From assembly GCF_000743715.1 (NCBI RefSeq), contig NZ_JQEY01000017.1:1-55746 (forward strand): a DNA stretch of 55,746 bases, read 5' to 3'. Both the position numbers and the translations under genes were made by a program. The notes below the pieces were generated by a model. That model made no database searches. It was not told the origin of the DNA and saw nothing but the letters and a program-made list of their open reading frames with translations. The stretch is from Palleronia rufa (GTDB lineage: Bacteria > Pseudomonadota > Alphaproteobacteria > Rhodobacterales > Rhodobacteraceae). Position 1 is the first letter of the stretch. Every line of letters begins with the position of its first letter. Of this stretch, positions 1 through 55,746 are shown piece by piece.

Positions 1-1
1 C

Positions 2-2101
2 CTCAAGGCCATTGATGAGGCCGAATTGGGGGACGACTCCAAGCTCTACGAGGTGCCATGGCTCATCGTGTTCGACCGGTCCCACTGGGACGGTTACGAA
101 CGCGACATCAGCACGTTTGCTTCTCAGATCGCCGCGGCCGGACGGCGAGTCTGCATCCTTCTGGTCACGGACGCGCTCCTCCCACTTGCCGTTCACTCCG
201 AGCGGCGGCTCATCGAGCTTTGCACCCTGTCACATGAGATCGAACAGAGTGACGCGCTTGCTCTAGGGAGGCATCTCAACAGGTTTCTCCGACCGAAGGG
301 CTCGGCTCGGTCGGATCACGAGTGGCAGAGCTTCCTGGAGACGTCGCTCGTAGCGCCAGGTCTGGGGCGGTCCGTGTTCTGGATCGCCCTGGCCTTCTGG
401 CTGCGGCGTCAGGTCGACATGAACGAGACCCTGCAGGGATGGCTCTACGCCCGCTTCACAGAAGGTGTCGCAGACGAAACCTGCCGGCGAGCGATCGTCG
501 ATATCGCGGCGATGAGCAGCGTTCGGAGGCTACTTCCGGAGACGCTCTTGCCCCCGTCGTCAGACTTTCCCACACGCGACAAGCTCGGCGACTTGCAATC
601 GGTCATTGGAGCCCTTGGCGTTACCCGGCAGCGGGACGGCACAATTAGCCATTGGGCGATGATCCACGCTGAGATGGGACGATACCTACTGATCGAGCTG
701 TTCCACGACGCGACTACGGTCGAGGCGATGGGCCTGGGCGGCATGCAGGACCCAGACAGTCTTAGGCTCGAGGTGCTATCCCAGATCGCGGTCGACCCCC
801 GGATCGCTCATCCTGACCTCAGGCCCTTGGCAGAAGCCTTTGCCACCAGCGTGTTCAAGATAGATCCGGGACAGGGCTATTCACAGTTCGCTCAAGAGTG
901 GCGCGCTGCGCTCGCCGCCCTGGATGCAATGCCGGAGACCGTCCGTCTGACGAGCCGGACCTTCCTCCATCACAGCGCTATTTCACGTCGGAGGATCGCG
1001 AAGGACGAGGGTCTCTTCCCCGTGGATATAGAGGAGCGCGCCACGCTCCTGACGAGGGCGGCGGTAGACATCGAACGGGCACTTTCCATTGAGGCTGAGC
1101 CTGGCGGCGAGACCGACCTCAATCTCTTCAACTCCCTTGCTCACGCCTATCACGACCTTGCCGAAGTCGAGACGGCTCGCGGCGCGGCTCCGGACGTCGT
1201 CGCCGAACTCCGTATCAAAGCTCATCGCGCGACGGGGAGGGCTTATGCCCTCGATCCGGACAACTCCTTCGTTATCGAACTCTATGCCAGGGACCGGCTC
1301 GAGGGGGCGGAGAATGATCCCGACGGCGCGGCGAGCGTCGCGCTCGAAGTGCTGGGTATCGTCTATGGCACCATGGCTCGCGAGACCGCCAGCGCTAGGC
1401 GCAACGCGCTTTCCGCGCTCGCTGATCGGGCGTTCGACCTCATGATCCGCACTACGCGGACCTTGCCCGATACTGAGCCCCGGGACCCTGGAGAAGCGAT
1501 CGTCCAAGCAATTTCTGCCCTAACGCGGAACATGCCTCACCGAATGGGGATGACGTTGGAGGATTTCCCCCGGCCCAACAGGATCGAGGCTGCTGAACGG
1601 CTGGGAAATGGGTTACTGCGCACCAATCCCCAAGCCGTTCGTCTGCGTTACGTCCTCACGCGACTGGACCGTCCCAAGGACCTCGCCATTCAGCTCGAGT
1701 TGCTGCAGATGCTCGACGGTACGAACACGGTATTGACACCGCAGCTTCGTCTCGAGCTCGCCATCCTTGAGCATCAGAACGGCCGACATCATGAAGCCGC
1801 CCGACGTTTCTCCGGCCTCAGACGGCTCTGGCGGCAGGGGGCCCATTTCGTCGAGGTGCCTAGTCATCTCCATTGGCTAGTGGACCCGGCGACGGGACAA
1901 CCGCGAGAGGTACGGGCCCGGGTCGCATCGGGCAGCGATGGCGTAAGGGGCTTCGCGAACGTCGCGGAGCTTGCTAACGAGCGGATACCCTATCGTCCGG
2001 GCGAGATCGAGGATAGGGCGCTTAAGCCAGGCGCAATGATGACCGGACGCGTCTCCTTCGGCCACAACGGCCCGCTGCTTCGCCCCCTTACGGCGCGCTG
2101 A
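2..2101 (+). CDS. STAND-like P-loop ATPase with helical repeats, C-terminal part (5' truncated)
   Basis: The reading frame is open from the left edge, so the N-terminus, including any effector domain and the Walker A loop, lies outside the window. The visible part opens with a hydrophobic strand ending in Asp (LIVFD, near nucleotide 70), which looks like a Walker B, then a second strand (ILLVTD) and an HLNRFL helix, as in STAND ATPases. A long alpha-helical, TPR-like region follows. The last 70 residues or so look like a small beta-barrel, with a VSFGHNGP motif near the end. The stop is 3 bases before the TOPRIM gene, so the two are probably co-transcribed. STAND proteins commonly act as sensors in bacterial immunity. 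That role is inferred from architecture alone, and fold assignment by eye is uncertain. Confidence 0.6.
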   Translation, partial: LKAIDEAELGDDSKLYEVPWLIVFDRSHWDGYERDISTFASQIAAAGRRVCILLVTDALLPLAVHSERRLIELCTLSHEIEQSDALALGRHLNRFLRPKGSARSDHEWQSFLETSLVAPGLGRSVFWIALAFWLRRQVDMNETLQGWLYARFTEGVADETCRRAIVDIAAMSSVRRLLPETLLPPSSDFPTRDKLGDLQSVIGALGVTRQRDGTISHWAMIHAEMGRYLLIELFHDATTVEAMGLGGMQDPDSLRLEVLSQIAVDPRIAHPDLRPLAEAFATSVFKIDPGQGYSQFAQEWRAALAALDAMPETVRLTSRTFLHHSAISRRRIAKDEGLFPVDIEERATLLTRAAVDIERALSIEAEPGGETDLNLFNSLAHAYHDLAEVETARGAAPDVVAELRIKAHRATGRAYALDPDNSFVIELYARDRLEGAENDPDGAASVALEVLGIVYGTMARETASARRNALSALADRAFDLMIRTTRTLPDTEPRDPGEAIVQAISALTRNMPHRMGMTLEDFPRPNRIEAAERLGNGLLRTNPQAVRLRYVLTRLDRPKDLAIQLELLQMLDGTNTVLTPQLRLELAILEHQNGRHHEAARRFSGLRRLWRQGAHFVEVPSHLHWLVDPATGQPREVRARVASGSDGVRGFANVAELANERIPYRPGEIEDRALKPGAMMTGRVSFGHNGPLLRPLTAR

Positions 2102-2104
2102 TCC

Positions 2105-2815
2105 ATGGCTGGGCAGTTCGAGCGATACGCCGCGGACAAAAAATGGACACCGGGCACGGCTAACGTCCTCGTCGAGGGTACGACCGACGTCGCCTATCTC
2201 CAGTTGGCCAAGGAGGCTTGGCAGCGCGAGAGCGGACATGACCTCTTCGGCGACGGGTTCGCCGTATTCGCAGCCGGATTGAAGGACGATGGCGGGGTGC
2301 AGGGTGTCACTCGTGAGCTGACGACTTGCCACAACCTCGCCCGCAGAGACTTCGAGAATCGGATGGGGGAACGCCGCATTGTTGGCTTGTTCGACGACGA
2401 CCACGCCGGACGAAAGCAGATGGATCTGGTCTGTCAGCTAGATTTTCGGATCAAGCCCTACCGAGACGTCTTTCTCCTGCATCCGGTGATGCCTACCGTT
2501 CGAACATCTGACTGGCAGGCCTTGAGGAACAACACACTGCGGGACAATCGACCCTTTGAGGGCCTTGATCATGAGATCGAGGACCTTTTGTCTGAGGACC
2601 TGCTGCGCGAGTTTGAGCACGCCAATCCAGGAGTGGTAACAAGTCGCCGCGAGAGAGCCGGTCGCGTGCATCGCGATCTGACCCCCGAAGGCAAGCGGCT
2701 CCTGCGCGATCATGCGAAGCGCGAGGCGCTGATGGAGGATCTGCTGGATCTCGTTAGACTATTGTGCACTCTTCGTGCCTATCTCGGACTTCCTTTCGAT
2801 GGCATGCGTCCTTAG
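2105..2815 (+). CDS. TOPRIM-domain protein, probable nuclease partner of the STAND-like ATPase
   Basis: This 236-residue protein has the two signatures of a TOPRIM domain. A conserved Glu lies after a hydrophobic strand (VLVEGTTD, Glu24), and an acidic cluster follows a second strand (VGLFDDDHAG, Asp97-Asp99). Such domains bind metal and cut or rejoin nucleic acid in topoisomerases, primases, OLD nucleases and defence effectors such as AriB of PARIS. The C-terminal half is charged and helical with no motif I recognise. The start ATG lies 3 bases after the stop of the ATPase, which implies one transcript. A role as the effector nuclease of a two-gene defence system is an inference. Confidence 0.65.
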   Translation: MAGQFERYAADKKWTPGTANVLVEGTTDVAYLQLAKEAWQRESGHDLFGDGFAVFAAGLKDDGGVQGVTRELTTCHNLARRDFENRMGERRIVGLFDDDHAGRKQMDLVCQLDFRIKPYRDVFLLHPVMPTVRTSDWQALRNNTLRDNRPFEGLDHEIEDLLSEDLLREFEHANPGVVTSRRERAGRVHRDLTPEGKRLLRDHAKREALMEDLLDLVRLLCTLRAYLGLPFDGMRP

Positions 2816-3126
2816 GTTGCGCCGTATGGGAGGATCTTTTGGACCATGTCAGCCGTTTCAACGGCCTCCCTTCTGGATTTCGAAGCATACAGTTGGGCAG
2901 GTCCAAACTTATTCGAGCACAGTGCTGCCACAGCAGAGTATTCCCTTTAAGCCGTCATTCGTGCATCGTGTAGCATCAGGTGAATAGGGCTCAAAGCCGC
3001 CTGCCGCCTTGCGGCGAGTGCGCCCTGCGTCTGGGATTCCTGACCGGTCGTTCGCGACTGCGGGTAAACTCGACGGGTCGCATGGTGTCGACGTTTGGGC
3101 GGGGAGGGATGGATGGAGGAAACCTC
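2816..3126. other. Gene-free interval before the recombinase
   Basis: No convincing gene is seen on either strand. A short perfect inverted repeat (GCCGC-CTT-GCGGC) lies at 3003-3015. The frame of the downstream recombinase is open from 2980, but there is no ribosome binding site before 3127. The interval could hold an attachment site, but none can be recognised without a comparison genome. Confidence 0.5.
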
Positions 3127-3759
3127 ATGTCCAGAATCCAACTCCCCGCCGTCAAGTCGAAGCGCCGCCCCTGGAACCGCGGTAGGCTCGTCGGGCAAAA
3201 GCGCCCCTTGCTGCCTAAGCAGGTTTGGGCGATCCGAGCCCGCCTCGAGCTCTCCGGCAATCTACGCGATTTGGCGCTCTTCAACCTCGCGATCGACAGC
3301 AAGCTGCGCGGCTGTGATCTTGTCCGGCTGAAAGTCGCCGACCTGATCGTCGGCGACCGCGTCCGCGAGCGCGTCACAGTGATCCAGAGCAAGACGCAGC
3401 GTCCAGTTCAGTTCGAAGTCACGGAAAACACCCGTGCTTCGATCTCGGCCTGGGTGGCGCGGCCAGAGATGATCGGCTGTGCCTTCCTGTTCCCGAGCCG
3501 CTTCCACGACAGACCGCACGTATCGACCCGCCAGTACGCGCGCCTCGTCCGAGACTGGGTGACGGCGATCGGGCTCGAGCCGAGCGGCTACGGCACCCAT
3601 TCGCTGAGGCGGACCAAGGCCGCGCAGATCTATCGCAAGACCGGCAACCTGCGCGCGGTCCAGCTCCTGCTTGGCCATACGAAGGTCGACAGCACGGTGC
3701 GATATCTGGGCGTCGAGCTTGAAGATGCCCTGAGCATCGCCGAGGGCGTCGATATCTGA
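3127..3759 (+). CDS. Short tyrosine recombinase/integrase (catalytic domain only)
   Basis: This is a site-specific recombinase of the phage integrase family. All catalytic residues can be seen: Arg61 (KLRG), Lys89 (QSKT), His158 and Arg161 (HSLR), His184 (LLGH) and the nucleophile Tyr193 (VRYLG). At 210 residues it lacks most of the N-terminal core-binding and arm-binding domains of full-length integrases, as do a class of short plasmid and integron-like recombinases of alphaproteobacteria. The start ATG at 3127 was chosen because GGAGGA lies 6 bases upstream. The open frame extends back to 2980 without a good initiation signal. It may serve dimer resolution or integration of the adjoining ATPase/TOPRIM cassette. 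Confidence 0.85.
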   Translation: MSRIQLPAVKSKRRPWNRGRLVGQKRPLLPKQVWAIRARLELSGNLRDLALFNLAIDSKLRGCDLVRLKVADLIVGDRVRERVTVIQSKTQRPVQFEVTENTRASISAWVARPEMIGCAFLFPSRFHDRPHVSTRQYARLVRDWVTAIGLEPSGYGTHSLRRTKAAQIYRKTGNLRAVQLLLGHTKVDSTVRYLGVELEDALSIAEGVDI

Positions 3760-3918
3760 ACGCCGGGGCGAACGGCCCTGCCGTTCGCCTCCCAGGACCG
3801 GACGCGCGCGAGATGTGGACCGGCGACGGGATTGAGCCCAAACTGGCCCGAGAGCGGTATCACCCTCTAGCGGGTGGTGTTACCAGTTTCGAACACTGAT
3901 CAGAAGAGAGCGCATTCT

Positions 3919-4572
3919 GTGATCGAATTGGTAGATTGGACCGTCCGCCCGCAACCCGCGCACATTGCGCTGGAGGGGCGTTACGTGCGGCTCGAACCTC
4001 TTGGGTTTGCCCATGCCGATACATTGTTCGCCGCAGCTTCGGCACCCGGATTGGAAGACCGATTTCGCTGGCTTCCCGAGAGTCCTCAGAGCCGCATGGA
4101 GTTCGACGCGTGGCTCGACAATGCTGCAGCGTCGACCGATCCTATGTTCTTTGCCGTAATAGACAAGGCAAGCGGGCGCACGGAGGGACGGCAGGCCTTG
4201 ATGCGGATCGACCGGGCCAACGGTGTCGCCGAGATCGGTAACATCATGTGGGGCCCGGCTATGCAACGGACCCGGATGGCGACCGAAGCTCTATTTCTAT
4301 TCGCAGATTACATTTTCGGCCTTGGGTATCGTCGCTTCGAATGGAAGTGCAATGACCTGAATGACCCTTCGAAGCGCTCGGCCGAGCGCTTCGGCTTTCA
4401 TCCAGAAGGAGTGTTTCGCCAGCACATGGTCGTGAAGAACGCAAACCGTGACACCGCTTGGTTCGCGATGACGGACGGTGACTGGCAGCGCATGAAGCCC
4501 ATTTACGAAACTTGGCTGTCGCCCGACAATTTTGATACCAAAGGACATCAGCGGAAAGCTCTGCAAATCTGA
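3919..4572 (+). CDS. GNAT-family N-acetyltransferase (RimJ/RimL-like)
   Basis: A 217-residue acetyltransferase that would transfer acetyl from acetyl-CoA to an amine; the substrate is unknown. The early segment GRYVRLEPL and the later segments GNIMWGP, ATEALFLFADYIFGLGYRR and SKRSAERFGFHPEG follow the RimJ/RimL-type arrangement. The last of these is the usual asparagine/serine-rich loop before the final strand. The start GTG at 3919 has an AGAAGAGAG stretch about 9 bases upstream; an upstream GTG at 3874 has no such site. It stands alone, downstream of the recombinase and before a long gene-free stretch. Confidence 0.8.
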   Translation: MIELVDWTVRPQPAHIALEGRYVRLEPLGFAHADTLFAAASAPGLEDRFRWLPESPQSRMEFDAWLDNAAASTDPMFFAVIDKASGRTEGRQALMRIDRANGVAEIGNIMWGPAMQRTRMATEALFLFADYIFGLGYRRFEWKCNDLNDPSKRSAERFGFHPEGVFRQHMVVKNANRDTAWFAMTDGDWQRMKPIYETWLSPDNFDTKGHQRKALQI

Positions 4573-5164
4573 TTGTGTAGCGACCGTCCCGACTGGGGTA
4601 AGGTCGGCTTTGTCCGCATCGGCGGCGCTGGGTAGAAGCGCAGCGAATGGTGGGTTTAGATTTCCCGGCCCGGCACAACATTCAACGACTGCTTCCGTGA
4701 TCTTTGCCGCGGCGCAGAACTCCGCTTGCTGCGGTCGCAACCCTCTCCATCTTCATGCTGCAGTTGCATCGTTTGGCTGGCGAACAACCGGAAAGTCCGC
4801 CTTGCGTCTGTCGGTGGCAGGTGCAGCGAAGGGCCGTCAGCGCTGAAGCGGCCGCTGGTGACGCCTGCGGCGAAGGTACCGGCCGAGCCCATTGCAGAAG
4901 TGTCAAATGCTCGCTGCGCGCGCTCGCAGAAGAACACCTGTCGCGGTGCGGCAGATCTTCATGCCGCATCGCAGCTGTAAATCCGGTCGTTCGAGCGCCG
5001 CGCAGCGAATTCCTCAGGAGCAGCGACTGCACCGCGGGACGAACCGGGCGTTCGGTCGGTATTGGCAAGCGACCGGTTTCAATTTCATGCAAACCGCGCT
5101 CCCGATCTCCGCTCGCTTGCCACTGCTGGCCGGTAGTATCTGCGTTCAGTGGCCGACCAACGTT
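4573..5164. other. Gene-free stretch with degenerate intergenic repeats
   Basis: No coding region is credible here. The stretch holds repeat copy A (4612-4800). Near 4945-5015 a weaker echo of the same material occurs, with a 'cagatcttcatgccgc' segment followed by 'gcgcagcgaat'. It separates the GNAT gene from the 3' end of lutC. I see no promoter or terminator that I can support. Confidence 0.6.
4612..4800 (+). repeat. Direct repeat copy A, partner at 10243-10431
   Basis: A 189-base non-coding segment that begins GTCCGCATCGGCGGCGCTG. It shares the internal landmarks GCAGCGAATG, GGGTTTAGATTTCCCGG, GGCGCAGAAC and ATCTTCATGCTGCA, in the same order and orientation, with a second copy of identical length at 10243-10431. 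The two copies differ at scattered positions, so they are old or diverging. The 16-base core GGTTTAGATTTCCCGG is exact in both. Together they bracket the lactate-utilisation operon. Confidence 0.75.
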
Positions 5165-5812
5165 TCATGCATCAAAGACAAGAATCACGTGCACGAACCC
5201 GGGACCATGCGCCCCGCGGACGTAGCTTCCCTCGATGTCGGTCGTCCCGCTGGGACCGGTGATGAGGACGGCATTGCGGGGCGAGGTTTCGTGTCCCACA
5301 AGCAGGGCGGCGTAATCTTCCAGATGGGAAACGATGCTGGCCGCGCGCAGGACGACGATGTGATGAAGTGGCAGGAATGCGAGCAGGATCCGCGTCTCCT
5401 TGCAGGAGTGAATGACGAGCGATCCGCTCTCGGCGATGCCGTGGCGAGCGAGCCCGACGGCGGCGGGCGCATCCGGCGCCACGGCAAGGCGCGGTCGGAT
5501 CTCTCCCCAGTCCATATCGCGGAACAGCGCGGCGGACTCGACGGCGATCTCCGTCGACAGCCCATGGCTCTCGACATAGCGTCCGATCGAAGCGGGAACC
5601 TCATCGATGCTCCCGATCCGGTCCAGCGTGGTCCCGAGCGCCTCGGACTTTTCGCAGAACGCGTCGACCGGCGTCGCGGCAACCAGAGGCGGGCGGATCG
5701 TCTCGGGCGCGGCAAGAAGTTCCGCGGCCTCCGCGGCGATCGCGGCCGGGTCGTTTCGACTTCCGCCAAGGCCCGTGCGTATGGCCGACAGAATGCTGTC
5801 GCGCGTCCTCAT
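5165..5812 (-). CDS. lutC: Lactate utilization protein C (LUD domain)
   Basis: A 215-residue LUD-domain protein and the third component of the LutABC complex, which oxidises L-lactate to pyruvate in the cytoplasm. The C-terminal half shows the family pattern: ESGSLVIHS, then HHIVVL, then SGTTDIEG just before the end. The start ATG (5812) overlaps the lutB stop as ATGA and has GGAGGAT upstream. It is the last gene of the lldP-lutA-lutB-lutC run, and all four genes overlap by four bases. Confidence 0.92.
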   Translation of the reverse strand: MRTRDSILSAIRTGLGGSRNDPAAIAAEAAELLAAPETIRPPLVAATPVDAFCEKSEALGTTLDRIGSIDEVPASIGRYVESHGLSTEIAVESAALFRDMDWGEIRPRLAVAPDAPAAVGLARHGIAESGSLVIHSCKETRILLAFLPLHHIVVLRAASIVSHLEDYAALLVGHETSPRNAVLITGPSGTTDIEGSYVRGAHGPGFVHVILVFDA

Positions 5813-7236
5813 CGTCGATCCTCCGATCGCTTGCCGCGTTCGGCCTTGTAGCGCTCCATGAAGGTGCCCCCGGTAGGACCGGGCAGGTCGCGGTGCCGGG
5901 TCCAGCCACCGGCGAAAGGCAGAGATCCGATCCACCCGCTGCGACCGAGCAGGCGCAATGCGCGCACGCCGATCCCGCTGGCCATTCGGTAGAGACCCGG
6001 CCGACGGGCAAGGCCCGCCCAGGCCGCAAGGCCAGCACGCATCGTCGCGCCCTCCAGCCCCGCGCGCCAGCTTCGGCCCCGCCAGGCACGCAGCAGCGTG
6101 GGAAGCGGGATCTCGACCGGACAGACCTCGGCGCAGCGCCCGTTCATGGTGCAGGCGAAGGGCAGGTCGCGAGACTGTGCCAGCCCGTCGAGGACCGGGG
6201 TGAGTACGGCGCCCATCGGGCCCGGATAGGTGCCGCCGTAGGCGTGGCCGCCGATCTGCCGGTAGACAACGCAGTGGTTCATGCAGGCGCCGCACCGGAT
6301 GCAGCGCAGCATGTCGCGGAACTCGTTTGCGATCATCTCCGATCGGCCGTTATCCACCAGGACGATATGCATCTTCTCGGGGCCGTCGGCGTCGCCGGGA
6401 CGCTTCGGGCCGCAGTGAAACGTGGTGTATTGGGTCAACTCGCCCCCGGTGGCGGAGCGCACCAGAAGCCGGAGCAGCGCCATGGCGTGCGACGTGCTTG
6501 GGACCAGCTTCTCGATGCCCGCGGTCACGATATGGACGCGCGGGGGTGTCGTCGTCAGCTCGGCATTGCCTTCGTTGGTGACGGTGCAGGTTGCGCCCGT
6601 GTCGGCGATCAGGAAATTGGCGCCGGAAATACCGACATCCGCGCTCAGGAACTTCCCGCGCAGCACATGGCGCGCACTCTGAACCATGGAGGCCGCCTCG
6701 TCATCGGCCGGGGGCGGCTTGTGGTCGGCGTTGAAGAGTTCGGCCACCTGTTCGCGAGTGCGGTGCATCGCCGGCCAGATAATATGCGAGGGATGCTCGC
6801 CGGCCAGCTGGATGATGTGTTCGGCAAGGTCGGTCTCGACCCGCTCGATCCCGGCCGAGCCGAGCGCGTCGGGCAGGCCGATCTCCTCGCCCAGCATGGA
6901 TTTCGAGCGGGTGACGCGCTTCGCGCCGGCCTCCCGGCAGAGGCGGATGACGATGTCGCAGGCCTCGGAATCGGTGGCTGCCCAATGGACCTCGGCGCCC
7001 GATGCGGTGGCGTTGCGCTCGAACATCTCGAGGTAGTGATCGAGATTGGCAATCACATGGTCCTTGATCGCGCTGCCGCGGGATCGCGCCGGCTCATATT
7101 CGGCAAACCCGGCCAGCGCGGCGGCGCGCTTGCGCTCGGCGGTGCCGGTGGTGCGGTCGATGGCGGTCTTCAATGTGGGGTTCGCGAGGGCGGCGTCGCT
7201 GCGGGCCTTGAAGCCGGGCCGGGTCGTGGCGTTCAT
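5809..7236 (-). CDS. lutB: Lactate utilization iron-sulfur protein B
   Basis: A 475-residue subunit that joins an N-terminal LUD domain to a ferredoxin-like pair of 4Fe-4S sites. The first site has Cys312, Cys315, Cys318 and Cys322 (CIRCGACMNHC). The second has Cys362, Cys368 and Cys372 (the last in CPVEIP). These carry electrons from L-lactate oxidation. The ATG at 7236 was chosen because it overlaps the lutA stop as ATGA and the preceding frame is not LutB-like. Its order between lutA and lutC is the canonical one. Confidence 0.93.
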   Translation of the reverse strand: MNATTRPGFKARSDAALANPTLKTAIDRTTGTAERKRAAALAGFAEYEPARSRGSAIKDHVIANLDHYLEMFERNATASGAEVHWAATDSEACDIVIRLCREAGAKRVTRSKSMLGEEIGLPDALGSAGIERVETDLAEHIIQLAGEHPSHIIWPAMHRTREQVAELFNADHKPPPADDEAASMVQSARHVLRGKFLSADVGISGANFLIADTGATCTVTNEGNAELTTTPPRVHIVTAGIEKLVPSTSHAMALLRLLVRSATGGELTQYTTFHCGPKRPGDADGPEKMHIVLVDNGRSEMIANEFRDMLRCIRCGACMNHCVVYRQIGGHAYGGTYPGPMGAVLTPVLDGLAQSRDLPFACTMNGRCAEVCPVEIPLPTLLRAWRGRSWRAGLEGATMRAGLAAWAGLARRPGLYRMASGIGVRALRLLGRSGWIGSLPFAGGWTRHRDLPGPTGGTFMERYKAERGKRSEDRR

Positions 7237-8000
7237 GGTTTTTCTCCGATGGCCGGTCCGTTCCCGCCACCCGCAAGGATTTCGATGGTGTGGAAACAGC
7301 GCACCTTCGATCCGCGCCGGTTGAGCTTGCCCGCCATGTTCATCAGGCATCCGAGATCGCCCGCAAGCAGCATGTCGGCGCCGCTCCGCTCGACGGTATC
7401 GGCCTTTTCGCCGACGATTGCGTCCGAGATCGCGGGATACTTGACGCAGAACGTCCCGCCGAAGCCGCAGCAGACATTCTCACCGTCAAGCGGTCGCATC
7501 TCCAGGCCGTCGACCGCCGCCAGAAGGCGGCGGGGCTGCTCGTGGATGCCAAGCTCCCGCAGACCGGCGCAGCTGTCGTGATAGGTGGCGCTCCCCTCCA
7601 GCCGCAGCCCGCCCGGTGTATAATCGCGGATATCGACCAGATAGCTCATGATCTCGTGCGTCTTTTCGGCAAGGCGGGCGGCTCGTGGCCCCCAGTCGGC
7701 ATCCGAGGCGAGCAGGGCGGGGTAGCCGTGCCGGATCGTTCCCGCACAGGATCCCGAGGGCACGATCAGATGGTCGAACGGCTCGAACGCCGCGATCACC
7801 TGCCGGGCCACCGCCGCCGTGCTCGCGTCGTCACCGCTGTTATAGGCGGGCTGCCCGCAGCATGTCTGCCGCGTCGGTACCTCCACGTCGCACCCGGCAT
7901 CTTCCAGAAGCCGTATGGCGGCAAAGCCGATCTCGGGCCGCATCGCATCGACCAGGCAGGTGACGAAGAGGCCGACGCGGGGACGGGTTGCCCGGGTCAT
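7233..8000 (-). CDS. lutA: Lactate utilization protein A (CCG-domain Fe-S protein)
   Basis: A 255-residue protein with two cysteine-rich CCG domains, as in GlcF/GlpC and heterodisulfide reductase subunits. The first contains CLVD and [14 protein letters not shown] (Cys47-Cys48). The second contains [19 protein letters not shown] and DLGCLMN. These ligate an iron-sulfur centre in the LutABC lactate oxidation complex. The start ATG overlaps the stop of lldP (ATGA), which indicates translational coupling to the permease. Confidence 0.93.
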
Positions 8001-9781
8001 GATCCCGCCGCCTGCGTGTGCTTCGCCTTGCCGCCCGCCCGGCCGCCGCTCATCGCCATGACGGTGAGCACGCCGGCCGCCCAGACGATCGCTGCGATCC
8101 ACCACAGATTGAACCCGCCGGCGATCAGCGCCGTCGCGATCAGACCGCCCTGAACGACGTAATAGCCGAGCGGGATCAGGACTTTGCGTATGATCTCGCC
8201 TTCACGGTCCACAAGGCCGACAGTGGCCGATGCCGCGACGACATTGTGGACGCAGATCATGTTGCCGGCAGCGCCGCCGACCGCCTGTGCGGCGACGACG
8301 ATCGCGGCGCCCGCCGAACCCAGTCCGATCTGCTCGGCCGTCGAGAACTGGAACAGCGAGAACATCATGTTCGAGATCGTGTTCGACCCGGCGATGAACG
8401 CCCCCATCGCCCCGATCAGCGGCGCGAAGAGCGGCCAGGCCTCTCCGGCGGCCGCCGACATGCCCTCGGCGAGGACGATCGGCATGCTGGCCAGGCGCTC
8501 CGAGGCGGAGTTCAGGAAGACCTGCACCATCGGCACCGCAAGCAGAAGCGCCGGGGCGGCGGCGATCATCGTCGATCCCGACGATTTCAGCGCCTGCCCG
8601 TAATCCCTCATCGACATCCTGTGCAGGAAGAAGGTGAAGAGCGAGGCGAGGATCAGGACGGTGCCCGGCAGGTAGAGGATCTGGACTCTCGACGTGATGC
8701 CCGAGCCGAACAGATCCTCAAAGGCGATGGTGGCCGCGGGCGAGGTCAGCCAGGCCTTCACCGGCGCAATGGTCCGGGTCAGGACAAGCAGCACGACCAC
8801 GAATATATAGGGCGCCCAGGCTTTCAGCAGCGCCATGTTGGGCGAGTCGCGATGGTGGTCCTCCAGATCGTCGAGCTTGCCGATCCAGCCCGGATCCCAC
8901 TCGTCGCGGACCGGAAAGGCGAAGGAATCCTTCGGCATGAAAAAACCGCGCTGCGTCGCCGGTATGACGATCGCCAGTCCGATGATGCCGCCGACCAGCG
9001 AGGGAAATTCCGGACCCAGCAGCCACGCGACGAGATAGTAGGGCACCGTGAAGGCGAGGCCCGCAAAGAGCGCGAACTTCCAGACCCGAAAGCCCTCGGA
9101 GAAGGACCGGTTCGCGCCGAAGAAGCGGGTCAACATGCCGACCATGATGAGCGGGATCAGGAACCCGATCAGGCCGTGGATCATGGCGACCTTGGTCGCT
9201 ATGCCCAGCAGATACTCGAAGAACGGTATCCCGATCGTGGATTCGACGAGATCTTGCCCCGACAGGCCGGTCTGGACGCCAACGAGGATCGGGGTGCCGA
9301 CCGCGCCGAAGGACACCGGCGTGCTTTGAATAATCAGCGACACCATGACCGCTGCCATGGCCGGGAAACCGATCGCCACCAAAAGCGGTGCCGCGATCGC
9401 CGCCGGGGTGCCGAAGCCTGACGCGCCCTCGATCAGCGAGCCAAAGAGCCAGGCGATGATGATCGCCTGCACGCGGCGGTCGGGGGAGATGCGGGTGAAT
9501 CCGCTGCGAATGGACCGGATGCCGCCGCTTTCCTCAAGCGTGTAGAGCATCAGGATCGCGCCGAAGACGATGTAGAGCAAGCTGGTGGCCGTGACCACGC
9601 CGTTGACCGTGGCGCCCAGCACCTTGGCCGGCTCCGTGCCCCAGATCAGCAGCGCGGTCAGCGCGGTGACGACATAGGCGACGAGCATCGAGAACTTGGC
9701 CGATCGCGCGAGCACGACCAACAGCACGAACACCGTCGCGATCGGCAGCAGCGCCAGCAGGAACGTGATTGGGCCTGGCAT
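7997..9781 (-). CDS. lldP: L-lactate permease
   Basis: A 594-residue membrane protein of the lactate permease (LctP) family with about a dozen hydrophobic segments. It contains the characteristic [19 protein letters not shown] segment and, late in the protein, [14 protein letters not shown]. It imports L-lactate with protons and supplies the LutABC enzymes encoded downstream on the same transcript. The start at 9781 was chosen because a strong GGGAGGA lies just before it. An in-frame ATG at 9796 overlaps the stop of the upstream symporter fragment but has no ribosome binding site of its own. Confidence 0.92.
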
Positions 9782-9792
9782 GTCTTCCTCCC

Positions 9793-10035
9793 TCATCGGG
9801 CGCGAGGCGCGCGCCGGAATTGCGTCAACCTCGAATTGGGCAGCGGCCCCGACATGTTGGTCGCGAAGAGCGAGAAGCCGATCATCGGCCAGATGAAATT
9901 GCGTCCGCCGAGGAAGAAGCCATCGGTGTCCTTGGCGCCGCCGCGGGTGAGCCAGAGCGCTAGAACCCGACTCAGAATACGGTAGCCGATCAGAATCGAC
10001 AGATCGATTGCGGAGACTTCGAACTGTCCCTGCAT
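9793..10035 (-). pseudogene. N-terminal fragment of a sodium:solute symporter
   Basis: An 80-residue frame preceded by a good GGGAGG site. It starts like an SSS-family transporter: [22 protein letters not shown] is a first membrane helix, and [24 protein letters not shown] is the conserved second segment. The protein then changes to [19 protein letters not shown] and stops. Family members exceed 450 residues, so this is a remnant cut soon after helix two. Its stop overlaps an in-frame ATG of lldP. It may survive as a leader for the lactate operon, or its promoter may have been captured by a deletion. Confidence 0.75.
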
Positions 10036-10751
10036 CACGCTCCTCCCTGTTCTTCGGACAGCTTCAAAATCGGTTTCACCCGACCGGACCGTCCGAGAAT
10101 TTCATCGAGCGCGCGCTTTTCTACTAATGCGCAATTTTCCACGACGAAGCTCTCGTTCAATAAGGTGCATGGCGAATGCCGCCACGTCAACCGACCAACC
10201 GCCAAGTGGTTCTAAACCGACAGTAGGCTGAACGGCAGAAAAGTCCGCATCGGCGGCGCTGCGTCGAGCCGCAGCGAATGTTGGGTTTAGATTTCCCGGT
10301 CTGGCGCAGCCTTGAAAGACCGCTTTCGCGATCTGCGCGGCGGCGCAGAACCTCTGTCGCTGCATCTGCGAGCCCCTCGATCTTCATGCTGCAACTGCAT
10401 CGGTTGATCGCCGGATGACCGTATAGTCCGCAGTCCTGTCGCTCGGGCAGGCCGCAGCGAATGACTGGTGTCAGCCTTTATTGCGCTGAGATGCGGCCAT
10501 CACCAGCCAGAGTAGTCCGATAATCGGCCTCTATGCGATCTACCGATCCTGCAGGCCGGCAGCCTTCCGAAATGTCGCGTCGATGCGGGTCTGCCAACCA
10601 GGACCGCAGGCCCTAAAATGCGTGACCAAGTCCAGATCGAGGCGGAGCATCGTCGAGACTTTCGGTGCCGGTGACGTGTGCCGCCCCGGGCGAACCGGCG
10701 TCTTATTCAGGGCATCCGACCATTCCGGTGACGTCGGGCACTCCAGCGCTT
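10036..10751. other. Gene-free stretch upstream of the lactate operon
   Basis: No gene is supported on either strand across about 700 bases. It should hold the promoter of the symporter-fragment/lldP/lutABC transcript, which reads leftward, but no clear sigma-70 boxes or regulator site were found. No LutR/LldR-type regulator gene lies nearby. Repeat copy B occupies 10243-10431. A further short 'ggccgcagcgaatg' echo of the repeat lies near 10450. Confidence 0.55.
10243..10431 (+). repeat. Direct repeat copy B, partner at 4612-4800
   Basis: The second copy of the 189-base element, in the same orientation as copy A. Shared landmarks in order are GTCCGCATCGGCGGCGCTG, CGCAGCGAATG, GGGTTTAGATTTCCCGG, GGCGGCGCAGAAC, TCTTCATGCTGCA and, at the end, AGTCCGC. 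It is not coding. The element has no terminal inverted repeats and no transposase. Confidence 0.75.
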
Positions 10752-11147
10752 TCAGCACCAAGACAGGCGGCGGCCACCATCGTAGGGCCGGGCCAATCCC
10801 TCATCCACCATCAGCTCCGCGACGTCGCTGGCTCCGATGAAAAGCCGGGCCAGCCCGCGATCGTAGCGGTCGCGCTCGCCCGTTCGGGCAAGCCGAACGA
10901 CTTCGCCGGACGCCAGGAAGTCCTCGAGCCGTCGCGTGGCGCGCCGGGCCTTGTGTTTCTCACCCATGCATCGCGGTTCCGATGCCTCCGGTGTGTCGTA
11001 GCCGATGAGCCGCAAGCGCTCGCCTGAGAGCTCGATCGTATCGCCGTCGATGACACGGATCGACGCTGGATCGATGCGCTCGCCCTCCGGCCCGCAGGAC
11101 ACCATCAGGCACAGGCACGCCAAGGCAATCGGCCGTTTCAGCCACAT
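10752..11147 (-). CDS. SNase-like (thermonuclease family) lipoprotein
   Basis: A 131-residue staphylococcal-nuclease fold protein. After a signal sequence with a lipobox (CLMVSC), it shows VIDGDTIEL, then RLIGYDTPE (catalytic Arg and Glu region), then ERDRYDRGLARLF (second catalytic Arg region), and ends LARPYDGGRRLSWC. It should be anchored to the outer face of a membrane and cleave DNA or RNA there. The start ATG at 11147 was chosen because it begins the signal peptide; the frame before it is not signal-like. Short SNase lipoproteins are common beside conjugation genes on alphaproteobacterial plasmids. Confidence 0.85.
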   Translation of the reverse strand: MWLKRPIALACLCLMVSCGPEGERIDPASIRVIDGDTIELSGERLRLIGYDTPEASEPRCMGEKHKARRATRRLEDFLASGEVVRLARTGERDRYDRGLARLFIGASDVAELMVDEGLARPYDGGRRLSWC

Positions 11148-11288
11148 CTTCGATTGACCACGTGCAGGCTTCCCGGCTTCCGAACACAACGTGCAGATCA
11201 GGGCATACTGCACGATGCCTCCTGCCTTTTCGTGAAGGCGGTTCCGATACTCGGCCGTGCGGCCGCGGGCCCGGTGTTGATCACCACC

Positions 11289-11981
11289 CTACGCCGCCGA
11301 TGCCTCCGACCAGGCGCGATCCGATTTCACGTCCTCTCCCCGTTGATGGACCGTCATCTCGGAGGCGGGGAACGGCGCGATCAACTCGAACGCTGCCTCT
11401 GCGCTGCCAGCGAGCCACCCATCGTAATCCTCCGGCCGGAGAATGACCGGCATCCGGTCGGGGTGGGTATCGCGCACGAGGTCGTTCGGTGTCGTGGTGA
11501 CGATCGAGGAGGTCACGAGCTCGCGGTACTCGCCGCCGTAATCGCCTTGGAACCTCTGCCAGATGCCGGCGAAGGCGAAGGGCGGCCGATCTTCGTCGCC
11601 TTTCAGACCGAACCAGACATAGGTCGCGGGGTTGCGGCCTTTCGCTTCGCAGAAGCTCGTCGCCGGGACGAGGCATCGGCGCTCCTTGAAGCTTGGCTTC
11701 CAGAACCGCGACGTCCGCAGCTTGTCGTCCCGGGCGTTGTTCACCGCCTTCGGCTGGATCGGCTTGCCGGTCTTCTTCGACACCTGCGGGAGAACGAAGC
11801 CCCGATGGGTGTTCTGGAGCGTGCGCGTCCCATCGTCGTCGAGAATGACTGCCGGGGCTCTGCCTTTTGGAAATATCGCGGGAAGCGGTTCGGCGTTGCC
11901 GAGGCGGTCGTTGCCGGGGTCGACCTGGAAGAGCCGGCGCATTGCCTCCTGGGGCATCGTGTTCGCGAAGAGATTGCACAT
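11289..11981 (-). CDS. yedK: SOS response-associated peptidase / HMCES-type abasic-site protein
   Basis: A 230-residue SRAP-domain protein. The start ATG at 11981 places the catalytic cysteine at position 2 (MCNLF), which decides the start, because the initiator Met must be removed for activity. Other family marks are NARDD, RRCLVPATSFCE with the active-site Glu, and HPDRMPVIL with the His. Family members crosslink covalently to abasic sites in single-stranded DNA and shield them. Plasmid copies may protect DNA that enters as a single strand. It is transcribed away from ardC. Confidence 0.92.
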   Translation of the reverse strand: MCNLFANTMPQEAMRRLFQVDPGNDRLGNAEPLPAIFPKGRAPAVILDDDGTRTLQNTHRGFVLPQVSKKTGKPIQPKAVNNARDDKLRTSRFWKPSFKERRCLVPATSFCEAKGRNPATYVWFGLKGDEDRPPFAFAGIWQRFQGDYGGEYRELVTSSIVTTTPNDLVRDTHPDRMPVILRPEDYDGWLAGSAEAAFELIAPFPASEMTVHQRGEDVKSDRAWSEASAA

Positions 11982-12552
11982 GCGCCTGCCTCGACATCGG
12001 ACCTGACTGGCCCCTGCCGCCAGCCTATCGCCTGGCAGCACCGCGCTCTAGTCGGGCCGGGTCCGGCCCTCCCCGAGCCCCGGCCCCCTGCCCTCCCTGC
12101 GGCCTGAAGAGCGCCCGGCCCCGTCTCTGACCGAGCCGGATCCGGGCGCGGCCCGCATGGTCGTTCCGGCCGCCGGCTCTCGGCCCGTCCGGGTGACGAT
12201 CGCTGGGGCGGGTCGGATCTTCGATCCTGTCCTTTCCGGTCCCTTGGGGTTCGGGCAAGCCGAACGCCGCTGCGGGACGATCGGGAACCGCCGGTTCCCC
12301 CGGGCAAGGCCGTCCGCTTCACGGGGCGAAGGGGTGTCCCCGACGACGGTCCCTCCCTCCGGTCGGGCTGCGTCGCCGGGCGATCCCCCTCCCCTTCGCC
12401 CCTACGGACAGCCTTGCCCGGGCCCCCCTCCTGCCCTCGCCGGGAGGCAGGGTTTCAGGAGAGGCGCCGCGTTCGCGGACCTCGCCAGAACCCCCGCCCC
12501 GATTTTCGGCACCAGACCGGAGCCGGGGCACCACGACGAAGGAGGGCCAGAC
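11982..12552. other. GC-rich divergent control region between yedK and ardC
   Basis: About 570 bases without a credible gene, very rich in C on the plus strand. A strong perfect inverted repeat GGGCCGG-GT-CCGGCCC lies at 12054-12069. It must carry promoters for yedK (leftward) and ardC (rightward). No clear -35/-10 pair for ordinary sigma-70 was found. A GAAGGAGGG ribosome binding site for ardC lies at its right end. Confidence 0.5.
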
Positions 12553-13464
12553 ATGGCGACCCGCAGGAAGACCACCGCGAAGTTCGATCCCGAAGCCGAG
12601 ATCACCTCGAAGATCATCGCCGCCATCGAGGCGGGCACCCCGCCGTGGCGCTGCCCGTGGACCGGCCAAGGTGGCGGCGCACCCTTCCCCCTCCGGCATG
12701 GTGGCGAAGGTTATCGCGGCATCAACGTTCTGATGCTGTGGCTCACCGCGAGCGAAAAGGGCTACGTCTCGCCCTACTGGATGACCTACCGGCAGGCTCA
12801 GGAGATGGGCGCGCAGGTCCGCAAGGGCGAGACCTCCACCATGATCGTCAAATACGGGACCATCGAGAAAGAGGACGAGACCGGCGAGGAGGTGAAGCGC
12901 CCCTATCTCAAAGCCTACCGCGTCTTTTGCGCCGACCAGATCGACGGTCTGCGCGACAGCTACTACCGCGAGCGCGAGGCGGCGGCCGACCTCGGGACGA
13001 AGCCGATTGCCGAGATCGAGGCATATTTCGCGAAGCTGGGCGCGACCATCGAGACCACCGACGAGCCGCAAGCCTACTACCACACGGGCCGCGACGTGAT
13101 TCACATGCCGCCGATCGCTACCTTCCACGAGGCGCAGGGCTATTACGAAACCCTCGGGCATGAAGCGATCCATTATGTCGGCGGGAGCCCGCGACTAAAC
13201 CGGATCAAGAAGTTCCCGACCAAGGAAGACCGGGCGCGCGAAGAGCTCGTCGCGGAGATCGGCCAATGCCTGCTCTTCGCGAGCATCGGCCTTCAGCCGA
13301 CCATCGACCAGAGCGCGGCTTACGTCGAAAGCTGGCTCGCCGCCTTGAAGAACGACAAGAAGGCGATCTTCAAGGCCGCGCGGGAAGCGCAGAAGGCGGT
13401 GGACTACATCACCGAGCGGTGCGGCGAGACCATCGAGGCGAAGGCCGAGGGAGTGGCCGCCTAG
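12553..13464 (+). CDS. ardC: ArdC-like antirestriction protein (ssDNA-binding domain plus zinc protease-like domain)
   Basis: A 303-residue protein. The N-terminal domain (about residues 10-130) has the family segments IEAGTPPWRCPW and YRGINVLMLW, and WMTYRQAQEMGAQVRKGE. The C-terminal domain carries a zincin motif (HEAIH, His203/Glu204/His207) and a downstream acidic helix (REELVAEIG). ArdC proteins bind single-stranded DNA and protect incoming plasmid DNA from type I restriction. The start ATG follows GAAGGAGGGCCAGAC; the frame is open further upstream only because that DNA is GC-rich. Its position next to the transfer genes fits a role soon after entry. Confidence 0.92.
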   Translation: MATRRKTTAKFDPEAEITSKIIAAIEAGTPPWRCPWTGQGGGAPFPLRHGGEGYRGINVLMLWLTASEKGYVSPYWMTYRQAQEMGAQVRKGETSTMIVKYGTIEKEDETGEEVKRPYLKAYRVFCADQIDGLRDSYYREREAAADLGTKPIAEIEAYFAKLGATIETTDEPQAYYHTGRDVIHMPPIATFHEAQGYYETLGHEAIHYVGGSPRLNRIKKFPTKEDRAREELVAEIGQCLLFASIGLQPTIDQSAAYVESWLAALKNDKKAIFKAAREAQKAVDYITERCGETIEAKAEGVAA

Positions 13465-13627
13465 GCGCGGTGCGTCATCCGTCCCGAAGGCGGGGAACAC
13501 GATCCGGCTGGCTTTTCAGCGCCGGCCGGATTGACGGAAATTCTCTCAAAACCCTGTTTTCATTGGGTAAGGACACGGGCCGGATGCTATGCTGTGAACA
13601 CGCAAACGCCGTCGAAAGGTGATCGCC

Positions 13628-14146
13628 GTGACCATTCCCGCCCGCGTCAGATCGGCATGGAAATCCGCCCAGCTCCTGATCGCCTTTCATCGGGACCGGC
13701 ATGGCACCCAGCGCGACGAGCCGCGCCTGTGGCGTCCGAACGATGCCTGCGCCGGGCTGCCCGACGACCCGAGGCAGAAAGAGGCCTTCGTCGTCCTGCG
13801 CGGCGACGGCGATGCCGGCGACGTCCAGATCAGGATGCACCCGGACAAGATCATCCTTCGCCGGGACGACGAGGCGCTCGGGTGGACCGGAATCCAGGCG
13901 GACCATCATGGCGTCTCGGTCCTCGTCGGGACTGTCTGGATCACCGTGCAGGGCGACGGCTCGATCCGGCGGCAGGTGGACGGCAACGCCGACGATACGA
14001 GCTGGATGGAGGCCGATGGCTCGTTCATTCGCATCGCACCGGACGCTCAGATCGTCGTGACCGGCGACGGGGCGCGGCTGTCGCGCCGGACCGATCGTCG
14101 ACTCGACGCCATTACCGAAGACGGTGTGGTGAGCCGCCGCCGGTGA
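13628..14146 (+). CDS. Hypothetical beta-rich protein
   Basis: A 172-residue soluble protein with no signal peptide. After a basic N-terminus (RVRSAWKSAQ), most of the chain alternates short beta-strand-like segments, for example VQIRMHPDKIIL, GVSVLVGTVWITVQGDG, GSFIRIAPDAQIVVTGDG and RLDAITEDGVV. This looks like a stack of repeated strands, as in phage spike or gp5-type domains. The start GTG at 13628 was taken because AAAGGTG precedes it; GTG 13619 is an alternative. I do not recognise a family. It reads in the same direction as ardC and the exported protein that follows. Confidence 0.65.
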   Translation: MTIPARVRSAWKSAQLLIAFHRDRHGTQRDEPRLWRPNDACAGLPDDPRQKEAFVVLRGDGDAGDVQIRMHPDKIILRRDDEALGWTGIQADHHGVSVLVGTVWITVQGDGSIRRQVDGNADDTSWMEADGSFIRIAPDAQIVVTGDGARLSRRTDRRLDAITEDGVVSRRR

Positions 14147-14163
14147 CGGGAGGACCAATACCG

Positions 14164-14520
14164 ATGCGACCCCCTTGCTTATCCGCCATCGCCTGCGTCG
14201 CTTTCTCGGCCGGCCTCGCGCTCGCGCCCGCCTCCGCCCGTGCGCAAAGTGCCGACGTCTCCCAGGCCGATTGCAACGCCATGGTCGCGGCCATGACGGA
14301 CATGACCATGGCCAACGCCGCGAACCTGGCGCTCGGCCGCGCGATCATGACGCGACAGGTCGAGTTGTTCGCCACGCTCGACGAGGCGGCGTCCCCGGCG
14401 ACCCGACAAGCGGTGCGGAACATGGCGGAGACCATCGAGACGTTCCAGGCCATCGACCCCGAGACGGCCACGGCCGGGCTCGCTGCGCTGCGGAGTATCT
14501 GCCCAGCCAACTTCCGATAG
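14164..14520 (+). CDS. Small exported hypothetical protein
   Basis: A 118-residue protein with a clear signal peptide: basic start, hydrophobic core and ASARAQ cleavage motif at about residue 28. The mature part is helical with two cysteines (ADCNAM and SICPANF) that could form a disulfide. It starts 17 bases after the previous stop, and GGGAGGA lies 9 bases before the ATG, so it is probably co-transcribed with the beta-rich protein. No function is recognised; a periplasmic role is inferred from the signal sequence. Confidence 0.7.
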   Translation: MRPPCLSAIACVAFSAGLALAPASARAQSADVSQADCNAMVAAMTDMTMANAANLALGRAIMTRQVELFATLDEAASPATRQAVRNMAETIETFQAIDPETATAGLAALRSICPANFR

Positions 14521-14540
14521 CCCGGTATCGGCGTTCGCCG

Positions 14541-14702
14541 TCAGCGCGCGGTGGACCGGACGCTGCGTGCCGCCTCACGATCCAGCCAAACGATCCTTCG
14601 GGTTCCGTCCGACCATTCATAGACCGTCGCGATCTCCACGAACCGGCCGTCCACCATTCCCACGACTGCCGCCACCGGCATCCCGAACCATCTCATATTC
14701 AT
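14541..14702 (-). CDS. Very small hypothetical protein
   Basis: A 53-residue frame on the minus strand starting MNMRWFGMP and containing EIATVYEWSDGTRRIVWLDREAA. It has GGGAAGGGCG just upstream of the ATG. The WSDGTRRIVWLD segment looks like a genuine folded strand pair rather than random shadow sequence. No family is recognised, and expression is not certain. Confidence 0.45.
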   Translation of the reverse strand: MNMRWFGMPVAAVVGMVDGRFVEIATVYEWSDGTRRIVWLDREAARSVRSTAR

Positions 14703-15118
14703 CGCCCTTCCCAAGAGAGGCGCGACACCAGCCGTCCGCCCCAGACCGTCCGCCATGGCAAGACCGCCCGATTTGGTCGGCCGATGCTCCCATGCATCGG
14801 ACCGGACAAAGGAGGGAGGGCGACGCCCGACTGACGGCTCCCCGGATGCGAGACAAGGGGGCGGAGCCGGCCCTGGCGCGGCCCGCAGGCGTAGCCGAGG
14901 ACACGGGGCCGGTAGAGCCGACCGCGGCACGCGGGCGCTTGCCCCTTTTCTCGGAGCCGGGGGGATGGCAGCGGACCCATAAAGGAGAAGGGTCGTCAGG
15001 CGATCGATCGCCTGTCTTTTCTCATCGAACGGCGCCATGCGCCGTTCACCGTCGATATTCTTCTCGCAAGCAGCAATGCCATGACGTATCGTTTGCAATC
15101 AAGAGAAGGTGTCCTGTC
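14703..15118. other. GC-rich gene-free stretch with two inverted repeats
   Basis: No gene is supported over about 415 bases. Two notable inverted repeats sit near its right end: the 16-base perfect palindrome AGGCGATCGATCGCCT (14998-15013) and GAACGGCG-CCATG-CGCCGTTC (15027-15047). Either could be an operator or an RNA hairpin ahead of the exported protein at 15119. The rest resembles the C/G-rich region upstream of ardC in composition. Confidence 0.5.
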
Positions 15119-15535
15119 ATGATCCGGCTTACCGCCATCGCCGTTGCGATCGTTGTCGCCGCCTCGGCAACGGCGGCGGAGTGGATCTATGACCTCGAGC
15201 GCGGTCTCGACTCCTACACGATCACGGGCGATGGCGGCGCCGTCGTCCTGGTCTGCGACCCGGACCGCGCCTATAACCCGGACAAGAGCTACGCCAATTT
15301 CGTGGTGGAAATGCCCGTCGCCCGGGATGTCACGCAGGTCGTGTTCCTCGCGGAGACCGGCGAGCAGGCCGCGTTCACGACCCGCGAAGGCATCGCCACC
15401 CAGCAGGATGCCGACGCGGAGGAATGGTCGGATCTGATCGCGATGGCGCAGGCCGGCGGACGGATCGCCGTCGTCACCGAAGATGACAGCTTCACCGTGA
15501 CGGCCGATCCCATGCCGGAACTGCGCTGCGACTAG
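15119..15535 (+). CDS. Exported hypothetical protein
   Basis: A 138-residue protein with a typical Sec signal peptide (MIRLTAIAVAIVVAASATAA, cleavage before EW). The mature part has two cysteines (LVCD and LRCD at the C-terminus) that are likely to pair. AGAGAAGG lies upstream of the ATG. Its stop overlaps the stop of the convergent virC2-like gene, so the two transcripts meet tail to tail. No family is recognised; a periplasmic location is inferred. Confidence 0.7.
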   Translation: MIRLTAIAVAIVVAASATAAEWIYDLERGLDSYTITGDGGAVVLVCDPDRAYNPDKSYANFVVEMPVARDVTQVVFLAETGEQAAFTTREGIATQQDADAEEWSDLIAMAQAGGRIAVVTEDDSFTVTADPMPELRCD

Positions 15536-16284
15536 GCATCGTTGCGGACGATCTCGGTCTCCGCCGCGAACGCCGCGTCGAAATAGGCGTTGAGGACGAG
15601 CGTGTCGGACAGCACCCCGAGAGGATCACGGATGGGGGCCGTGGCCTCCCGCAACTCGGCGTCGCTCAGCGCGATCGACGAGTGCTTCGCCCGCCTGCCG
15701 TCGTCGGTCCGGCGGCTCGTCACGATCAGGGCACCGGAAAGCTCCCGCCACTTGGAGGCATCGCGGAGGGCGGCGAGGCGATGCCGCGCGCGGGTGGCGA
15801 GACCGTCGATCAGGTAATCGACGTCAATGTCGAGCTCCTTCGCCAGCTCGCGAAGCTGCGCCTCCTGCATCCGGGTCAACCAGAGGCGGATGCTGCGTGG
15901 CTTGCGGGGCCCGGCCGCTTTCCGACTCTGCGGTTGCCGTGTTTCGGGTTCAGGTTCGGCCGGCGCAGGCGTCATCGCCTCCCCTGCCCTCTCGTCCACC
16001 TCCGTTCGAGGCGGCGCCACGGCCGGGGATGATGTCTCGACCGTCGCTTCCGAAATTGTCTCAACCGGAAGCTCTTGCTCGGATGCGGGTGCCGCCTGGG
16101 TACGCCTGCCTTTCGGCGCGATCGGCGTGTCTGGCTCCACGTCGTTTCGATCCACTAGCGTCGCGATCGGCAAGGGGCCTGTCCGGGAGACAGGTGCGAG
16201 CTTCGCCCGCTTCTTCTTCTCTTTCGTGGGATGCTCGGGGTCCTGTGGCGTCGGGCTCTTCCGGGCAGGCGGGACTCTAGGCAT
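15532..16284 (-). CDS. virC2: VirC2-like protein with C-terminal ribbon-helix-helix domain
   Basis: A 250-residue protein. The first 125 residues or so are low-complexity, rich in Pro, Glu, Ala and Lys. The rest begins with a basic strand (PRSIRLWLTRMQEAQLRELAKELDI), which looks like an RHH strand and helix, followed by DYLIDGLATRARHRL. VirC2 of Ti plasmids has an RHH fold and helps VirC1 activate transfer at overdrive. The gene directly follows the ParA-like gene, overlapping it by 8 bases. The name rests on this pairing and the domain, not on a close sequence match. Confidence 0.6.
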   Translation of the reverse strand: MPRVPPARKSPTPQDPEHPTKEKKKRAKLAPVSRTGPLPIATLVDRNDVEPDTPIAPKGRRTQAAPASEQELPVETISEATVETSSPAVAPPRTEVDERAGEAMTPAPAEPEPETRQPQSRKAAGPRKPRSIRLWLTRMQEAQLRELAKELDIDVDYLIDGLATRARHRLAALRDASKWRELSGALIVTSRRTDDGRRAKHSSIALSDAELREATAPIRDPLGVLSDTLVLNAYFDAAFAAETEIVRNDA

Positions 16285-17095
16285 CGGCCATCTCCTCGGC
16301 TGCCTTGTTTGTGGCTTTCACGGCATCCATCACGTCGTCGGCAAGGTCGGCGCACATCTCGATGTCCTCCTTGAAGACATGCGCGTGCCGGGCGGTCCCC
16401 TGCCCGCTCAGAAACGTGTCGCGCGCGACCGTGAGCGGTCCCGTCGCCGAAATCCGGAAGAGCTGCTTGGTGTCCCTGATCGGCGTCGGAAGGCATGGCA
16501 GTTGGCGCAGGAAGTCGATCATCGCGCGGTCGGCATTGGCGACCTTGGCGGTCGCCTGTGCGATCTCCTCCGGCGTTCCGGCCGTCAGCAGGTTGTAGAA
16601 CGGCGTCGAGAGCTGGGTTACGACGCACCGGAAGATCGGCGCGGGCTGTCCTTCTTCGAGGGTGGCCACCGTCGCTTCGGCCCATCGCAGCGTGCGCTCC
16701 GCCATCTGATAGTCCGTGTGCTCCGGGCGGACCGGAAGCAGGACGATGTCCGCGGCCAGGACCACGTCCTCGTTCTCTTCGAGGTTGCCGGGACGGTTGT
16801 CGAGAAGGACCACATCGACGCCCCTGCTCTCCAGTTCGTTCAACTGGGAGTAGACATCCTCGATGGCCACCGGCGCGACAGAGAGCGTCAGCGCGTCGGG
16901 CCAAGACACGCGCGGGGCCGTCTCGTCCCAGGCGAACCTGTCCGAGTTCTGTTCCCAAAGCGCGATCTGGCTGTCGTTGTCGAAATCCATGATGTGCACG
17001 CGCATCCCTCTCTCGAGAAGGCCCGTGGCCAGCGCCATCATCAGCGTCGTCTTGCCTGATCCACCCTTGGTGGACATCGCGGTCACTACGATCAT
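16277..17095 (-). CDS. virC1: VirC1/ParA-like ATPase
   Basis: A 272-residue deviant Walker ATPase. The P-loop KGGSGKTT is at residues 10-17, followed by MDFDNDSQIALW (switch region) and VVLLDNRPG (Walker B). Proteins of this family segregate plasmids (ParA), or in the VirC1 case recruit relaxosomes to the cell pole and to the transfer machinery. Its RHH partner gene lies directly downstream, and the oriT-like array begins 34 bases upstream of its start. This favours a transfer role, though a partition role is possible. GAGGATGA precedes the ATG. Confidence 0.8.
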   Translation of the reverse strand: MIVVTAMSTKGGSGKTTLMMALATGLLERGMRVHIMDFDNDSQIALWEQNSDRFAWDETAPRVSWPDALTLSVAPVAIEDVYSQLNELESRGVDVVLLDNRPGNLEENEDVVLAADIVLLPVRPEHTDYQMAERTLRWAEATVATLEEGQPAPIFRCVVTQLSTPFYNLLTAGTPEEIAQATAKVANADRAMIDFLRQLPCLPTPIRDTKQLFRISATGPLTVARDTFLSGQGTARHAHVFKEDIEMCADLADDVMDAVKATNKAAEEMADA

Positions 17096-17128
17096 TGCTC
17101 ATCCTCATCGTTTCTCACCGAGCGGGTC

Positions 17129-17502
17129 TGGCCGATCGGTGCAGCGTATTGTTGGCCGGTTGTTCTCATGGCCGCGTAGTTGAATGGCCGCCCGGCATCT
17201 TGACGTGATGGCAGGATATCTAGTTGGCCGTGCGGCGGTCTAGGCAGTTTGGCCGCCCGGGCTCTCGGTCGTATGGCCGCGTGGCCCATTTGCCGCTTGT
17301 CATGTCGGCCCTTCGGCATCTTGGTGAGATATTCGCTTGGCGCGATGTTCGATATGGTCACAAAGTGCATTTGGCGCGTTGGCGTGATGGCCGCCTATGC
17401 TGGGTGGCCCCGAGTTGCGATATGAAATATGGCCGATTGGCCGTGTGGCCCAACGTCCGTGTAGCATGGTTGATAGGTTGTCATCATGGACGCGTGGCCG
17501 TT
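17129..17502 (+). repeat. Array of degenerate TGGCCGNN octamers with 8-base periodicity
   Basis: TGGCCG occurs exactly at 17129, 17153, 17169, 17185, 17225, 17250, 17274, 17388, 17430, 17438 and 17495, with many near copies (TGGCCC, CGGCAT, TGGCGC, TGGCGT) between them. From 17129 to 17225 every spacing is a multiple of 8. Thereafter the 8-base phase continues, apart from single-base slips near 17250, 17355, 17372, 17405 and 17430. Runs of adjacent units are plain, such as 17372, 17380 and 17388, and 17430, 17438 and 17446. The array lies between the VirC1-like gene and mobC and contains the putative nick site. It is not coding. Confidence 0.85.
17209..17220 (-). other. Putative oriT nick site (T-DNA-border/RP4-like nic)
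   Basis: The plus strand reads TGGCAGGATATC. The ten bases GGCAGGATAT equal the core of octopine Ti-plasmid borders, and the complement ATATCCTGCCA contains the ATCCTG/C nick consensus of VirD2- and RP4-type relaxases. By analogy the cut would fall on the minus strand between G and C of CCTG/CCA. A VirD2-like relaxase gene lies downstream. Inference: the transferred strand leaves with its 5' end toward lower coordinates, so virC1 and ardC would enter early. Confidence 0.7.
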
Positions 17503-17851
17503 TAGTAGGGTTGGCTTTGCAACGACGGCGCTGGAGGGCCCAGAAAGTTTCTGGGCGTGAAAGGGTGAGGAAGATGTATGGCGCCCTCCACCGGCCTCCG
17601 TAGGAGCCGGAAGGGGCATTCTCTCCGACGGACCTATGGTCCGTCTGCGCGCCTCGCCATCTGGCGAGACTTGCCGCCCGGCATCCGAGTGCCCCACGAG
17701 CGGGTCACGCCGGGCGCTGGTGGAGTCCCTTCAGTCTGTTCGCTGTCGCACGCCATCCTTCTCCGAAGGAGCGACAACGGACTGAAAGAACGTTGACAGG
17801 AACAGTATTTTGTATGACATATTATGAACGCTCGTCACTTCCGGTCATACC
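17503..17851. promoter_or_regulatory. Stem-loops and promoter region upstream of mobC
   Basis: Several inverted repeats lie here: GCCCAGAAA/TTTCTGGGC (17538-17556), GACGGACC-TAT-GGTCCGTC (17627-17645), CTCGCCA-TC-TGGCGAG (17653-17668) and a larger imperfect hairpin at 17730-17786. The larger one has arms TTCAGTC/GACTGAA and TGTCGC/GCGACA, capped by TCCTTC-TCC-GAAGGA. A TTGACA box at 17793-17798 is followed by an AT-rich stretch before the mobC start. GTATGAC (17812-17818) and GTCATAC (17844-17850) form an inverted repeat around the likely transcription start and could be an autoregulatory operator. Confidence 0.6.
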
Positions 17852-18388
17852 ATGCCGAAACGCTTCACGTTCAAGACGAAGCAAGACATCCTGCGTCTGG
17901 TCGCCGAGGGGCGGAAGGACGCGGAGGTCGCCGACATCGTCGGATGTTCAAGGCCGACGGTCTCGCGGCTGCGTCGGCGCGGGATCTCGACGGATCGCAC
18001 CACCCGCGGCCGCGTCCTTCAGGTTCGGGTCTCGCAGCGGGAGGCCGACGCCTTCGATGCCGTGCTCGACGCAGAAGACATGTCCGCATCGGAGATGCTT
18101 CGCCGGTTGATGCGGCTTTCGGCCGGGCTTGCCGACTTCCGCCGCGAGGAAATCGACGCGCTGCGTCAGAGTTCGAACCAAATGAACGCGCTGGCGCGGA
18201 ACCTCGTGCAGATGCTCCAGCTCGCGCGGGCGGGCCGGCTGCGCTGGAATCGTCGCGACGGCGAGCTTGTCGTCAGGCTTCTCGATCGGGTCGAGGACGT
18301 GGCAAGAGACCTCCAGGTTGTGAAGGCGGCCGGCGCGCGGGGTGCCGTCAGACGCGTTGAAGACGTAAGGGAGGGGGCCGATGCCTGA
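17852..18388 (+). CDS. mobC: MobC/VirD1-like relaxosome accessory protein with N-terminal HTH
   Basis: A 178-residue protein. Residues 8-45 form a resolvase-like helix-turn-helix (TKQDILRLVAEGRKDAEVADIVGCSRPTVSRL). The rest matches the bacterial MobC style: VRVSQREADAFDAVL, MSASEMLRRLMR, then SNQMNALARNLVQML and a coiled helical end. MobC/VirD1 proteins bind oriT and help the relaxase open the nick site. The ATG at 17852 directly follows an inverted repeat. The stop overlaps the relaxase start (ATGCCTGA), so the two are translationally coupled. The HTH fused to MobC suggests that it also represses this operon. Confidence 0.75.
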   Translation: MPKRFTFKTKQDILRLVAEGRKDAEVADIVGCSRPTVSRLRRRGISTDRTTRGRVLQVRVSQREADAFDAVLDAEDMSASEMLRRLMRLSAGLADFRREEIDALRQSSNQMNALARNLVQMLQLARAGRLRWNRRDGELVVRLLDRVEDVARDLQVVKAAGARGAVRRVEDVREGADA

Positions 18389-20270
18389 CTGGAGAACAGT
18401 CCAGCAGGCCGTCATCGGAGAGGTTCTGCCCGATATCGGCCGGCGCAATCGCTCGATGGGCGCGTTCCCGAAGCCCCGATATAGAAAGTCCGATGCCGGT
18501 CGGGGCAGGGCAGACAAGGCCGTCGGGCTGACCAAGAACGTCGCGCGGGTGCCCCAGAGCGTCGTGAAGCGCGTATCCGCCGGCGGCTGCCACAGCCGCA
18601 AGGAGCTCACCCGGCAGATGTCCTATATCCTCCGCGACGAGGCGCTGACGGCCTCCTGGTCGAACCAGATCGGCATTGAGCGGAGCTTTGAGGAAGACGG
18701 GATCGCGCGCGTCGTCGCGGACTGGACCGGATCCTGGGTCGGTGCGCCGAAGCGTGGGCATACCGACCACATCATCCTGTCGTTCCCGAAGGGCACCGAT
18801 GCCGGGCTGGCCGAGGAGATCGCGCGGGAATGGGGGCAGGAGGTGTTCGGGAGCGGCTTCTACGCCGATCGGTTCCGTTACGTAGCCGCGCTGCACCACA
18901 ACACCGAGCACGTCCACGCGCATTTCGTCGTGGACAAGGTGGGCATGGATCATGAAGCGTTCCTGTCGATCAGCCGTCATTCGGAGATCAACTACGACAT
19001 GATGCGCGAGCTGCACGCGCAAATCGCGTCCGAGCACGGTCTGGCGCTCAATGCGACGCCCCGCCTGTCGCGCGGGCTCATAGAGAACGCGCCTCGTGAG
19101 ACGGATGTGCAGGCTGCGCTGCAAGAGGGACGGGAGCCCTATGTCGAGCCGCTGTCCTTCGTCCAGCGCATCCAGCGCGAGGCATCCCTTCGGTCCTACG
19201 CGGCCGACTACCGATCGCTGGCCGGGATCGCGTCGATGCTGGACGACACTGAAGGCGACGGGTTCGCGGCCCGCCTGTTCCAGGGCGCCAGCGCGGCCGC
19301 CGCGCATCTTCTGAAAGGAGAACCGATCGTGTCCGATTTTGCCGATGTGAACGACATTCCCGCCGACACGATCGACCCGGCGGGCAGGATCGCGGCCGCG
19401 CGCGAGGCGCTGATTTCCGAGGCGCAGATGGCCTGGACGAAGATTCGGAACATGGAGCCGGGTCCGGAGCGTGTAGAGCTTGAAGGACAGTTCGCGGACC
19501 AGGCACGGTCCACCACGCAGCTCATCGGGCAGGACGCGTTCTTCCAGTCCCACGCCCGGGGCCCGGGCAGGGAGGTCGATCCCTACGCCGTCGCGCCGGT
19601 TGCGCTTCTTCAGGAGCGCGCGCGAGGTGACGGACGCTTCGCGGCCGAGGCCGATGCGGCGCTCGATGCCATCCGGGACCGGCTCGCCGACGCCTTCGAG
19701 CGGTTCGAGAGCAGGTTCGAGTGGGGCGACACCAATGCCGAGGAGATGGCGGCGCGCTTCGCCGCCGCCGATCGGAGCGCAGCGCAGATCCATGAGTGGC
19801 GCCCGGACGATCCGGATCGCCGGGCCGAATGGCTCGAGATGGAACGCGAGATGCGCGCCGAGGCAGAAAAGGTCGTCGCGTCCATCCCCGTCGGCCGCGA
19901 CCTTCTCGAGGACTTGGCGCGGCAGGAGCTGATGGAGGCCGAGCGGACCGACCGTCTGTCCGATATCGCCGCGCTTGACCGCCTGGCGAAGGAGGTTCGC
20001 GCCGACATGAGCGACGGCGATCTGGACCGGGTGGGGCGAGGGGAAATGGACCCGCTCATCGAGAAGATCAACGATCCGGGTCTACGCGCCGCCGTCGGAT
20101 CGGAGCTGCGGAACATGGGGCGCGTCGAAGATGGCCAGGACCTCGACGTGCGCGACAGCGAACCGGTCGGACGGTATCGTGATCTCGCGAGTGTCCATGA
20201 ACGCGCGGCCCATCGGGCCGAGCGGGGCAGGGGGCGTGACGAGGACATGGACCACGTGATCGACTTCTAG
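18381..20270 (+). CDS. virD2: VirD2-like relaxase
   Basis: A 629-residue relaxase. Motif I with the likely nucleophile Tyr82 lies in LTRQMSYIL. Motif II is HTDHIILSFPKG near residue 130. Motif III is HHNTEHVHAHFVVDK (His173, His177 and His179 for metal binding). It would cut the nic site, stay bound to the 5' end and pilot the strand through the coupling protein. The C-terminal 400 residues are charged and helical, without a recognised domain, and probably include the secretion signal. It lies between mobC (8-base overlap) and virD4 (17-base gap), as in Vir/Tra relaxosome operons. Confidence 0.85.
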   Translation: MPDWRTVQQAVIGEVLPDIGRRNRSMGAFPKPRYRKSDAGRGRADKAVGLTKNVARVPQSVVKRVSAGGCHSRKELTRQMSYILRDEALTASWSNQIGIERSFEEDGIARVVADWTGSWVGAPKRGHTDHIILSFPKGTDAGLAEEIAREWGQEVFGSGFYADRFRYVAALHHNTEHVHAHFVVDKVGMDHEAFLSISRHSEINYDMMRELHAQIASEHGLALNATPRLSRGLIENAPRETDVQAALQEGREPYVEPLSFVQRIQREASLRSYAADYRSLAGIASMLDDTEGDGFAARLFQGASAAAAHLLKGEPIVSDFADVNDIPADTIDPAGRIAAAREALISEAQMAWTKIRNMEPGPERVELEGQFADQARSTTQLIGQDAFFQSHARGPGREVDPYAVAPVALLQERARGDGRFAAEADAALDAIRDRLADAFERFESRFEWGDTNAEEMAARFAAADRSAAQIHEWRPDDPDRRAEWLEMEREMRAEAEKVVASIPVGRDLLEDLARQELMEAERTDRLSDIAALDRLAKEVRADMSDGDLDRVGRGEMDPLIEKINDPGLRAAVGSELRNMGRVEDGQDLDVRDSEPVGRYRDLASVHERAAHRAERGRGRDEDMDHVIDF

Positions 20271-20287
20271 GGCGAAGGAGCCGCGAC

Positions 20288-22534
20288 ATGCTGCAATCCA
20301 TGGACAGCGCCTGGCGGTTCCCGATCGCCGCCACGGTCGGACTGGCCGCCGGCACTTATATCGGAGCGGTCCTCGCCACGCTCTACGCGATTTTCGTCTT
20401 CGGGGACGGCGTGAACACGTGGAATGTGCTGGAGCCCTGGTTCCTGCGATATTCGCCGGCGCGGATCGCTGCCAATCCGGATGTTCGATACACGATTTGG
20501 CTCATCACGGCCTTTCCGGCCGTCGTGCTGGCAGGCGTCGGCATTAACTCGGTCCAGCGCGGGCGCCTCTCGTCCTACGACGATTCCCACTTTCAGACCC
20601 GGACCGAACTCAAGCGGAACAAGATGACCGCGCCGGTGGAGCGTCCCGGGTTCGTTTACGCGAAGATGACGAAGCCGCAGCGGCCGGGGCCGTTCGTGTC
20701 GGCAGAGCCGAACCGGTTCCCGCACGCGATCATGATCGGTCCGACCGGCCGCGGTAAGGGCGTGGGGTTCGTCTCGCCGAACCTCCTGAAGTTCGGTGGC
20801 AGCGCGATCGTCCTCGACCAGAAAGGCGAGAATTTCGAGAACACCGCGATCCATCGGGAGCGCGGGCTGGGCAACAGGATCTGGTATTTCTCGCCCTTCG
20901 ACTACGTGATGCCCGAAGGGACCGACGACACGACCCCGGTCTATACACGCACGCACCGGTTCAATCCGCTCGCCCGCATCGCCGCGCTGCCGAGCTGGGA
21001 GCAGCAATACACCGCGATCAACGCGATGGCCGACCTGTTCCTCATCGTCGAGAGTGTGAACGCGCAGAGCTTCTTCCAGGCCGGCCGCAGCCTCTTTGTC
21101 GGCGCCTGCCTCTACGCGATCGAAAAGGGCCGACCCACGATCGGCGAGGCGTTGCGGCTGATGACCGGGGGCGGGTTGAAGAAGGACAGCTACGTCGCCA
21201 TCGCCGAGTCCACGTCCAACCCGACCGTTGCGGAAATTTTCCTGACGATGGCGGACGAGACCGACAAGATCCTCGACAGCTATGTCAGCGTGATCCGCGG
21301 GGCAGGGCTGGAGCTCTGGCTTGACCCCGCCGTCGATCGGGCCACGAGCGAGAGCGATTTCGACTTCTCGACGTTCCGATCCGAGCCGCAGTCGCTTTAC
21401 ATCGTCGTGCAGCCCGAGCACCTGAAGACGCTAGCGCCGCTCATCCGCCTCCTCTTCGCCGATGCGATCGCCAGCCTGCAACGCAAGCTGCCAGGGCCGG
21501 ACGAACCGCATCCAGTCATGTTCCTGATGGACGAGTTCGACCAGCTCGGCCGCCAGCCGATGGTCCTCAACAGCATCAAGACGATCCGGCAATATGGCGG
21601 CCGGTTCTTCATCATCACGCAGTCGATCCCCGGTCTCGAGAGCATCTACGGGGAGACCGACCGCCGAGCGCTTCTCGCGGGGGCCGGGGTGCAGATCTAC
21701 ATGACGCCACAGGACGACCGGACCGCTCAGGTTCTGTCCGATGCGCTCGGCAAGCGGACGACCGTCAGCACCACCCGATCGCAATCGGTCATTCGGAAGT
21801 TCGACGAGAGCGGTAATGTCAGCCGTCGGTCGGAGGAACGCCCGTTGATCTCGCCAGCCGAAATCCTGCGCTTCCCGCTCGATCGCGTCCTGGTGCTGCC
21901 CGAGGGACAATACCCGATCCTGGCCCACCACATCCGGTATTTCGAGGATCATCACTTCGAGCGCATCTATGCGGCCCGGGTCGGCCACGAACTGCCCTAT
22001 CCGCCGCTCACCGAACCCGCCAAGCGGGCCAAGAAGATTGTCACCGCAGCGCCTGCCGAGACGAAACCGCTCACGCAGGAGCAGATGGTGTCCGGTCTCG
22101 CCGAACAGCAAAGCGGCTACGCCAGCCTCGCCGGTCGGGCGGAGCAGAAGCAGCGGCTCACATCCTCCGCCTCAGCTGGGCGTACCGCACCAACCAAGCG
22201 AGTCGATGCCCCTAACGCAAAAGAAGTCGCTGCCGAGTTCGAGGACGCGCGAGAGAGTGAGACTCGTCCGTCGTCGTCTCCTGTTCAGAGCGAGCGCGCA
22301 CAACCGTTAGCACGTCCGACCCCGGCAACTCACAAAGGCCGCCGGCCGCCTTCAAAGCGGGCCGATGCACCGAGCGCCGCGACAGTGGCGGCGCCGTTCG
22401 AGACAGAAGGGCAGAGGCGCGATAAGCGAGAAGCCGTCAGAGAAAGCGGCGCGGCAGATACGACGATTGAAAGAGATCCTTCGCGACCCGCCGGAACACG
22501 TTCTCGTCCCAGAAGGATCGCGGGCTCTTCCTGA
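20288..22534 (+). CDS. virD4: VirD4/TraG-type IV coupling protein
   Basis: A 748-residue inner-membrane ATPase that connects the relaxosome to a type IV secretion channel. Two membrane helices lie at about residues 11-38 and 68-86. The Walker A loop is GPTGRGKG (151-158) and the Walker B is MFLMDEFDQLG. IITQSIPGLESIYG is the family's conserved Gln-containing motif. The last 150 residues are a proline/alanine-rich, charged tail that may recognise substrates. The ATG follows GGCGAAGGAGC. No virB/trb channel genes follow; the operon ends here and is replaced by metabolic genes after a 370-base gap. Confidence 0.92.
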   Translation: MLQSMDSAWRFPIAATVGLAAGTYIGAVLATLYAIFVFGDGVNTWNVLEPWFLRYSPARIAANPDVRYTIWLITAFPAVVLAGVGINSVQRGRLSSYDDSHFQTRTELKRNKMTAPVERPGFVYAKMTKPQRPGPFVSAEPNRFPHAIMIGPTGRGKGVGFVSPNLLKFGGSAIVLDQKGENFENTAIHRERGLGNRIWYFSPFDYVMPEGTDDTTPVYTRTHRFNPLARIAALPSWEQQYTAINAMADLFLIVESVNAQSFFQAGRSLFVGACLYAIEKGRPTIGEALRLMTGGGLKKDSYVAIAESTSNPTVAEIFLTMADETDKILDSYVSVIRGAGLELWLDPAVDRATSESDFDFSTFRSEPQSLYIVVQPEHLKTLAPLIRLLFADAIASLQRKLPGPDEPHPVMFLMDEFDQLGRQPMVLNSIKTIRQYGGRFFIITQSIPGLESIYGETDRRALLAGAGVQIYMTPQDDRTAQVLSDALGKRTTVSTTRSQSVIRKFDESGNVSRRSEERPLISPAEILRFPLDRVLVLPEGQYPILAHHIRYFEDHHFERIYAARVGHELPYPPLTEPAKRAKKIVTAAPAETKPLTQEQMVSGLAEQQSGYASLAGRAEQKQRLTSSASAGRTAPTKRVDAPNAKEVAAEFEDARESETRPSSSPVQSERAQPLARPTPATHKGRRPPSKRADAPSAATVAAPFETEGQRRDKREAVRESGAADTTIERDPSRPAGTRSRPRRIAGSS

Positions 22535-22908
22535 CCTGGGCCAGATGCAAAAGGGTTTGAAGACTTGCGGCAACCCGAGAGCAGTCGTTCGGTCAGCGCG
22601 CGGCGAAAGCTGGCTTAGAGCCCACTTTGCCGAATGCTGCGCAGTGCATGAACAGCGGCTCTGGCGGACCGCGCTGCGGCGGCAGCACACTGTTCCATAT
22701 GTTCCTAGACCTGCAAAAGGGAGTGTTCCGAACGCCTACGAGGACGCTATTGCAACGACCGAAGCGTTTCATCCGGTCGTCCCGCATGGGCGCAGCTGAA
22801 AGGGACAGCGATGCGGCCGCGGCCGGTCTGAGGCGAGGCAACCGCATCACCCTGTCGCCCGTTCGTACCAGTAGGCGCACCTTCACCAGCCAGCACGAGA
22901 AAGGAACT
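22535..22908. other. Gene-free boundary between transfer and catabolic regions
   Basis: No gene is supported on either strand. This is where the conjugation operon ends and the cargo genes begin, so it may be an insertion boundary. No insertion-sequence ends, direct target duplication or tRNA could be recognised. AAAGGAA just before 22909 is the ribosome binding site of the next gene. Confidence 0.5.
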
Positions 22909-23358
22909 ATGGCAGACATGACGCTTGAAGACGTGGCCGAGGCGATGCGCAACATCGACTTCGGCATGCTCTCGACCAAGACGGAGGGCGGCGGCGTCGC
23001 TAGCCGGCCGATGAGCAACAACCGCGAGGTCGCCTACGCGGGGGACTCGTACTTCTTCTCGGACGAGGACACGCGCACGGTGGATGACATCAAGCGCGAC
23101 CCGAACGTGGCCGTGACCTACAAGGGCTCGCCCGTCGCGGGCGTGGCCGAGGTCATGGGCAAGCCGCCGCTCTTTCTGGCGATGGAGGGCAAGGCCGAGC
23201 TGATCCGCGACAAGGCCGCCTTCGAGCGGCACTGGGCGCCCGACATGGAGCGCTACTTCGGGCAGGGGATCGACACGCCGGGCCTTGTGTTCATCAAGGT
23301 CCACGCCGAGCGCATCCACTACTGGGACGGCGAGGACGAAGGCGAGATCGTCCTCTAG
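22909..23358 (+). CDS. Pyridoxamine 5'-phosphate oxidase-fold (general stress, split-barrel) protein
   Basis: A 149-residue flavin split-barrel protein of the general-stress-26 type. Features include FGMLSTKTEGGGVASRPMS (strand pair lining the flavin site), YFFSDEDTRTVDDIKRDPNVAVTYKG and VFIKVHAERIHYWDG at the C-terminus. Such proteins bind FMN or F420-like flavins, and most have no defined substrate. The ATG follows AAAGGAACT. It is followed 86 bases later by a luciferase-like monooxygenase, so a flavin-related pair is possible. It is not a true PdxH, because it is too short. Confidence 0.8.
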   Translation: MADMTLEDVAEAMRNIDFGMLSTKTEGGGVASRPMSNNREVAYAGDSYFFSDEDTRTVDDIKRDPNVAVTYKGSPVAGVAEVMGKPPLFLAMEGKAELIRDKAAFERHWAPDMERYFGQGIDTPGLVFIKVHAERIHYWDGEDEGEIVL

Positions 23359-23444
23359 GTCGCGCACCCGCCCGCGCGGACGCGACGCGATTGCGAGACC
23401 GCTCCCGCATTCCCATCTCCATCATGTAAACGAGGATCCTCCGC

Positions 23445-24443
23445 ATGCGCCATTCCGTGCTCGACCTCGCCCCCGTGCCCCAGGGGGCCGACGCCGCGCA
23501 GGCCATCCGCAACAGCGTCGACCTCGCGCGGCATGCGGAGGGCTGGGGCTACCACCGCTACTGGCTGGCGGAGCATCACAACATGCCCGGCATCGCCTCG
23601 GCCGCGACCTCCGTGCTGATCGGGCACGTGGCCGGAGCGACGCGCACGATCCGTGTGGGCGCGGGTGGGATCATGCTGCCGAACCACGCGCCGCTCGCCA
23701 TCGCCGAGCAGTTCGGAACTCTGGCCACGATCCACCCGGGGCGCATCGACCTCGGGCTGGGCCGCGCACCGGGCGGGGACTTGGCAGTGGCGCGCGCGCT
23801 GCGGCGCGGGCTGGGCGAGGACCGCTTCCCCGAGGACGTGGTCGAGTTGATGAGTTACCTCGGCGAGGCCGAGCCGGGCGCGCCCGTGGCCGCGCATCCG
23901 GGGCAGGGGACGAAGGTGCCCGTCTGGATCCTGGGCTCGTCGCTCTACGGCGCGCAGCTCGCGGCGCATCTGGGCCTGCCCTACGCCTTCGCCTCGCATT
24001 TCGCGCCCGACGCGCTGGAGCAGGCCGCCGCGATCTACCGGGACCGCTTCCAGCCCTCCGCACAGCTTGACCGGCCGCACTTCATGCTCGCCGTCAACGT
24101 CTTCGCCGCGGCGACCGATGCGGAGGGGGCCTTCCTGCGCACCTCCATGCAGCAGGCCTTCGCGCGGCTGCGGACGGGGCGTCCCGGCAAGCTGCCGCGC
24201 CCGGTCGAGGATATCGACGCGGCGATCGGGCCCGAGATGCGGCGCATGGTGGACCACGCGCTGCGCGTCTCCGCCGTGGGGTCGCCCGAGACGGTGCAGT
24301 GCGCCCTGGCCGCTCTGGTCGCCCGCCATCGGCCGGACGAGCTCATCATCACAGGGCAGATTCACGACCACGCCGCACGGCTGCGCTCCTTCGAGATCGC
24401 GGCAGAGGCGCTGGCCGGCCCGGACGCGCGGGACGCGGCCTAG
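23445..24443 (+). CDS. LLM-class flavin-dependent oxidoreductase
   Basis: A 332-residue luciferase-like TIM-barrel enzyme that would use reduced FMN and oxygen on an unknown substrate. Family marks are [24 protein letters not shown] near the N-terminus, [39 protein letters not shown], and [24 protein letters not shown] in the second half. It matches the well-populated alkanal monooxygenase-like single-component group. The start codon is ATG at 23445 with GAGGAT upstream. Its link to the phthalate genes is positional only. Confidence 0.88.
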
Positions 24444-24508
24444 ACCGGGGCTGCCGGACGACTAGGTCGTCCTCCGGGCCCCTCCCGGTCCCGCGAAGGA
24501 TCGCCGCC

Positions 24509-25696
24509 CTGACCGACATCGCCCGCGCCCCCGCTCCGTCCGAAGCCGGCCCGACCCGGCTGACGCTCTTCGCGCTCCTGGCCTCCGCCACGCTGACGGT
24601 GATGGCGGGCGCGACCATATCTCCATCGCTCCCGGGCCTCGTGGCGCATTTCGCGGACGATCCCCGCGCCGAATGGCTCGTGCCCTTCATCCTCACGGCC
24701 CCGGGCCTCGCCATCGCGGTGGCCGCGCCGCTCTCGGGCGTGCTGGTCGACCGGACGGTGAAGCGCCGGGTGCTGCTCGCGGGCATCGTCCTCTACGTCC
24801 TCGCGGGATCGTCGGGGCTCTACCTCGATTCGCTCGACGCGATCCTGGTGGGGCGCCTCTTCCTCGGGCTCGCGGTCGGCGCGGTGATGACGGCGTCGAT
24901 GGCGCTCATCGCCGACGTCTGGGAGGGCGAGGCGCGGCAGCGCGTGCTCGGCTGGCAGGCCGCGTCGATGGGGGTGGGGGGCATCCTCTTCATCGGGGCG
25001 GGCGGGCTCTTGGGTCAGCTCGACTGGCGCGAGCCCTTCGCCGTCTACCTCGCGCCGCTCGCCCTGCTCCCCATCGTGCTGAAGGCCGTCCCCGCGAAGG
25101 CCCCGCGACGACGGGGCGAAGGCGACGCGACGGACGCGCCGTTCCCCTGGCGCCATGCGCTGCCGATCTACGCGGTGGCCGCCGCGGGGATGCTGACCTT
25201 CTACGTGATCCCGACGCTCATCCCCTTCGACGTCGCGGACCTCGTGGGCGTCGCGCGCGCCTCGGCCTGGACCGGCGCGGTGGTCGCCGCCGCGATGGTC
25301 GCCTCGTCGCTCGCCTCGACGCAGGTGGCGCGGCTGCGCCGGCGGCTCGCGCCCCAGGCCATCGGCGCAATCTCCTTCGGGATCGTGGCGATCGGCTACC
25401 TCGCGATCTCCACGCACCTGTCGATCCTCCCGCTCGCCGTCGCGCTGGCGGGGATCGGGGCGGGGCTAGGGCTCTTGATGCCGACCAACAACGCCTGGCT
25501 GCTCTCGCGCGTGCCCGACGCGATGCGGGGGCGCGCCTCGGGCGGCATGACCATGTGCCTGTTCCTGGCGCAGTTCTCCTCGGCCTTCGTCGGCGGCGCC
25601 CTCGTCGCGTGGGGCGGGCTCGACTTCGTCTACCTCGCGATGGGGGTCTTCGCGACGGCCGTCGCCGGGCTGCTGGCGCTCTGGGCACGGCGGTAG
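24509..25696 (+). CDS. MFS transporter, probably initiated at CTG
   Basis: A major facilitator with about 12 membrane segments, about 395 residues. The typical loop after helix two is GVLVDRTVKRRVLLAG, and helix 4 contains GRLFLGLAVGAVMTA. The first helix (LTLFALLASATLTVMAGA) lies before any in-frame ATG. The nearest upstream GTG (24299) would overlap the previous gene by 145 bases. A CTG at 24509, with GAAGGA 8 bases before it, is the best start. The substrate is unknown; drug- or metabolite-exporter relatives are common. It may move an aromatic acid, but nothing in the sequence shows this. Confidence 0.8.
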   Translation: MTDIARAPAPSEAGPTRLTLFALLASATLTVMAGATISPSLPGLVAHFADDPRAEWLVPFILTAPGLAIAVAAPLSGVLVDRTVKRRVLLAGIVLYVLAGSSGLYLDSLDAILVGRLFLGLAVGAVMTASMALIADVWEGEARQRVLGWQAASMGVGGILFIGAGGLLGQLDWREPFAVYLAPLALLPIVLKAVPAKAPRRRGEGDATDAPFPWRHALPIYAVAAAGMLTFYVIPTLIPFDVADLVGVARASAWTGAVVAAAMVASSLASTQVARLRRRLAPQAIGAISFGIVAIGYLAISTHLSILPLAVALAGIGAGLGLLMPTNNAWLLSRVPDAMRGRASGGMTMCLFLAQFSSAFVGGALVAWGGLDFVYLAMGVFATAVAGLLALWARR

Positions 25697-25735
25697 GGCG
25701 CCGCCGGGCCGGGCGCGTCACGGCGAAGGTCGTCC

Positions 25736-27127
25736 CTATCCCGGCCCGCCGCCGTCCTGCGAGCCGATGTCCCAGAACAGCCCGGCCATCATGGCGAGCC
25801 CCTCCTCGAAGAGCGGGATCAGACCGTGCTCGTTGGGCCCGTGCTGGCCGCAGCCTCCGTAGCTCTGCGGCAGCCACAGGACCGGGACGCCGAGCGCGGC
25901 GCGGAAGATCTCGGACGGGCCCGAGGCACCGATGGTGGGAATCACGTTCGGGGCCCGGCCCGTGGTCCGCGCGATGGAGGCGGCGACGCGAGCTACCCAA
26001 GGGTCTTCCGGGTCGGTGCGGGACGGGGGAAAGGCGTCGCGGCCCTCGACGGGCTCCACGGCGACCTCCGGAAAGCCCGCCGCGTCGAGATGGCGCCGAA
26101 GGGCGGGGACGACGTCCCGAGGCGGCGTATCGACGACATGGCGCAGCTGCAGCCGGGCGCGGGCCGTCCCGGCCACGGCGGGGACGGGGTTCTCCGGCTG
26201 GCCGGCGATCATGGCCAGGACGATGGCGCTGTTCCAGGCCGAGATGCGCTCCGTCCGGGACAGGCCCGGCTCGCCCCAATCGGCGTCCGGCTCGGGCGTG
26301 CCGGGGGCGGGCGCGACCGAGACGGCGCGGGCGGCGGCACGCACCGCGTCCGGCACCTCGGGGCGCCATCCTTCGACCAGGATGCGCCCGTCGCGCGAGA
26401 CGATGGAAGCGAGGGCATGGGCCAAGACCACGGCGGGGTCCTTCAGCAGTCCGCCCCAATGGCCCGAATGGTGGCTGCCCGGGCGCAGGTCGACCACGAG
26501 GTCCATCGCCAGCCCGCCCCGCGTGCCCAGCGTGATGTCGGCCACCTCCATGCTCTGGCGCGGCCCGTCGAGCGCGACCATGACGTCGGCGGCGAGCAGG
26601 TCGCGGTTGGCCCCGACGAAGGCTTCCAGCCCCGGCGAGCCCGCCTCCTCCCCCATCTCGATCAGCACGGTCGCGTCGAAGCCGAGCCGCCCCCGCGCCC
26701 CGATCACGGCGCGCAGGGCCTCGATGGCGATCAGGTGCTGGCCCTTGTTGTCGACGGTGCCGCGCCCGTAGATGCGGTCGCCCTCGCGCGTGAGCGTCCA
26801 GGGGTCGAGCCCGTCGCGCCAGCGCTCGGGCATGGCGCGCACGACGTCGCCGTGGCCGTAGACCAGCACCGTGGGACCCGTCCCCTCGTGGCGGCGGGCG
26901 ACCAGGAAGGGACCGGCCTGCGGCTCGGGGTTCGGGTGGATCTCCACCTCGAAGCCCATCGCCGACAGCAGCGGCCCAACCCCTTCCCGGCAGTAGGTCT
27001 CGAGCGCGGGCAGGTCGGGCGGGTTGCTCTCGGACCGGATCGCCACAAGGCGGGCGAGCGTATCGAGGAACGCGTCGATCCCATCCCGCGCACGGGCGAC
27101 GACTGATGCGCGGTCGATGTTGGTCAT
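25736..27127 (-). CDS. M20-family metallopeptidase/amidohydrolase
   Basis: A 463-residue zinc hydrolase of the M20 (ArgE/DapE/CPG2, dipeptidase-like) family. Metal-site segments are VLVYGHGDVV, GRGTVDNKGQHL, and IEMGEEAGSPG with the catalytic Glu pair. GSHHSGHWGG belongs to the dimerisation/lid domain, and GGCGQHGPNEHGLI near the C-terminus supplies the last metal His. It would cleave an amide or peptide bond to release a carboxylate. It is divergent from the amidase at 27213, and the shared 85-base gap holds a CTTAG-N4-CTAAG operator. Both hydrolases may therefore respond to the same signal. GGGAGGAC precedes the ATG. Confidence 0.9.
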   Translation of the reverse strand: MTNIDRASVVARARDGIDAFLDTLARLVAIRSESNPPDLPALETYCREGVGPLLSAMGFEVEIHPNPEPQAGPFLVARRHEGTGPTVLVYGHGDVVRAMPERWRDGLDPWTLTREGDRIYGRGTVDNKGQHLIAIEALRAVIGARGRLGFDATVLIEMGEEAGSPGLEAFVGANRDLLAADVMVALDGPRQSMEVADITLGTRGGLAMDLVVDLRPGSHHSGHWGGLLKDPAVVLAHALASIVSRDGRILVEGWRPEVPDAVRAAARAVSVAPAPGTPEPDADWGEPGLSRTERISAWNSAIVLAMIAGQPENPVPAVAGTARARLQLRHVVDTPPRDVVPALRRHLDAAGFPEVAVEPVEGRDAFPPSRTDPEDPWVARVAASIARTTGRAPNVIPTIGASGPSEIFRAALGVPVLWLPQSYGGCGQHGPNEHGLIPLFEEGLAMMAGLFWDIGSQDGGGPG

Positions 27128-27167
27128 GCCGTCCTCCCTCGGGCTGGTGACAGCAGGTGGAGCGTAG

Positions 27168-27181
27168 CTTAGTCATCTAAG
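27168..27181. promoter_or_regulatory. Operator site 1 (CTTAG-TCAT-CTAAG)
   Basis: A 14-base inverted repeat with perfect 5-base arms, midway between the M20 gene and the amidase gene. Read leftward, an ATGACA box (27185-27190) is followed by a 17-base spacer containing the site and then a weak -10. A repressor here could block both divergent genes. It shares form and 4-base spacing with sites at 28741, 35065, 39630, 43655 and 43702. Confidence 0.65.
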
Positions 27182-27212
27182 ACGTGTCATCGCCCCATCC
27201 TAAGGACGACCC

Positions 27213-28667
27213 ATGACCGACCCCTGCGACGTCGACGCGACCGAGGCCCGGCGCATGATCGGCGCCAAGGCGCTCTCCCCCGTCGAGCTGGTGAAGGGCT
27301 GCCTCGCCCGGATCGAGGCGGTGGACCGGCCCCTGAACGGCGTCGTGGCCATCGACTCGGAGGCGGCGCTGTCGGCGGCCCGCGCGGCCGAGGCGGCGGT
27401 CATGGCGGGCGAAGCGCTCGGGCCCCTTCATGGCTTGCCGGTGGGGATCAAGGACCTGGCCGACACGAAGGGGCTGCGCACGACCTACGGCTCTCGGATG
27501 TTCGAGGATCACGTGCCGGCGGCGGACGAGGGGCTGGTCGCGAACCTTCGCGCCAAGGGCGCCATCGTGTTGGCCAAGACGAACACGCCGGAATGGGGCG
27601 CGGGCGGCAACACGTTCAATCCGGTCTACGGCGTCAGCGGCAACCCCTTCGCGCCCGAACTGACTTGCGGCGGTTCTTCCGGCGGGTCGGCCATCGCGCT
27701 CGCGACTGGTATGGTGCCGTTGGCGCACGGGTCCGACAACGCCGGCAGCCTGCGCATCCCGGCGGCCTATTGCGGCGTGGTCGGCTACCGCCCGACGGCG
27801 GGGGTCGTCGCGTCCGAGATGCGGCCCTTCGGCATGTCTCACTTCGCCGTGCAGGGGCCCATGGCGCGCAGCGTGGCGGACGTGACGCTGATGTTACGCG
27901 CGATGGCCACGGCGCACGCGTCCGACCCGCTAGCGGCCCCTCTGGTCGAGGCGCCGGGCGCGGCGGACCTGTCCGGCCTGCGCCTCGCCGTCTCCGAGGA
28001 CCTGGGCTTCGCCGCCGTCGACAGCGGGCTGCGCGCGGTCTTTCGAGACCGGGTGGCGGTGTTCGGCGACGCCTTCGCGTCCCTCGCGTGGACCCATCCC
28101 GACTTCGGCGCGACGCGCGAGGTCTACGAGACGATCCGCGCATTCAACTACATCGGCATGTATGCCGAGCGCGCCCGCGACGAGCCAGACCGCTGGGGCC
28201 CGCTGGTCGAGCAGAACCTGGAGCATGCCAAGCGCTTCTCGGTCGAGGAGATGGCCGTCGCCCATGTCGAGCAGGCGCGCATATATCGCCGGGTCGCGGC
28301 CTTCTTCGACGACCACGACGTGCTGATCACGCCGACGGTCGGCGCCTATCCCTGGCCGAAGCACGAGATCTATCCCCGCCGGATCGCGGAGGCTGAGATG
28401 GCGAACTACTTCGACTGGGTCGGGCTGACCTATGCGGTCACGCTGGTGAACCATCCCTCCGTGTCGATCCCCTGCGGGCTGGACGACCGCGGCACGCCCT
28501 TCGGCATCCAGCTCGTCGGGCGGCGCAATGGCGATCTCGCGCTCCTGCGCGTCGCCGCCGCGCTGGAGGCGCTGCTGGCGCAGGACCCGGACACGGCGCG
28601 GCCCCGCCCCGACCTCGACCGGTTGGCAACGATGCCCGGCGGGGACGAGATGGACCCGGTGACCTGA
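27213..28667 (+). CDS. Amidase (amidase-signature family)
   Basis: A 484-residue amidase-signature enzyme. The catalytic Lys is in GLPVGIKDLAD. The glycine/serine-rich signature CGGSSGGSAIALATGMVPLAHGSDNAGSLRIPAAYCG supplies the cis-Ser and the nucleophile Ser (AGSLRIP). It would hydrolyse a carboxamide to acid and ammonia in the cytoplasm. The substrate cannot be read from sequence. Its operator and location suggest that it feeds an acid to the aromatic pathway, for example from an aromatic amide; this is inference. The ATG is preceded by AAGGACGA. Confidence 0.9.
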   Translation: MTDPCDVDATEARRMIGAKALSPVELVKGCLARIEAVDRPLNGVVAIDSEAALSAARAAEAAVMAGEALGPLHGLPVGIKDLADTKGLRTTYGSRMFEDHVPAADEGLVANLRAKGAIVLAKTNTPEWGAGGNTFNPVYGVSGNPFAPELTCGGSSGGSAIALATGMVPLAHGSDNAGSLRIPAAYCGVVGYRPTAGVVASEMRPFGMSHFAVQGPMARSVADVTLMLRAMATAHASDPLAAPLVEAPGAADLSGLRLAVSEDLGFAAVDSGLRAVFRDRVAVFGDAFASLAWTHPDFGATREVYETIRAFNYIGMYAERARDEPDRWGPLVEQNLEHAKRFSVEEMAVAHVEQARIYRRVAAFFDDHDVLITPTVGAYPWPKHEIYPRRIAEAEMANYFDWVGLTYAVTLVNHPSVSIPCGLDDRGTPFGIQLVGRRNGDLALLRVAAALEALLAQDPDTARPRPDLDRLATMPGGDEMDPVT

Positions 28668-28740
28668 CGTTTCGACCGCCGATCTGGAAGACCGCGAGTT
28701 GACGGAACCGGATCTGGCGACACGTCTCACGGTGTAGAAA

Positions 28741-28754
28741 CTGAGAGGTCTAAG
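28741..28754. promoter_or_regulatory. Possible operator site 2 (CTGAG-AGGT-CTAAG)
   Basis: This differs from the palindrome of the other sites by one base in the left arm. It lies directly over the ribosome binding site (GAGAGG) of the PEBP gene, ending one base before its ATG. It could be a true repressor site, or it could arise by chance from the ribosome binding site, so it is the weaker member of the set. Confidence 0.4.
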
Positions 28755-28755
28755 T

Positions 28756-29250
28756 ATGTCGGACGCGAACTTCACCCTGGACGTCCCCGGCATCCCCGCG
28801 GGCGGCACCATTCCCGAGCGCCATGTCTACGACGACTGGGGCTGCACGGGCGACAACGTCTCGCCCGCCTTGGAGTGGAAGGACGCGCCCAAGGGCACCA
28901 AGAGCTTCGTCGTCACCGTCTACGACCCCGACGCGCCCACGGGGAGCGGGTTCTGGCATTGGGTGGTTTTCGACATTCCTGCGCACGTGACGCGCATCCC
29001 CGAGGATGCCGGGAACCAGGGCGGCATCCCCGACGGCGCGGTGCAGGGACGCACGGACTGGGGCGCGCCGGGCTATGGCGGCCCCGTGCCGCCGCCGGGG
29101 GACGCGCCGCACCGCTACGTGTTCACGGTCCACGCGCTCGGGGTGGAGTCGCTCGGACTCGACGATCAGGCCTCGGCAGCGATGGTCGGCTTCATGACCC
29201 ACCAGAACAGCCTCGGATCGGCGACCTTCGAGGCGTTCTACGCCCGCTGA
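28756..29250 (+). CDS. YbhB/YbcL-family (PEBP-like) protein
   Basis: A 164-residue phosphatidylethanolamine-binding-like protein. Characteristic segments are GDNVSPALEWKDAPKGTKSFVVTVYDPDAPTGSGFWHWVVFDIP and GAPGYGGPVPPPGDAPHRYVFTVHAL. These form the family's small anion-binding pocket (DPDAP and GYGGPxPP motifs). The function in bacteria is not settled. There is no signal peptide. It ends convergent with pcaB, and the two coding regions overlap by 13 bases tail to tail. Confidence 0.9.
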   Translation: MSDANFTLDVPGIPAGGTIPERHVYDDWGCTGDNVSPALEWKDAPKGTKSFVVTVYDPDAPTGSGFWHWVVFDIPAHVTRIPEDAGNQGGIPDGAVQGRTDWGAPGYGGPVPPPGDAPHRYVFTVHALGVESLGLDDQASAAMVGFMTHQNSLGSATFEAFYAR

Positions 29251-30311
29251 GGCGAGGCGGTGCCCGCGGCGCCGATGGTCAGGTCGCCGACGACCTCGGT
29301 GGCCAGCGCCGTCGCTCGCATCGCGACGCGGGCCAGCGGCGGCAGGGTGAGCCATTCCAGCGCCCAGGCCGCGCCGGAGCGTTCCTGCTCGTGGAGGCCC
29401 GCATGGAGCATGCCGCCCGCGAGGGTCGCGGCGTGGCGGGCGAGGGCGGCGAGGATCTCGGCGCGCACGGGGTTGGCCTTGTGCGCCATGGCCGAGGAGC
29501 CACCGCCGCCCGCCAGCCGCGCGTCGTCAACGCCCTGCTGCACCATCAGGCCGACGTCGGTGCCGATCTTGCCCAAGGAAACGCAGAGGTTCGCATAGGC
29601 CGCCGCAACGGCGACCGGCCCGTCGCGCTCGGCGTGCCAGGCGGGGCCGTCCGCCAGGCCGAGGGCCTCGGCCATGCGCGCGGACACGGCGTCTGCGCTC
29701 GGGCCGAGCGTCGCGCGGTCTCCCACGGGCCCGCCGAGTTGCAGCCGGGCCGCGTCCTCCGTGGCGGCTGCGATGCGGTCGCGGTGGCGCGGGATCGGTC
29801 GGCGCCAAGCCGCGATCCGCTGCGCGGCGCGGATCGGCAGGGCGGCCTGCATCCGGGTGCGGCCCATGATCTCGCGCGCGCCGTCGCGGGCCGCGAGCGC
29901 GTCGAGCGCGTCGGTCAGCGCCGCCAGCCGGGCGTCCAGCGCCGCGCCGGTCTCGCGCAGCGAGAGCGCGAGCCCCGTGTCCATCACGTCCTGCGAGGTC
30001 GCGCCCGCATGGACGAGCGGGGCGTCCGCGCCCGCCATCGCGCGAAGCCGCGCGACGAGGGCCGGGACCGGCACGCCGTCGCGCGCGGTGCCATCACGCA
30101 GGTCCGCGGGCGCGATGTCGGCCGCTTCGATCAGGTCGGCGAGCGGGTCGGCGCGATCCTCGGGCGCGTCCCCCTCGGTGGCCTGCGCGCGCAGGAGCGC
30201 GACCTCGAAGGCGAGCATGTGGCCGAGCTGTCGCTCGGGCGACCAGATCGCCGCGGCCTCCGCGTCGCCGAAGAGGCCGCCGAGCCACGGGTGGTCCAGC
30301 GCGTCCGTCAC
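29238..30311 (-). CDS. pcaB: 3-carboxy-cis,cis-muconate cycloisomerase
   Basis: A 357-residue member of the fumarase/aspartase superfamily. PcaB lactonises 3-carboxymuconate in the protocatechuate branch. Signatures are PLVHAGATSQDVMDTG (the first conserved region) and GGGGSSAMAHKANPVRAE (the GSSxMxxKxNP catalytic loop). The start is GTG at 30311, overlapping the pcaD stop as GTGA. The apparent extension further upstream lies inside pcaD and is Arg-rich shadow. It is last in the pca operon. Its length is on the short side of the family but all core motifs are present. Confidence 0.92.
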   Translation of the reverse strand: MTDALDHPWLGGLFGDAEAAAIWSPERQLGHMLAFEVALLRAQATEGDAPEDRADPLADLIEAADIAPADLRDGTARDGVPVPALVARLRAMAGADAPLVHAGATSQDVMDTGLALSLRETGAALDARLAALTDALDALAARDGAREIMGRTRMQAALPIRAAQRIAAWRRPIPRHRDRIAAATEDAARLQLGGPVGDRATLGPSADAVSARMAEALGLADGPAWHAERDGPVAVAAAYANLCVSLGKIGTDVGLMVQQGVDDARLAGGGGSSAMAHKANPVRAEILAALARHAATLAGGMLHAGLHEQERSGAAWALEWLTLPPLARVAMRATALATEVVGDLTIGAAGTASPQRA

Positions 30312-31087
30312 CCGATCCGATCCCGCGCGGCGAGCACGGCGCGGGCCATCGCGGCGGGCGCCTCGATGGGCGGCAGGTGGCCGACGTCGTCCAGCACCTC
30401 CAGCACCGCGCCGGGGATCGCGGCGGCCAGCGCCTCGACCACGGAGGGCGGGGTCGCGCCGTCCCGCGATCCGGCGAGGCAGATCGCGGGCAGGTCCAGC
30501 CCTCCGGCCGCCGCGCCGAGATCGGCCGCCGCGATGGCGGCGCAAGCGCGGGCGTAGCCCTCGGGCGGCGTGCGTTCCAGCATCAGGCGCCAGCCGCGGT
30601 CGGCCTCCGGATTCGCGGCGCGCCAGGCGGGCGCGAACCAGCGCCCCAGCACGGCTTCCGCGATGGCGGGCAGCCCGTCCCGGCGCACGGCGTCGATCCG
30701 GGCCTGCCAGGCCTCGGGGGTGCCGATCCGCGTTCCAGTGCAGGCCAGGACGACGGCGCCCGCGAGGTCGGGGCGCGCGGCGGCCAGGGCCTGCGCGACC
30801 ATGCCGCCCATCGAGACGCCGCAGACCACCGCGCGCGCCAGCCCCGCGCGGTCCATCAACGCCGCGAGGTCGGCGGCGTGGTCCTCGATCGTGGCGGGCG
30901 GCCCGTCCGACAACCCGTGGCCGCGGATGTCACAACGGAGGAGCGGCATGTCCGGCGGCAGCGCCGCGCAGGTCGCGTCCCAGAGCCGCAGGTCGGTCCC
31001 CAGCGAGTTGGCGAAGGCGACGCCCGGTCCTGCGCCGGGCCGCCAATGGACGTGGAGCAGCGCGTCGCCGTTGCGCTGGAACGACAT
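30308..31087 (-). CDS. pcaD: 3-oxoadipate enol-lactonase
   Basis: A 259-residue alpha/beta hydrolase that opens 3-oxoadipate enol-lactone to 3-oxoadipate. Its features are FANSLGTDLRLWD (oxyanion strand), CDIRGHGLSD, the nucleophile elbow CGVSMGGMVAQ, the acid-residue strand ICLAGSRDGATPP and the catalytic His in DVGHLPPIEAP. The ATG at 31087 gives the usual N-terminus; a GTG at 31099 that overlaps the stop of the keto-acid cleavage gene is a possible coupled start. There is no C-terminal PcaC fusion; pcaC is a separate gene at 33282. Confidence 0.92.
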   Translation of the reverse strand: MSFQRNGDALLHVHWRPGAGPGVAFANSLGTDLRLWDATCAALPPDMPLLRCDIRGHGLSDGPPATIEDHAADLAALMDRAGLARAVVCGVSMGGMVAQALAAARPDLAGAVVLACTGTRIGTPEAWQARIDAVRRDGLPAIAEAVLGRWFAPAWRAANPEADRGWRLMLERTPPEGYARACAAIAAADLGAAAGGLDLPAICLAGSRDGATPPSVVEALAAAIPGAVLEVLDDVGHLPPIEAPAAMARAVLAARDRIG

Positions 31088-31095
31088 GCCGGGGG

Positions 31096-31956
31096 TCACG
31101 CCGCCCGGAGCCCCAGGATGGTGCGCGCCTCCGCCGGGGTGGCGGGGCGGCGGCCGTGGCGGACTGCGGCCTCGGCGGCGCGTTCGACCAGCGCGGCGTT
31201 GGACGGGGCGAGGGTGGCGCGGTCCATCCGCACGTTGTCCTCCAGCCCCGTGCGCAGGTGGCCCCCGGCCTCCGCCGCCCAGTCGTTGAGCACGGCCTGG
31301 CCGGCGCCGATCCCGGCGGCGCACCACGGGGCGTCATCGCCGAAGAGATGGCGCTTGGTGGCGAGCATCGCCTCGAAGGCGTGGCGGTCGACGGGCAGGG
31401 CGTTCCGCACGCCCATCACGAACTGGACGTAGGGCGGACGGCCCGCGTCGTTGCCGCCGGTCCCGGTCGGCAGCCGGCCGTCCCGCCACATCGCGTGCGC
31501 CTGGTAGAGATGGCTCAGGTCGAAGCACTCGATCTCGGGGACGACGCCGTGGGCGGCCATCTCGCCCGCGAGCCAGTCCACGAGGTCGGGCGGGTTCTCG
31601 TAGACGCGGGTGGGGAAGTTGTTCGAGCCGACGCTGAGCGAGCACATGTCGGGGCCGAGCGGGATCATCCCGCCGCGCATCCGGCCCGCCCCCGACCGGC
31701 CGCCGGTCGAAAGCTGCACGATCATGCCGGGGCAGGCCGCCTCGATCCCCGCCTTGAGCTCGGCGAAGCGGCCGGGGTCGCTCGACGGGGTGCCGTCGTC
31801 GCCCCGCACGTGGCAATGGGCGATGGTCGCGCCCGCGTCGAAGGCCTCCCGCGTGCTGGCGACCTGCTCGGCCACGGTGATCGGCACGGCGGGGTTGTCG
31901 GACTTCTGCGGCACCGATCCGGTGATCGCGACGCAGAGGATCGCCGGATCAGACAT
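31096..31956 (-). CDS. Beta-keto acid cleavage enzyme (DUF849/BKACE), probably acting on 3-oxoadipate
   Basis: A 286-residue TIM-barrel zinc enzyme of the BKACE family. The metal site includes HCHVRG (His47 and His49). QLSTGGRSGAGRMRGGMIPLGPDM, YENPPDLVDWLAGEM and, near the end, HLRTGLEDN line the substrate and CoA sites. The family condenses a 3-keto acid with acetyl-CoA and cleaves it to acetoacetate and a new CoA ester. It sits between pcaG and pcaD, and no pcaI, pcaJ or pcaF is present. The likely substrate is therefore 3-oxoadipate, giving succinyl-CoA and acetoacetate. That assignment is contextual. Confidence 0.85.
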   Translation of the reverse strand: MSDPAILCVAITGSVPQKSDNPAVPITVAEQVASTREAFDAGATIAHCHVRGDDGTPSSDPGRFAELKAGIEAACPGMIVQLSTGGRSGAGRMRGGMIPLGPDMCSLSVGSNNFPTRVYENPPDLVDWLAGEMAAHGVVPEIECFDLSHLYQAHAMWRDGRLPTGTGGNDAGRPPYVQFVMGVRNALPVDRHAFEAMLATKRHLFGDDAPWCAAGIGAGQAVLNDWAAEAGGHLRTGLEDNVRMDRATLAPSNAALVERAAEAAVRHGRRPATPAEARTILGLRAA

Positions 31957-32542
31957 CCAGGAACACCGTCTCGCCCGGACCCTGCAGGCGGATGTCGAAG
32001 CGGAGCCCGCCGTCCTCCTCGCGCGCGACCAGGGTCTCGCGGCGCTCCCGCTGCTCGATGCGGGCGAGCATCGGGTCGCCGTCGAGGTCGGCGCCCGGCC
32101 AGTACATCCGCGTGTGCAGCCCGAGGTTGATGCCGCGCGCGAAGACCATGAGCGTCACGTGCGGGTGCTGCGGGCGGCCGTCGGCGAAGGGGACCGCGCC
32201 GGGGCGGGTGGTCTCGAAGGTCCAGACCCCGTCCGCGTCGCAGCCCGACCGGGCGAAGCCGTGGAAGCCCGGGGCGGCGTCGGGCGGGAAGCGGCCCTCC
32301 GCGTCGGCCTGCCATGCCTCGACCATCGCGTCGCGCAGGACCATGCCCGTCCCGTCGATCACGCGGCCGCGCACCGTGACCCGGTCGCCCTCGAAGCCGT
32401 CGCCCAGCATGCGGGCGCCGAGATTCGCGCCGCCATACATGGGCAGGCCGACATCGTTGGGCAGGCAGCCGATATGGACGTAGGGACCGGCCGTCTGGGA
32501 GGCGGATTCCAGCAGGTAGGGATGGGTGTTCGGGGGGGTCAT
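31949..32542 (-). CDS. pcaG: Protocatechuate 3,4-dioxygenase, alpha subunit
   Basis: A 197-residue intradiol dioxygenase subunit. [30 protein letters not shown] matches the beta-sandwich core. The iron-ligand tyrosine and histidine positions of the beta subunit are not all conserved, as expected for the alpha subunit. PcaG pairs with PcaH to form the ring-cleaving enzyme. The ATG overlaps the pcaH stop (ATGA), and the 3' end overlaps the BKACE gene by 8 bases. Confidence 0.93.
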
Positions 32543-33282
32543 AGCGCCTCCGGGCGGTTCTCGAACGGCGTCTGGCGTCGCCCGCGCAGCACGATGTCGA
32601 AGCGGTAGGCGCGCGTGTCCATCGGGATCGTCGCCTGCCAGTCGAGCCGAGCGGTCAGCCGGTCTACCGCGTCCGGGTCGGGGATGGTGCCCACGATCGG
32701 GCAGAGCGGGATGTGCGGGTCGCCCTCGAAATACATCTGGGTGATGAGGCGCTGACCGAAGCTATGCCCGAACAGGCTGAAGTGGATGTGGGCGGGGCGC
32801 CAGTCGTTCATGCCGTTGGGCCAGGGATAGGGGCCGGGCTGGATGGTGCGGAAGGCATACGTGCCGTCCTCGCCGGTCATGCAGCGCCCGCAGCCGCCGA
32901 AGTTCGGGTCCAGGGGGGCGAGGTAGCCGTCGCGCGCGTGGCGGTAGCGGCCTCCGGCATTGGCCTGCCACACCTCCAAGAGCGCGCCGGGCACGGGGCG
33001 CCCGGTCTCGTCGCGCACGGTGCCCGTCACCACGATGCGCGGGCCGATCGCCTCCTCGCCGGTGAAGTTGGTGATGAGGTCGGCGTCGCGTTCGCCCAGG
33101 AGGTCGTGGCCGAAGACCGGCCCCGTCTCCTCGGCGGGGCCCGAAGGGAAGGACAGCGGCGCGAGCCGCGGGCTGCGTGTGACGGTGGTGCGGTAGGCCG
33201 GGTCGTGGGCGGGCGGGTGGACGCCGCGCGCGCGCTGGATCAGGCCGCCCTTCGCCCCGGGGGTCTTCGTCATCTCGCGCAT
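32539..33282 (-). CDS. pcaH: Protocatechuate 3,4-dioxygenase, beta subunit
   Basis: A 247-residue catalytic subunit that cleaves protocatechuate between its hydroxyls to 3-carboxy-cis,cis-muconate. The non-haem Fe(III) ligands can be placed as Tyr113, Tyr152, His165 and His167. Their spacing (39, 13, 2) is that of the well-studied enzyme, within [10 protein letters not shown] and [21 protein letters not shown]. The start ATG at 33282 overlaps the pcaC stop as TGATG and has GAGGAGGA upstream; a GTG one codon earlier is possible. Confidence 0.95.
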
Positions 33283-33656
33283 CACGCGTCCTCCTCGGCC
33301 CAGACTTGCTTGGCGAGCTTGATGGCATGGTTCGCGCGCGGCACGCCCGCGTAGATGGCGACGTGCTGGAACGCCTCCATCACGTCGCGCTTCGATGCGC
33401 CGGTGCGTGCGCAGGCGCGGACATGCATCGGGATCTCCTCGAAGTTGCCGGTCGCCGCCAGCAGCGCCAGCGTCAGCATCGACCGCTCGCGCAACGGGAT
33501 CGCGTCCGAGGCCCAGACGGTGCCCCAGGCGCCCTCGGTGATGAGGTCCTGGAAGGGGGCGTCGAGCGCGGTCTTCGCCGCCTCGGCGCGGTCCACATGC
33601 GCCTCGCCCAGGACGGCGCGACGCACCGACATCCCGGCCTCGCGTCGGTCGGTCAT
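33282..33656 (-). CDS. pcaC: 4-carboxymuconolactone decarboxylase
   Basis: A 124-residue small helical protein of the CMD/AhpD family. It removes CO2 from 4-carboxymuconolactone to give the enol-lactone used by PcaD. Family marks are [52 protein letters not shown]. The ATG at 33656 was chosen with AGAGAG upstream. It is the first pca gene after pht3, with a 79-base gap, so it is probably read from the pht3 promoter. Confidence 0.93.
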
Positions 33657-33735
33657 CTCTCTGTTCCAGTCTTCATAGCGCCTGGGAAGCCGGCCCGCTG
33701 GACCGCGGTCCGGCAATCTCGGATCGTCGTCGCGA

Positions 33736-35019
33736 TCACTCGGCGGCGTGTGCCTCCGGTCCCTCGGCGGCGACGAGCGTGCGCCAGTCGGTCTCCTTCG
33801 GGTAGACCCCCTCGTGGGAGGCGATGCGCGCCTGCGGGATCGGGCTGTCCGTGCCGATGGCCCGTCCGCCCTCAGCCACCTTGGCGGCGGCGTCGGCCAT
33901 CAGGCGGCGGAATTCCACGATGGCCAGGTCCGAGGCGCCCAGCACGTCGGTATGCCGCTGGACGCGGGCGCCCATCGACACCCACATGATGATGTCCTCG
34001 TTGGGGATGCCCTCGACGCCGGTGAAGTGCCCCTCCTTCATCTTTTCCCGGTCCTGGTTGAAGTCGTTCTCGAGCGTATTCACGGTGCGCCACTTGTGGT
34101 CCACGTCCACGCCCGGCACCGCATGGTTGAACGCGCGCCACTCCTCGGTGGAGGGCACGTTCGGGCCGCCGAAGGCGATGAAGTGGAACGCCGTCTCGGT
34201 GTCGTTGATGGGCACGATGACCGAGGCGACCTTGTAGTTGTTGTTGGGCGGGATCAGCGAGTAGTAGGGCGCCACGAACTCGGTGATGCGCAGGTAGTTG
34301 TGGGTCCCGGCCCGCTTGATCGGCTTGCGGATCGCCGCGTAGTGGAAGCCGTAGGCGGTGGTCTCGGTCTGCATCTTCGGCGACTTGTCGGTCGAGGGGC
34401 GGTACCAGGACCTCTCGTCGGCCGCCGCGCCCTCCACCCGCGCAGGCTTCATCGTCGACGAGTGCAGCGACGACGAATGCGCGCTGTCGATCTGGCCCTC
34501 GTGGATCTGCGCCCAGTTGGCGGGGATGCGGATCTTGAGGATCGCGACGGGCGTGTCCTCCTCCGGCGCGAAGGCGGGGGGCTGGAACTCCGGCGCCTCG
34601 TCCGCCTCGCCGAGCCAGGCCCAGACGAAGCCGCCCCATTCGCGGACCGGGTAGGCGCGCGCCTTGACCTTGTCCATCAGCGGCGAGCCCTCGGGCTCCG
34701 ACGACATGGCGACGACGTTGCCGTCCACGTCCATCTTCCATCCGTGATAGAGGCAGCGCAGGCCGCATTCCTCGTTGCGACCGTAGACCAGCGAAGCCTT
34801 CCGGTGGGGGCAGAGCTCGTCGAGCATCCCCAGGCGGCCCTTGCTATCGCGGAAGGCGACGTAGGTCTCGCCCAGCACCTCGACGCGCAGCGGCTTGCCG
34901 TCGGGCTCGGCCACCTCTTCCATCAGACAGACGGGGGTCCAGTGCTGACGCATCAGCCGCGCCATGGGCGCGTCGTTCTCGACGAGGGTCAGCAGGTCGT
35001 TCTCTTCGGGCGTCAGCAT
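33736..35019 (-). CDS. pht3: Phthalate 4,5-dioxygenase, oxygenase (Rieske) subunit
   Basis: A 427-residue Rieske non-haem iron oxygenase. The Rieske site is Cys70/His72 and Cys89/His92 (CPHRKA and CLYHGWK). The mononuclear iron ligands are Asp178, His181 and His186 (DSAHSSSLHSS). The N-terminus MLTPEENDLLTLVENDAPMARLMRQHW follows the phthalate dioxygenase group. It would dihydroxylate phthalate to the 4,5-cis-dihydrodiol using electrons from the reductase encoded divergently. The start at 35019 follows AGGAGGAAAGCG. The dehydrogenase and decarboxylase genes across the promoter support the substrate assignment. Confidence 0.88.
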   Translation of the reverse strand: MLTPEENDLLTLVENDAPMARLMRQHWTPVCLMEEVAEPDGKPLRVEVLGETYVAFRDSKGRLGMLDELCPHRKASLVYGRNEECGLRCLYHGWKMDVDGNVVAMSSEPEGSPLMDKVKARAYPVREWGGFVWAWLGEADEAPEFQPPAFAPEEDTPVAILKIRIPANWAQIHEGQIDSAHSSSLHSSTMKPARVEGAAADERSWYRPSTDKSPKMQTETTAYGFHYAAIRKPIKRAGTHNYLRITEFVAPYYSLIPPNNNYKVASVIVPINDTETAFHFIAFGGPNVPSTEEWRAFNHAVPGVDVDHKWRTVNTLENDFNQDREKMKEGHFTGVEGIPNEDIIMWVSMGARVQRHTDVLGASDLAIVEFRRLMADAAAKVAEGGRAIGTDSPIPQARIASHEGVYPKETDWRTLVAAEGPEAHAAE

Positions 35020-35057
35020 CGCTTTCCTCCTGATGGCGGGCCGCACGGGCTTGCATC

Positions 35058-35086
35058 TGTATATCTTAGCCGTCTAACTTCTTCAA
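35058..35086 (-). promoter_or_regulatory. pht3-pca promoter with operator site 3 in the spacer
   Basis: Read on the minus strand, TTGAAG (35086-35081) and TATACA (35063-35058) are separated by exactly 17 bases. The operator CTTAG-CCGT-CTAAC (35065-35078 on the plus strand) lies inside that spacer. A bound repressor would exclude RNA polymerase. The divergent pht2 operon starts about 100 bases away and may be affected too. The sequence match is direct; function is inferred. Confidence 0.75.
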
Positions 35087-35189
35087 CAGAGTTTGCCGGA
35101 CGCATCGCCATTCGACGTGACTGCCGGGTGGTCGGTCGGCGCGATAACATTAGGTATCGAAGAAGTTTCGGCCACGCGAGGGAGGAAAA

Positions 35190-36128
35190 ATGGACGCCAT
35201 CGAGGTGACGGTCGCGGATCGGCGCGACCTGACGGATCAGATCGCGGAGTTCACGCTCGCCCCGGCCGACGGGGCCGAGCTGCCGCCTTTCGAGGTCGGA
35301 TCGCACATCACCGTGCGCACGCCCTCGGGCGCGATGCGGCGCTATTCCCTCGTCAGCGACGGCCAGGACACCGACAGCTACCGCATCGCGGTGAAGCGCG
35401 AGGCGGAGTCGCGCGGCGGCTCGGCCTCGATGCACGACGACGCGCAGGTCGGCACCGCGCTGCAGATCGAGCCGCCGGAGAACACCTTCCCGCTGTCGGA
35501 GGCCAACGAGTATCTGCTGATCGCGGGCGGCATCGGCGTGACGCCGATCTACGCCATGGCCCAGGAGCTGGAGAAGCAGGGCAAGCGCTTCAACATCATA
35601 TACTGCACCCGCTCCAAGGAGGACACGGCTTATCTAGATGAGATGGTCGAGGCTTTCGGCGACCGCCTGTTGATCCATCACGACGACGGCGACCCTGACA
35701 AGCTCTACGACTTCTGGGACCATTTCGCGGAGCCGACGACCACACACGTCTTCTGCTGTGGTCCGAAGCCCCTGATGGAGGAGATCGAGGCCGTGTCCGG
35801 GCACTGGCCCGAGGGACGCATCCATTTCGAGGACTTCAAGCCGGTCGAGGTCGTGCGCGACGACGACACGGCCTTCGAGGTGGAGCTTCGCAAGTCGGGC
35901 GAGACGGTCACCGTGCCCGACGACCGCTCGATCCTCGAGGCGTTGCGCGACGCGGGCCACGCCACAGTCTCCTCCTGCGAGAGCGGGACCTGTGGGACCT
36001 GCAAGACCGTCCTGCTGGAGGGCGAGGCCGACCACCGCGACATGGTGCTGATGGACGAGGAGAAGTCGGACCGGATCATGATCTGCGTGTCTCGGGCGAA
36101 GTCGGAGAAGCTGGTCCTTGACCTCTGA
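35190..36128 (+). CDS. pht2: Phthalate dioxygenase reductase (FMN, NADH, plant-type 2Fe-2S)
   Basis: A 312-residue class IA reductase that passes electrons from NADH to the Rieske oxygenase. The flavin domain has GSHITVRTPSGAMRRYSLVSDG. The nucleotide domain has IAGGIGVTPIYAMAQ and HVFCCGPKPLME. The C-terminal ferredoxin domain has Cys263, Cys268, Cys271 and Cys299 (SCESGTCGTC and MIC). This order, flavin first and 2Fe-2S last, is that of phthalate dioxygenase reductase. The ATG follows GAGGGAGGAAAA. It is divergent from pht3 and leads a five-gene operon. Confidence 0.92.
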   Translation: MDAIEVTVADRRDLTDQIAEFTLAPADGAELPPFEVGSHITVRTPSGAMRRYSLVSDGQDTDSYRIAVKREAESRGGSASMHDDAQVGTALQIEPPENTFPLSEANEYLLIAGGIGVTPIYAMAQELEKQGKRFNIIYCTRSKEDTAYLDEMVEAFGDRLLIHHDDGDPDKLYDFWDHFAEPTTTHVFCCGPKPLMEEIEAVSGHWPEGRIHFEDFKPVEVVRDDDTAFEVELRKSGETVTVPDDRSILEALRDAGHATVSSCESGTCGTCKTVLLEGEADHRDMVLMDEEKSDRIMICVSRAKSEKLVLDL

Positions 36129-37299
36129 GCCGGTTCGCCTGGGCGTGGCCGGTCTCGGCCGCGCCTTCATGCTGATGCTGCCCACGTTCCGCCAGGATCC
36201 GCGCGTGCGTCTCATCGCGGCCGCCGCGCCGCGCGCCGAGAGCCGGGAGGCCTTCGCCGCCGAGTTCGGTGGGCGGGGGCACGAGACCGTCGAGGCGCTG
36301 GCCACCGATCCGGAGGTCGAGGCGATCTACGTCGCCACGCCGCACCAGATGCATGCCGACCACGTCTGCGCCGCGCTCGAGGGCGGCAAGCACGTCCTCG
36401 TCGACAAGCCGCTCGCCGTGTCGATGGCGGACGCGGACCGGATGGTCGACACCGCCGAACGGACCGGACGCCATCTGATCGTCGGGCCGTCCCACAGCTT
36501 CGACGCGCCCGTGGCCCTCGCCCGCCGCCTGGTCGAAGGCGGCGATCACGGCGCGGTGCGGATGGTCCAGGCGCTGAACTACACGGACTTCCTCTACCGT
36601 CCCCGCCGCCCCGAGGAACTTCGGACCGAGGAGGGGGGCGGCGTGCTGTTCAGCCAAGGGGTCCACCAGATCGACGTGGTGCGCCTGCTATGCGGAGGGC
36701 TGGCCAGGAGCGTCTTCGCGATGACCGGCGCCTGGGACCCGGAGCGTCCGACCGAGGGTGCCTATTCCGCGCTGGTCGCCTTCGAAGGCGGGGCCTTCGC
36801 GACGCTGACCTATTCGGGCTACGCGCATTTCGACAGCGACGTCTGGATGGACGGCGTGGGCGAGCTGGGCGCGCCGAAGGACCCGACCGCCTACGGCAAG
36901 GCCCGCAAGGCGCTGGCGGGTCTCGACCCCGAAGCGGAGGCGCGGCTCAAGACGACCCGCACCTTCGGGCAGGGGGCCGACCCGGCGCCCGCCACGCATC
37001 ACGAGCATTTCGGACCCGTCATTGCGCTCTGCGACCGGGCCGACCTGCGGCTGATGCCGTCGGGCGTCGAGGTCTCCGCCGACACGGAGCGGTGGTTCGA
37101 GGAGGCGCCGCTGGGCGTTCCCCGCGCCGAGGTGGTCGACGCGCTGGTCGACGCGGTGCGCGAGGACCGCGCGCCCGTCCAGTCCGGCGCCTGGGGGCGG
37201 GCCAGCCTGGAGCTCTGCCACGCGATCCTGGCCTCGGCCGAGACGGGGCAGCCGGTGGCGCTCCACAAGCAATCCGATACCGAAGGGAGGACCCGATGA
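36118..37299 (+). CDS. pht4: Phthalate 4,5-cis-dihydrodiol dehydrogenase (Gfo/Idh/MocA family)
   Basis: A 393-residue NAD(P)-dependent dehydrogenase. The Rossmann loop is GVAGLGRAF near the N-terminus, followed by EAIYVATPHQMHADHVCAALEGGKHVLVDKPLA (the conserved Lys-Pro) and a C-terminal beta-sheet domain. Pht4 oxidises the dihydrodiol from the dioxygenase to 4,5-dihydroxyphthalate. The start is TTG at 36118, overlapping the pht2 coding region by 11 bases. The stop overlaps the next gene as ATGA. The family is broad, so the substrate is assigned from the pht2-pht4-pht5 order. Confidence 0.88.
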   Translation: MTSEPVRLGVAGLGRAFMLMLPTFRQDPRVRLIAAAAPRAESREAFAAEFGGRGHETVEALATDPEVEAIYVATPHQMHADHVCAALEGGKHVLVDKPLAVSMADADRMVDTAERTGRHLIVGPSHSFDAPVALARRLVEGGDHGAVRMVQALNYTDFLYRPRRPEELRTEEGGGVLFSQGVHQIDVVRLLCGGLARSVFAMTGAWDPERPTEGAYSALVAFEGGAFATLTYSGYAHFDSDVWMDGVGELGAPKDPTAYGKARKALAGLDPEAEARLKTTRTFGQGADPAPATHHEHFGPVIALCDRADLRLMPSGVEVSADTERWFEEAPLGVPRAEVVDALVDAVREDRAPVQSGAWGRASLELCHAILASAETGQPVALHKQSDTEGRTR

Positions 37300-38288
37300 G
37301 CCTGAACCTGTCCCTGGCCATGGGCCGTTACGACCGGACGGCGGCCATCGTCGACGGGCGGGTGCAGATCGACGGAGTCGATCCGATCCCGATGCTCCAG
37401 ACGCCGGAGGAGATGTTCTTCCGCGCCTTCCGGCACCAGGCCTACGACATCTCGGAGCTGTCGCTCAGCTCCTACGCGATCTCAGTCGCCCGCGGCGATC
37501 CGCACTACGTCGCCGTGCCGGTCTTCCTCTCCCGCGCCTTCCGCCACACCTCGGCCTATGTCCGCACCGACCGGGGCATCGACCGGCCGGAGGACTTGAA
37601 GGGGCGGCGGATCGGCATCGCGGAGTATCAATTGTCGGCCAACGTCTGGCTGCGCGGCATCCTCGAGGACGACCACGGCGTGAAGCCCTCCGACGTGACC
37701 TGGGTGCGCGGCGGCATGGACACGCCGGGGCGGCCCGAAAAGATCAAGGTCGACCTGCCCACCGACGTGACCGTCGAGGCGGCACCGGAGGGCGCGACGT
37801 TGAACCAGATGCTCATGGACGGCGAGATCGACGGCTTCATCGGCCCGAGATGGCCACGCTGCTTCGCCGAGGGCCACCCCCATGTCGACCGCCTCTTCCG
37901 CGACAGCGTCGCTGCTGCGGAGGACTACTACCGCCGCACCGGCATCTTCCCGATCATGCATGTCCTCGGCGTCCGCCGGACCTTGGCCGACGAACACCCG
38001 TGGCTGCCCGGCGCGCTGCTCAAGGCCTTCACCGAGGCCAAGAGGCTGGCGCAGGAAGCCTTGCAGGATACGTCCGCCACCAAGGTCACGATGCCCTTCG
38101 TCGAGGACAATCTGAACCGTGCCCAGGCGATGATGGGCCCCGACCCCTGGACCTACGGCGTGACCGACGCGAATGCCCGCGTGCTCGACACCTTCCTCGG
38201 CTACCACGCCGCGCAGCGCCTCTCGCCGCGCCGCGTGACGGTGGACGAGCTGTTCCACCCGTCCACCGTCGAAGCCTACAGTCTTTGA
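37296..38288 (+). CDS. pht5: 4,5-dihydroxyphthalate decarboxylase
   Basis: A 330-residue protein with a periplasmic-binding-protein-like fold but no signal peptide, as in the Pht5 decarboxylase family. Family segments are PEEMFFRAFRHQAYDISELSLSSY, FLSRAFRHTSAYVRTDRGI, EYQLSANVWLRGILEDDHGV and a late IFPIMHVLGVRRTL. It would remove one carboxylate from 4,5-dihydroxyphthalate to give protocatechuate, the substrate of PcaGH encoded on the other strand. GAAGGGAGGACCCG precedes the ATG, which overlaps the pht4 stop. Confidence 0.9.
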   Translation: MSLNLSLAMGRYDRTAAIVDGRVQIDGVDPIPMLQTPEEMFFRAFRHQAYDISELSLSSYAISVARGDPHYVAVPVFLSRAFRHTSAYVRTDRGIDRPEDLKGRRIGIAEYQLSANVWLRGILEDDHGVKPSDVTWVRGGMDTPGRPEKIKVDLPTDVTVEAAPEGATLNQMLMDGEIDGFIGPRWPRCFAEGHPHVDRLFRDSVAAAEDYYRRTGIFPIMHVLGVRRTLADEHPWLPGALLKAFTEAKRLAQEALQDTSATKVTMPFVEDNLNRAQAMMGPDPWTYGVTDANARVLDTFLGYHAAQRLSPRRVTVDELFHPSTVEAYSL

Positions 38289-38299
38289 AGGAGCCCCCG

Positions 38300-38737
38300 A
38301 TGTCCGAATTCGAACCCGGAGAGGTCGTCGAGATCCGCACCGAGGCGGGCCTGCGCTACGCCGTCGTCACCCACCGCCATCCGAGCTATCCGGTCGTGGT
38401 GTGCCTGATCGCCGGGGCGCGGGACGCGCGGCCCGGGGACCTGTCGGAGGTCGCGGGTGGTGAGGCCGCCGTCACCGCCATGATCCCCCTGCGCGGCGTG
38501 CTGGAGAAGCTCGGGCTCGATCACGAGGTGGCGGGTCGCGTCGATCCGGCGGAGGAGGACTTCCCGACCTTCAAGATGCCGATCCGCGACAAGCAGGGCG
38601 AGATCGTCTACTGGTGGTTCTGGGACGGGCAGGGCCTGACCTACGAGGTCGACCCGTCCACCGAGCGGGACGCGCTGCCGCTGCGCGAGGTCATGTCCGC
38701 CGCCCGCTTCAAGGAAAAGTTGGACGAGAGCGTCTAA
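38300..38737 (+). CDS. Conserved hypothetical protein in the phthalate operon
   Basis: A 145-residue soluble protein with no signal or membrane segment. It starts with an SH3-like strand set (GEVVEIRTEAGLRYAVVTHRHPSYPVVVCLI) and has an aromatic patch (EIVYWWFWDGQGLTYEV) in the second half. The ATG follows GAAGGAGCCCCCG, 11 bases after pht5, and the stop touches the start of the next gene. Tight packing inside the pht operon suggests a role in phthalate use or its regulation, but no known family is recognised. Confidence 0.75.
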   Translation: MSEFEPGEVVEIRTEAGLRYAVVTHRHPSYPVVVCLIAGARDARPGDLSEVAGGEAAVTAMIPLRGVLEKLGLDHEVAGRVDPAEEDFPTFKMPIRDKQGEIVYWWFWDGQGLTYEVDPSTERDALPLREVMSAARFKEKLDESV

Positions 38738-39613
38738 GTGCCCTTCCTCGGCGAGGCGCTCGCCCTCGCCTCGGCCTTCCTCTACGCGGCGAGCGCCGTC
38801 GCCATCGCCAAGGGTTCCGAGACGCGGCCCGACGACGGGGGCGCGGCGCTTCTGTCGGTCGTCGTGACCGGGGCGCTAGCAGGCGGGCTATGGCTGCTCC
38901 TCGGGCCGGAGGTGCCCGGGTGGGACGGAATGGCCTGGCGGGGCGTGGCCTTCTTCGTCCTGGCCGGCGTGTTGGCCAACCTCATCGGCCGTGCCCTGAT
39001 GTTCCGCTCCGTCGCGCTCGCGGGTGCCATCGAGACCGGCATCCTGCGCCGCCTTATCCCGGTTTTCGCCGCGATCCTCGCGATTCTGCTGCTGGGCGAG
39101 CGGATCACCCCGGCCACCGCCGTCGGGGTCGCGCTCGTCTTCGCCGCCGTGGCGATCACGGTCCTGCGCCGCGGCCTGCCCGAGAAGGGCGGCCCCGCGC
39201 GGGGCCGGGGGCGCGTTCTGGCCACGGTATCGGCGGCGGGCTTCGGCGGCGCCTTCGTCGCGCGCAAGGCGGGGCTCGCCGCGCTGCCCGATCCGTTGCT
39301 CGGCACGCTGGTCGGGGCGGCGACGGGAGCGCTGGCCTACCTCCCGCTCGCGCTCCGGGGCGGCATGGCGCGCGGCCTGCCGTCGGGCTGGCAAGTCGCG
39401 GCGGCGGTCGCGATCTCGCTCGGCCAGATCGCGCTGTTCTTCGCGCTGAGCTTCACCACCGTGACCGCCGTCGCCGTGATCGGCGCCTGCGAGATGTTCT
39501 TCTCGGCCTACCTGGCCGCCTTCCTATTGCGGACGGAGCCCTGGCCCGGCCCGGCCTTCGTGCTGTCCTCCCTGCTGGCACTCGCTGGCGCGGCGGCCAT
39601 CGCGGTCGGATAG
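38738..39613 (+). CDS. EamA/DMT-superfamily transporter
   Basis: A 291-residue membrane protein with about ten hydrophobic segments in two repeated halves, as in EamA transporters. The first half has FLYAASAVAIAKGSE and RALMFRSVALAGAIETGILRRLIPVFAAILAILLLGERI. The second half repeats this pattern, with LSFTTVTAVAVIGACEMFFSAYLAAFLL. The start is GTG, immediately after the stop of the previous gene. It may export or import a pathway intermediate; the sequence does not show which. Confidence 0.88.
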   Translation: MPFLGEALALASAFLYAASAVAIAKGSETRPDDGGAALLSVVVTGALAGGLWLLLGPEVPGWDGMAWRGVAFFVLAGVLANLIGRALMFRSVALAGAIETGILRRLIPVFAAILAILLLGERITPATAVGVALVFAAVAITVLRRGLPEKGGPARGRGRVLATVSAAGFGGAFVARKAGLAALPDPLLGTLVGAATGALAYLPLALRGGMARGLPSGWQVAAAVAISLGQIALFFALSFTTVTAVAVIGACEMFFSAYLAAFLLRTEPWPGPAFVLSSLLALAGAAAIAVG

Positions 39614-39629
39614 CGGTTGCGGCAATGTT

Positions 39630-39643
39630 CTTAGATGTCTTAC
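39630..39643. promoter_or_regulatory. Operator site 4 (CTTAG-ATGT-CTTAC)
   Basis: It lies in the 57-base gap before the aldehyde dehydrogenase. The left arm and spacer match the other sites, and the right arm has two mismatches. A TTGCGG box at 39617-39622, with a weak TTACGT 17 bases later, would place the site in the promoter spacer, as at pht3. Confidence 0.6.
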
Positions 39644-39670
39644 GTTCTGAGCGAGCAGAGGGAGGATCGA

Positions 39671-41146
39671 ATGCGTGACACGGAGCTGGGCGAGGTGCTG
39701 CCCGAGCATCGCGACCTCTACATCGGCGGCGCCTGGACGCCGCCGCGGGACGGCGGCTACGCCGAGACGGTCAACCCCGCCGACGGGTCGGTTCTCGCTC
39801 ACGTGGCCGAGGCGCGTGCGGTGGATGTCGACGAAGCCGTGAAGGCTGCCCGGGCGGGCTTCCTTGAATGGCGCGAGGTCGCGCCGCTGGAGCGGGCGCG
39901 CGTCCTCAGGGAGATCGCCTCGATCCTGCGCAAGCATGGCGACGAGCTCGCCCTGATCGACGCCGCCAACTGCGGCAACCCGGTCACCGAGATGAAGGGA
40001 GACGCCACCATTGCCGCCGCGCAGATGGAGTTCTTCGCGGGCCTCGTCACCGAGATGAAGGGCGACACGATCCCGATGGGCCCGGACCGGGTCAACATGA
40101 CCGTCCGCCAGCCGATGGGCGTCGTGGCGCGCATCCTCGCCTTCAACCATCCCTTCATGTTCTGCGGCGGCAAGATGGCCGCGCCGCTGGCCGCAGGAAA
40201 CGCGGTGATCGTGAAGCCGCCCGTGCAGGCGCCCCTTTCCGCGCTACGCCTGGCGGAGCTGGTCGGTGGGCTGCTGCCCGCAGGCGTCTTCTCCGTCCTG
40301 CCGGGCGGGACCGAGGCGGGGGCTGCGCTGGCCTCACATTCCGGCGTGGCCAAGGTCACGCTGATCGGCTCGGTCGGCGCGGGGAAGGCCGTGATGAAGG
40401 CCGCTGCCGACACGGTGAAGCTGGTGCTGTTGGAGCTCGGCGGCAAGAACGCCCTCGTCGCCTATCCCGACAGCGACCCCGACGCGGTGGCGAACGCGGT
40501 GGTGGCGGGCATGAACTTCGGCTGGTGCGGGCAGTCCTGCGGCTCGACCAGCAGGGCCTTCCTGCATGCGGACATCCACGATGCGGTGGTGGAGCGGCTG
40601 GCGGAGGCGGTGCAGCGTTTTCGCCCCGGCCTCCCGACCGACCCCGCGACGACGATGGGCGCGCTGGTGAGCCGGGAGCATCGCGACCGGGTGATGGGCT
40701 ACATCGAGACCGCCAAGGCCGAGGGCGCGCGCGTGGTCGCGGGCGGGCACGCGGTCTCAGACGGCGCTTTGGCGCAGGGCTGCTTCGTCGCGCCCACCAT
40801 CTTCGCGGACGTCACGCCCGAGATGACCATCGCGCGCGAGGAAATCTTCGGCCCCGTCCTCGCCGTCCGCCGCTGGACCGACGAGGCGGAGATGCTGGCC
40901 GAGGTGGACGGGCTCGATGTCGGCCTCACCTGCTCGATCTGGACGCGCGACCTGGCCACCGCGCACCGCGCCGCGATGCACGTCGAGGCGGGCTTCGTCT
41001 GGGTCAACGAGGTCGGACGCCACTTCCTCGGCGCGCCGTTCGGCGGGGTGAAGCAGTCCGGCATCGGGCGCGAGGAAGGGATCGGGGAGCTGCTGGCCTT
41101 CACCCACGAGAAGAACGTCCACCTGAACCTAGCGGGGCAGCCATGA
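39671..41146 (+). CDS. NAD(P)-dependent aldehyde dehydrogenase
   Basis: A 491-residue aldehyde dehydrogenase. Residues to note are the ILAFNHPFMFCGGKMAAPLAAGNAVIVKPP cofactor region, VTLIGSVGAGKAVM, the catalytic Glu in LELGGKNA and the nucleophile Cys in GQSCGSTSRAF, then EEIFGPVLAV. It oxidises an aldehyde to a carboxylate. It overlaps the next gene, a ThDP decarboxylase-type enzyme, by ATGA, so the two probably act in sequence: 2-keto acid to aldehyde to acid. The ATG at 39671 follows GGGAGGATCGA. Confidence 0.92.
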   Translation: MRDTELGEVLPEHRDLYIGGAWTPPRDGGYAETVNPADGSVLAHVAEARAVDVDEAVKAARAGFLEWREVAPLERARVLREIASILRKHGDELALIDAANCGNPVTEMKGDATIAAAQMEFFAGLVTEMKGDTIPMGPDRVNMTVRQPMGVVARILAFNHPFMFCGGKMAAPLAAGNAVIVKPPVQAPLSALRLAELVGGLLPAGVFSVLPGGTEAGAALASHSGVAKVTLIGSVGAGKAVMKAAADTVKLVLLELGGKNALVAYPDSDPDAVANAVVAGMNFGWCGQSCGSTSRAFLHADIHDAVVERLAEAVQRFRPGLPTDPATTMGALVSREHRDRVMGYIETAKAEGARVVAGGHAVSDGALAQGCFVAPTIFADVTPEMTIAREEIFGPVLAVRRWTDEAEMLAEVDGLDVGLTCSIWTRDLATAHRAAMHVEAGFVWVNEVGRHFLGAPFGGVKQSGIGREEGIGELLAFTHEKNVHLNLAGQP

Positions 41147-42876
41147 CCGAGATCGACCGGCCGGAGCCGAGCGGCCACGAGACCCTCTACGGCAGCGATG
41201 CGCTGGCCGAGATGCTGCGGTCGCTGGGCGTTCCTTTCGTCGCGCTGAACCCCGGCAGCAGCTTCCGGGGCCTGCACGACAGCCTGGTCAACCACCTCGG
41301 CAACCGCGACCCGCAGATATTGCTGTGTCTGCACGAGGAACACGCGGTCGCCATCGCGCATGGCTGGGCCAAGGTGACGGGCAAGCCTCTGGCGGTGATC
41401 CTGCATGCCAATGTCGGGCTGATGCATGCGGCCATGGCGCTCTACAACGCGTGGTGCGACCGGGTGCCGATGTTGGTGCTGGGCGCGACGGGGCCCGTGG
41501 ACGCGGCCAAGCGACGGCCCTGGATCGACTGGCTTCACACCTCACGCGACCAGGGGGCCATTGTTCGGCCCTACGTCAAGTGGGACGACCAGCCCGCCTC
41601 GCTGGAGGCCTCGCTGAGCGCAATGATGCGCGCCGCGCGGATCACGGCGACGGCCCCGATGGCGCCGACCTATGTCTGCTTCGACGTGACCGTGCAGGAG
41701 GCGCCGCTCGACGCCATGCCGGTGCTGCCCGCCCCGGACCGCCACGCCCCGGCGCGCTTCCCCGAGGTCGCGGCGGCGGACGTGGCCACCCTGCTCGACA
41801 TGCTCCGCGCCGCGGAGCGGCCCGTTTTCCTCATGGGCCGGATGTCGCGGGAGCAGGCCGACTGGGACCGCCGCGTTGCCTTGGCCGAGCATTTCGGCGC
41901 GCGCGTCGTCACCGACATCAAGACCGCCGCCGCCTTCCCGCCCCAGCATCCGCTGCATGCGGGGGTGCCGGGCTACTTCCCGTCTCCCGGCGCCAAGCAG
42001 GCGATGGAAGAGGCGGACCTGATCGTCTCGTTCGACTTCGTCGACCCGGCGGGCACGATGGGGCCGGGGGACCGCAAGGTCGCGCTCGTCTCGCTCGACC
42101 CGCTGCTGCAGAACGGCTGGTCGCTGGATCACCAGGCGCTGCCACCCTCAGACCTGAACCTATTGGCCGACCCGGACGCCGTGGTCGCCGCGCTCTGCGC
42201 GTCCGCCGGCGTCGGTGCGCCCGAGGCAACGATCCCCGCGCCCGACCGCTCCCCCGACCCCGCGCCGGACCGGCCCATCCCGATCCCGGCCCTGGCCGAC
42301 GCGCTGGCCGACGCCGCAGGCGAAGACGTCACCTGGCTGCGCGTCCCGCTGAGCTGGGACGGCGCCAAGTGCGGCTGGCGGGGGCCGATGGACTATCTGG
42401 GCTACGACGGGGGCGCGGGCATCGCGTCCGGTCCCGGCATGTCGGTCGGCGCGGCGCTGGCGCTGAACGGTTCGGGGCGCCTGCCACTCGCAGTGCTGGG
42501 GGACGGGGACTTCGTCATGGGCGCCACCGCGATCTGGACGGCTGCGCGGCACGACGTCCCCCTTCTGATCGTCGTCGCCAACAACCGCTCCTACTTCAAC
42601 GACGAGGTCCATCAGGAGCGGGTCGCCCGCGACCGCGGCCGCCCCGTCGCCAACAAGCATGTCGGCCAGGCCATCGCCGACCCGGACATCGACATCGCCG
42701 CACTGGCCCGCGCGCAGGGCGCGGTGGGCCTGGGCCCCGCGATGACGGCGGGCGAGGTGCCCGCGCTGCTGGCCGACGCCGTGGCGCAGGCCCGCGCGGG
42801 CTGCGTCGTCGTCGCCGACATCCGCGTCGCGAGCGGCTATTCGGAAGAGATGTCGGAAGGCATGACCGAGGGCTGA
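41143..42876 (+). CDS. Thiamine-diphosphate-dependent decarboxylase/synthase-like enzyme
   Basis: A 577-residue ThDP enzyme of the acetolactate synthase/benzoylformate decarboxylase superfamily. The N-terminal Pyr domain has the catalytic Glu in CLHEEHAVAIAHGWA. The middle domain is FAD-like but probably unliganded. The C-terminal PP domain has the metal/ThDP motif GDGDFVMGATAIWTAARHDVPLLIVVANN. The neighbouring aldehyde dehydrogenase makes a keto-acid decarboxylase more likely than acetolactate synthase. Candidate aromatic substrates such as benzoylformate or 2-carboxybenzoylformate are guesses from the context. Confidence 0.85.
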   Translation: MTEIDRPEPSGHETLYGSDALAEMLRSLGVPFVALNPGSSFRGLHDSLVNHLGNRDPQILLCLHEEHAVAIAHGWAKVTGKPLAVILHANVGLMHAAMALYNAWCDRVPMLVLGATGPVDAAKRRPWIDWLHTSRDQGAIVRPYVKWDDQPASLEASLSAMMRAARITATAPMAPTYVCFDVTVQEAPLDAMPVLPAPDRHAPARFPEVAAADVATLLDMLRAAERPVFLMGRMSREQADWDRRVALAEHFGARVVTDIKTAAAFPPQHPLHAGVPGYFPSPGAKQAMEEADLIVSFDFVDPAGTMGPGDRKVALVSLDPLLQNGWSLDHQALPPSDLNLLADPDAVVAALCASAGVGAPEATIPAPDRSPDPAPDRPIPIPALADALADAAGEDVTWLRVPLSWDGAKCGWRGPMDYLGYDGGAGIASGPGMSVGAALALNGSGRLPLAVLGDGDFVMGATAIWTAARHDVPLLIVVANNRSYFNDEVHQERVARDRGRPVANKHVGQAIADPDIDIAALARAQGAVGLGPAMTAGEVPALLADAVAQARAGCVVVADIRVASGYSEEMSEGMTEG

Positions 42877-42879
42877 GCC

Positions 42880-42897
42880 GTCGCAATCCTTTGCGAC
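42880..42897. promoter_or_regulatory. Inverted repeat GTCGCAA-TCCT-TTGCGAC
   Basis: Perfect 7-base arms with a 4-base centre, 3 bases after the ThDP-enzyme stop and 52 bases before the marR start. It lacks a T-run, so it is a poor intrinsic terminator. It may be an operator for marR or an RNA hairpin that protects the upstream transcript. Confidence 0.45.
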
Positions 42898-42949
42898 ACG
42901 GCCGCCTTCCCGCTACGGTCTGCCGGAGGCAGGCAGGACGGAGCGGGAC

Positions 42950-43477
42950 ATGAGCGACGGGCAAGGGACGGACGGCGAGCCCGTCGATCCGCGTCTGCAC
43001 GAGGAGCGGCTCGCGCGGCTGATCCGTCTCGCCGCGCGCGCCTTCAACCGGTCGCTGACGCTGCGCCTGTCCACCGAGGGCGTGACCTTCGGCCAGTGGA
43101 TCTTCTTGCGCATCCTCTGGCGCGAGGACGGGCTGTCGCAACGCGAGCTGAGCGACCGGGCCCATCTCACGGAGCCGACGACGCATACCGCGTTGTCGCG
43201 TCTGGAGCAGATGGGACTGATCACCCGGCGCAACGTCGAGGGCAACCGCCGCCGCCAGCACGCCTTCCTGACCGACGAGGGCTGGCGGCTCCGGGACGTG
43301 CTTGAGCCGCTCGCGATCGAGGCCAACGACCTCGCAGTCGAGGGTCTCGACGCCGAGGAGCAGGCGGTGCTGCGCCATGCCCTCACCGTCATGATCCACA
43401 ACCTTGAGCGTGACGAGGCCGAGGCCGCCGCCCGCGGCCAGCGCGTGCCGCCAACGCGCGTGCAGAACGCGGTCTAG
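42950..43477 (+). CDS. MarR-family transcriptional regulator
   Basis: A 175-residue winged-helix regulator. The DNA-binding core is the winged helix from about residue 55 to 105: LSQRELSDRAHLTEPTTHTALSRLEQMGLITRR, then the wing NVEGNRRRQHAFLTDEG. Helical dimerisation segments lie at both ends. MarR proteins usually repress until a phenolic or aromatic acid ligand binds. SlyA-type members recognise TTAG-N4-CTAA, which has the same form as the repeated operators in this window. It is therefore the best candidate for controlling the amidase, pht3-pca, dehydrogenase and TRAP promoters. GGAGCGGGAC precedes the ATG. Confidence 0.9.
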   Translation: MSDGQGTDGEPVDPRLHEERLARLIRLAARAFNRSLTLRLSTEGVTFGQWIFLRILWREDGLSQRELSDRAHLTEPTTHTALSRLEQMGLITRRNVEGNRRRQHAFLTDEGWRLRDVLEPLAIEANDLAVEGLDAEEQAVLRHALTVMIHNLERDEAEAAARGQRVPPTRVQNAV

Positions 43478-43794
43478 GCGATCCTCCACCCGGTCGACGA
43501 TCCTGAAGGCTTTCGACCTCGACGGGCTTCCCATGGCGATCGATTGCATGGTCGACCGGTGCATCCGGCCTGTGATGCGCCAGGTCGCCTCCGGTGACGA
43601 ACCCAGACCCATGAGCGTCTCGGCAGGGTCCGAACGCCGCTGCCGCCAAGGATTATGAGACATCTAATTTATTGACGGCCCCTATCCGGCATCCTAAGAA
43701 ACGTAGCTATCTAAGGATGTGCCGCTCGCGGGTTCTCGACGCGCGGGTCGCAAGGGCGGGAGGCCCGGCGCGTCCACGTTCTGGGAGGAACTCG
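43478..43794. promoter_or_regulatory. Control region of the TAXI transporter, with operator sites 5 and 6
   Basis: The first half (to about 43650) holds nothing I recognise. A promoter TTGACG (43672-43677), 17 bases, TAAGAA (43695-43700) is flanked by ATGAG-ACAT-CTAAT (43655-43668), just ahead of the -35, and CGTAG-CTAT-CTAAG (43702-43715), at the transcription start. Two sites placed this way are typical of repression. GGGAGGAA before 43795 is the ribosome binding site. Confidence 0.7.
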
Positions 43795-44775
43795 ATGAGA
43801 CATTTCTTTCTCGCCGCGACGCTCGGCGCCGCACTCGCCGCACCCGCTCAGGCGGAGCCAGTCAACCTGACGCTCTCCGGCGGCAACCCCGGCGGGCTCT
43901 GGTCCCTTCTCGGAGCCGGGATCGACCGTGCGGCCAAGGCCGACGACGAAGGCTCCGTCGTGACCTATCAGGCGACCGGGGGCGGCTTCGCCAACATCGC
44001 GCTTCTGGGCCGCAACGCCACCGACCTGGGCCTCGTCCACGACGCCGAGGCGCAGATCGCGCTGCAAGGGGGCGAGCCGTTCAACGCGCCGATCGAGAAC
44101 ATGCGGGCCATCGGCTACATGTACAACTGGGCGCCGATGCACTTCTTCCTCGATGCCGGCATGGCCGAGGAATACGGCATCGACAGCCTCGACGACATCG
44201 CGGGCTCCGGCGCGCCGATCCGCATCGGCATCAACCGCTCGGGCAACATCACCTCGAACGTCGCGCTCGCCATGCTGGAGCAGGTCGGCATCACCGAGGA
44301 GTCGCTGTCGGAGGCGGGCGGCCAGTTCGTGCGCGCGGGCGCCAACGAGCAGGGCGAGCTGATCCAGGACGGCCGTCTCGACATGATCACCAACGGCATC
44401 TTCATCAACCACTCCTCGTTCCGGGCCGTCGACGAGAATTCGAACGTCGTGCTGCTGAGCGTCCCACAGGAGGTGATCGACGCCACCAACGAGATGTTCG
44501 GTACCGGCACGATGACGATCCCGGCGGGCAGCTACAGCAATCAGGAAGCCGACGTGGCCTCGGTCGCGCTCGGTGCGGTGCTGGTCGCCACGGACGCGAT
44601 GGACGACGCGACGGCTGCTTCCCTCGCGACCTCGCTCGTCAACAACATCGACGAGGTGCGCGCCGTGCACGGCTCGATGGCGTCCCTGACGCCGGAGCTG
44701 CTGACCTCGGTCGACGTGCTGGAGATCCACCCGGGCGCGGCCCAGGTCTACCGCGACGCCGGTTTGCTGAATTGA
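43795..44775 (+). CDS. TAXI-family TRAP transporter solute-binding protein
   Basis: A 326-residue periplasmic protein with a signal peptide (MRHFFLAATLGAALAAPAQA). The mature start VNLTLSGGNPGGLWSLLGAGIDRAAK is the family's N-terminal signature, followed by VVTYQATGGGFANIALLGRNATDLGLVHD. TAXI proteins bind a small carboxylate and deliver it to a fused DctQM-type permease. The permease gene follows directly, overlapping the stop as TTGA. Given the operators and neighbours, phthalate or a related aromatic acid is a plausible ligand, but TAXI ligands are poorly known. Confidence 0.92.
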   Translation: MRHFFLAATLGAALAAPAQAEPVNLTLSGGNPGGLWSLLGAGIDRAAKADDEGSVVTYQATGGGFANIALLGRNATDLGLVHDAEAQIALQGGEPFNAPIENMRAIGYMYNWAPMHFFLDAGMAEEYGIDSLDDIAGSGAPIRIGINRSGNITSNVALAMLEQVGITEESLSEAGGQFVRAGANEQGELIQDGRLDMITNGIFINHSSFRAVDENSNVVLLSVPQEVIDATNEMFGTGTMTIPAGSYSNQEADVASVALGAVLVATDAMDDATAASLATSLVNNIDEVRAVHGSMASLTPELLTSVDVLEIHPGAAQVYRDAGLLN

Positions 44776-46679
44776 TCGGATCGCTCGTCGCCACCGGCCG
44801 CAGGCGCAAGCTTGCGGCCGGAACCAAGGTCGGCGTCACCCTGGCGGCGGCGGCCTTCTCCGCTTGGGTCATCTACGCGAACCTGTTCACGATCTCCGAC
44901 CCACTCGTCCTGGGGATCCTGTTCGTCTCCGGCGTCTACGCGATCATGTTCGTGGCCATCGGCGCGACGCCGGGCGCCCCCGACCGCGTGCCGTTCTACG
45001 ACTGGGCGCTCAGCGCGCTGAGCCTCGCCTGCGGCGTCTTCTTCTTCGTCAACGCGACCGCCATCGCCGACCGAATCAGCCTTCTCGACCCGTTCACGCC
45101 CGCGCAGTTCGCCTTTGGCACTGCCCTGATGCTCCTCACGCTCGAGGCCACGCGTCGTTCGACCGGCATGGGGCTGACCGGCGTCGTGCTCGCCTTTCTC
45201 GCCTACAACTGGTTCGGCTACCTGCTGCCGCCGCCTTTCGGGCACGGGGTCAGCGATTTCAGCTACCTGCTCGACATCCTGGTCTTCACCACCGACGGCA
45301 TCTTCGGCGTGCCGGTGCAGGTCGTGGCCAGCTACGTCTTCCTCTTCGTCATGTTCGGCACCTTCCTCGCGAAGGCCGGGGGCGGGGACTTCTTCTTCAA
45401 TCTCGCCGCCCTCGTCACCGGACGCGCGCGCGGCGGACCCGCCAAGATCGCCGTGATCTCCTCGGGCCTCTACGGCACGATGTCGGGCAGCCCGACCTCG
45501 GACGTGGTGGCGACCGGCTCGATCACCATCCCCGTGATGAAGCGCCTGGGCTACACGCCCCGCTTCGCCGCGGGGGTCGAGGTCGCGGCCTCCACCGGCG
45601 GCAGCGCGATGCCGCCCATCATGGGCTCCGCCGCCTTCATCCTCGCCGAGTACACGGGCACCGCCTACAACGAGGTCGTCCTCGCCGCCATCGTGCCCGC
45701 GCTCCTCTACTACGTGGGCGTCTTCGGTCAGGTCCATCTGCGCGCCGTCAAGGACGACCTGCGCCCGTCGGAGGACGAGGTGCCCTCCGCGCTCGAGACC
45801 TTCCGCGAGGGCTGGGTCTTCGTCATCCCGATCGTCGGTATCGTCTGGGCGCTGCTCTCGGGCTACTCGCCGACCTTCACCGCCGGGATCGGGGTGCTGG
45901 TCATGCTGCTGGCGTCGATGCTGACCAAGCGCACGCGGCTCACGCTCTGGCAGTGGATCGAGGGGCTGGGGGAGACGACGCTGCGCATCCTGCCCGTCGC
46001 GGGCGCCTGCGCGGCGGCCGGCCTCGTGATCGGCGGGCTGTCGATGACCGGGCTCGGCATGAAGGCCGCGAACGTCATCCTGGTGATCTCGGACGCGGAG
46101 CCGCTGGTGACGCTGTTGATCGCCGCCATCGTCACCATCGTGCTCGGCCTGGGTATGCCGACGCCCTCGGCCTACATCCTGGCCGCGGTGCTGGTCGGCC
46201 CGGCGCTGGCGCAGCTGGGCTTCCCGATCCTGCAGGCGCACATGTTCCTGCTCTACTTCGCGGTCCTCTCGGCGCTCACGCCGCCTATCGCGGTCGCGGC
46301 GCTGGCCGCCGCCGCCATCGCCGACGAGGACCCGTTCCGCATCGCCTTCACCGCCGTGCGGCTGGCCGCCATCGGCTTCTTCCTGCCCTTCGCCTTCGTC
46401 TGGAACCCGGCGCTGCTGCTGCTCGGCGGGCCGCTCGCCAACGTGGCGGCGGTGGTCTGCGGCCTGCTCGCCACCTGCGCAGTGGCCGCCGCCATCGAGG
46501 GCCATCTCGGCCGCGCCGTCCCGGCATGGGAGCGGGCGCTGCTGGCCGTCGCCGCCGTCGCCGCCATCGCGCCGGTCCCGTGGCTCGCGCCCCTGGGCGT
46601 CGTGGCGATCCTGGCCGTGTTTGGGCGGCACGCGATGCGGATGCGGGCGGAGGCGGGGCAGGCGAAGACGATGGGCTGA
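44772..46679 (+). CDS. TRAP transporter fused permease (DctQM type)
   Basis: A 635-residue membrane protein with numerous hydrophobic segments. A four-helix DctQ-like N-terminal part is followed by the DctM-like channel part. Typical segments are FFFNLAALVTGRARGGPAKIAVISSGLYGTMSGSPTSDVVATGSITIPVMKRLG and, later, IVTIVLGLGMPTPSAYILAAVLVGPAL and LSALTPPIAVAALAAAAIA. It works with the TAXI binding protein, using an ion gradient. The start is TTG at 44772, overlapping the TAXI stop. The frame is open far upstream, but that part is shadow of the TAXI gene. Confidence 0.92.
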   Translation: MIGSLVATGRRRKLAAGTKVGVTLAAAAFSAWVIYANLFTISDPLVLGILFVSGVYAIMFVAIGATPGAPDRVPFYDWALSALSLACGVFFFVNATAIADRISLLDPFTPAQFAFGTALMLLTLEATRRSTGMGLTGVVLAFLAYNWFGYLLPPPFGHGVSDFSYLLDILVFTTDGIFGVPVQVVASYVFLFVMFGTFLAKAGGGDFFFNLAALVTGRARGGPAKIAVISSGLYGTMSGSPTSDVVATGSITIPVMKRLGYTPRFAAGVEVAASTGGSAMPPIMGSAAFILAEYTGTAYNEVVLAAIVPALLYYVGVFGQVHLRAVKDDLRPSEDEVPSALETFREGWVFVIPIVGIVWALLSGYSPTFTAGIGVLVMLLASMLTKRTRLTLWQWIEGLGETTLRILPVAGACAAAGLVIGGLSMTGLGMKAANVILVISDAEPLVTLLIAAIVTIVLGLGMPTPSAYILAAVLVGPALAQLGFPILQAHMFLLYFAVLSALTPPIAVAALAAAAIADEDPFRIAFTAVRLAAIGFFLPFAFVWNPALLLLGGPLANVAAVVCGLLATCAVAAAIEGHLGRAVPAWERALLAVAAVAAIAPVPWLAPLGVVAILAVFGRHAMRMRAEAGQAKTMG

Positions 46680-46758
46680 CCGCTTCGGCCGGGCGGCCCG
46701 CTGGAGGAGACCGACGACGCACGGCCCGACGGTCGGGCCAATCCGAAGGGAGGATGCC

Positions 46759-48183
46759 ATGAACGGACCCATCACACGGAGACCGGCGCGCAGGCTCTGC
46801 GCCACGCTCTCGACCCTTGCCCTGCTGTCCGGCGCGGCCGCCGCGCAGGACGACCCCGCGATCCGTCAGCATGATGGCGTGCTGCCGGACGGCACGGCCT
46901 GGATGATCCGCGTGCCCGGGGAGTGGAACGGCGTGCTGCTGCGCGACCTCGACTTCGTCAGCAACGCGGATTCCGGCAATGCCGGGCCGCGCTACGACGA
47001 CCTCCTGGGCCGCGGCTACGCCTTCGCCGGGCTCGCCCGCCATCCGCTGCGCACCTGGCAGTACGACCCCGCGCGCGAGATCGCCAACCTGGAGCGCGTG
47101 CAGGAGATCTTCGCCGAGACCGAGCGCGCGCCCGACCGGGTGCTGCAATACGGCTGCTCGGGCGGCGGGCTGGACGGGCTGGCCTCGGCCGAGGCCTTCG
47201 CCGGCCCGATCGACGGCGCCGTGGTCCTGGCGGCGCACACGCCGGTCTGGATCATGAGCAGCTTCCTCGACGGCTGGTTCGCGATGCAGGCCCTGCTGAC
47301 CGACACCTATGTCGGTTCGGGGCAGGGCGCGGCGGACGACCTGCGGATCGTCGGCCTGCCGAACGCGGGCGCGGGCGACCCGTCCTTGCCCGACATCCAG
47401 GCCGCCTGGCGCGCGGCCATAGAGGCGGCGGGCGAGACGCCCGAGGGGCGCGCGCGCCTGGCGCTTGCCTTCGCGCTCGGCCAGTGGTCGCCCTGGATGG
47501 TGGAGGGGACCGAACTGCCCGATGCCGCCGACACGCAGGCGATGGCGGACATGATCGTCGCCTCGGCGCTGCGCATCGCGGGCAATGTCGGCGGCAGCTC
47601 GCGGCTCCTGTTCGAGAACGCGGCCTCGGGCCAGCAGCTCTCGGGCAACGAGGGCATGGACTACGCCGCCTTCTACGACAACGCCGCGCCCGCGATGAAG
47701 GGCGTGGTCGAGGCGCTGATGGCGGAGGCCGGGCTCGACCTCGCCGCCGAGATCGCGCGCGTCGACGCCCATCCCCGAATCGCCGCCTCGGATTACGCGC
47801 TCGACTGGTGGGCCGAGCCGGGCCGCACGACGACCGGCGCGCTGGAGGTTCCCGCGATCCGGCTGCACATGCTGGGCGACTGGGCCATCCCGTACACGCT
47901 CATGCAGGGATACGGCATGCTCGTGGAGGAGGTCGGGACGGACGACCTCTACCGCCAGGCGCTCGTGCAGGGCACGGGCCATTGCGAGTTCATGCCCGCC
48001 GAGAGCAGCGCCGCAGTCGAAGCGCTCGTGGAGCGGCTCGATACCGGCGCCTGGCCCGAGACCACGCCCGAGGCGCTCAACGCACGCGGCGCCGCGCTCG
48101 AGACCGGCACCGAGCCGCGCTTCGTGGAGATGGGGGCCTGGGCGGTCGAGGCGTATAACCGTCCCTGGACGCCTGGTGGCTGA
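46759..48183 (+). CDS. Secreted alpha/beta hydrolase
   Basis: A 474-residue exported hydrolase with a signal peptide (hydrophobic run ending GAAAAQ). The nucleophile elbow is QYGCSGGG (Ser134). The acid is probably in HMLGDWAIPY and the His in GTGHCEFMP near residue 410. WNGVLLRDLDF is the early strand. It most resembles tannase/feruloyl-esterase-like or polyester-type hydrolases, but the family is not certain. It lies 79 bases after the TRAP permease. An extracytoplasmic esterase beside an acid transporter suggests that it releases aromatic acids from esters, such as phthalate esters. GGGAGGATGCC precedes the ATG. Confidence 0.75.
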   Translation: MNGPITRRPARRLCATLSTLALLSGAAAAQDDPAIRQHDGVLPDGTAWMIRVPGEWNGVLLRDLDFVSNADSGNAGPRYDDLLGRGYAFAGLARHPLRTWQYDPAREIANLERVQEIFAETERAPDRVLQYGCSGGGLDGLASAEAFAGPIDGAVVLAAHTPVWIMSSFLDGWFAMQALLTDTYVGSGQGAADDLRIVGLPNAGAGDPSLPDIQAAWRAAIEAAGETPEGRARLALAFALGQWSPWMVEGTELPDAADTQAMADMIVASALRIAGNVGGSSRLLFENAASGQQLSGNEGMDYAAFYDNAAPAMKGVVEALMAEAGLDLAAEIARVDAHPRIAASDYALDWWAEPGRTTTGALEVPAIRLHMLGDWAIPYTLMQGYGMLVEEVGTDDLYRQALVQGTGHCEFMPAESSAAVEALVERLDTGAWPETTPEALNARGAALETGTEPRFVEMGAWAVEAYNRPWTPGG

Positions 48184-48219
48184 GCCGGACGACCGCGCCC
48201 GCGATTCCTACCGCCCTGG

Positions 48220-49425
48220 ATGACGGCGGCGGCGCGCGCGGCGCGACTCCTCTCCGACAAGCGCTGGCGAGGCTGGATGATCCAAGCGCTCGCGCTTGCC
48301 GGGCTGACGCTCGTCCTGGGCTGGCTGCTGTCCAACCTGACCGAGAACCTCGCGCGCTCGGGGCTCGGCTTCTCCTTCGACTTCCTCGGAAGGCCGACGG
48401 GCTACGACATCAACCAGCGGCCAATCCCCTACGACGCGGCGGACACGCATCTGCGCGCGGCCCTGGTCGGCGCGGTCAACACGATGATCGTCGCCGTCCT
48501 GGCTTGCGCGACCGCAACCATGTTGGGCGTCGTGGGCGGCGTCCTGCGCCTGTCGGGCAGCTGGATCGTGGCGCGCCTGATGGCGGTCTACGTCGAGGCC
48601 TTCCGCAACGTCCCGCTGCTGATCTGGATCATCGTGGTCTTCACGGTGATCGCCAACGTCCTCCCCGCCCCGAGCGCCTTTCGCGGCGACGACCCGGCGG
48701 CCGACATGCTGCTGGGCCTCATCGCCGTCACCAACCGCGGCGTCTACGTGCCCCTGCCCGTCCTTGCGGCGGTCGAGTCCCAGGGGTGGGGCTGGATGGT
48801 CGTGCTGGGCGTGCTGGCAGGCTCCGCCCTCCTGACCCGCGCGCTCGGCCTTTGGGCCGCGAGGCGGCAGGCGGTGTCGGGCCTCCGCCCGCGGACGTGG
48901 CCCGCGATCCTCGCCATCTGGGCCCTGCCGCTCGCGGCCGCGCTCTGGGCGCTCGGCCTGTCCTGGGACCTGCCTGCGCTCCGGGGCTTCAACTTCGTCG
49001 GCGGCCTGCAGCTCCGCAACTCGCTCATCGCGCTCTGGCTCGCGTTGTCGCTCTATACCGGGGCCTTCATCGCCGAGAACGTGCGGGCAGGCATCCTCGC
49101 CGTCGATCGCGGCCAGGCGGAGGCCGCGACCGCGCTCGGGCTGACCCCGCGACGGACCATGCGCGTCGTGATCCTGCCGCAGGCGCTGCGCGTGATCGTG
49201 CCGCCGCTGATCTCGGCCTACCTGAACGTGGTCAAGAACTCGTCTCTCGCGGTGGCCGTCGGGTATCTCGACATCACAGGCACGCTGGGTGGCATCACGC
49301 TGAACCAGACGGGCCGGGCGCTGGAATGCGTGCTGCTGTTGATGGCCTTCTACCTGACCGTCAGCCTCGCAATCAGTGCTGTGATGAACCTCTACGGCCG
49401 GTCCGTTGCGCTGCCAGAGCGCTGA
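48220..49425 (+). CDS. Amino-acid ABC transporter permease (AapQ/BztB-like), orphan
   Basis: A 401-residue inner-membrane permease. The first segment ends WLLSNLTENLARSGLGFSFDFLGRPTGYDI, a signature of general L-amino-acid permeases. The conserved coupling loop EAATALGLTPRRTMRVVILPQALRVIVPPLISAYLNVVKNSSL lies near the C-terminus. Family members work with a second permease (AapM/BztC), an ATPase (AapP/BztD) and a binding protein (AapJ/BztA). None of those genes is present here, so this copy is orphaned or borrows partners from elsewhere. It follows the hydrolase by 36 bases. The start is ATG at 48220, with no strong ribosome binding site. Confidence 0.88.
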   Translation: MTAAARAARLLSDKRWRGWMIQALALAGLTLVLGWLLSNLTENLARSGLGFSFDFLGRPTGYDINQRPIPYDAADTHLRAALVGAVNTMIVAVLACATATMLGVVGGVLRLSGSWIVARLMAVYVEAFRNVPLLIWIIVVFTVIANVLPAPSAFRGDDPAADMLLGLIAVTNRGVYVPLPVLAAVESQGWGWMVVLGVLAGSALLTRALGLWAARRQAVSGLRPRTWPAILAIWALPLAAALWALGLSWDLPALRGFNFVGGLQLRNSLIALWLALSLYTGAFIAENVRAGILAVDRGQAEAATALGLTPRRTMRVVILPQALRVIVPPLISAYLNVVKNSSLAVAVGYLDITGTLGGITLNQTGRALECVLLLMAFYLTVSLAISAVMNLYGRSVALPER

Positions 49426-49735
49426 TCGCCGAAATAGGGTCGGTCGGGCAGCTCGCGTCCGACACCTCCGAGCGCAGCCATTCCGTCAACGCCTTGTAAT
49501 CGCCAATTCCCTGGATCGCAGATAGGGTAATCGAACGGCAGGCGATCAGATAGACTAGGACTAGTCTACCGATTGTATGCAAGCACCGAACGGGTCGCGG
49601 TTCGCCGGCCGATCATCCAGGTTACCCAGGTTGGCGCGCACGCCCGCTCCGCAGGAGCAATGATTGGGAACCTCCATTAAGGTGGAAGGACTACGCGTAT
49701 CGTGGAACGGTTCTATAAGTATGCCGCCGCTACGC
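49426..49735. other. Gene-free interval with an 18-base palindrome
   Basis: No gene is supported. The perfect palindrome TAGACTAG-GA-CTAGTCTA occupies 49551-49568 and is the strongest signal here. The interval separates the catabolic island from a toxin-antitoxin/resolvase module and may mark one edge of the inserted cargo. No transposase or target duplication was found. Confidence 0.55.
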
Positions 49736-50032
49736 CTATGCGGCCTTCTCGACGCCGAGCTTCACGGCGAGCCCGGCGCGAGCCGACAGGTCGACGAGGG
49801 CGTCGAGGCTAAACTTGGCGATCTTCCCGCGCAGCAGGTCGTTCAGCCGCGGCTGGGTGACCCCGAGCCGCTCGGCGGCCTTCGCCTGCGTCAGGCCCCA
49901 GGATCGGACCTCCTGTTCGACGACGGTCAGGAGTTCGGAGCGCAACCGCATGTTGGCCGCTTCCTCGGGCGTGTCTTCGATGGCATCCCAAACGGAGTTG
50001 AAGGACTGCACTTCCATATCGTTGTCAGTCAT
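49736..50032 (-). CDS. XRE-family antitoxin (HigA-like)
   Basis: A 98-residue protein with a Cro/C1-type helix-turn-helix in the middle: WGLTQAKAAERLGVTQPRLNDLLRGKIAKFSLDALVDLSARAG. The N-terminal acidic segment may cover the toxin. It is second in the pair, after the toxin, as in HigBA systems. Its start overlaps the toxin stop (ATGA). The antitoxin would neutralise the toxin and, by binding the operator upstream, repress both genes. Confidence 0.85.
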   Translation of the reverse strand: MTDNDMEVQSFNSVWDAIEDTPEEAANMRLRSELLTVVEQEVRSWGLTQAKAAERLGVTQPRLNDLLRGKIAKFSLDALVDLSARAGLAVKLGVEKAA

Positions 50033-50370
50033 CGCTTCTTCTCCTTCATCCGCATTGCGGTGAACATTCGTAGCCGATCGTTCGCCAGATCAAGGTCGCG
50101 CTTCGGGGTCTTCTGCGCCTTCTTCTCGAACGCGTGCAGCACGACGACGGCGTCGGCGAGCTGAGCTACGTACAGGATGCGGAAGGCTCCGCCGTCCTCG
50201 CGGATGCGGATCTCCCGGACGCCAGACCCGACCGTGGCCATCGGCTTCCAGTCGCTTGGCTCCAGACCCTGCTGGACCTTGTGCAGCTGCACGCCTGCTT
50301 CCTTCCGCGCGCCTTCGGGAAAGGATCGCACCTGGTCGAGGGCGTCGCCGAGGAACACGATCTGCTTCAT
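50029..50370 (-). CDS. HigB/Gp49-like toxin of a type II toxin-antitoxin pair
   Basis: A 113-residue RelE/ParE-fold protein of the phage Gp49-like/HigB group. MKQIVFLGDALDQVRSFPEGARKEAGVQLHKVQQGL is the first helix pair, followed by VREIRIREDGGAFRILYVAQLADAVVVLHAFEKKAQKTP, the strand core with the Lys/Thr end typical of this group. It probably cleaves mRNA at the ribosome. With the downstream antitoxin it would act in plasmid maintenance. The start ATG at 50370 lies just below an AT-rich operator. Confidence 0.85.
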   Translation of the reverse strand: MKQIVFLGDALDQVRSFPEGARKEAGVQLHKVQQGLEPSDWKPMATVGSGVREIRIREDGGAFRILYVAQLADAVVVLHAFEKKAQKTPKRDLDLANDRLRMFTAMRMKEKKR

Positions 50371-50378
50371 GCAGTCTC

Positions 50379-50396
50379 TATATCGAATCAGATATA
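50379..50396. promoter_or_regulatory. Operator candidate between the toxin gene and the resolvase (TATATC-GAATCA-GATATA)
   Basis: Perfect 6-base arms around a 6-base centre, 8 bases upstream of the toxin start. A TATAAT box (50393-50398) reads toward the resolvase at 50442. One regulator, probably the XRE antitoxin, could therefore affect both directions. Confidence 0.6.
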
Positions 50397-50441
50397 ATCA
50401 GGCAAGCTGATCCGGGTTCAACCCCAGAGGAGAACCCGACG

Positions 50442-51065
50442 ATGAGCATTTCATGGAACGGCGAGAATGCCCCCGTCCCGCCAGGCAGCAGCTACGGCTA
50501 CGCCAGGGTGTCGACCACGGACCAGGATCTCGATGTGCAGTACGATGCGTTGGAAAAAGCGGGATGTCGCGTGATCCGCGCCGAGAAGGTCTCCGGCACC
50601 TCGGTGCGGGGCAGGGACGAACTGCGCACGCTCCTCGACTTCATCCGGCCCGGAGACGAACTGGTCGTCACGCGCGTGGATCGGCTGGCGCGGTCGATGG
50701 GTGATCTGCAGGACATCATCCGCGAGCTGAAGGCGAAGGGCGCGACGCTCAGGGCGACAGAGCAGCCGATCGACACATCCACGCCTGCCGGCAAGGCGTT
50801 CCTCGACATGCTGGGTGTCTTCGCCGAGTTCGAGACCAACCTGCGCCGCGAACGCCAGATGGAGGGTATCGCCAAAGCGAAGGCCCGGGGCGTCTATAAG
50901 GGCCGGAAAGCATCGATCAACGTCGAGGAGGTCCGCCGCCTGCTGGCCGAGGGCGTCCGGCCGAGCGCAGTCGCACGGCAGCTCGGCATCAGCCGAACGA
51001 GCGTTTGGCGGGTGAGCCGACCTGTCTCGGCCGACGCTCCAATCGAAGCGACGCCCGCGACCTGA
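50442..51065 (+). CDS. Serine recombinase (resolvase/invertase family)
   Basis: A 207-residue serine recombinase. The catalytic Ser is in YARVSTTDQ at about residue 24. The conserved arginines lie in VVTRVDRLARSMGDLQDII, and FLDMLGVFAEFETNLRRERQMEGI is the dimerisation helix. The C-terminal Hin-like DNA-binding helix-turn-helix is VRRLLAEGVRPSAVARQLGISRTSVWRV. It may resolve plasmid multimers or be left over from a Tn3-type element; no transposase or IR ends accompany it. AGAGGAGAACCCG precedes the ATG. Confidence 0.93.
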   Translation: MSISWNGENAPVPPGSSYGYARVSTTDQDLDVQYDALEKAGCRVIRAEKVSGTSVRGRDELRTLLDFIRPGDELVVTRVDRLARSMGDLQDIIRELKAKGATLRATEQPIDTSTPAGKAFLDMLGVFAEFETNLRRERQMEGIAKAKARGVYKGRKASINVEEVRRLLAEGVRPSAVARQLGISRTSVWRVSRPVSADAPIEATPAT

Positions 51066-51249
51066 TCGAAAGCCGGGACCGTTCCGCAGGGGTCGGTCCT
51101 GGCCGCGTCACGGGATGAGACCCGTAGGGAACGGTGCTGAGCCGTTTCCGAAGTGCACGTTTGCGAGACGATGAAACAGCCAAGCCCGGGCCGGCATGCG
51201 AACCCGAACGGGCGTCGGGGCGTGCGACGGTCGCGCCCGGACGGGGCCG

Positions 51250-52428
51250 TCACGGCGTGAGCACGCACTTGATGCAGTCGTCCTTCTTGTCGCGGAAGGT
51301 GTCGTAGAGGGCGGGGGCGTCCGCGAGCGTGCCGCGATGGGTGATGAGGAAGGTCGGATCGACGTCGCCCTCGCGGATGTGGTTCAGCAAGGTGTCGGTG
51401 TGCTGGAGCACGTGGGTCTGGCCCATGCGGAAGGTCAGCGCCTTGGCGAAGGCGGCGCCGATCGGGAACTTGTCCATGATCGCGGCATAGACGCCGGGCA
51501 CCGAGACGATCCCGCCCTTGGAGCAGCACATGATCGCCTCGCGCACGACGTGGCCGCGGTCGGTCTCTTGAAAGGTGGCGGTCTTGACGCGATCGTAGAC
51601 CGTGTCGATCAGCCCCGATCCGTGCGCCTCCATGCCCACGGCGTCGATGCACTTGCCCGGAAGCAAGCCCTTCGTGGCCTCCATGAGCGCGTCGTAGGGC
51701 TTCGTCTCCGAGGGGTCGATCACCTCGGCGCCCCGCTCGGCGGCCAGTGCGCGCCGCTCCGGCACGTTCTCGATGACGAAGATGCGTTCGGCGCCCAGCA
51801 GCTTGCACGATTCCAGGGTGAACAGGCCCACGGGCCCCGCGCCCCAGATCGCGACGGTGTCGCCGGGGCCGACCTCGGCGTTGATCGCCGCCTGCCAGCC
51901 GGTCGGGAAGATGTCGGTTAAAAAGATGACCTGCTCGTCCGCCATCCCCTCGGGCACCTTCATGTGGGTAGAGTCGGCATAGGGGATGCGCACGTACTCG
52001 GCCTGGCCGCCGTCGTAGCCGCCGTAGAGGTGCGAGAAGCCGAAGAGGCCGGCGCCCGCCTGCCCGGCCAGGGTCCGAAGCTTCTCGGGCTCTCGGTTGG
52101 TCTCGTCGCAGAGCGAGTATTCCTTGTTGCGGCACCACAGGCAGGAGCCGCAGGCGATGGTGAAGGGGACCAGGATGCGGTCGCCCTTCTTCAGTCCGCC
52201 ACGCGCGGCGGCCTCGGGGCCGACCTCCTCGACCACGCCCATGAACTCGTGGCCCAGGATGTCGCCCTTCTCCATGCCCGGCACGAAGCCGTCGTAGAGG
52301 TGCAGGTCCGAGCCGCAGATCGCGGTGGTGGTGACGCGGATGACGGCGTCGCGGGGGTGCTCGATGCCGGGATCGGGGTGTTCGTCGACGCGGAAGTCGT
52401 GGGTCCCGTGATAGGTAACGGCGCGCAT
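51250..52428 (-). CDS. Zinc-dependent alcohol dehydrogenase (formaldehyde-dehydrogenase-like MDR)
   Basis: A 392-residue medium-chain dehydrogenase. The catalytic zinc ligands are in CGSDLH and GHEF. The structural zinc site is CGSCLWCRNKEYSLC. The NAD-binding loop is GAGPVGLF. The extended insert (ETNREPEKLRTLAGQAGAGLFGFSHLYGGYDGGQAEYVRIPYAD) is typical of the glutathione-independent formaldehyde-dehydrogenase-like group. The start ATG at 52428 was chosen because the open frame before it is Arg/Pro-rich shadow, and AGGAGCC precedes it. It lies 52 bases after the manganese catalase gene on the same strand. Confidence 0.92.
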   Translation of the reverse strand: MRAVTYHGTHDFRVDEHPDPGIEHPRDAVIRVTTTAICGSDLHLYDGFVPGMEKGDILGHEFMGVVEEVGPEAAARGGLKKGDRILVPFTIACGSCLWCRNKEYSLCDETNREPEKLRTLAGQAGAGLFGFSHLYGGYDGGQAEYVRIPYADSTHMKVPEGMADEQVIFLTDIFPTGWQAAINAEVGPGDTVAIWGAGPVGLFTLESCKLLGAERIFVIENVPERRALAAERGAEVIDPSETKPYDALMEATKGLLPGKCIDAVGMEAHGSGLIDTVYDRVKTATFQETDRGHVVREAIMCCSKGGIVSVPGVYAAIMDKFPIGAAFAKALTFRMGQTHVLQHTDTLLNHIREGDVDPTFLITHRGTLADAPALYDTFRDKKDDCIKCVLTP

Positions 52429-52480
52429 GGGTCGGCTCCTTTTGCCACTGGGCGCGGGGGCCGGAGCCCCCGCGCGAGGG

Positions 52481-53308
52481 TCACATTTGCTGGGTCTGGG
52501 CGCCGGACTTCTCGCGCGCCTTGCCCAGATCGGGCGCCTGGCCCTCGGGCTCGACCCTGTCCTTCGCGGTGTAGGTCCCGCGCCCGTCCATGGCCGGGCC
52601 GCCATTGGTCCAGACGCCCTGGGGCGTGGGCTCGTCCACGGAGGTGTTCAGGAAGTAGTAGCTGTGCGCCATCGCCTCGTGATCCTCGGGGGTGGAGTTG
52701 GGGATGGGCATGACCGCCTCGACCCCGCCCAGCTCCTCGATGACGGCGAGCCATTGCTGCTGGTGCATGGTGTCGCGCGCGATCAGGAAGGACAGCATGT
52801 CCTTCATCCCGGCATCGTCCGTCATGTTGTAGAGCCTGGACGCCAGCACCCGGCCCGAGGACTCGGCCATCGCGTTGGCCAGCATGTCGGCGCCGATGTT
52901 CCCGGTCGCGTAGACGTGGCTCATGTCGAAGGGCACGCCGTTCGAATTGACCGGCATCGCCGCCAGCCCCGAGGACAGGACGTGGCGCGGGTTCATCCCG
53001 CCCATGATGGCGCCGACCACGAGGTCCTCGGCCGCGGCCTCCTGCGCATCCAGGGGCGCCTTGTCGAGGTTCAGCGCGACGGCGTGTCCCAGGAACTCGA
53101 TATGGGACAGCTCCTCGGTGGCGGTCATCATCAGCATGTCGCGGAAGCGCTTGTCGCCCCGCGCGCCCATGGCCTGGAACATGTACTGCATGGCCACGCG
53201 GATCTCGCCCTCGACGCCGCCGATGGCCTGCTGGAGGTACTTGGCGAAGACCGGGTCGGGGGTATCGACGCGGACCTCATACTGAAGCTTGGACTGGTGC
53301 AGGAACAT
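52481..53308 (-). CDS. Manganese catalase
   Basis: A 275-residue non-haem dimanganese catalase that breaks down hydrogen peroxide in the cytoplasm. The metal ligands are seen in the ferritin-like helices: Glu35 (VEGEIRVAMQYMFQ), Glu66 and His69 (ATEELSHIEFLGH), then the second pair around AESSGRV and ARDTMHQQQW. The C-terminus is polar and Gln-rich (GAQTQQM), as in many family members. The 5' end overlaps the glycosyltransferase gene by 32 bases on the same strand. Confidence 0.93.
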   Translation of the reverse strand: MFLHQSKLQYEVRVDTPDPVFAKYLQQAIGGVEGEIRVAMQYMFQAMGARGDKRFRDMLMMTATEELSHIEFLGHAVALNLDKAPLDAQEAAAEDLVVGAIMGGMNPRHVLSSGLAAMPVNSNGVPFDMSHVYATGNIGADMLANAMAESSGRVLASRLYNMTDDAGMKDMLSFLIARDTMHQQQWLAVIEELGGVEAVMPIPNSTPEDHEAMAHSYYFLNTSVDEPTPQGVWTNGGPAMDGRGTYTAKDRVEPEGQAPDLGKAREKSGAQTQQM

Positions 53309-54101
53309 GGGTTTCTCCCGTTCGCAGGTTGGGGTTGGAGAGGTCCCGCGCGAGCGCGCGCACCTCGGTGGCCAGCGCGGCGGTCTCGGCGCGCAGGTCC
53401 ATGGCCGTCCGTGCCGCGATGGTGTCGGCCATGCCGCCGGGCGCGCGGCCCGTCAGACGGCAGGAGGCGTGGACGACCGCGTCCCACGGTCGCGCCACGC
53501 GGGCGCCGGTCGCGACGAGGGCGGCGGCCATGCGCCTGTCCTCGTGGCAGGGCATCGGCGCGATGCCGCCCGTGGCGGCATAGGCCCCGGGCCGCCAGGC
53601 GATCAGCGCGCCTGGCGACTGGTCGTGACAGGGGGCGGGGTTCCAGGGCAGGCTGGCCCGCCGGGCCGCGAGGGCGGCCCGCAACGCGTCGCGGCGGTCC
53701 TCCAGCGCGCCGTGGACGCGGACCGCCTCGGGCAGGGCCGCGAACTCGTCCGGGTCGGGCTCGACGCGGCCGAAGACGGCGTCGGCGCGGGCGAGGCCGA
53801 GCGCCACCGCCTCCGCCGCGCCGGGGGCCAGCACGCAGTCGGCATCGGTGGTCATCAGCCAGTCGGGGCGCGCCGCCATCGCCGCGGCCAGTCCGATCCG
53901 CCGGGCCGCGCCCACGCCGCCCGGCAGCGCGGGCGTCTCGATCACCGTCGCGCCGTGGGCGCGGGCGACCTCGGCCGTCGCGTCGGTGCAGCCATTGGCG
54001 ACCACGATCGCGGCCAGCCCCGAGCGGCGCAGCGCGGCCAGCGCGGCGGGCAGGCGCGCGGCCTCGTCGCGGGCGGGGACGACGGCGATCGGACGGGTCA
54101 T
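53277..54101 (-). CDS. Family 2-like glycosyltransferase
   Basis: A 274-residue GT-A-fold transferase. IAVVPARDEAARLPAALAALRRSG is the nucleotide-sugar binding start, IVVANGCTDATAEVAR follows, and TTDADCVLAPG holds the DxD metal motif. A membrane anchor is not evident. The start ATG at 54101 overlaps the stop of the methyltransferase gene by four bases. It would transfer a sugar to an unknown acceptor. With the neighbours it belongs to a four-gene set, probably for one small molecule or a surface glycoconjugate. Confidence 0.88.
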   Translation of the reverse strand: MTRPIAVVPARDEAARLPAALAALRRSGLAAIVVANGCTDATAEVARAHGATVIETPALPGGVGAARRIGLAAAMAARPDWLMTTDADCVLAPGAAEAVALGLARADAVFGRVEPDPDEFAALPEAVRVHGALEDRRDALRAALAARRASLPWNPAPCHDQSPGALIAWRPGAYAATGGIAPMPCHEDRRMAAALVATGARVARPWDAVVHASCRLTGRAPGGMADTIAARTAMDLRAETAALATEVRALARDLSNPNLRTGETHVPAPVQASV

Positions 54102-54679
54102 CGGGCGGCCCGGCAGAGCGGGGAGAAGACGACGATGCGATAGCCCTCGGTCAGGCGCGCCGTGCGCCAGGACCGGGTCGTGGCGCGCATGAAGGCCGCC
54201 AGCGCGCCCTCGCCGTCGAGCGCGTGGCCGGTCGGACCGCGCCAGGTGACGGTGACGACGTCCGCGTCGGGATGACCCCGGTCGATGCGCGCGGCGATCT
54301 CGGCCACGCCGTCCGCGTCGAGGAAGTAGAGCACTTCGCTCAGCAGCACGAGGTCGTAGCCCGCTTGCGACGGCGCGGGCGGCAGCGCGCAGGGCAGGAA
54401 GCCCTGGGCGAACCGTCCCTTCGGCACGGCCCGACGCGCGACGGCGAGCGCGGTCGGGACCGCGTCCAGCCCGGTGTAGGTGTCGCAGCGCGGCGCGACG
54501 CGGCGAGCCAGCTCGCCGTTGCCGCATCCCAGCTCCAGCGCGGCGGCGTAGCGCGGGCGCGGCAGGGCGCGGGCGACGGCGTCGAGGCGCTCCGCCTCGT
54601 AGGGCGCGGTGCGGAAGTTCCAGGGGTCGTCCGTTCCGGCATAGAGGCCTTCGAGGTGGGCCAGGTCCGCGGCCCTCAT
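54098..54679 (-). CDS. SAM-dependent methyltransferase (NodS-like)
   Basis: A 193-residue class I methyltransferase. The SAM-binding motif I is AALELGCGNGELARRV (about residues 47-62), followed by YTGLDAVPTALAVAR and LVLLSEVLYFLD. The DDPWNFRTAPYEAERLDAV start is typical of the NodS group, which N-methylates deacetylated chitooligosaccharides. The gene directly upstream encodes a PIG-L deacetylase, and the two overlap by ATGA. A deacetylate-then-methylate step on an amino sugar is an inference. Confidence 0.88.
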   Translation of the reverse strand: MRAADLAHLEGLYAGTDDPWNFRTAPYEAERLDAVARALPRPRYAAALELGCGNGELARRVAPRCDTYTGLDAVPTALAVARRAVPKGRFAQGFLPCALPPAPSQAGYDLVLLSEVLYFLDADGVAEIAARIDRGHPDADVVTVTWRGPTGHALDGEGALAAFMRATTRSWRTARLTEGYRIVVFSPLCRAAR

Positions 54680-55374
54680 GCGGGCACCGGCAGGTAGGCC
54701 TCGGGCGCGGTGCAGAAGCGCGCGGCGAAGCCCGGCGGCATGGCGAAGCCGTCCGGGTCGTCGTCGACCACCAGCCCCATCTGGCTGCGATGCGCGGCGA
54801 CGGCATCGGTCTTGGCGGCGCGCCATTCGGGCAGGTCCAAACGCAGCCCCGGCACGCGGCGACCCGCGCTCCATCCCTGCCAGCGCGACCAGACCGGGTA
54901 ATCGTAAAGCGCGAGGCCCGGCCGCGCGGCGGCCACGCGGCGCGCCGCCGCGGCGCAGGCCTCGTGGTCGCAATGCGGGTCCGCGCCCGAGGCCGCGACC
55001 AGCACGCGCGCGCCCAGCCGGTCGACCAGCCGCGCCACGTCGCGGCCGAGGTCGGCGCCCGGCCCGTGCACGCGGTGCAGTCCGGCATCCGGATGGCTCA
55101 GCCAGGTCAGATCGCGCGCGGGGAGGCCGCCCAGGCGGGTCACGGCCGCCTCCAGCTCGGCGCGGCGCAGCGCGGCGAGACGGGGGGCGGGCCATCGGCG
55201 AGAGCGGGGATGCGACGCCGCGCCGTCGGTCAGGCAGGCGACATGCGCGGGCAGGCCCTTGCCCCACCGCGCCGCCAGCATCAGCCCGCAGGCCAGCGAC
55301 TCGTCGTCGGCATGGGGCGCCAGCACCAGGACGGGTGCGCGGCCCTCGATCAGGGGCGCCAGGTCGCCGGTCAT
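54676..55374 (-). CDS. PIG-L/LmbE-family N-acetylglucosaminyl deacetylase
   Basis: A 232-residue zinc deacetylase. The metal and catalytic motif is APHADDES (His21, Asp23, Asp24), and the later zinc His lies in DPHCDHEACAAAARR. The family removes acetyl from GlcNAc-containing lipids, thiols or antibiotics. The start ATG at 55374 overlaps the stop of the upstream gene, which indicates a single operon with the methyltransferase and glycosyltransferase. Confidence 0.9.
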   Translation of the reverse strand: MTGDLAPLIEGRAPVLVLAPHADDESLACGLMLAARWGKGLPAHVACLTDGAASHPRSRRWPAPRLAALRRAELEAAVTRLGGLPARDLTWLSHPDAGLHRVHGPGADLGRDVARLVDRLGARVLVAASGADPHCDHEACAAAARRVAAARPGLALYDYPVWSRWQGWSAGRRVPGLRLDLPEWRAAKTDAVAAHRSQMGLVVDDDPDGFAMPPGFAARFCTAPEAYLPVPA

Positions 55375-55746
55375 CTGAGCCCCCCCGGCCCGACGGTCTC
55401 CGCGCAGCGAAGCGCCCGGTCCAACTTGGCGTCCGGCGCCGCCTGGCGCAGGAACAGCGACAGGTCGCGGCGCATCGCGTCGACCGGCCCGCGCCCGTCA
55501 TGGGCGGCCATCCCCAGGCTACGCTCGCAAAGGGTCAGGATACGCGTGCAGGCGCCCTCCACGGCTTCGCGCACCATCAGACCGTGCGCCACCGCGCGCT
55601 CGACCGCGTCGGGGGGCGCCTCGGCGGCCGCGGCGACGGCCTCAGCGGCGGCCTCCACTGCGGCGCGCGCGGCGACGGCCTCGGCCGTGGCGCGGCCCAG
55701 CCGGTCGCGCTGCACCGGGTCGTCCAGGCGGTCCATGCGGCCCAAG
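55371..55746 (-). CDS. Acyl-CoA-dehydrogenase-like protein, C-terminal part (truncated by window edge)
   Basis: About 124 residues of a C-terminus whose start lies beyond the right edge. The helices (VAHGLMVREAVEGACTRILTLCERSLGMAAHDGRGPVDAMRRDLSLFLRQAAPDAKL) resemble the last four-helix domain of acyl-CoA dehydrogenases. Motifs for flavin binding are outside the window. Its stop overlaps the PIG-L start, so it begins the operon as far as can be seen. The assignment is moderate, because only helical bulk is visible. Confidence 0.55.
   Translation of the reverse strand, partial: LGRMDRLDDPVQRDRLGRATAEAVAARAAVEAAAEAVAAAAEAPPDAVERAVAHGLMVREAVEGACTRILTLCERSLGMAAHDGRGPVDAMRRDLSLFLRQAAPDAKLDRALRCAETVGPGGLR

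What the first reader, a model, noticed from the sequence alone, without database searches (positions are those of the whole stretch)
17129..17502. An 8-base phased TGGCCG array between a VirC1-like ATPase and the relaxase genes
Eleven exact TGGCCG hexamers and many near copies run at multiples of 8 bases over about 375 bases, with a few single-base slips. The array begins 34 bases from a ParA/VirC1-like gene whose neighbour encodes an RHH protein. RHH proteins such as omega of pSM19035 bind unspaced 7-base repeats with a ParA partner. This could be an overdrive- or centromere-like array on which VirC2/VirC1 assemble next to oriT. I know of no described octamer array of this form.
Basis: partly seen in the sequence, partly recalled or inferred. 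Interest (0 to 1): 0.8.

Follow-up and report, generated by a model that had tools for sequence, protein, structure and literature searches.

The report
Eight-base rhythm beside plasmid transfer origin
A 383-base stretch of DNA repeats a loose word every eight bases beside genes that start DNA transfer between bacteria; relatives keep the rhythm but change the word, so it is probably a docking track for two transfer proteins, which has not yet been tested at the bench.

Summary
The array is real: 17129-17511 decodes as 47 octamers (core GCCA on the minus strand) with six one-base slips; log-likelihood gain 99 nats against 11-20 in ten shuffles. It lies between a VirC1-family ParA gene and a strongly folding, partly conserved region beside a mobC-relaxase-T4CP operon. 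Of 68 upstream regions of related VirC1-like genes, many of them near copies, 64 peak at 8 bp, two at 7, one at 12 with 8 close behind, one at none. The word differs between clades. Plasmids with canonical VirC1 also have it, and two T-DNA borders are followed directly by perfect 8-bp arrays. Anchored on the relaxase, 6 of 6 loci with VirC1 have an array (five at 7 bp, one at 9); 14 without VirC1 show no comparable one. Core positions change more slowly than spacers. The partner protein is predicted to hold two ribbon-helix-helix modules in one chain. Best reading: an overdrive/TSS-like array on which VirC2 stacks with VirC1 beside oriT. Binding is untested, a partition role is not excluded, and some VirC1/VirC2 loci lack a local array. 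New variant of a known kind.

The parts
17129..17511 (.). 8-bp phased array, 47 units, unit TGGC plus four weak positions (GCCAnnnn on -), six 1-base insertions
16277..17095 (-). VirC1-family ParA ATPase gene
   Evidence: Pfam VirC1 PF07015 1.1e-17, 64.6 bits against a cut-off of 24
15532..16284 (-). VirC2-like gene, predicted two ribbon-helix-helix modules in one chain (residues 128-171 and 198-249), low-confidence N-terminal part
   Evidence: no Pfam VirC2 match
17515..17815 (.). strongly folding region between array and mobC-like gene, candidate oriT; inverted-repeat arms 17729-17749 and 17771-17788
   Evidence: single-strand DNA fold z -4.08, 0 of 100 shuffles as good; arms read
17792..17818 (+). 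block shared across clades (GTTGRCNGGAANNGTATTNTG type): candidate nic/oriT core or mobC promoter
   Evidence: looser form in 12 of 15 loci looked at; exact pattern in 31 of 239 fetched loci
17852..18388 (+). HTH accessory gene in the place of mobC/virD1
   Evidence: HTH_23 5e-9; no Pfam MobC match, MobC likeness from position only
18381..20270 (+). relaxase (MobA/VirD2-like nuclease domain)
   Evidence: PF03432 6.8e-14
20288..22534 (+). VirD4/TraG-type coupling protein
   Evidence: PF02534 2.7e-76

Best explanation
The array is a cis-acting docking track of a conjugative relaxosome, working like the Agrobacterium overdrive/TSS. Each octamer holds one VirC2-like protein; its two RHH modules form an asymmetric pseudo-dimer, so sites can be non-palindromic direct repeats. 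Neighbours stack at a fixed step, as omega dimers do on pSM19035 parS. The stacked VirC2 recruits the ParA-type ATPase VirC1, which promotes relaxase assembly at the adjacent oriT and brings the complex to the coupling protein. Shown here: array, step, synteny, association with VirC1, slower change of core than of spacer positions. Predicted: tandem RHH. Inferred: who binds, where nic is, and the function. Because the array ends 34 bases from virC1, it may also repress virC1-virC2.
For: Step 8 best in 64 of 68 related upstream regions, which fall into 15 groups by upstream similarity, 14 of them octad. Control: 311 tiles elsewhere in 16 of these loci and the window, z8 mean -0.02, sd 1.13, 2 above 4, maximum 5.7. 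Octad arrays in front of canonical VirC1 genes of L125, L155, L156, L157. Perfect octamer arrays directly right of T-DNA border-like sites in pRi2659 (TTCGTCAG, z8 30.7) and pTiS4 (TGCATCCG, z8 19.5); on the right z8 above 3 in 6 of 19 sites, on the left in 0 of 18. Relaxase-anchored comparison: 6 of 6 loci with VirC1 have an array (z 7.9-18.5); 14 without VirC1 reach at most 4.8 at step 7 and, apart from one 5.0 that did not repeat, 4.4 at step 8. Maritalea L038, typed MOBF, has a VirC1-like gene and an array. Core positions change less than spacers: 5/192 against 23/193 in Palleronia, p 6e-4. Tandem RHH prediction; VirC2 2rh3 has the best TM-score among the 50 listed hits.
Against: No binding or transfer data. 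Sequence does not place the window protein in VirC2: no Pfam match, hhalign probability 1.3%, Foldseek E 1.7. VirC1/VirC2 loci without a local array exist: pTiBo542, R. etli p42a, M. mediterraneum and Bradyrhizobium sp. 183 (z8 at most 2.7), pTi15955, pRi2659 and pTiS4 (at most 3.5); for p42a, Mesorhizobium and Bradyrhizobium no array elsewhere was sought. The classical octopine overdrive site (pTi15955 at 100100) has z8 of only 1.9, and 13 of 19 border-like sites stay at or below 3. PF07015 membership alone does not predict an array: of 30 loci 4 reach z8 of 5, one of them the window itself and one AT-rich and low in complexity. In five of eight groups even the core positions changed more than the flanking DNA. 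Word similarity follows VirC2-like identity only weakly (Mantel 0.22, 29 of 2000 permutations as high). The 9-bp array of L230 was found by looking again after the 7/8 scan missed it.
Confidence: 0.66

Rival explanations
1. It is a partition centromere (parS): the VirC1-like ParA and the RHH protein segregate the replicon, and the place beside the transfer genes is incidental.
For: ParA plus RHH plus contiguous short repeats is the pSM19035 and TP228 architecture (PMC9499535 and PMC7308502, passages). Step 7, as in omega heptads, occurs among the relatives. An ordinary-looking ParA-RHH pair, L154, has an 8-bp array too (z 7.6).
Against: The array lies between virC1 and the mobC-relaxase operon in the window and 13 of 14 fetched relatives have that layout. 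In pRi2659 and pTiS4 strong arrays are at T-DNA border-like sites and not in front of virC1 (z8 at most 3.5). VirC1/VirC2 are described as serving transfer, not cell division (PMC8406263, passage). Maritalea L038 carries a separate ParA and an annotated partition determinant.
Confidence: 0.2
2. It is only an operator: the RHH protein represses virC1-virC2 and perhaps mobC through many weak sites.
For: The array ends 34 bases from the virC1 start; omega sites overlap promoters (PMC9499535, passage).
Against: 47 units over 383 bases is long for an operator (general knowledge); in pRi2659 and pTiS4 the strong arrays lie at border-like sites, not in front of virC1.
Confidence: 0.08
3. It is a decaying tandem repeat or a replication iteron cluster without link to VirC.
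For: Units are degenerate and slips occur; in five of eight groups even core positions change faster than the flanks.
Against: Step kept while the word changes across 14 octad groups; core slower than spacer in eight of eight groups, p below 0.05 in four; association with VirC1 in the relaxase-anchored comparison.
Confidence: 0.05

Closest known systems
Overdrive and T-DNA transfer stimulator (TSS) of Ti and Ri plasmids
   Same: cis element beside the relaxase target, linked with VirC1/VirC2; in pRi2659 and pTiS4 I find a perfect 8-bp tandem array there. VirC1 binding to overdrive is reported (PMC4285021, passage).
   Different: Here about 47 degenerate units, another word, directly upstream of virC1 and beside a candidate oriT; the octopine overdrive is short and hardly octameric.
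parS heptad arrays of pSM19035 (omega RHH, delta ParA)
   Same: ParA plus RHH plus contiguous non-palindromic short repeats; four or more contiguous repeats needed for ATPase activation (PMC9499535, passages).
   Different: Step 7 and WATCACW there; here step 8, another word, a predicted tandem RHH in one chain and a setting beside relaxase genes.
parH of TP228 (ParG RHH, ParF ParA)
   Same: Array of degenerate tetramer boxes with spacers (PMC7308502, passage); a 4+4 spacing is recalled, not seen.
   Different: Partition system; no relaxase setting.

Membership tests
VirC1 | match to the curated VirC1 model | tested here: met
   PF07015 64.6 bits, cut-off 24; the model also takes in ParA genes without arrays
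VirC2 | sequence match to the VirC2 family | tested here: not met
   no PF07181 match at E 1 for any of 10 members; hhalign against 11 VirC2 or VirC2-like proteins probability 1.3%, E 0.039
VirC2 | two RHH modules in one chain | tested here: inconclusive
   AlphaFold2: strand-helix-helix twice, 10-residue mean pLDDT 85-96 within both modules; 2rh3 TM 0.45/0.47 but E 1.7
virC/virD divergent locus | virC1-virC2 divergent from virD1-virD2 | tested here: met
   same layout in the window and in 13 of 14 fetched relatives (the exception is Maritalea L038); pTiBo542 for comparison
overdrive/TSS | 8-bp tandem unit as found here in pRi2659 and pTiS4 | tested here: met
   other overdrive sites do not show it clearly
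overdrive/TSS | next to the relaxase nick site | tested here: inconclusive
   shared block and stem-loop about 280 bases away, nick not mapped
overdrive/TSS | stimulates DNA transfer | not testable with these tools
   needs conjugation assays
pSM19035-type parS | contiguous 7-bp WATCACW repeats | tested here: not met
   step 8, word GCCAnnnn
pSM19035-type parS | serves partition | not testable with these tools
   needs stability assays
T-DNA border nick site | border-like TGGCAGGATAT kept in the closest relative | tested here: not met
   present at 17209 in the window, changed in P. aestuarii

The most novel reading that the evidence does not exclude
Overdrive is one case of a general element: VirC1/VirC2 relaxosomes of Alphaproteobacteria own a long phased array whose step (7, 8 or 9 bp, clustered by clade) is kept while the word drifts with the tandem-RHH protein; the T-DNA overdrive is the oriT array of an ancestral conjugative plasmid moved together with the nick site.
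Probability: 0.42. Interest if true: 0.85.

Novelty: new variant of a known kind. Interest (0 to 1): 0.73.

Why it matters
What DNA VirC2 reads, and why overdrives look so unlike each other, is to my knowledge unsettled. If the step rather than the word is what is kept, overdrives and oriT enhancers of many plasmids can be sought by phase, and a partition-like RHH/ParA machine is seen at work in conjugation. It makes gel-shift and deletion tests possible on ordinary marine-bacterial plasmids.

Tried and rejected
A Ti-border-like nick site inside the array (17209) was rejected: the P. aestuarii copy has lost it. Coding origin was rejected: step 8 is no multiple of 3. A dependence on the relaxase was rejected. 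My first idea that 8 is universal was rejected: 7 in two separate parts of the VirC1 tree and 9 in one locus (48 of 86 proteins used; the label Ti was set by hand for seven rows, L158-L161 and L163-L165, of which L158-L161 had been tested and L163-L165 were tested later). The TATCCTG-type nick motif is not shared by the relatives in general. The P=8 signal in L239 (z 5.0) was 3.8 and 4.0-4.4; L228 reached 4.8 at P=7 in one of three runs and L225 4.4 at P=8 in one of three. Two P=9 blips (z 5.4 in L225, 5.0 in L227) were seen in VirC1-less loci and not followed. A left flank of one border-like site (pTi15955 at 101939) has z 4.3 at step 7, not followed; which border-like sites are right borders was not established. 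L101-L110 (10 distant or truncated hits) showed no 8-bp array (z8 at most 3.3). Of L111-L124 (14 distant ParA hits), 13 had enough upstream DNA; 12 have z8 at most 2.3, L112 (Kocuria) has 4.1. L080 and L098 lacked usable upstream DNA or ORF. Of 18 plasmid hits, 14 were fetched; H11-H14 were not. The relaxase comparison took 20 of 57 matching places in 42 of 198 genomes, chosen by hand mostly from the top of the list; the window, four closer relatives (G087, G047, G403, G023) and 32 other, mostly weaker places were not taken, and 'without VirC1' means none found in the 4.6-8 kb fetched. The core/spacer test used 5 of 6 Gemmobacter-group, 8 of 19 Sulfitobacter-group, 10 of 24 Tabrizicola-group and 2 of 3 Jannaschia loci. 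Papers: passages only were read, in the papers named; Hansen 1992, Lu 2009, Atmakuri 2007 and Toro 1989 are known only through reference lists or memory.

Full report
What is there. The window is a contig of a genome whose nearest fetched relative at this locus is Palleronia aestuarii (L046; ParA 98% identical). Between a minus-strand VirC1-family ParA gene (16277-17095, PF07015) and a plus-strand operon of an HTH gene, a relaxase and a VirD4-type coupling protein (17852-22534) lie 756 bases. The part next to virC1 is the array; the part next to the HTH/mobC-like gene folds strongly as single-strand DNA (z -4.08) and holds a block shared with relatives (12 of 15 loci; exact pattern in 31 of 239 fetched loci). 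VirB4-type matches lie on other contigs (C25 2e-25, C1 weak).

The array. Lag-8, -16 and -24 autocorrelation is far above shuffles, lags 7 and 9 are not. A cyclic HMM with rare slips prefers step 8 (99 nats) over 7 (16) and 9 (31) and exceeds ten shuffles (11-20). It decodes 47 units at 17129-17511 with six single-base insertions. The unit is GCCA plus four weak positions on the minus strand. Between the window and P. aestuarii, core positions changed at 5 of 192 and spacer positions at 23 of 193 (p 6e-4), flanks at 13 of 313. In eight of eight groups the core changed less than the spacer, with p below 0.05 in four; but in five of the eight even the core changed more than the flanks, so the arrays as a whole move fast. 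Comparisons within a group are not independent.

Relatives. I tested 700 bases upstream of 68 related VirC1-like genes from plasmids and genomes: 64 peak at step 8 (z 4.2 to 29.8), Jannaschia L032 and L047 at 7 (z 4.6), L072 at 12 (z 6.4) with 8 at 5.5, and L048 shows no array. By upstream similarity these are 15 groups, 14 of them octad; many members are near copies. Control: 311 tiles elsewhere, z8 mean -0.02, sd 1.13, maximum 5.7, 2 above 4. The words differ: gGCCAanc, cGGcGCna, gctGGAgt, gCGGAann, CaGGCana, GCAAAACa and others. The candidate oriT block, by contrast, keeps its sequence across several clades.

Canonical VirC loci. L125 has Pfam VirC1 (2e-78), VirC2 and VirD1; L155 and L157 are annotated with virD1 and hit by its VirC1 (L155 also VirC2), L156 with a VirD1/MobC-family gene. 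All four have octad arrays between virC1 and virD1: z8 6.4 (L125), 10.6 (L155), 9.6 (L157), 30.1 (L156). L162 has a heptad array (z 24.1). MOB-suite types L157 conjugative, L155 and L156 non-mobilizable. In front of virC1 of pTiBo542, R. etli p42a, M. mediterraneum and Bradyrhizobium sp. 183 there is none (z8 at most 2.7), nor in pTi15955, pRi2659 and pTiS4 (at most 3.5). If the array travels with the nick site, it should lie at T-DNA borders. Of 19 border-like sites in four Ti/Ri plasmids, two are followed at once by perfect octamer arrays (pRi2659 TTCGTCAG, pTiS4 TGCATCCG), four more reach z8 of 3.1 to 5.8 on the right, and none of 18 testable left flanks exceeds 2.2. The classical octopine overdrive site is weak (1.9), which speaks against a simple rule, and for p42a, Mesorhizobium and Bradyrhizobium I did not look for an array elsewhere.

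Which gene does it follow? Starting from the relaxase, 42 of 198 family genomes match; 20 of 57 places were taken. The six with a VirC1-like gene have an array in front of it: step 7 in L231, L232, L234, L235, L236 (z 7.9 to 15.0) and step 9 in L230 (z 18.5; found on a second look). In the 14 without VirC1 the best tile reaches 4.8 at step 7 and, apart from a 5.0 in L239 that did not repeat, 4.4 at step 8; two step-9 blips of 5.4 and 5.0 were seen. Maritalea L038, typed MOBF, has a VirC1-like gene and an octad array. So the array goes with VirC1/VirC2 rather than with the relaxase. Yet PF07015 matches at large mostly lack one: 26 of 30 loci. On the VirC1 tree (48 of 86 proteins) the steps are clustered: five changes for all labels, shuffled mean 15.9.

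The protein. The window's VirC2-like protein is predicted to have two strand-helix-helix modules in one chain. Among the 50 listed PDB hits (of 80) VirC2 (2rh3) has the best TM-score (0.45/0.47), but at E 1.7; sequence tests do not place it in VirC2. It may work like VirC2; membership is not shown. Array words follow VirC2-like identity weakly (17 loci, Mantel 0.22, 29 of 2000 permutations as high) and VirC1 identity less so (0.14, 229 of 2000).

How it probably works. VirC2 stacks on the array at a fixed step, gathers VirC1, and so helps the relaxase at the neighbouring oriT and its delivery to the coupling protein. The model leans on VirC1 binding to overdrive (PMC4285021, passage), VirC1's role in relaxosome assembly and polar docking (PMC4949242, passage), and the need for four or more contiguous repeats in the omega/delta system (PMC9499535, passages).

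Print. Searches showed, in the (partly capped) listings and passages I read, no paper describing phased arrays at conjugative oriTs or a step shared with overdrive; the old overdrive papers I tried are not in the library, so this is weak evidence of novelty. Repeated TSS units on an Ri plasmid are in print (PMC10920640, passage).

Noticed in passing
window 17209-17219: T-DNA-border-like TGGCAGGATAT within the array; not kept in P. aestuarii.
   Followed up: yes
L038 and L073, upstream of the VirC1-like gene: Maritalea loci have the highest octad z-scores (29.8 and 23.1); L038 is typed MOBF.
   Followed up: partly
L230 2430-3130: 9-bp phased array in front of a VirC1-like gene with a VirC2-profile match downstream.
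   Followed up: partly
L154 about 1981-2110: Ordinary-looking ParA-RHH pair with an 8-bp array (z 7.6) around its ParA start.
   Followed up: partly
window 11289-12041 and 12325-13464: A gene that looks like an SOS-response-associated peptidase (by eye, not searched) and an ArdC-type gene (PF08401) near the transfer genes.
   Followed up: no
L162 2226-2985: Very regular heptad array (z 24.1) on Phaeobacter inhibens pP66_h.
   Followed up: partly
L112 upstream of its ParA hit: Weak step-8 signal (z 4.1) in a Kocuria contig.
   Followed up: no
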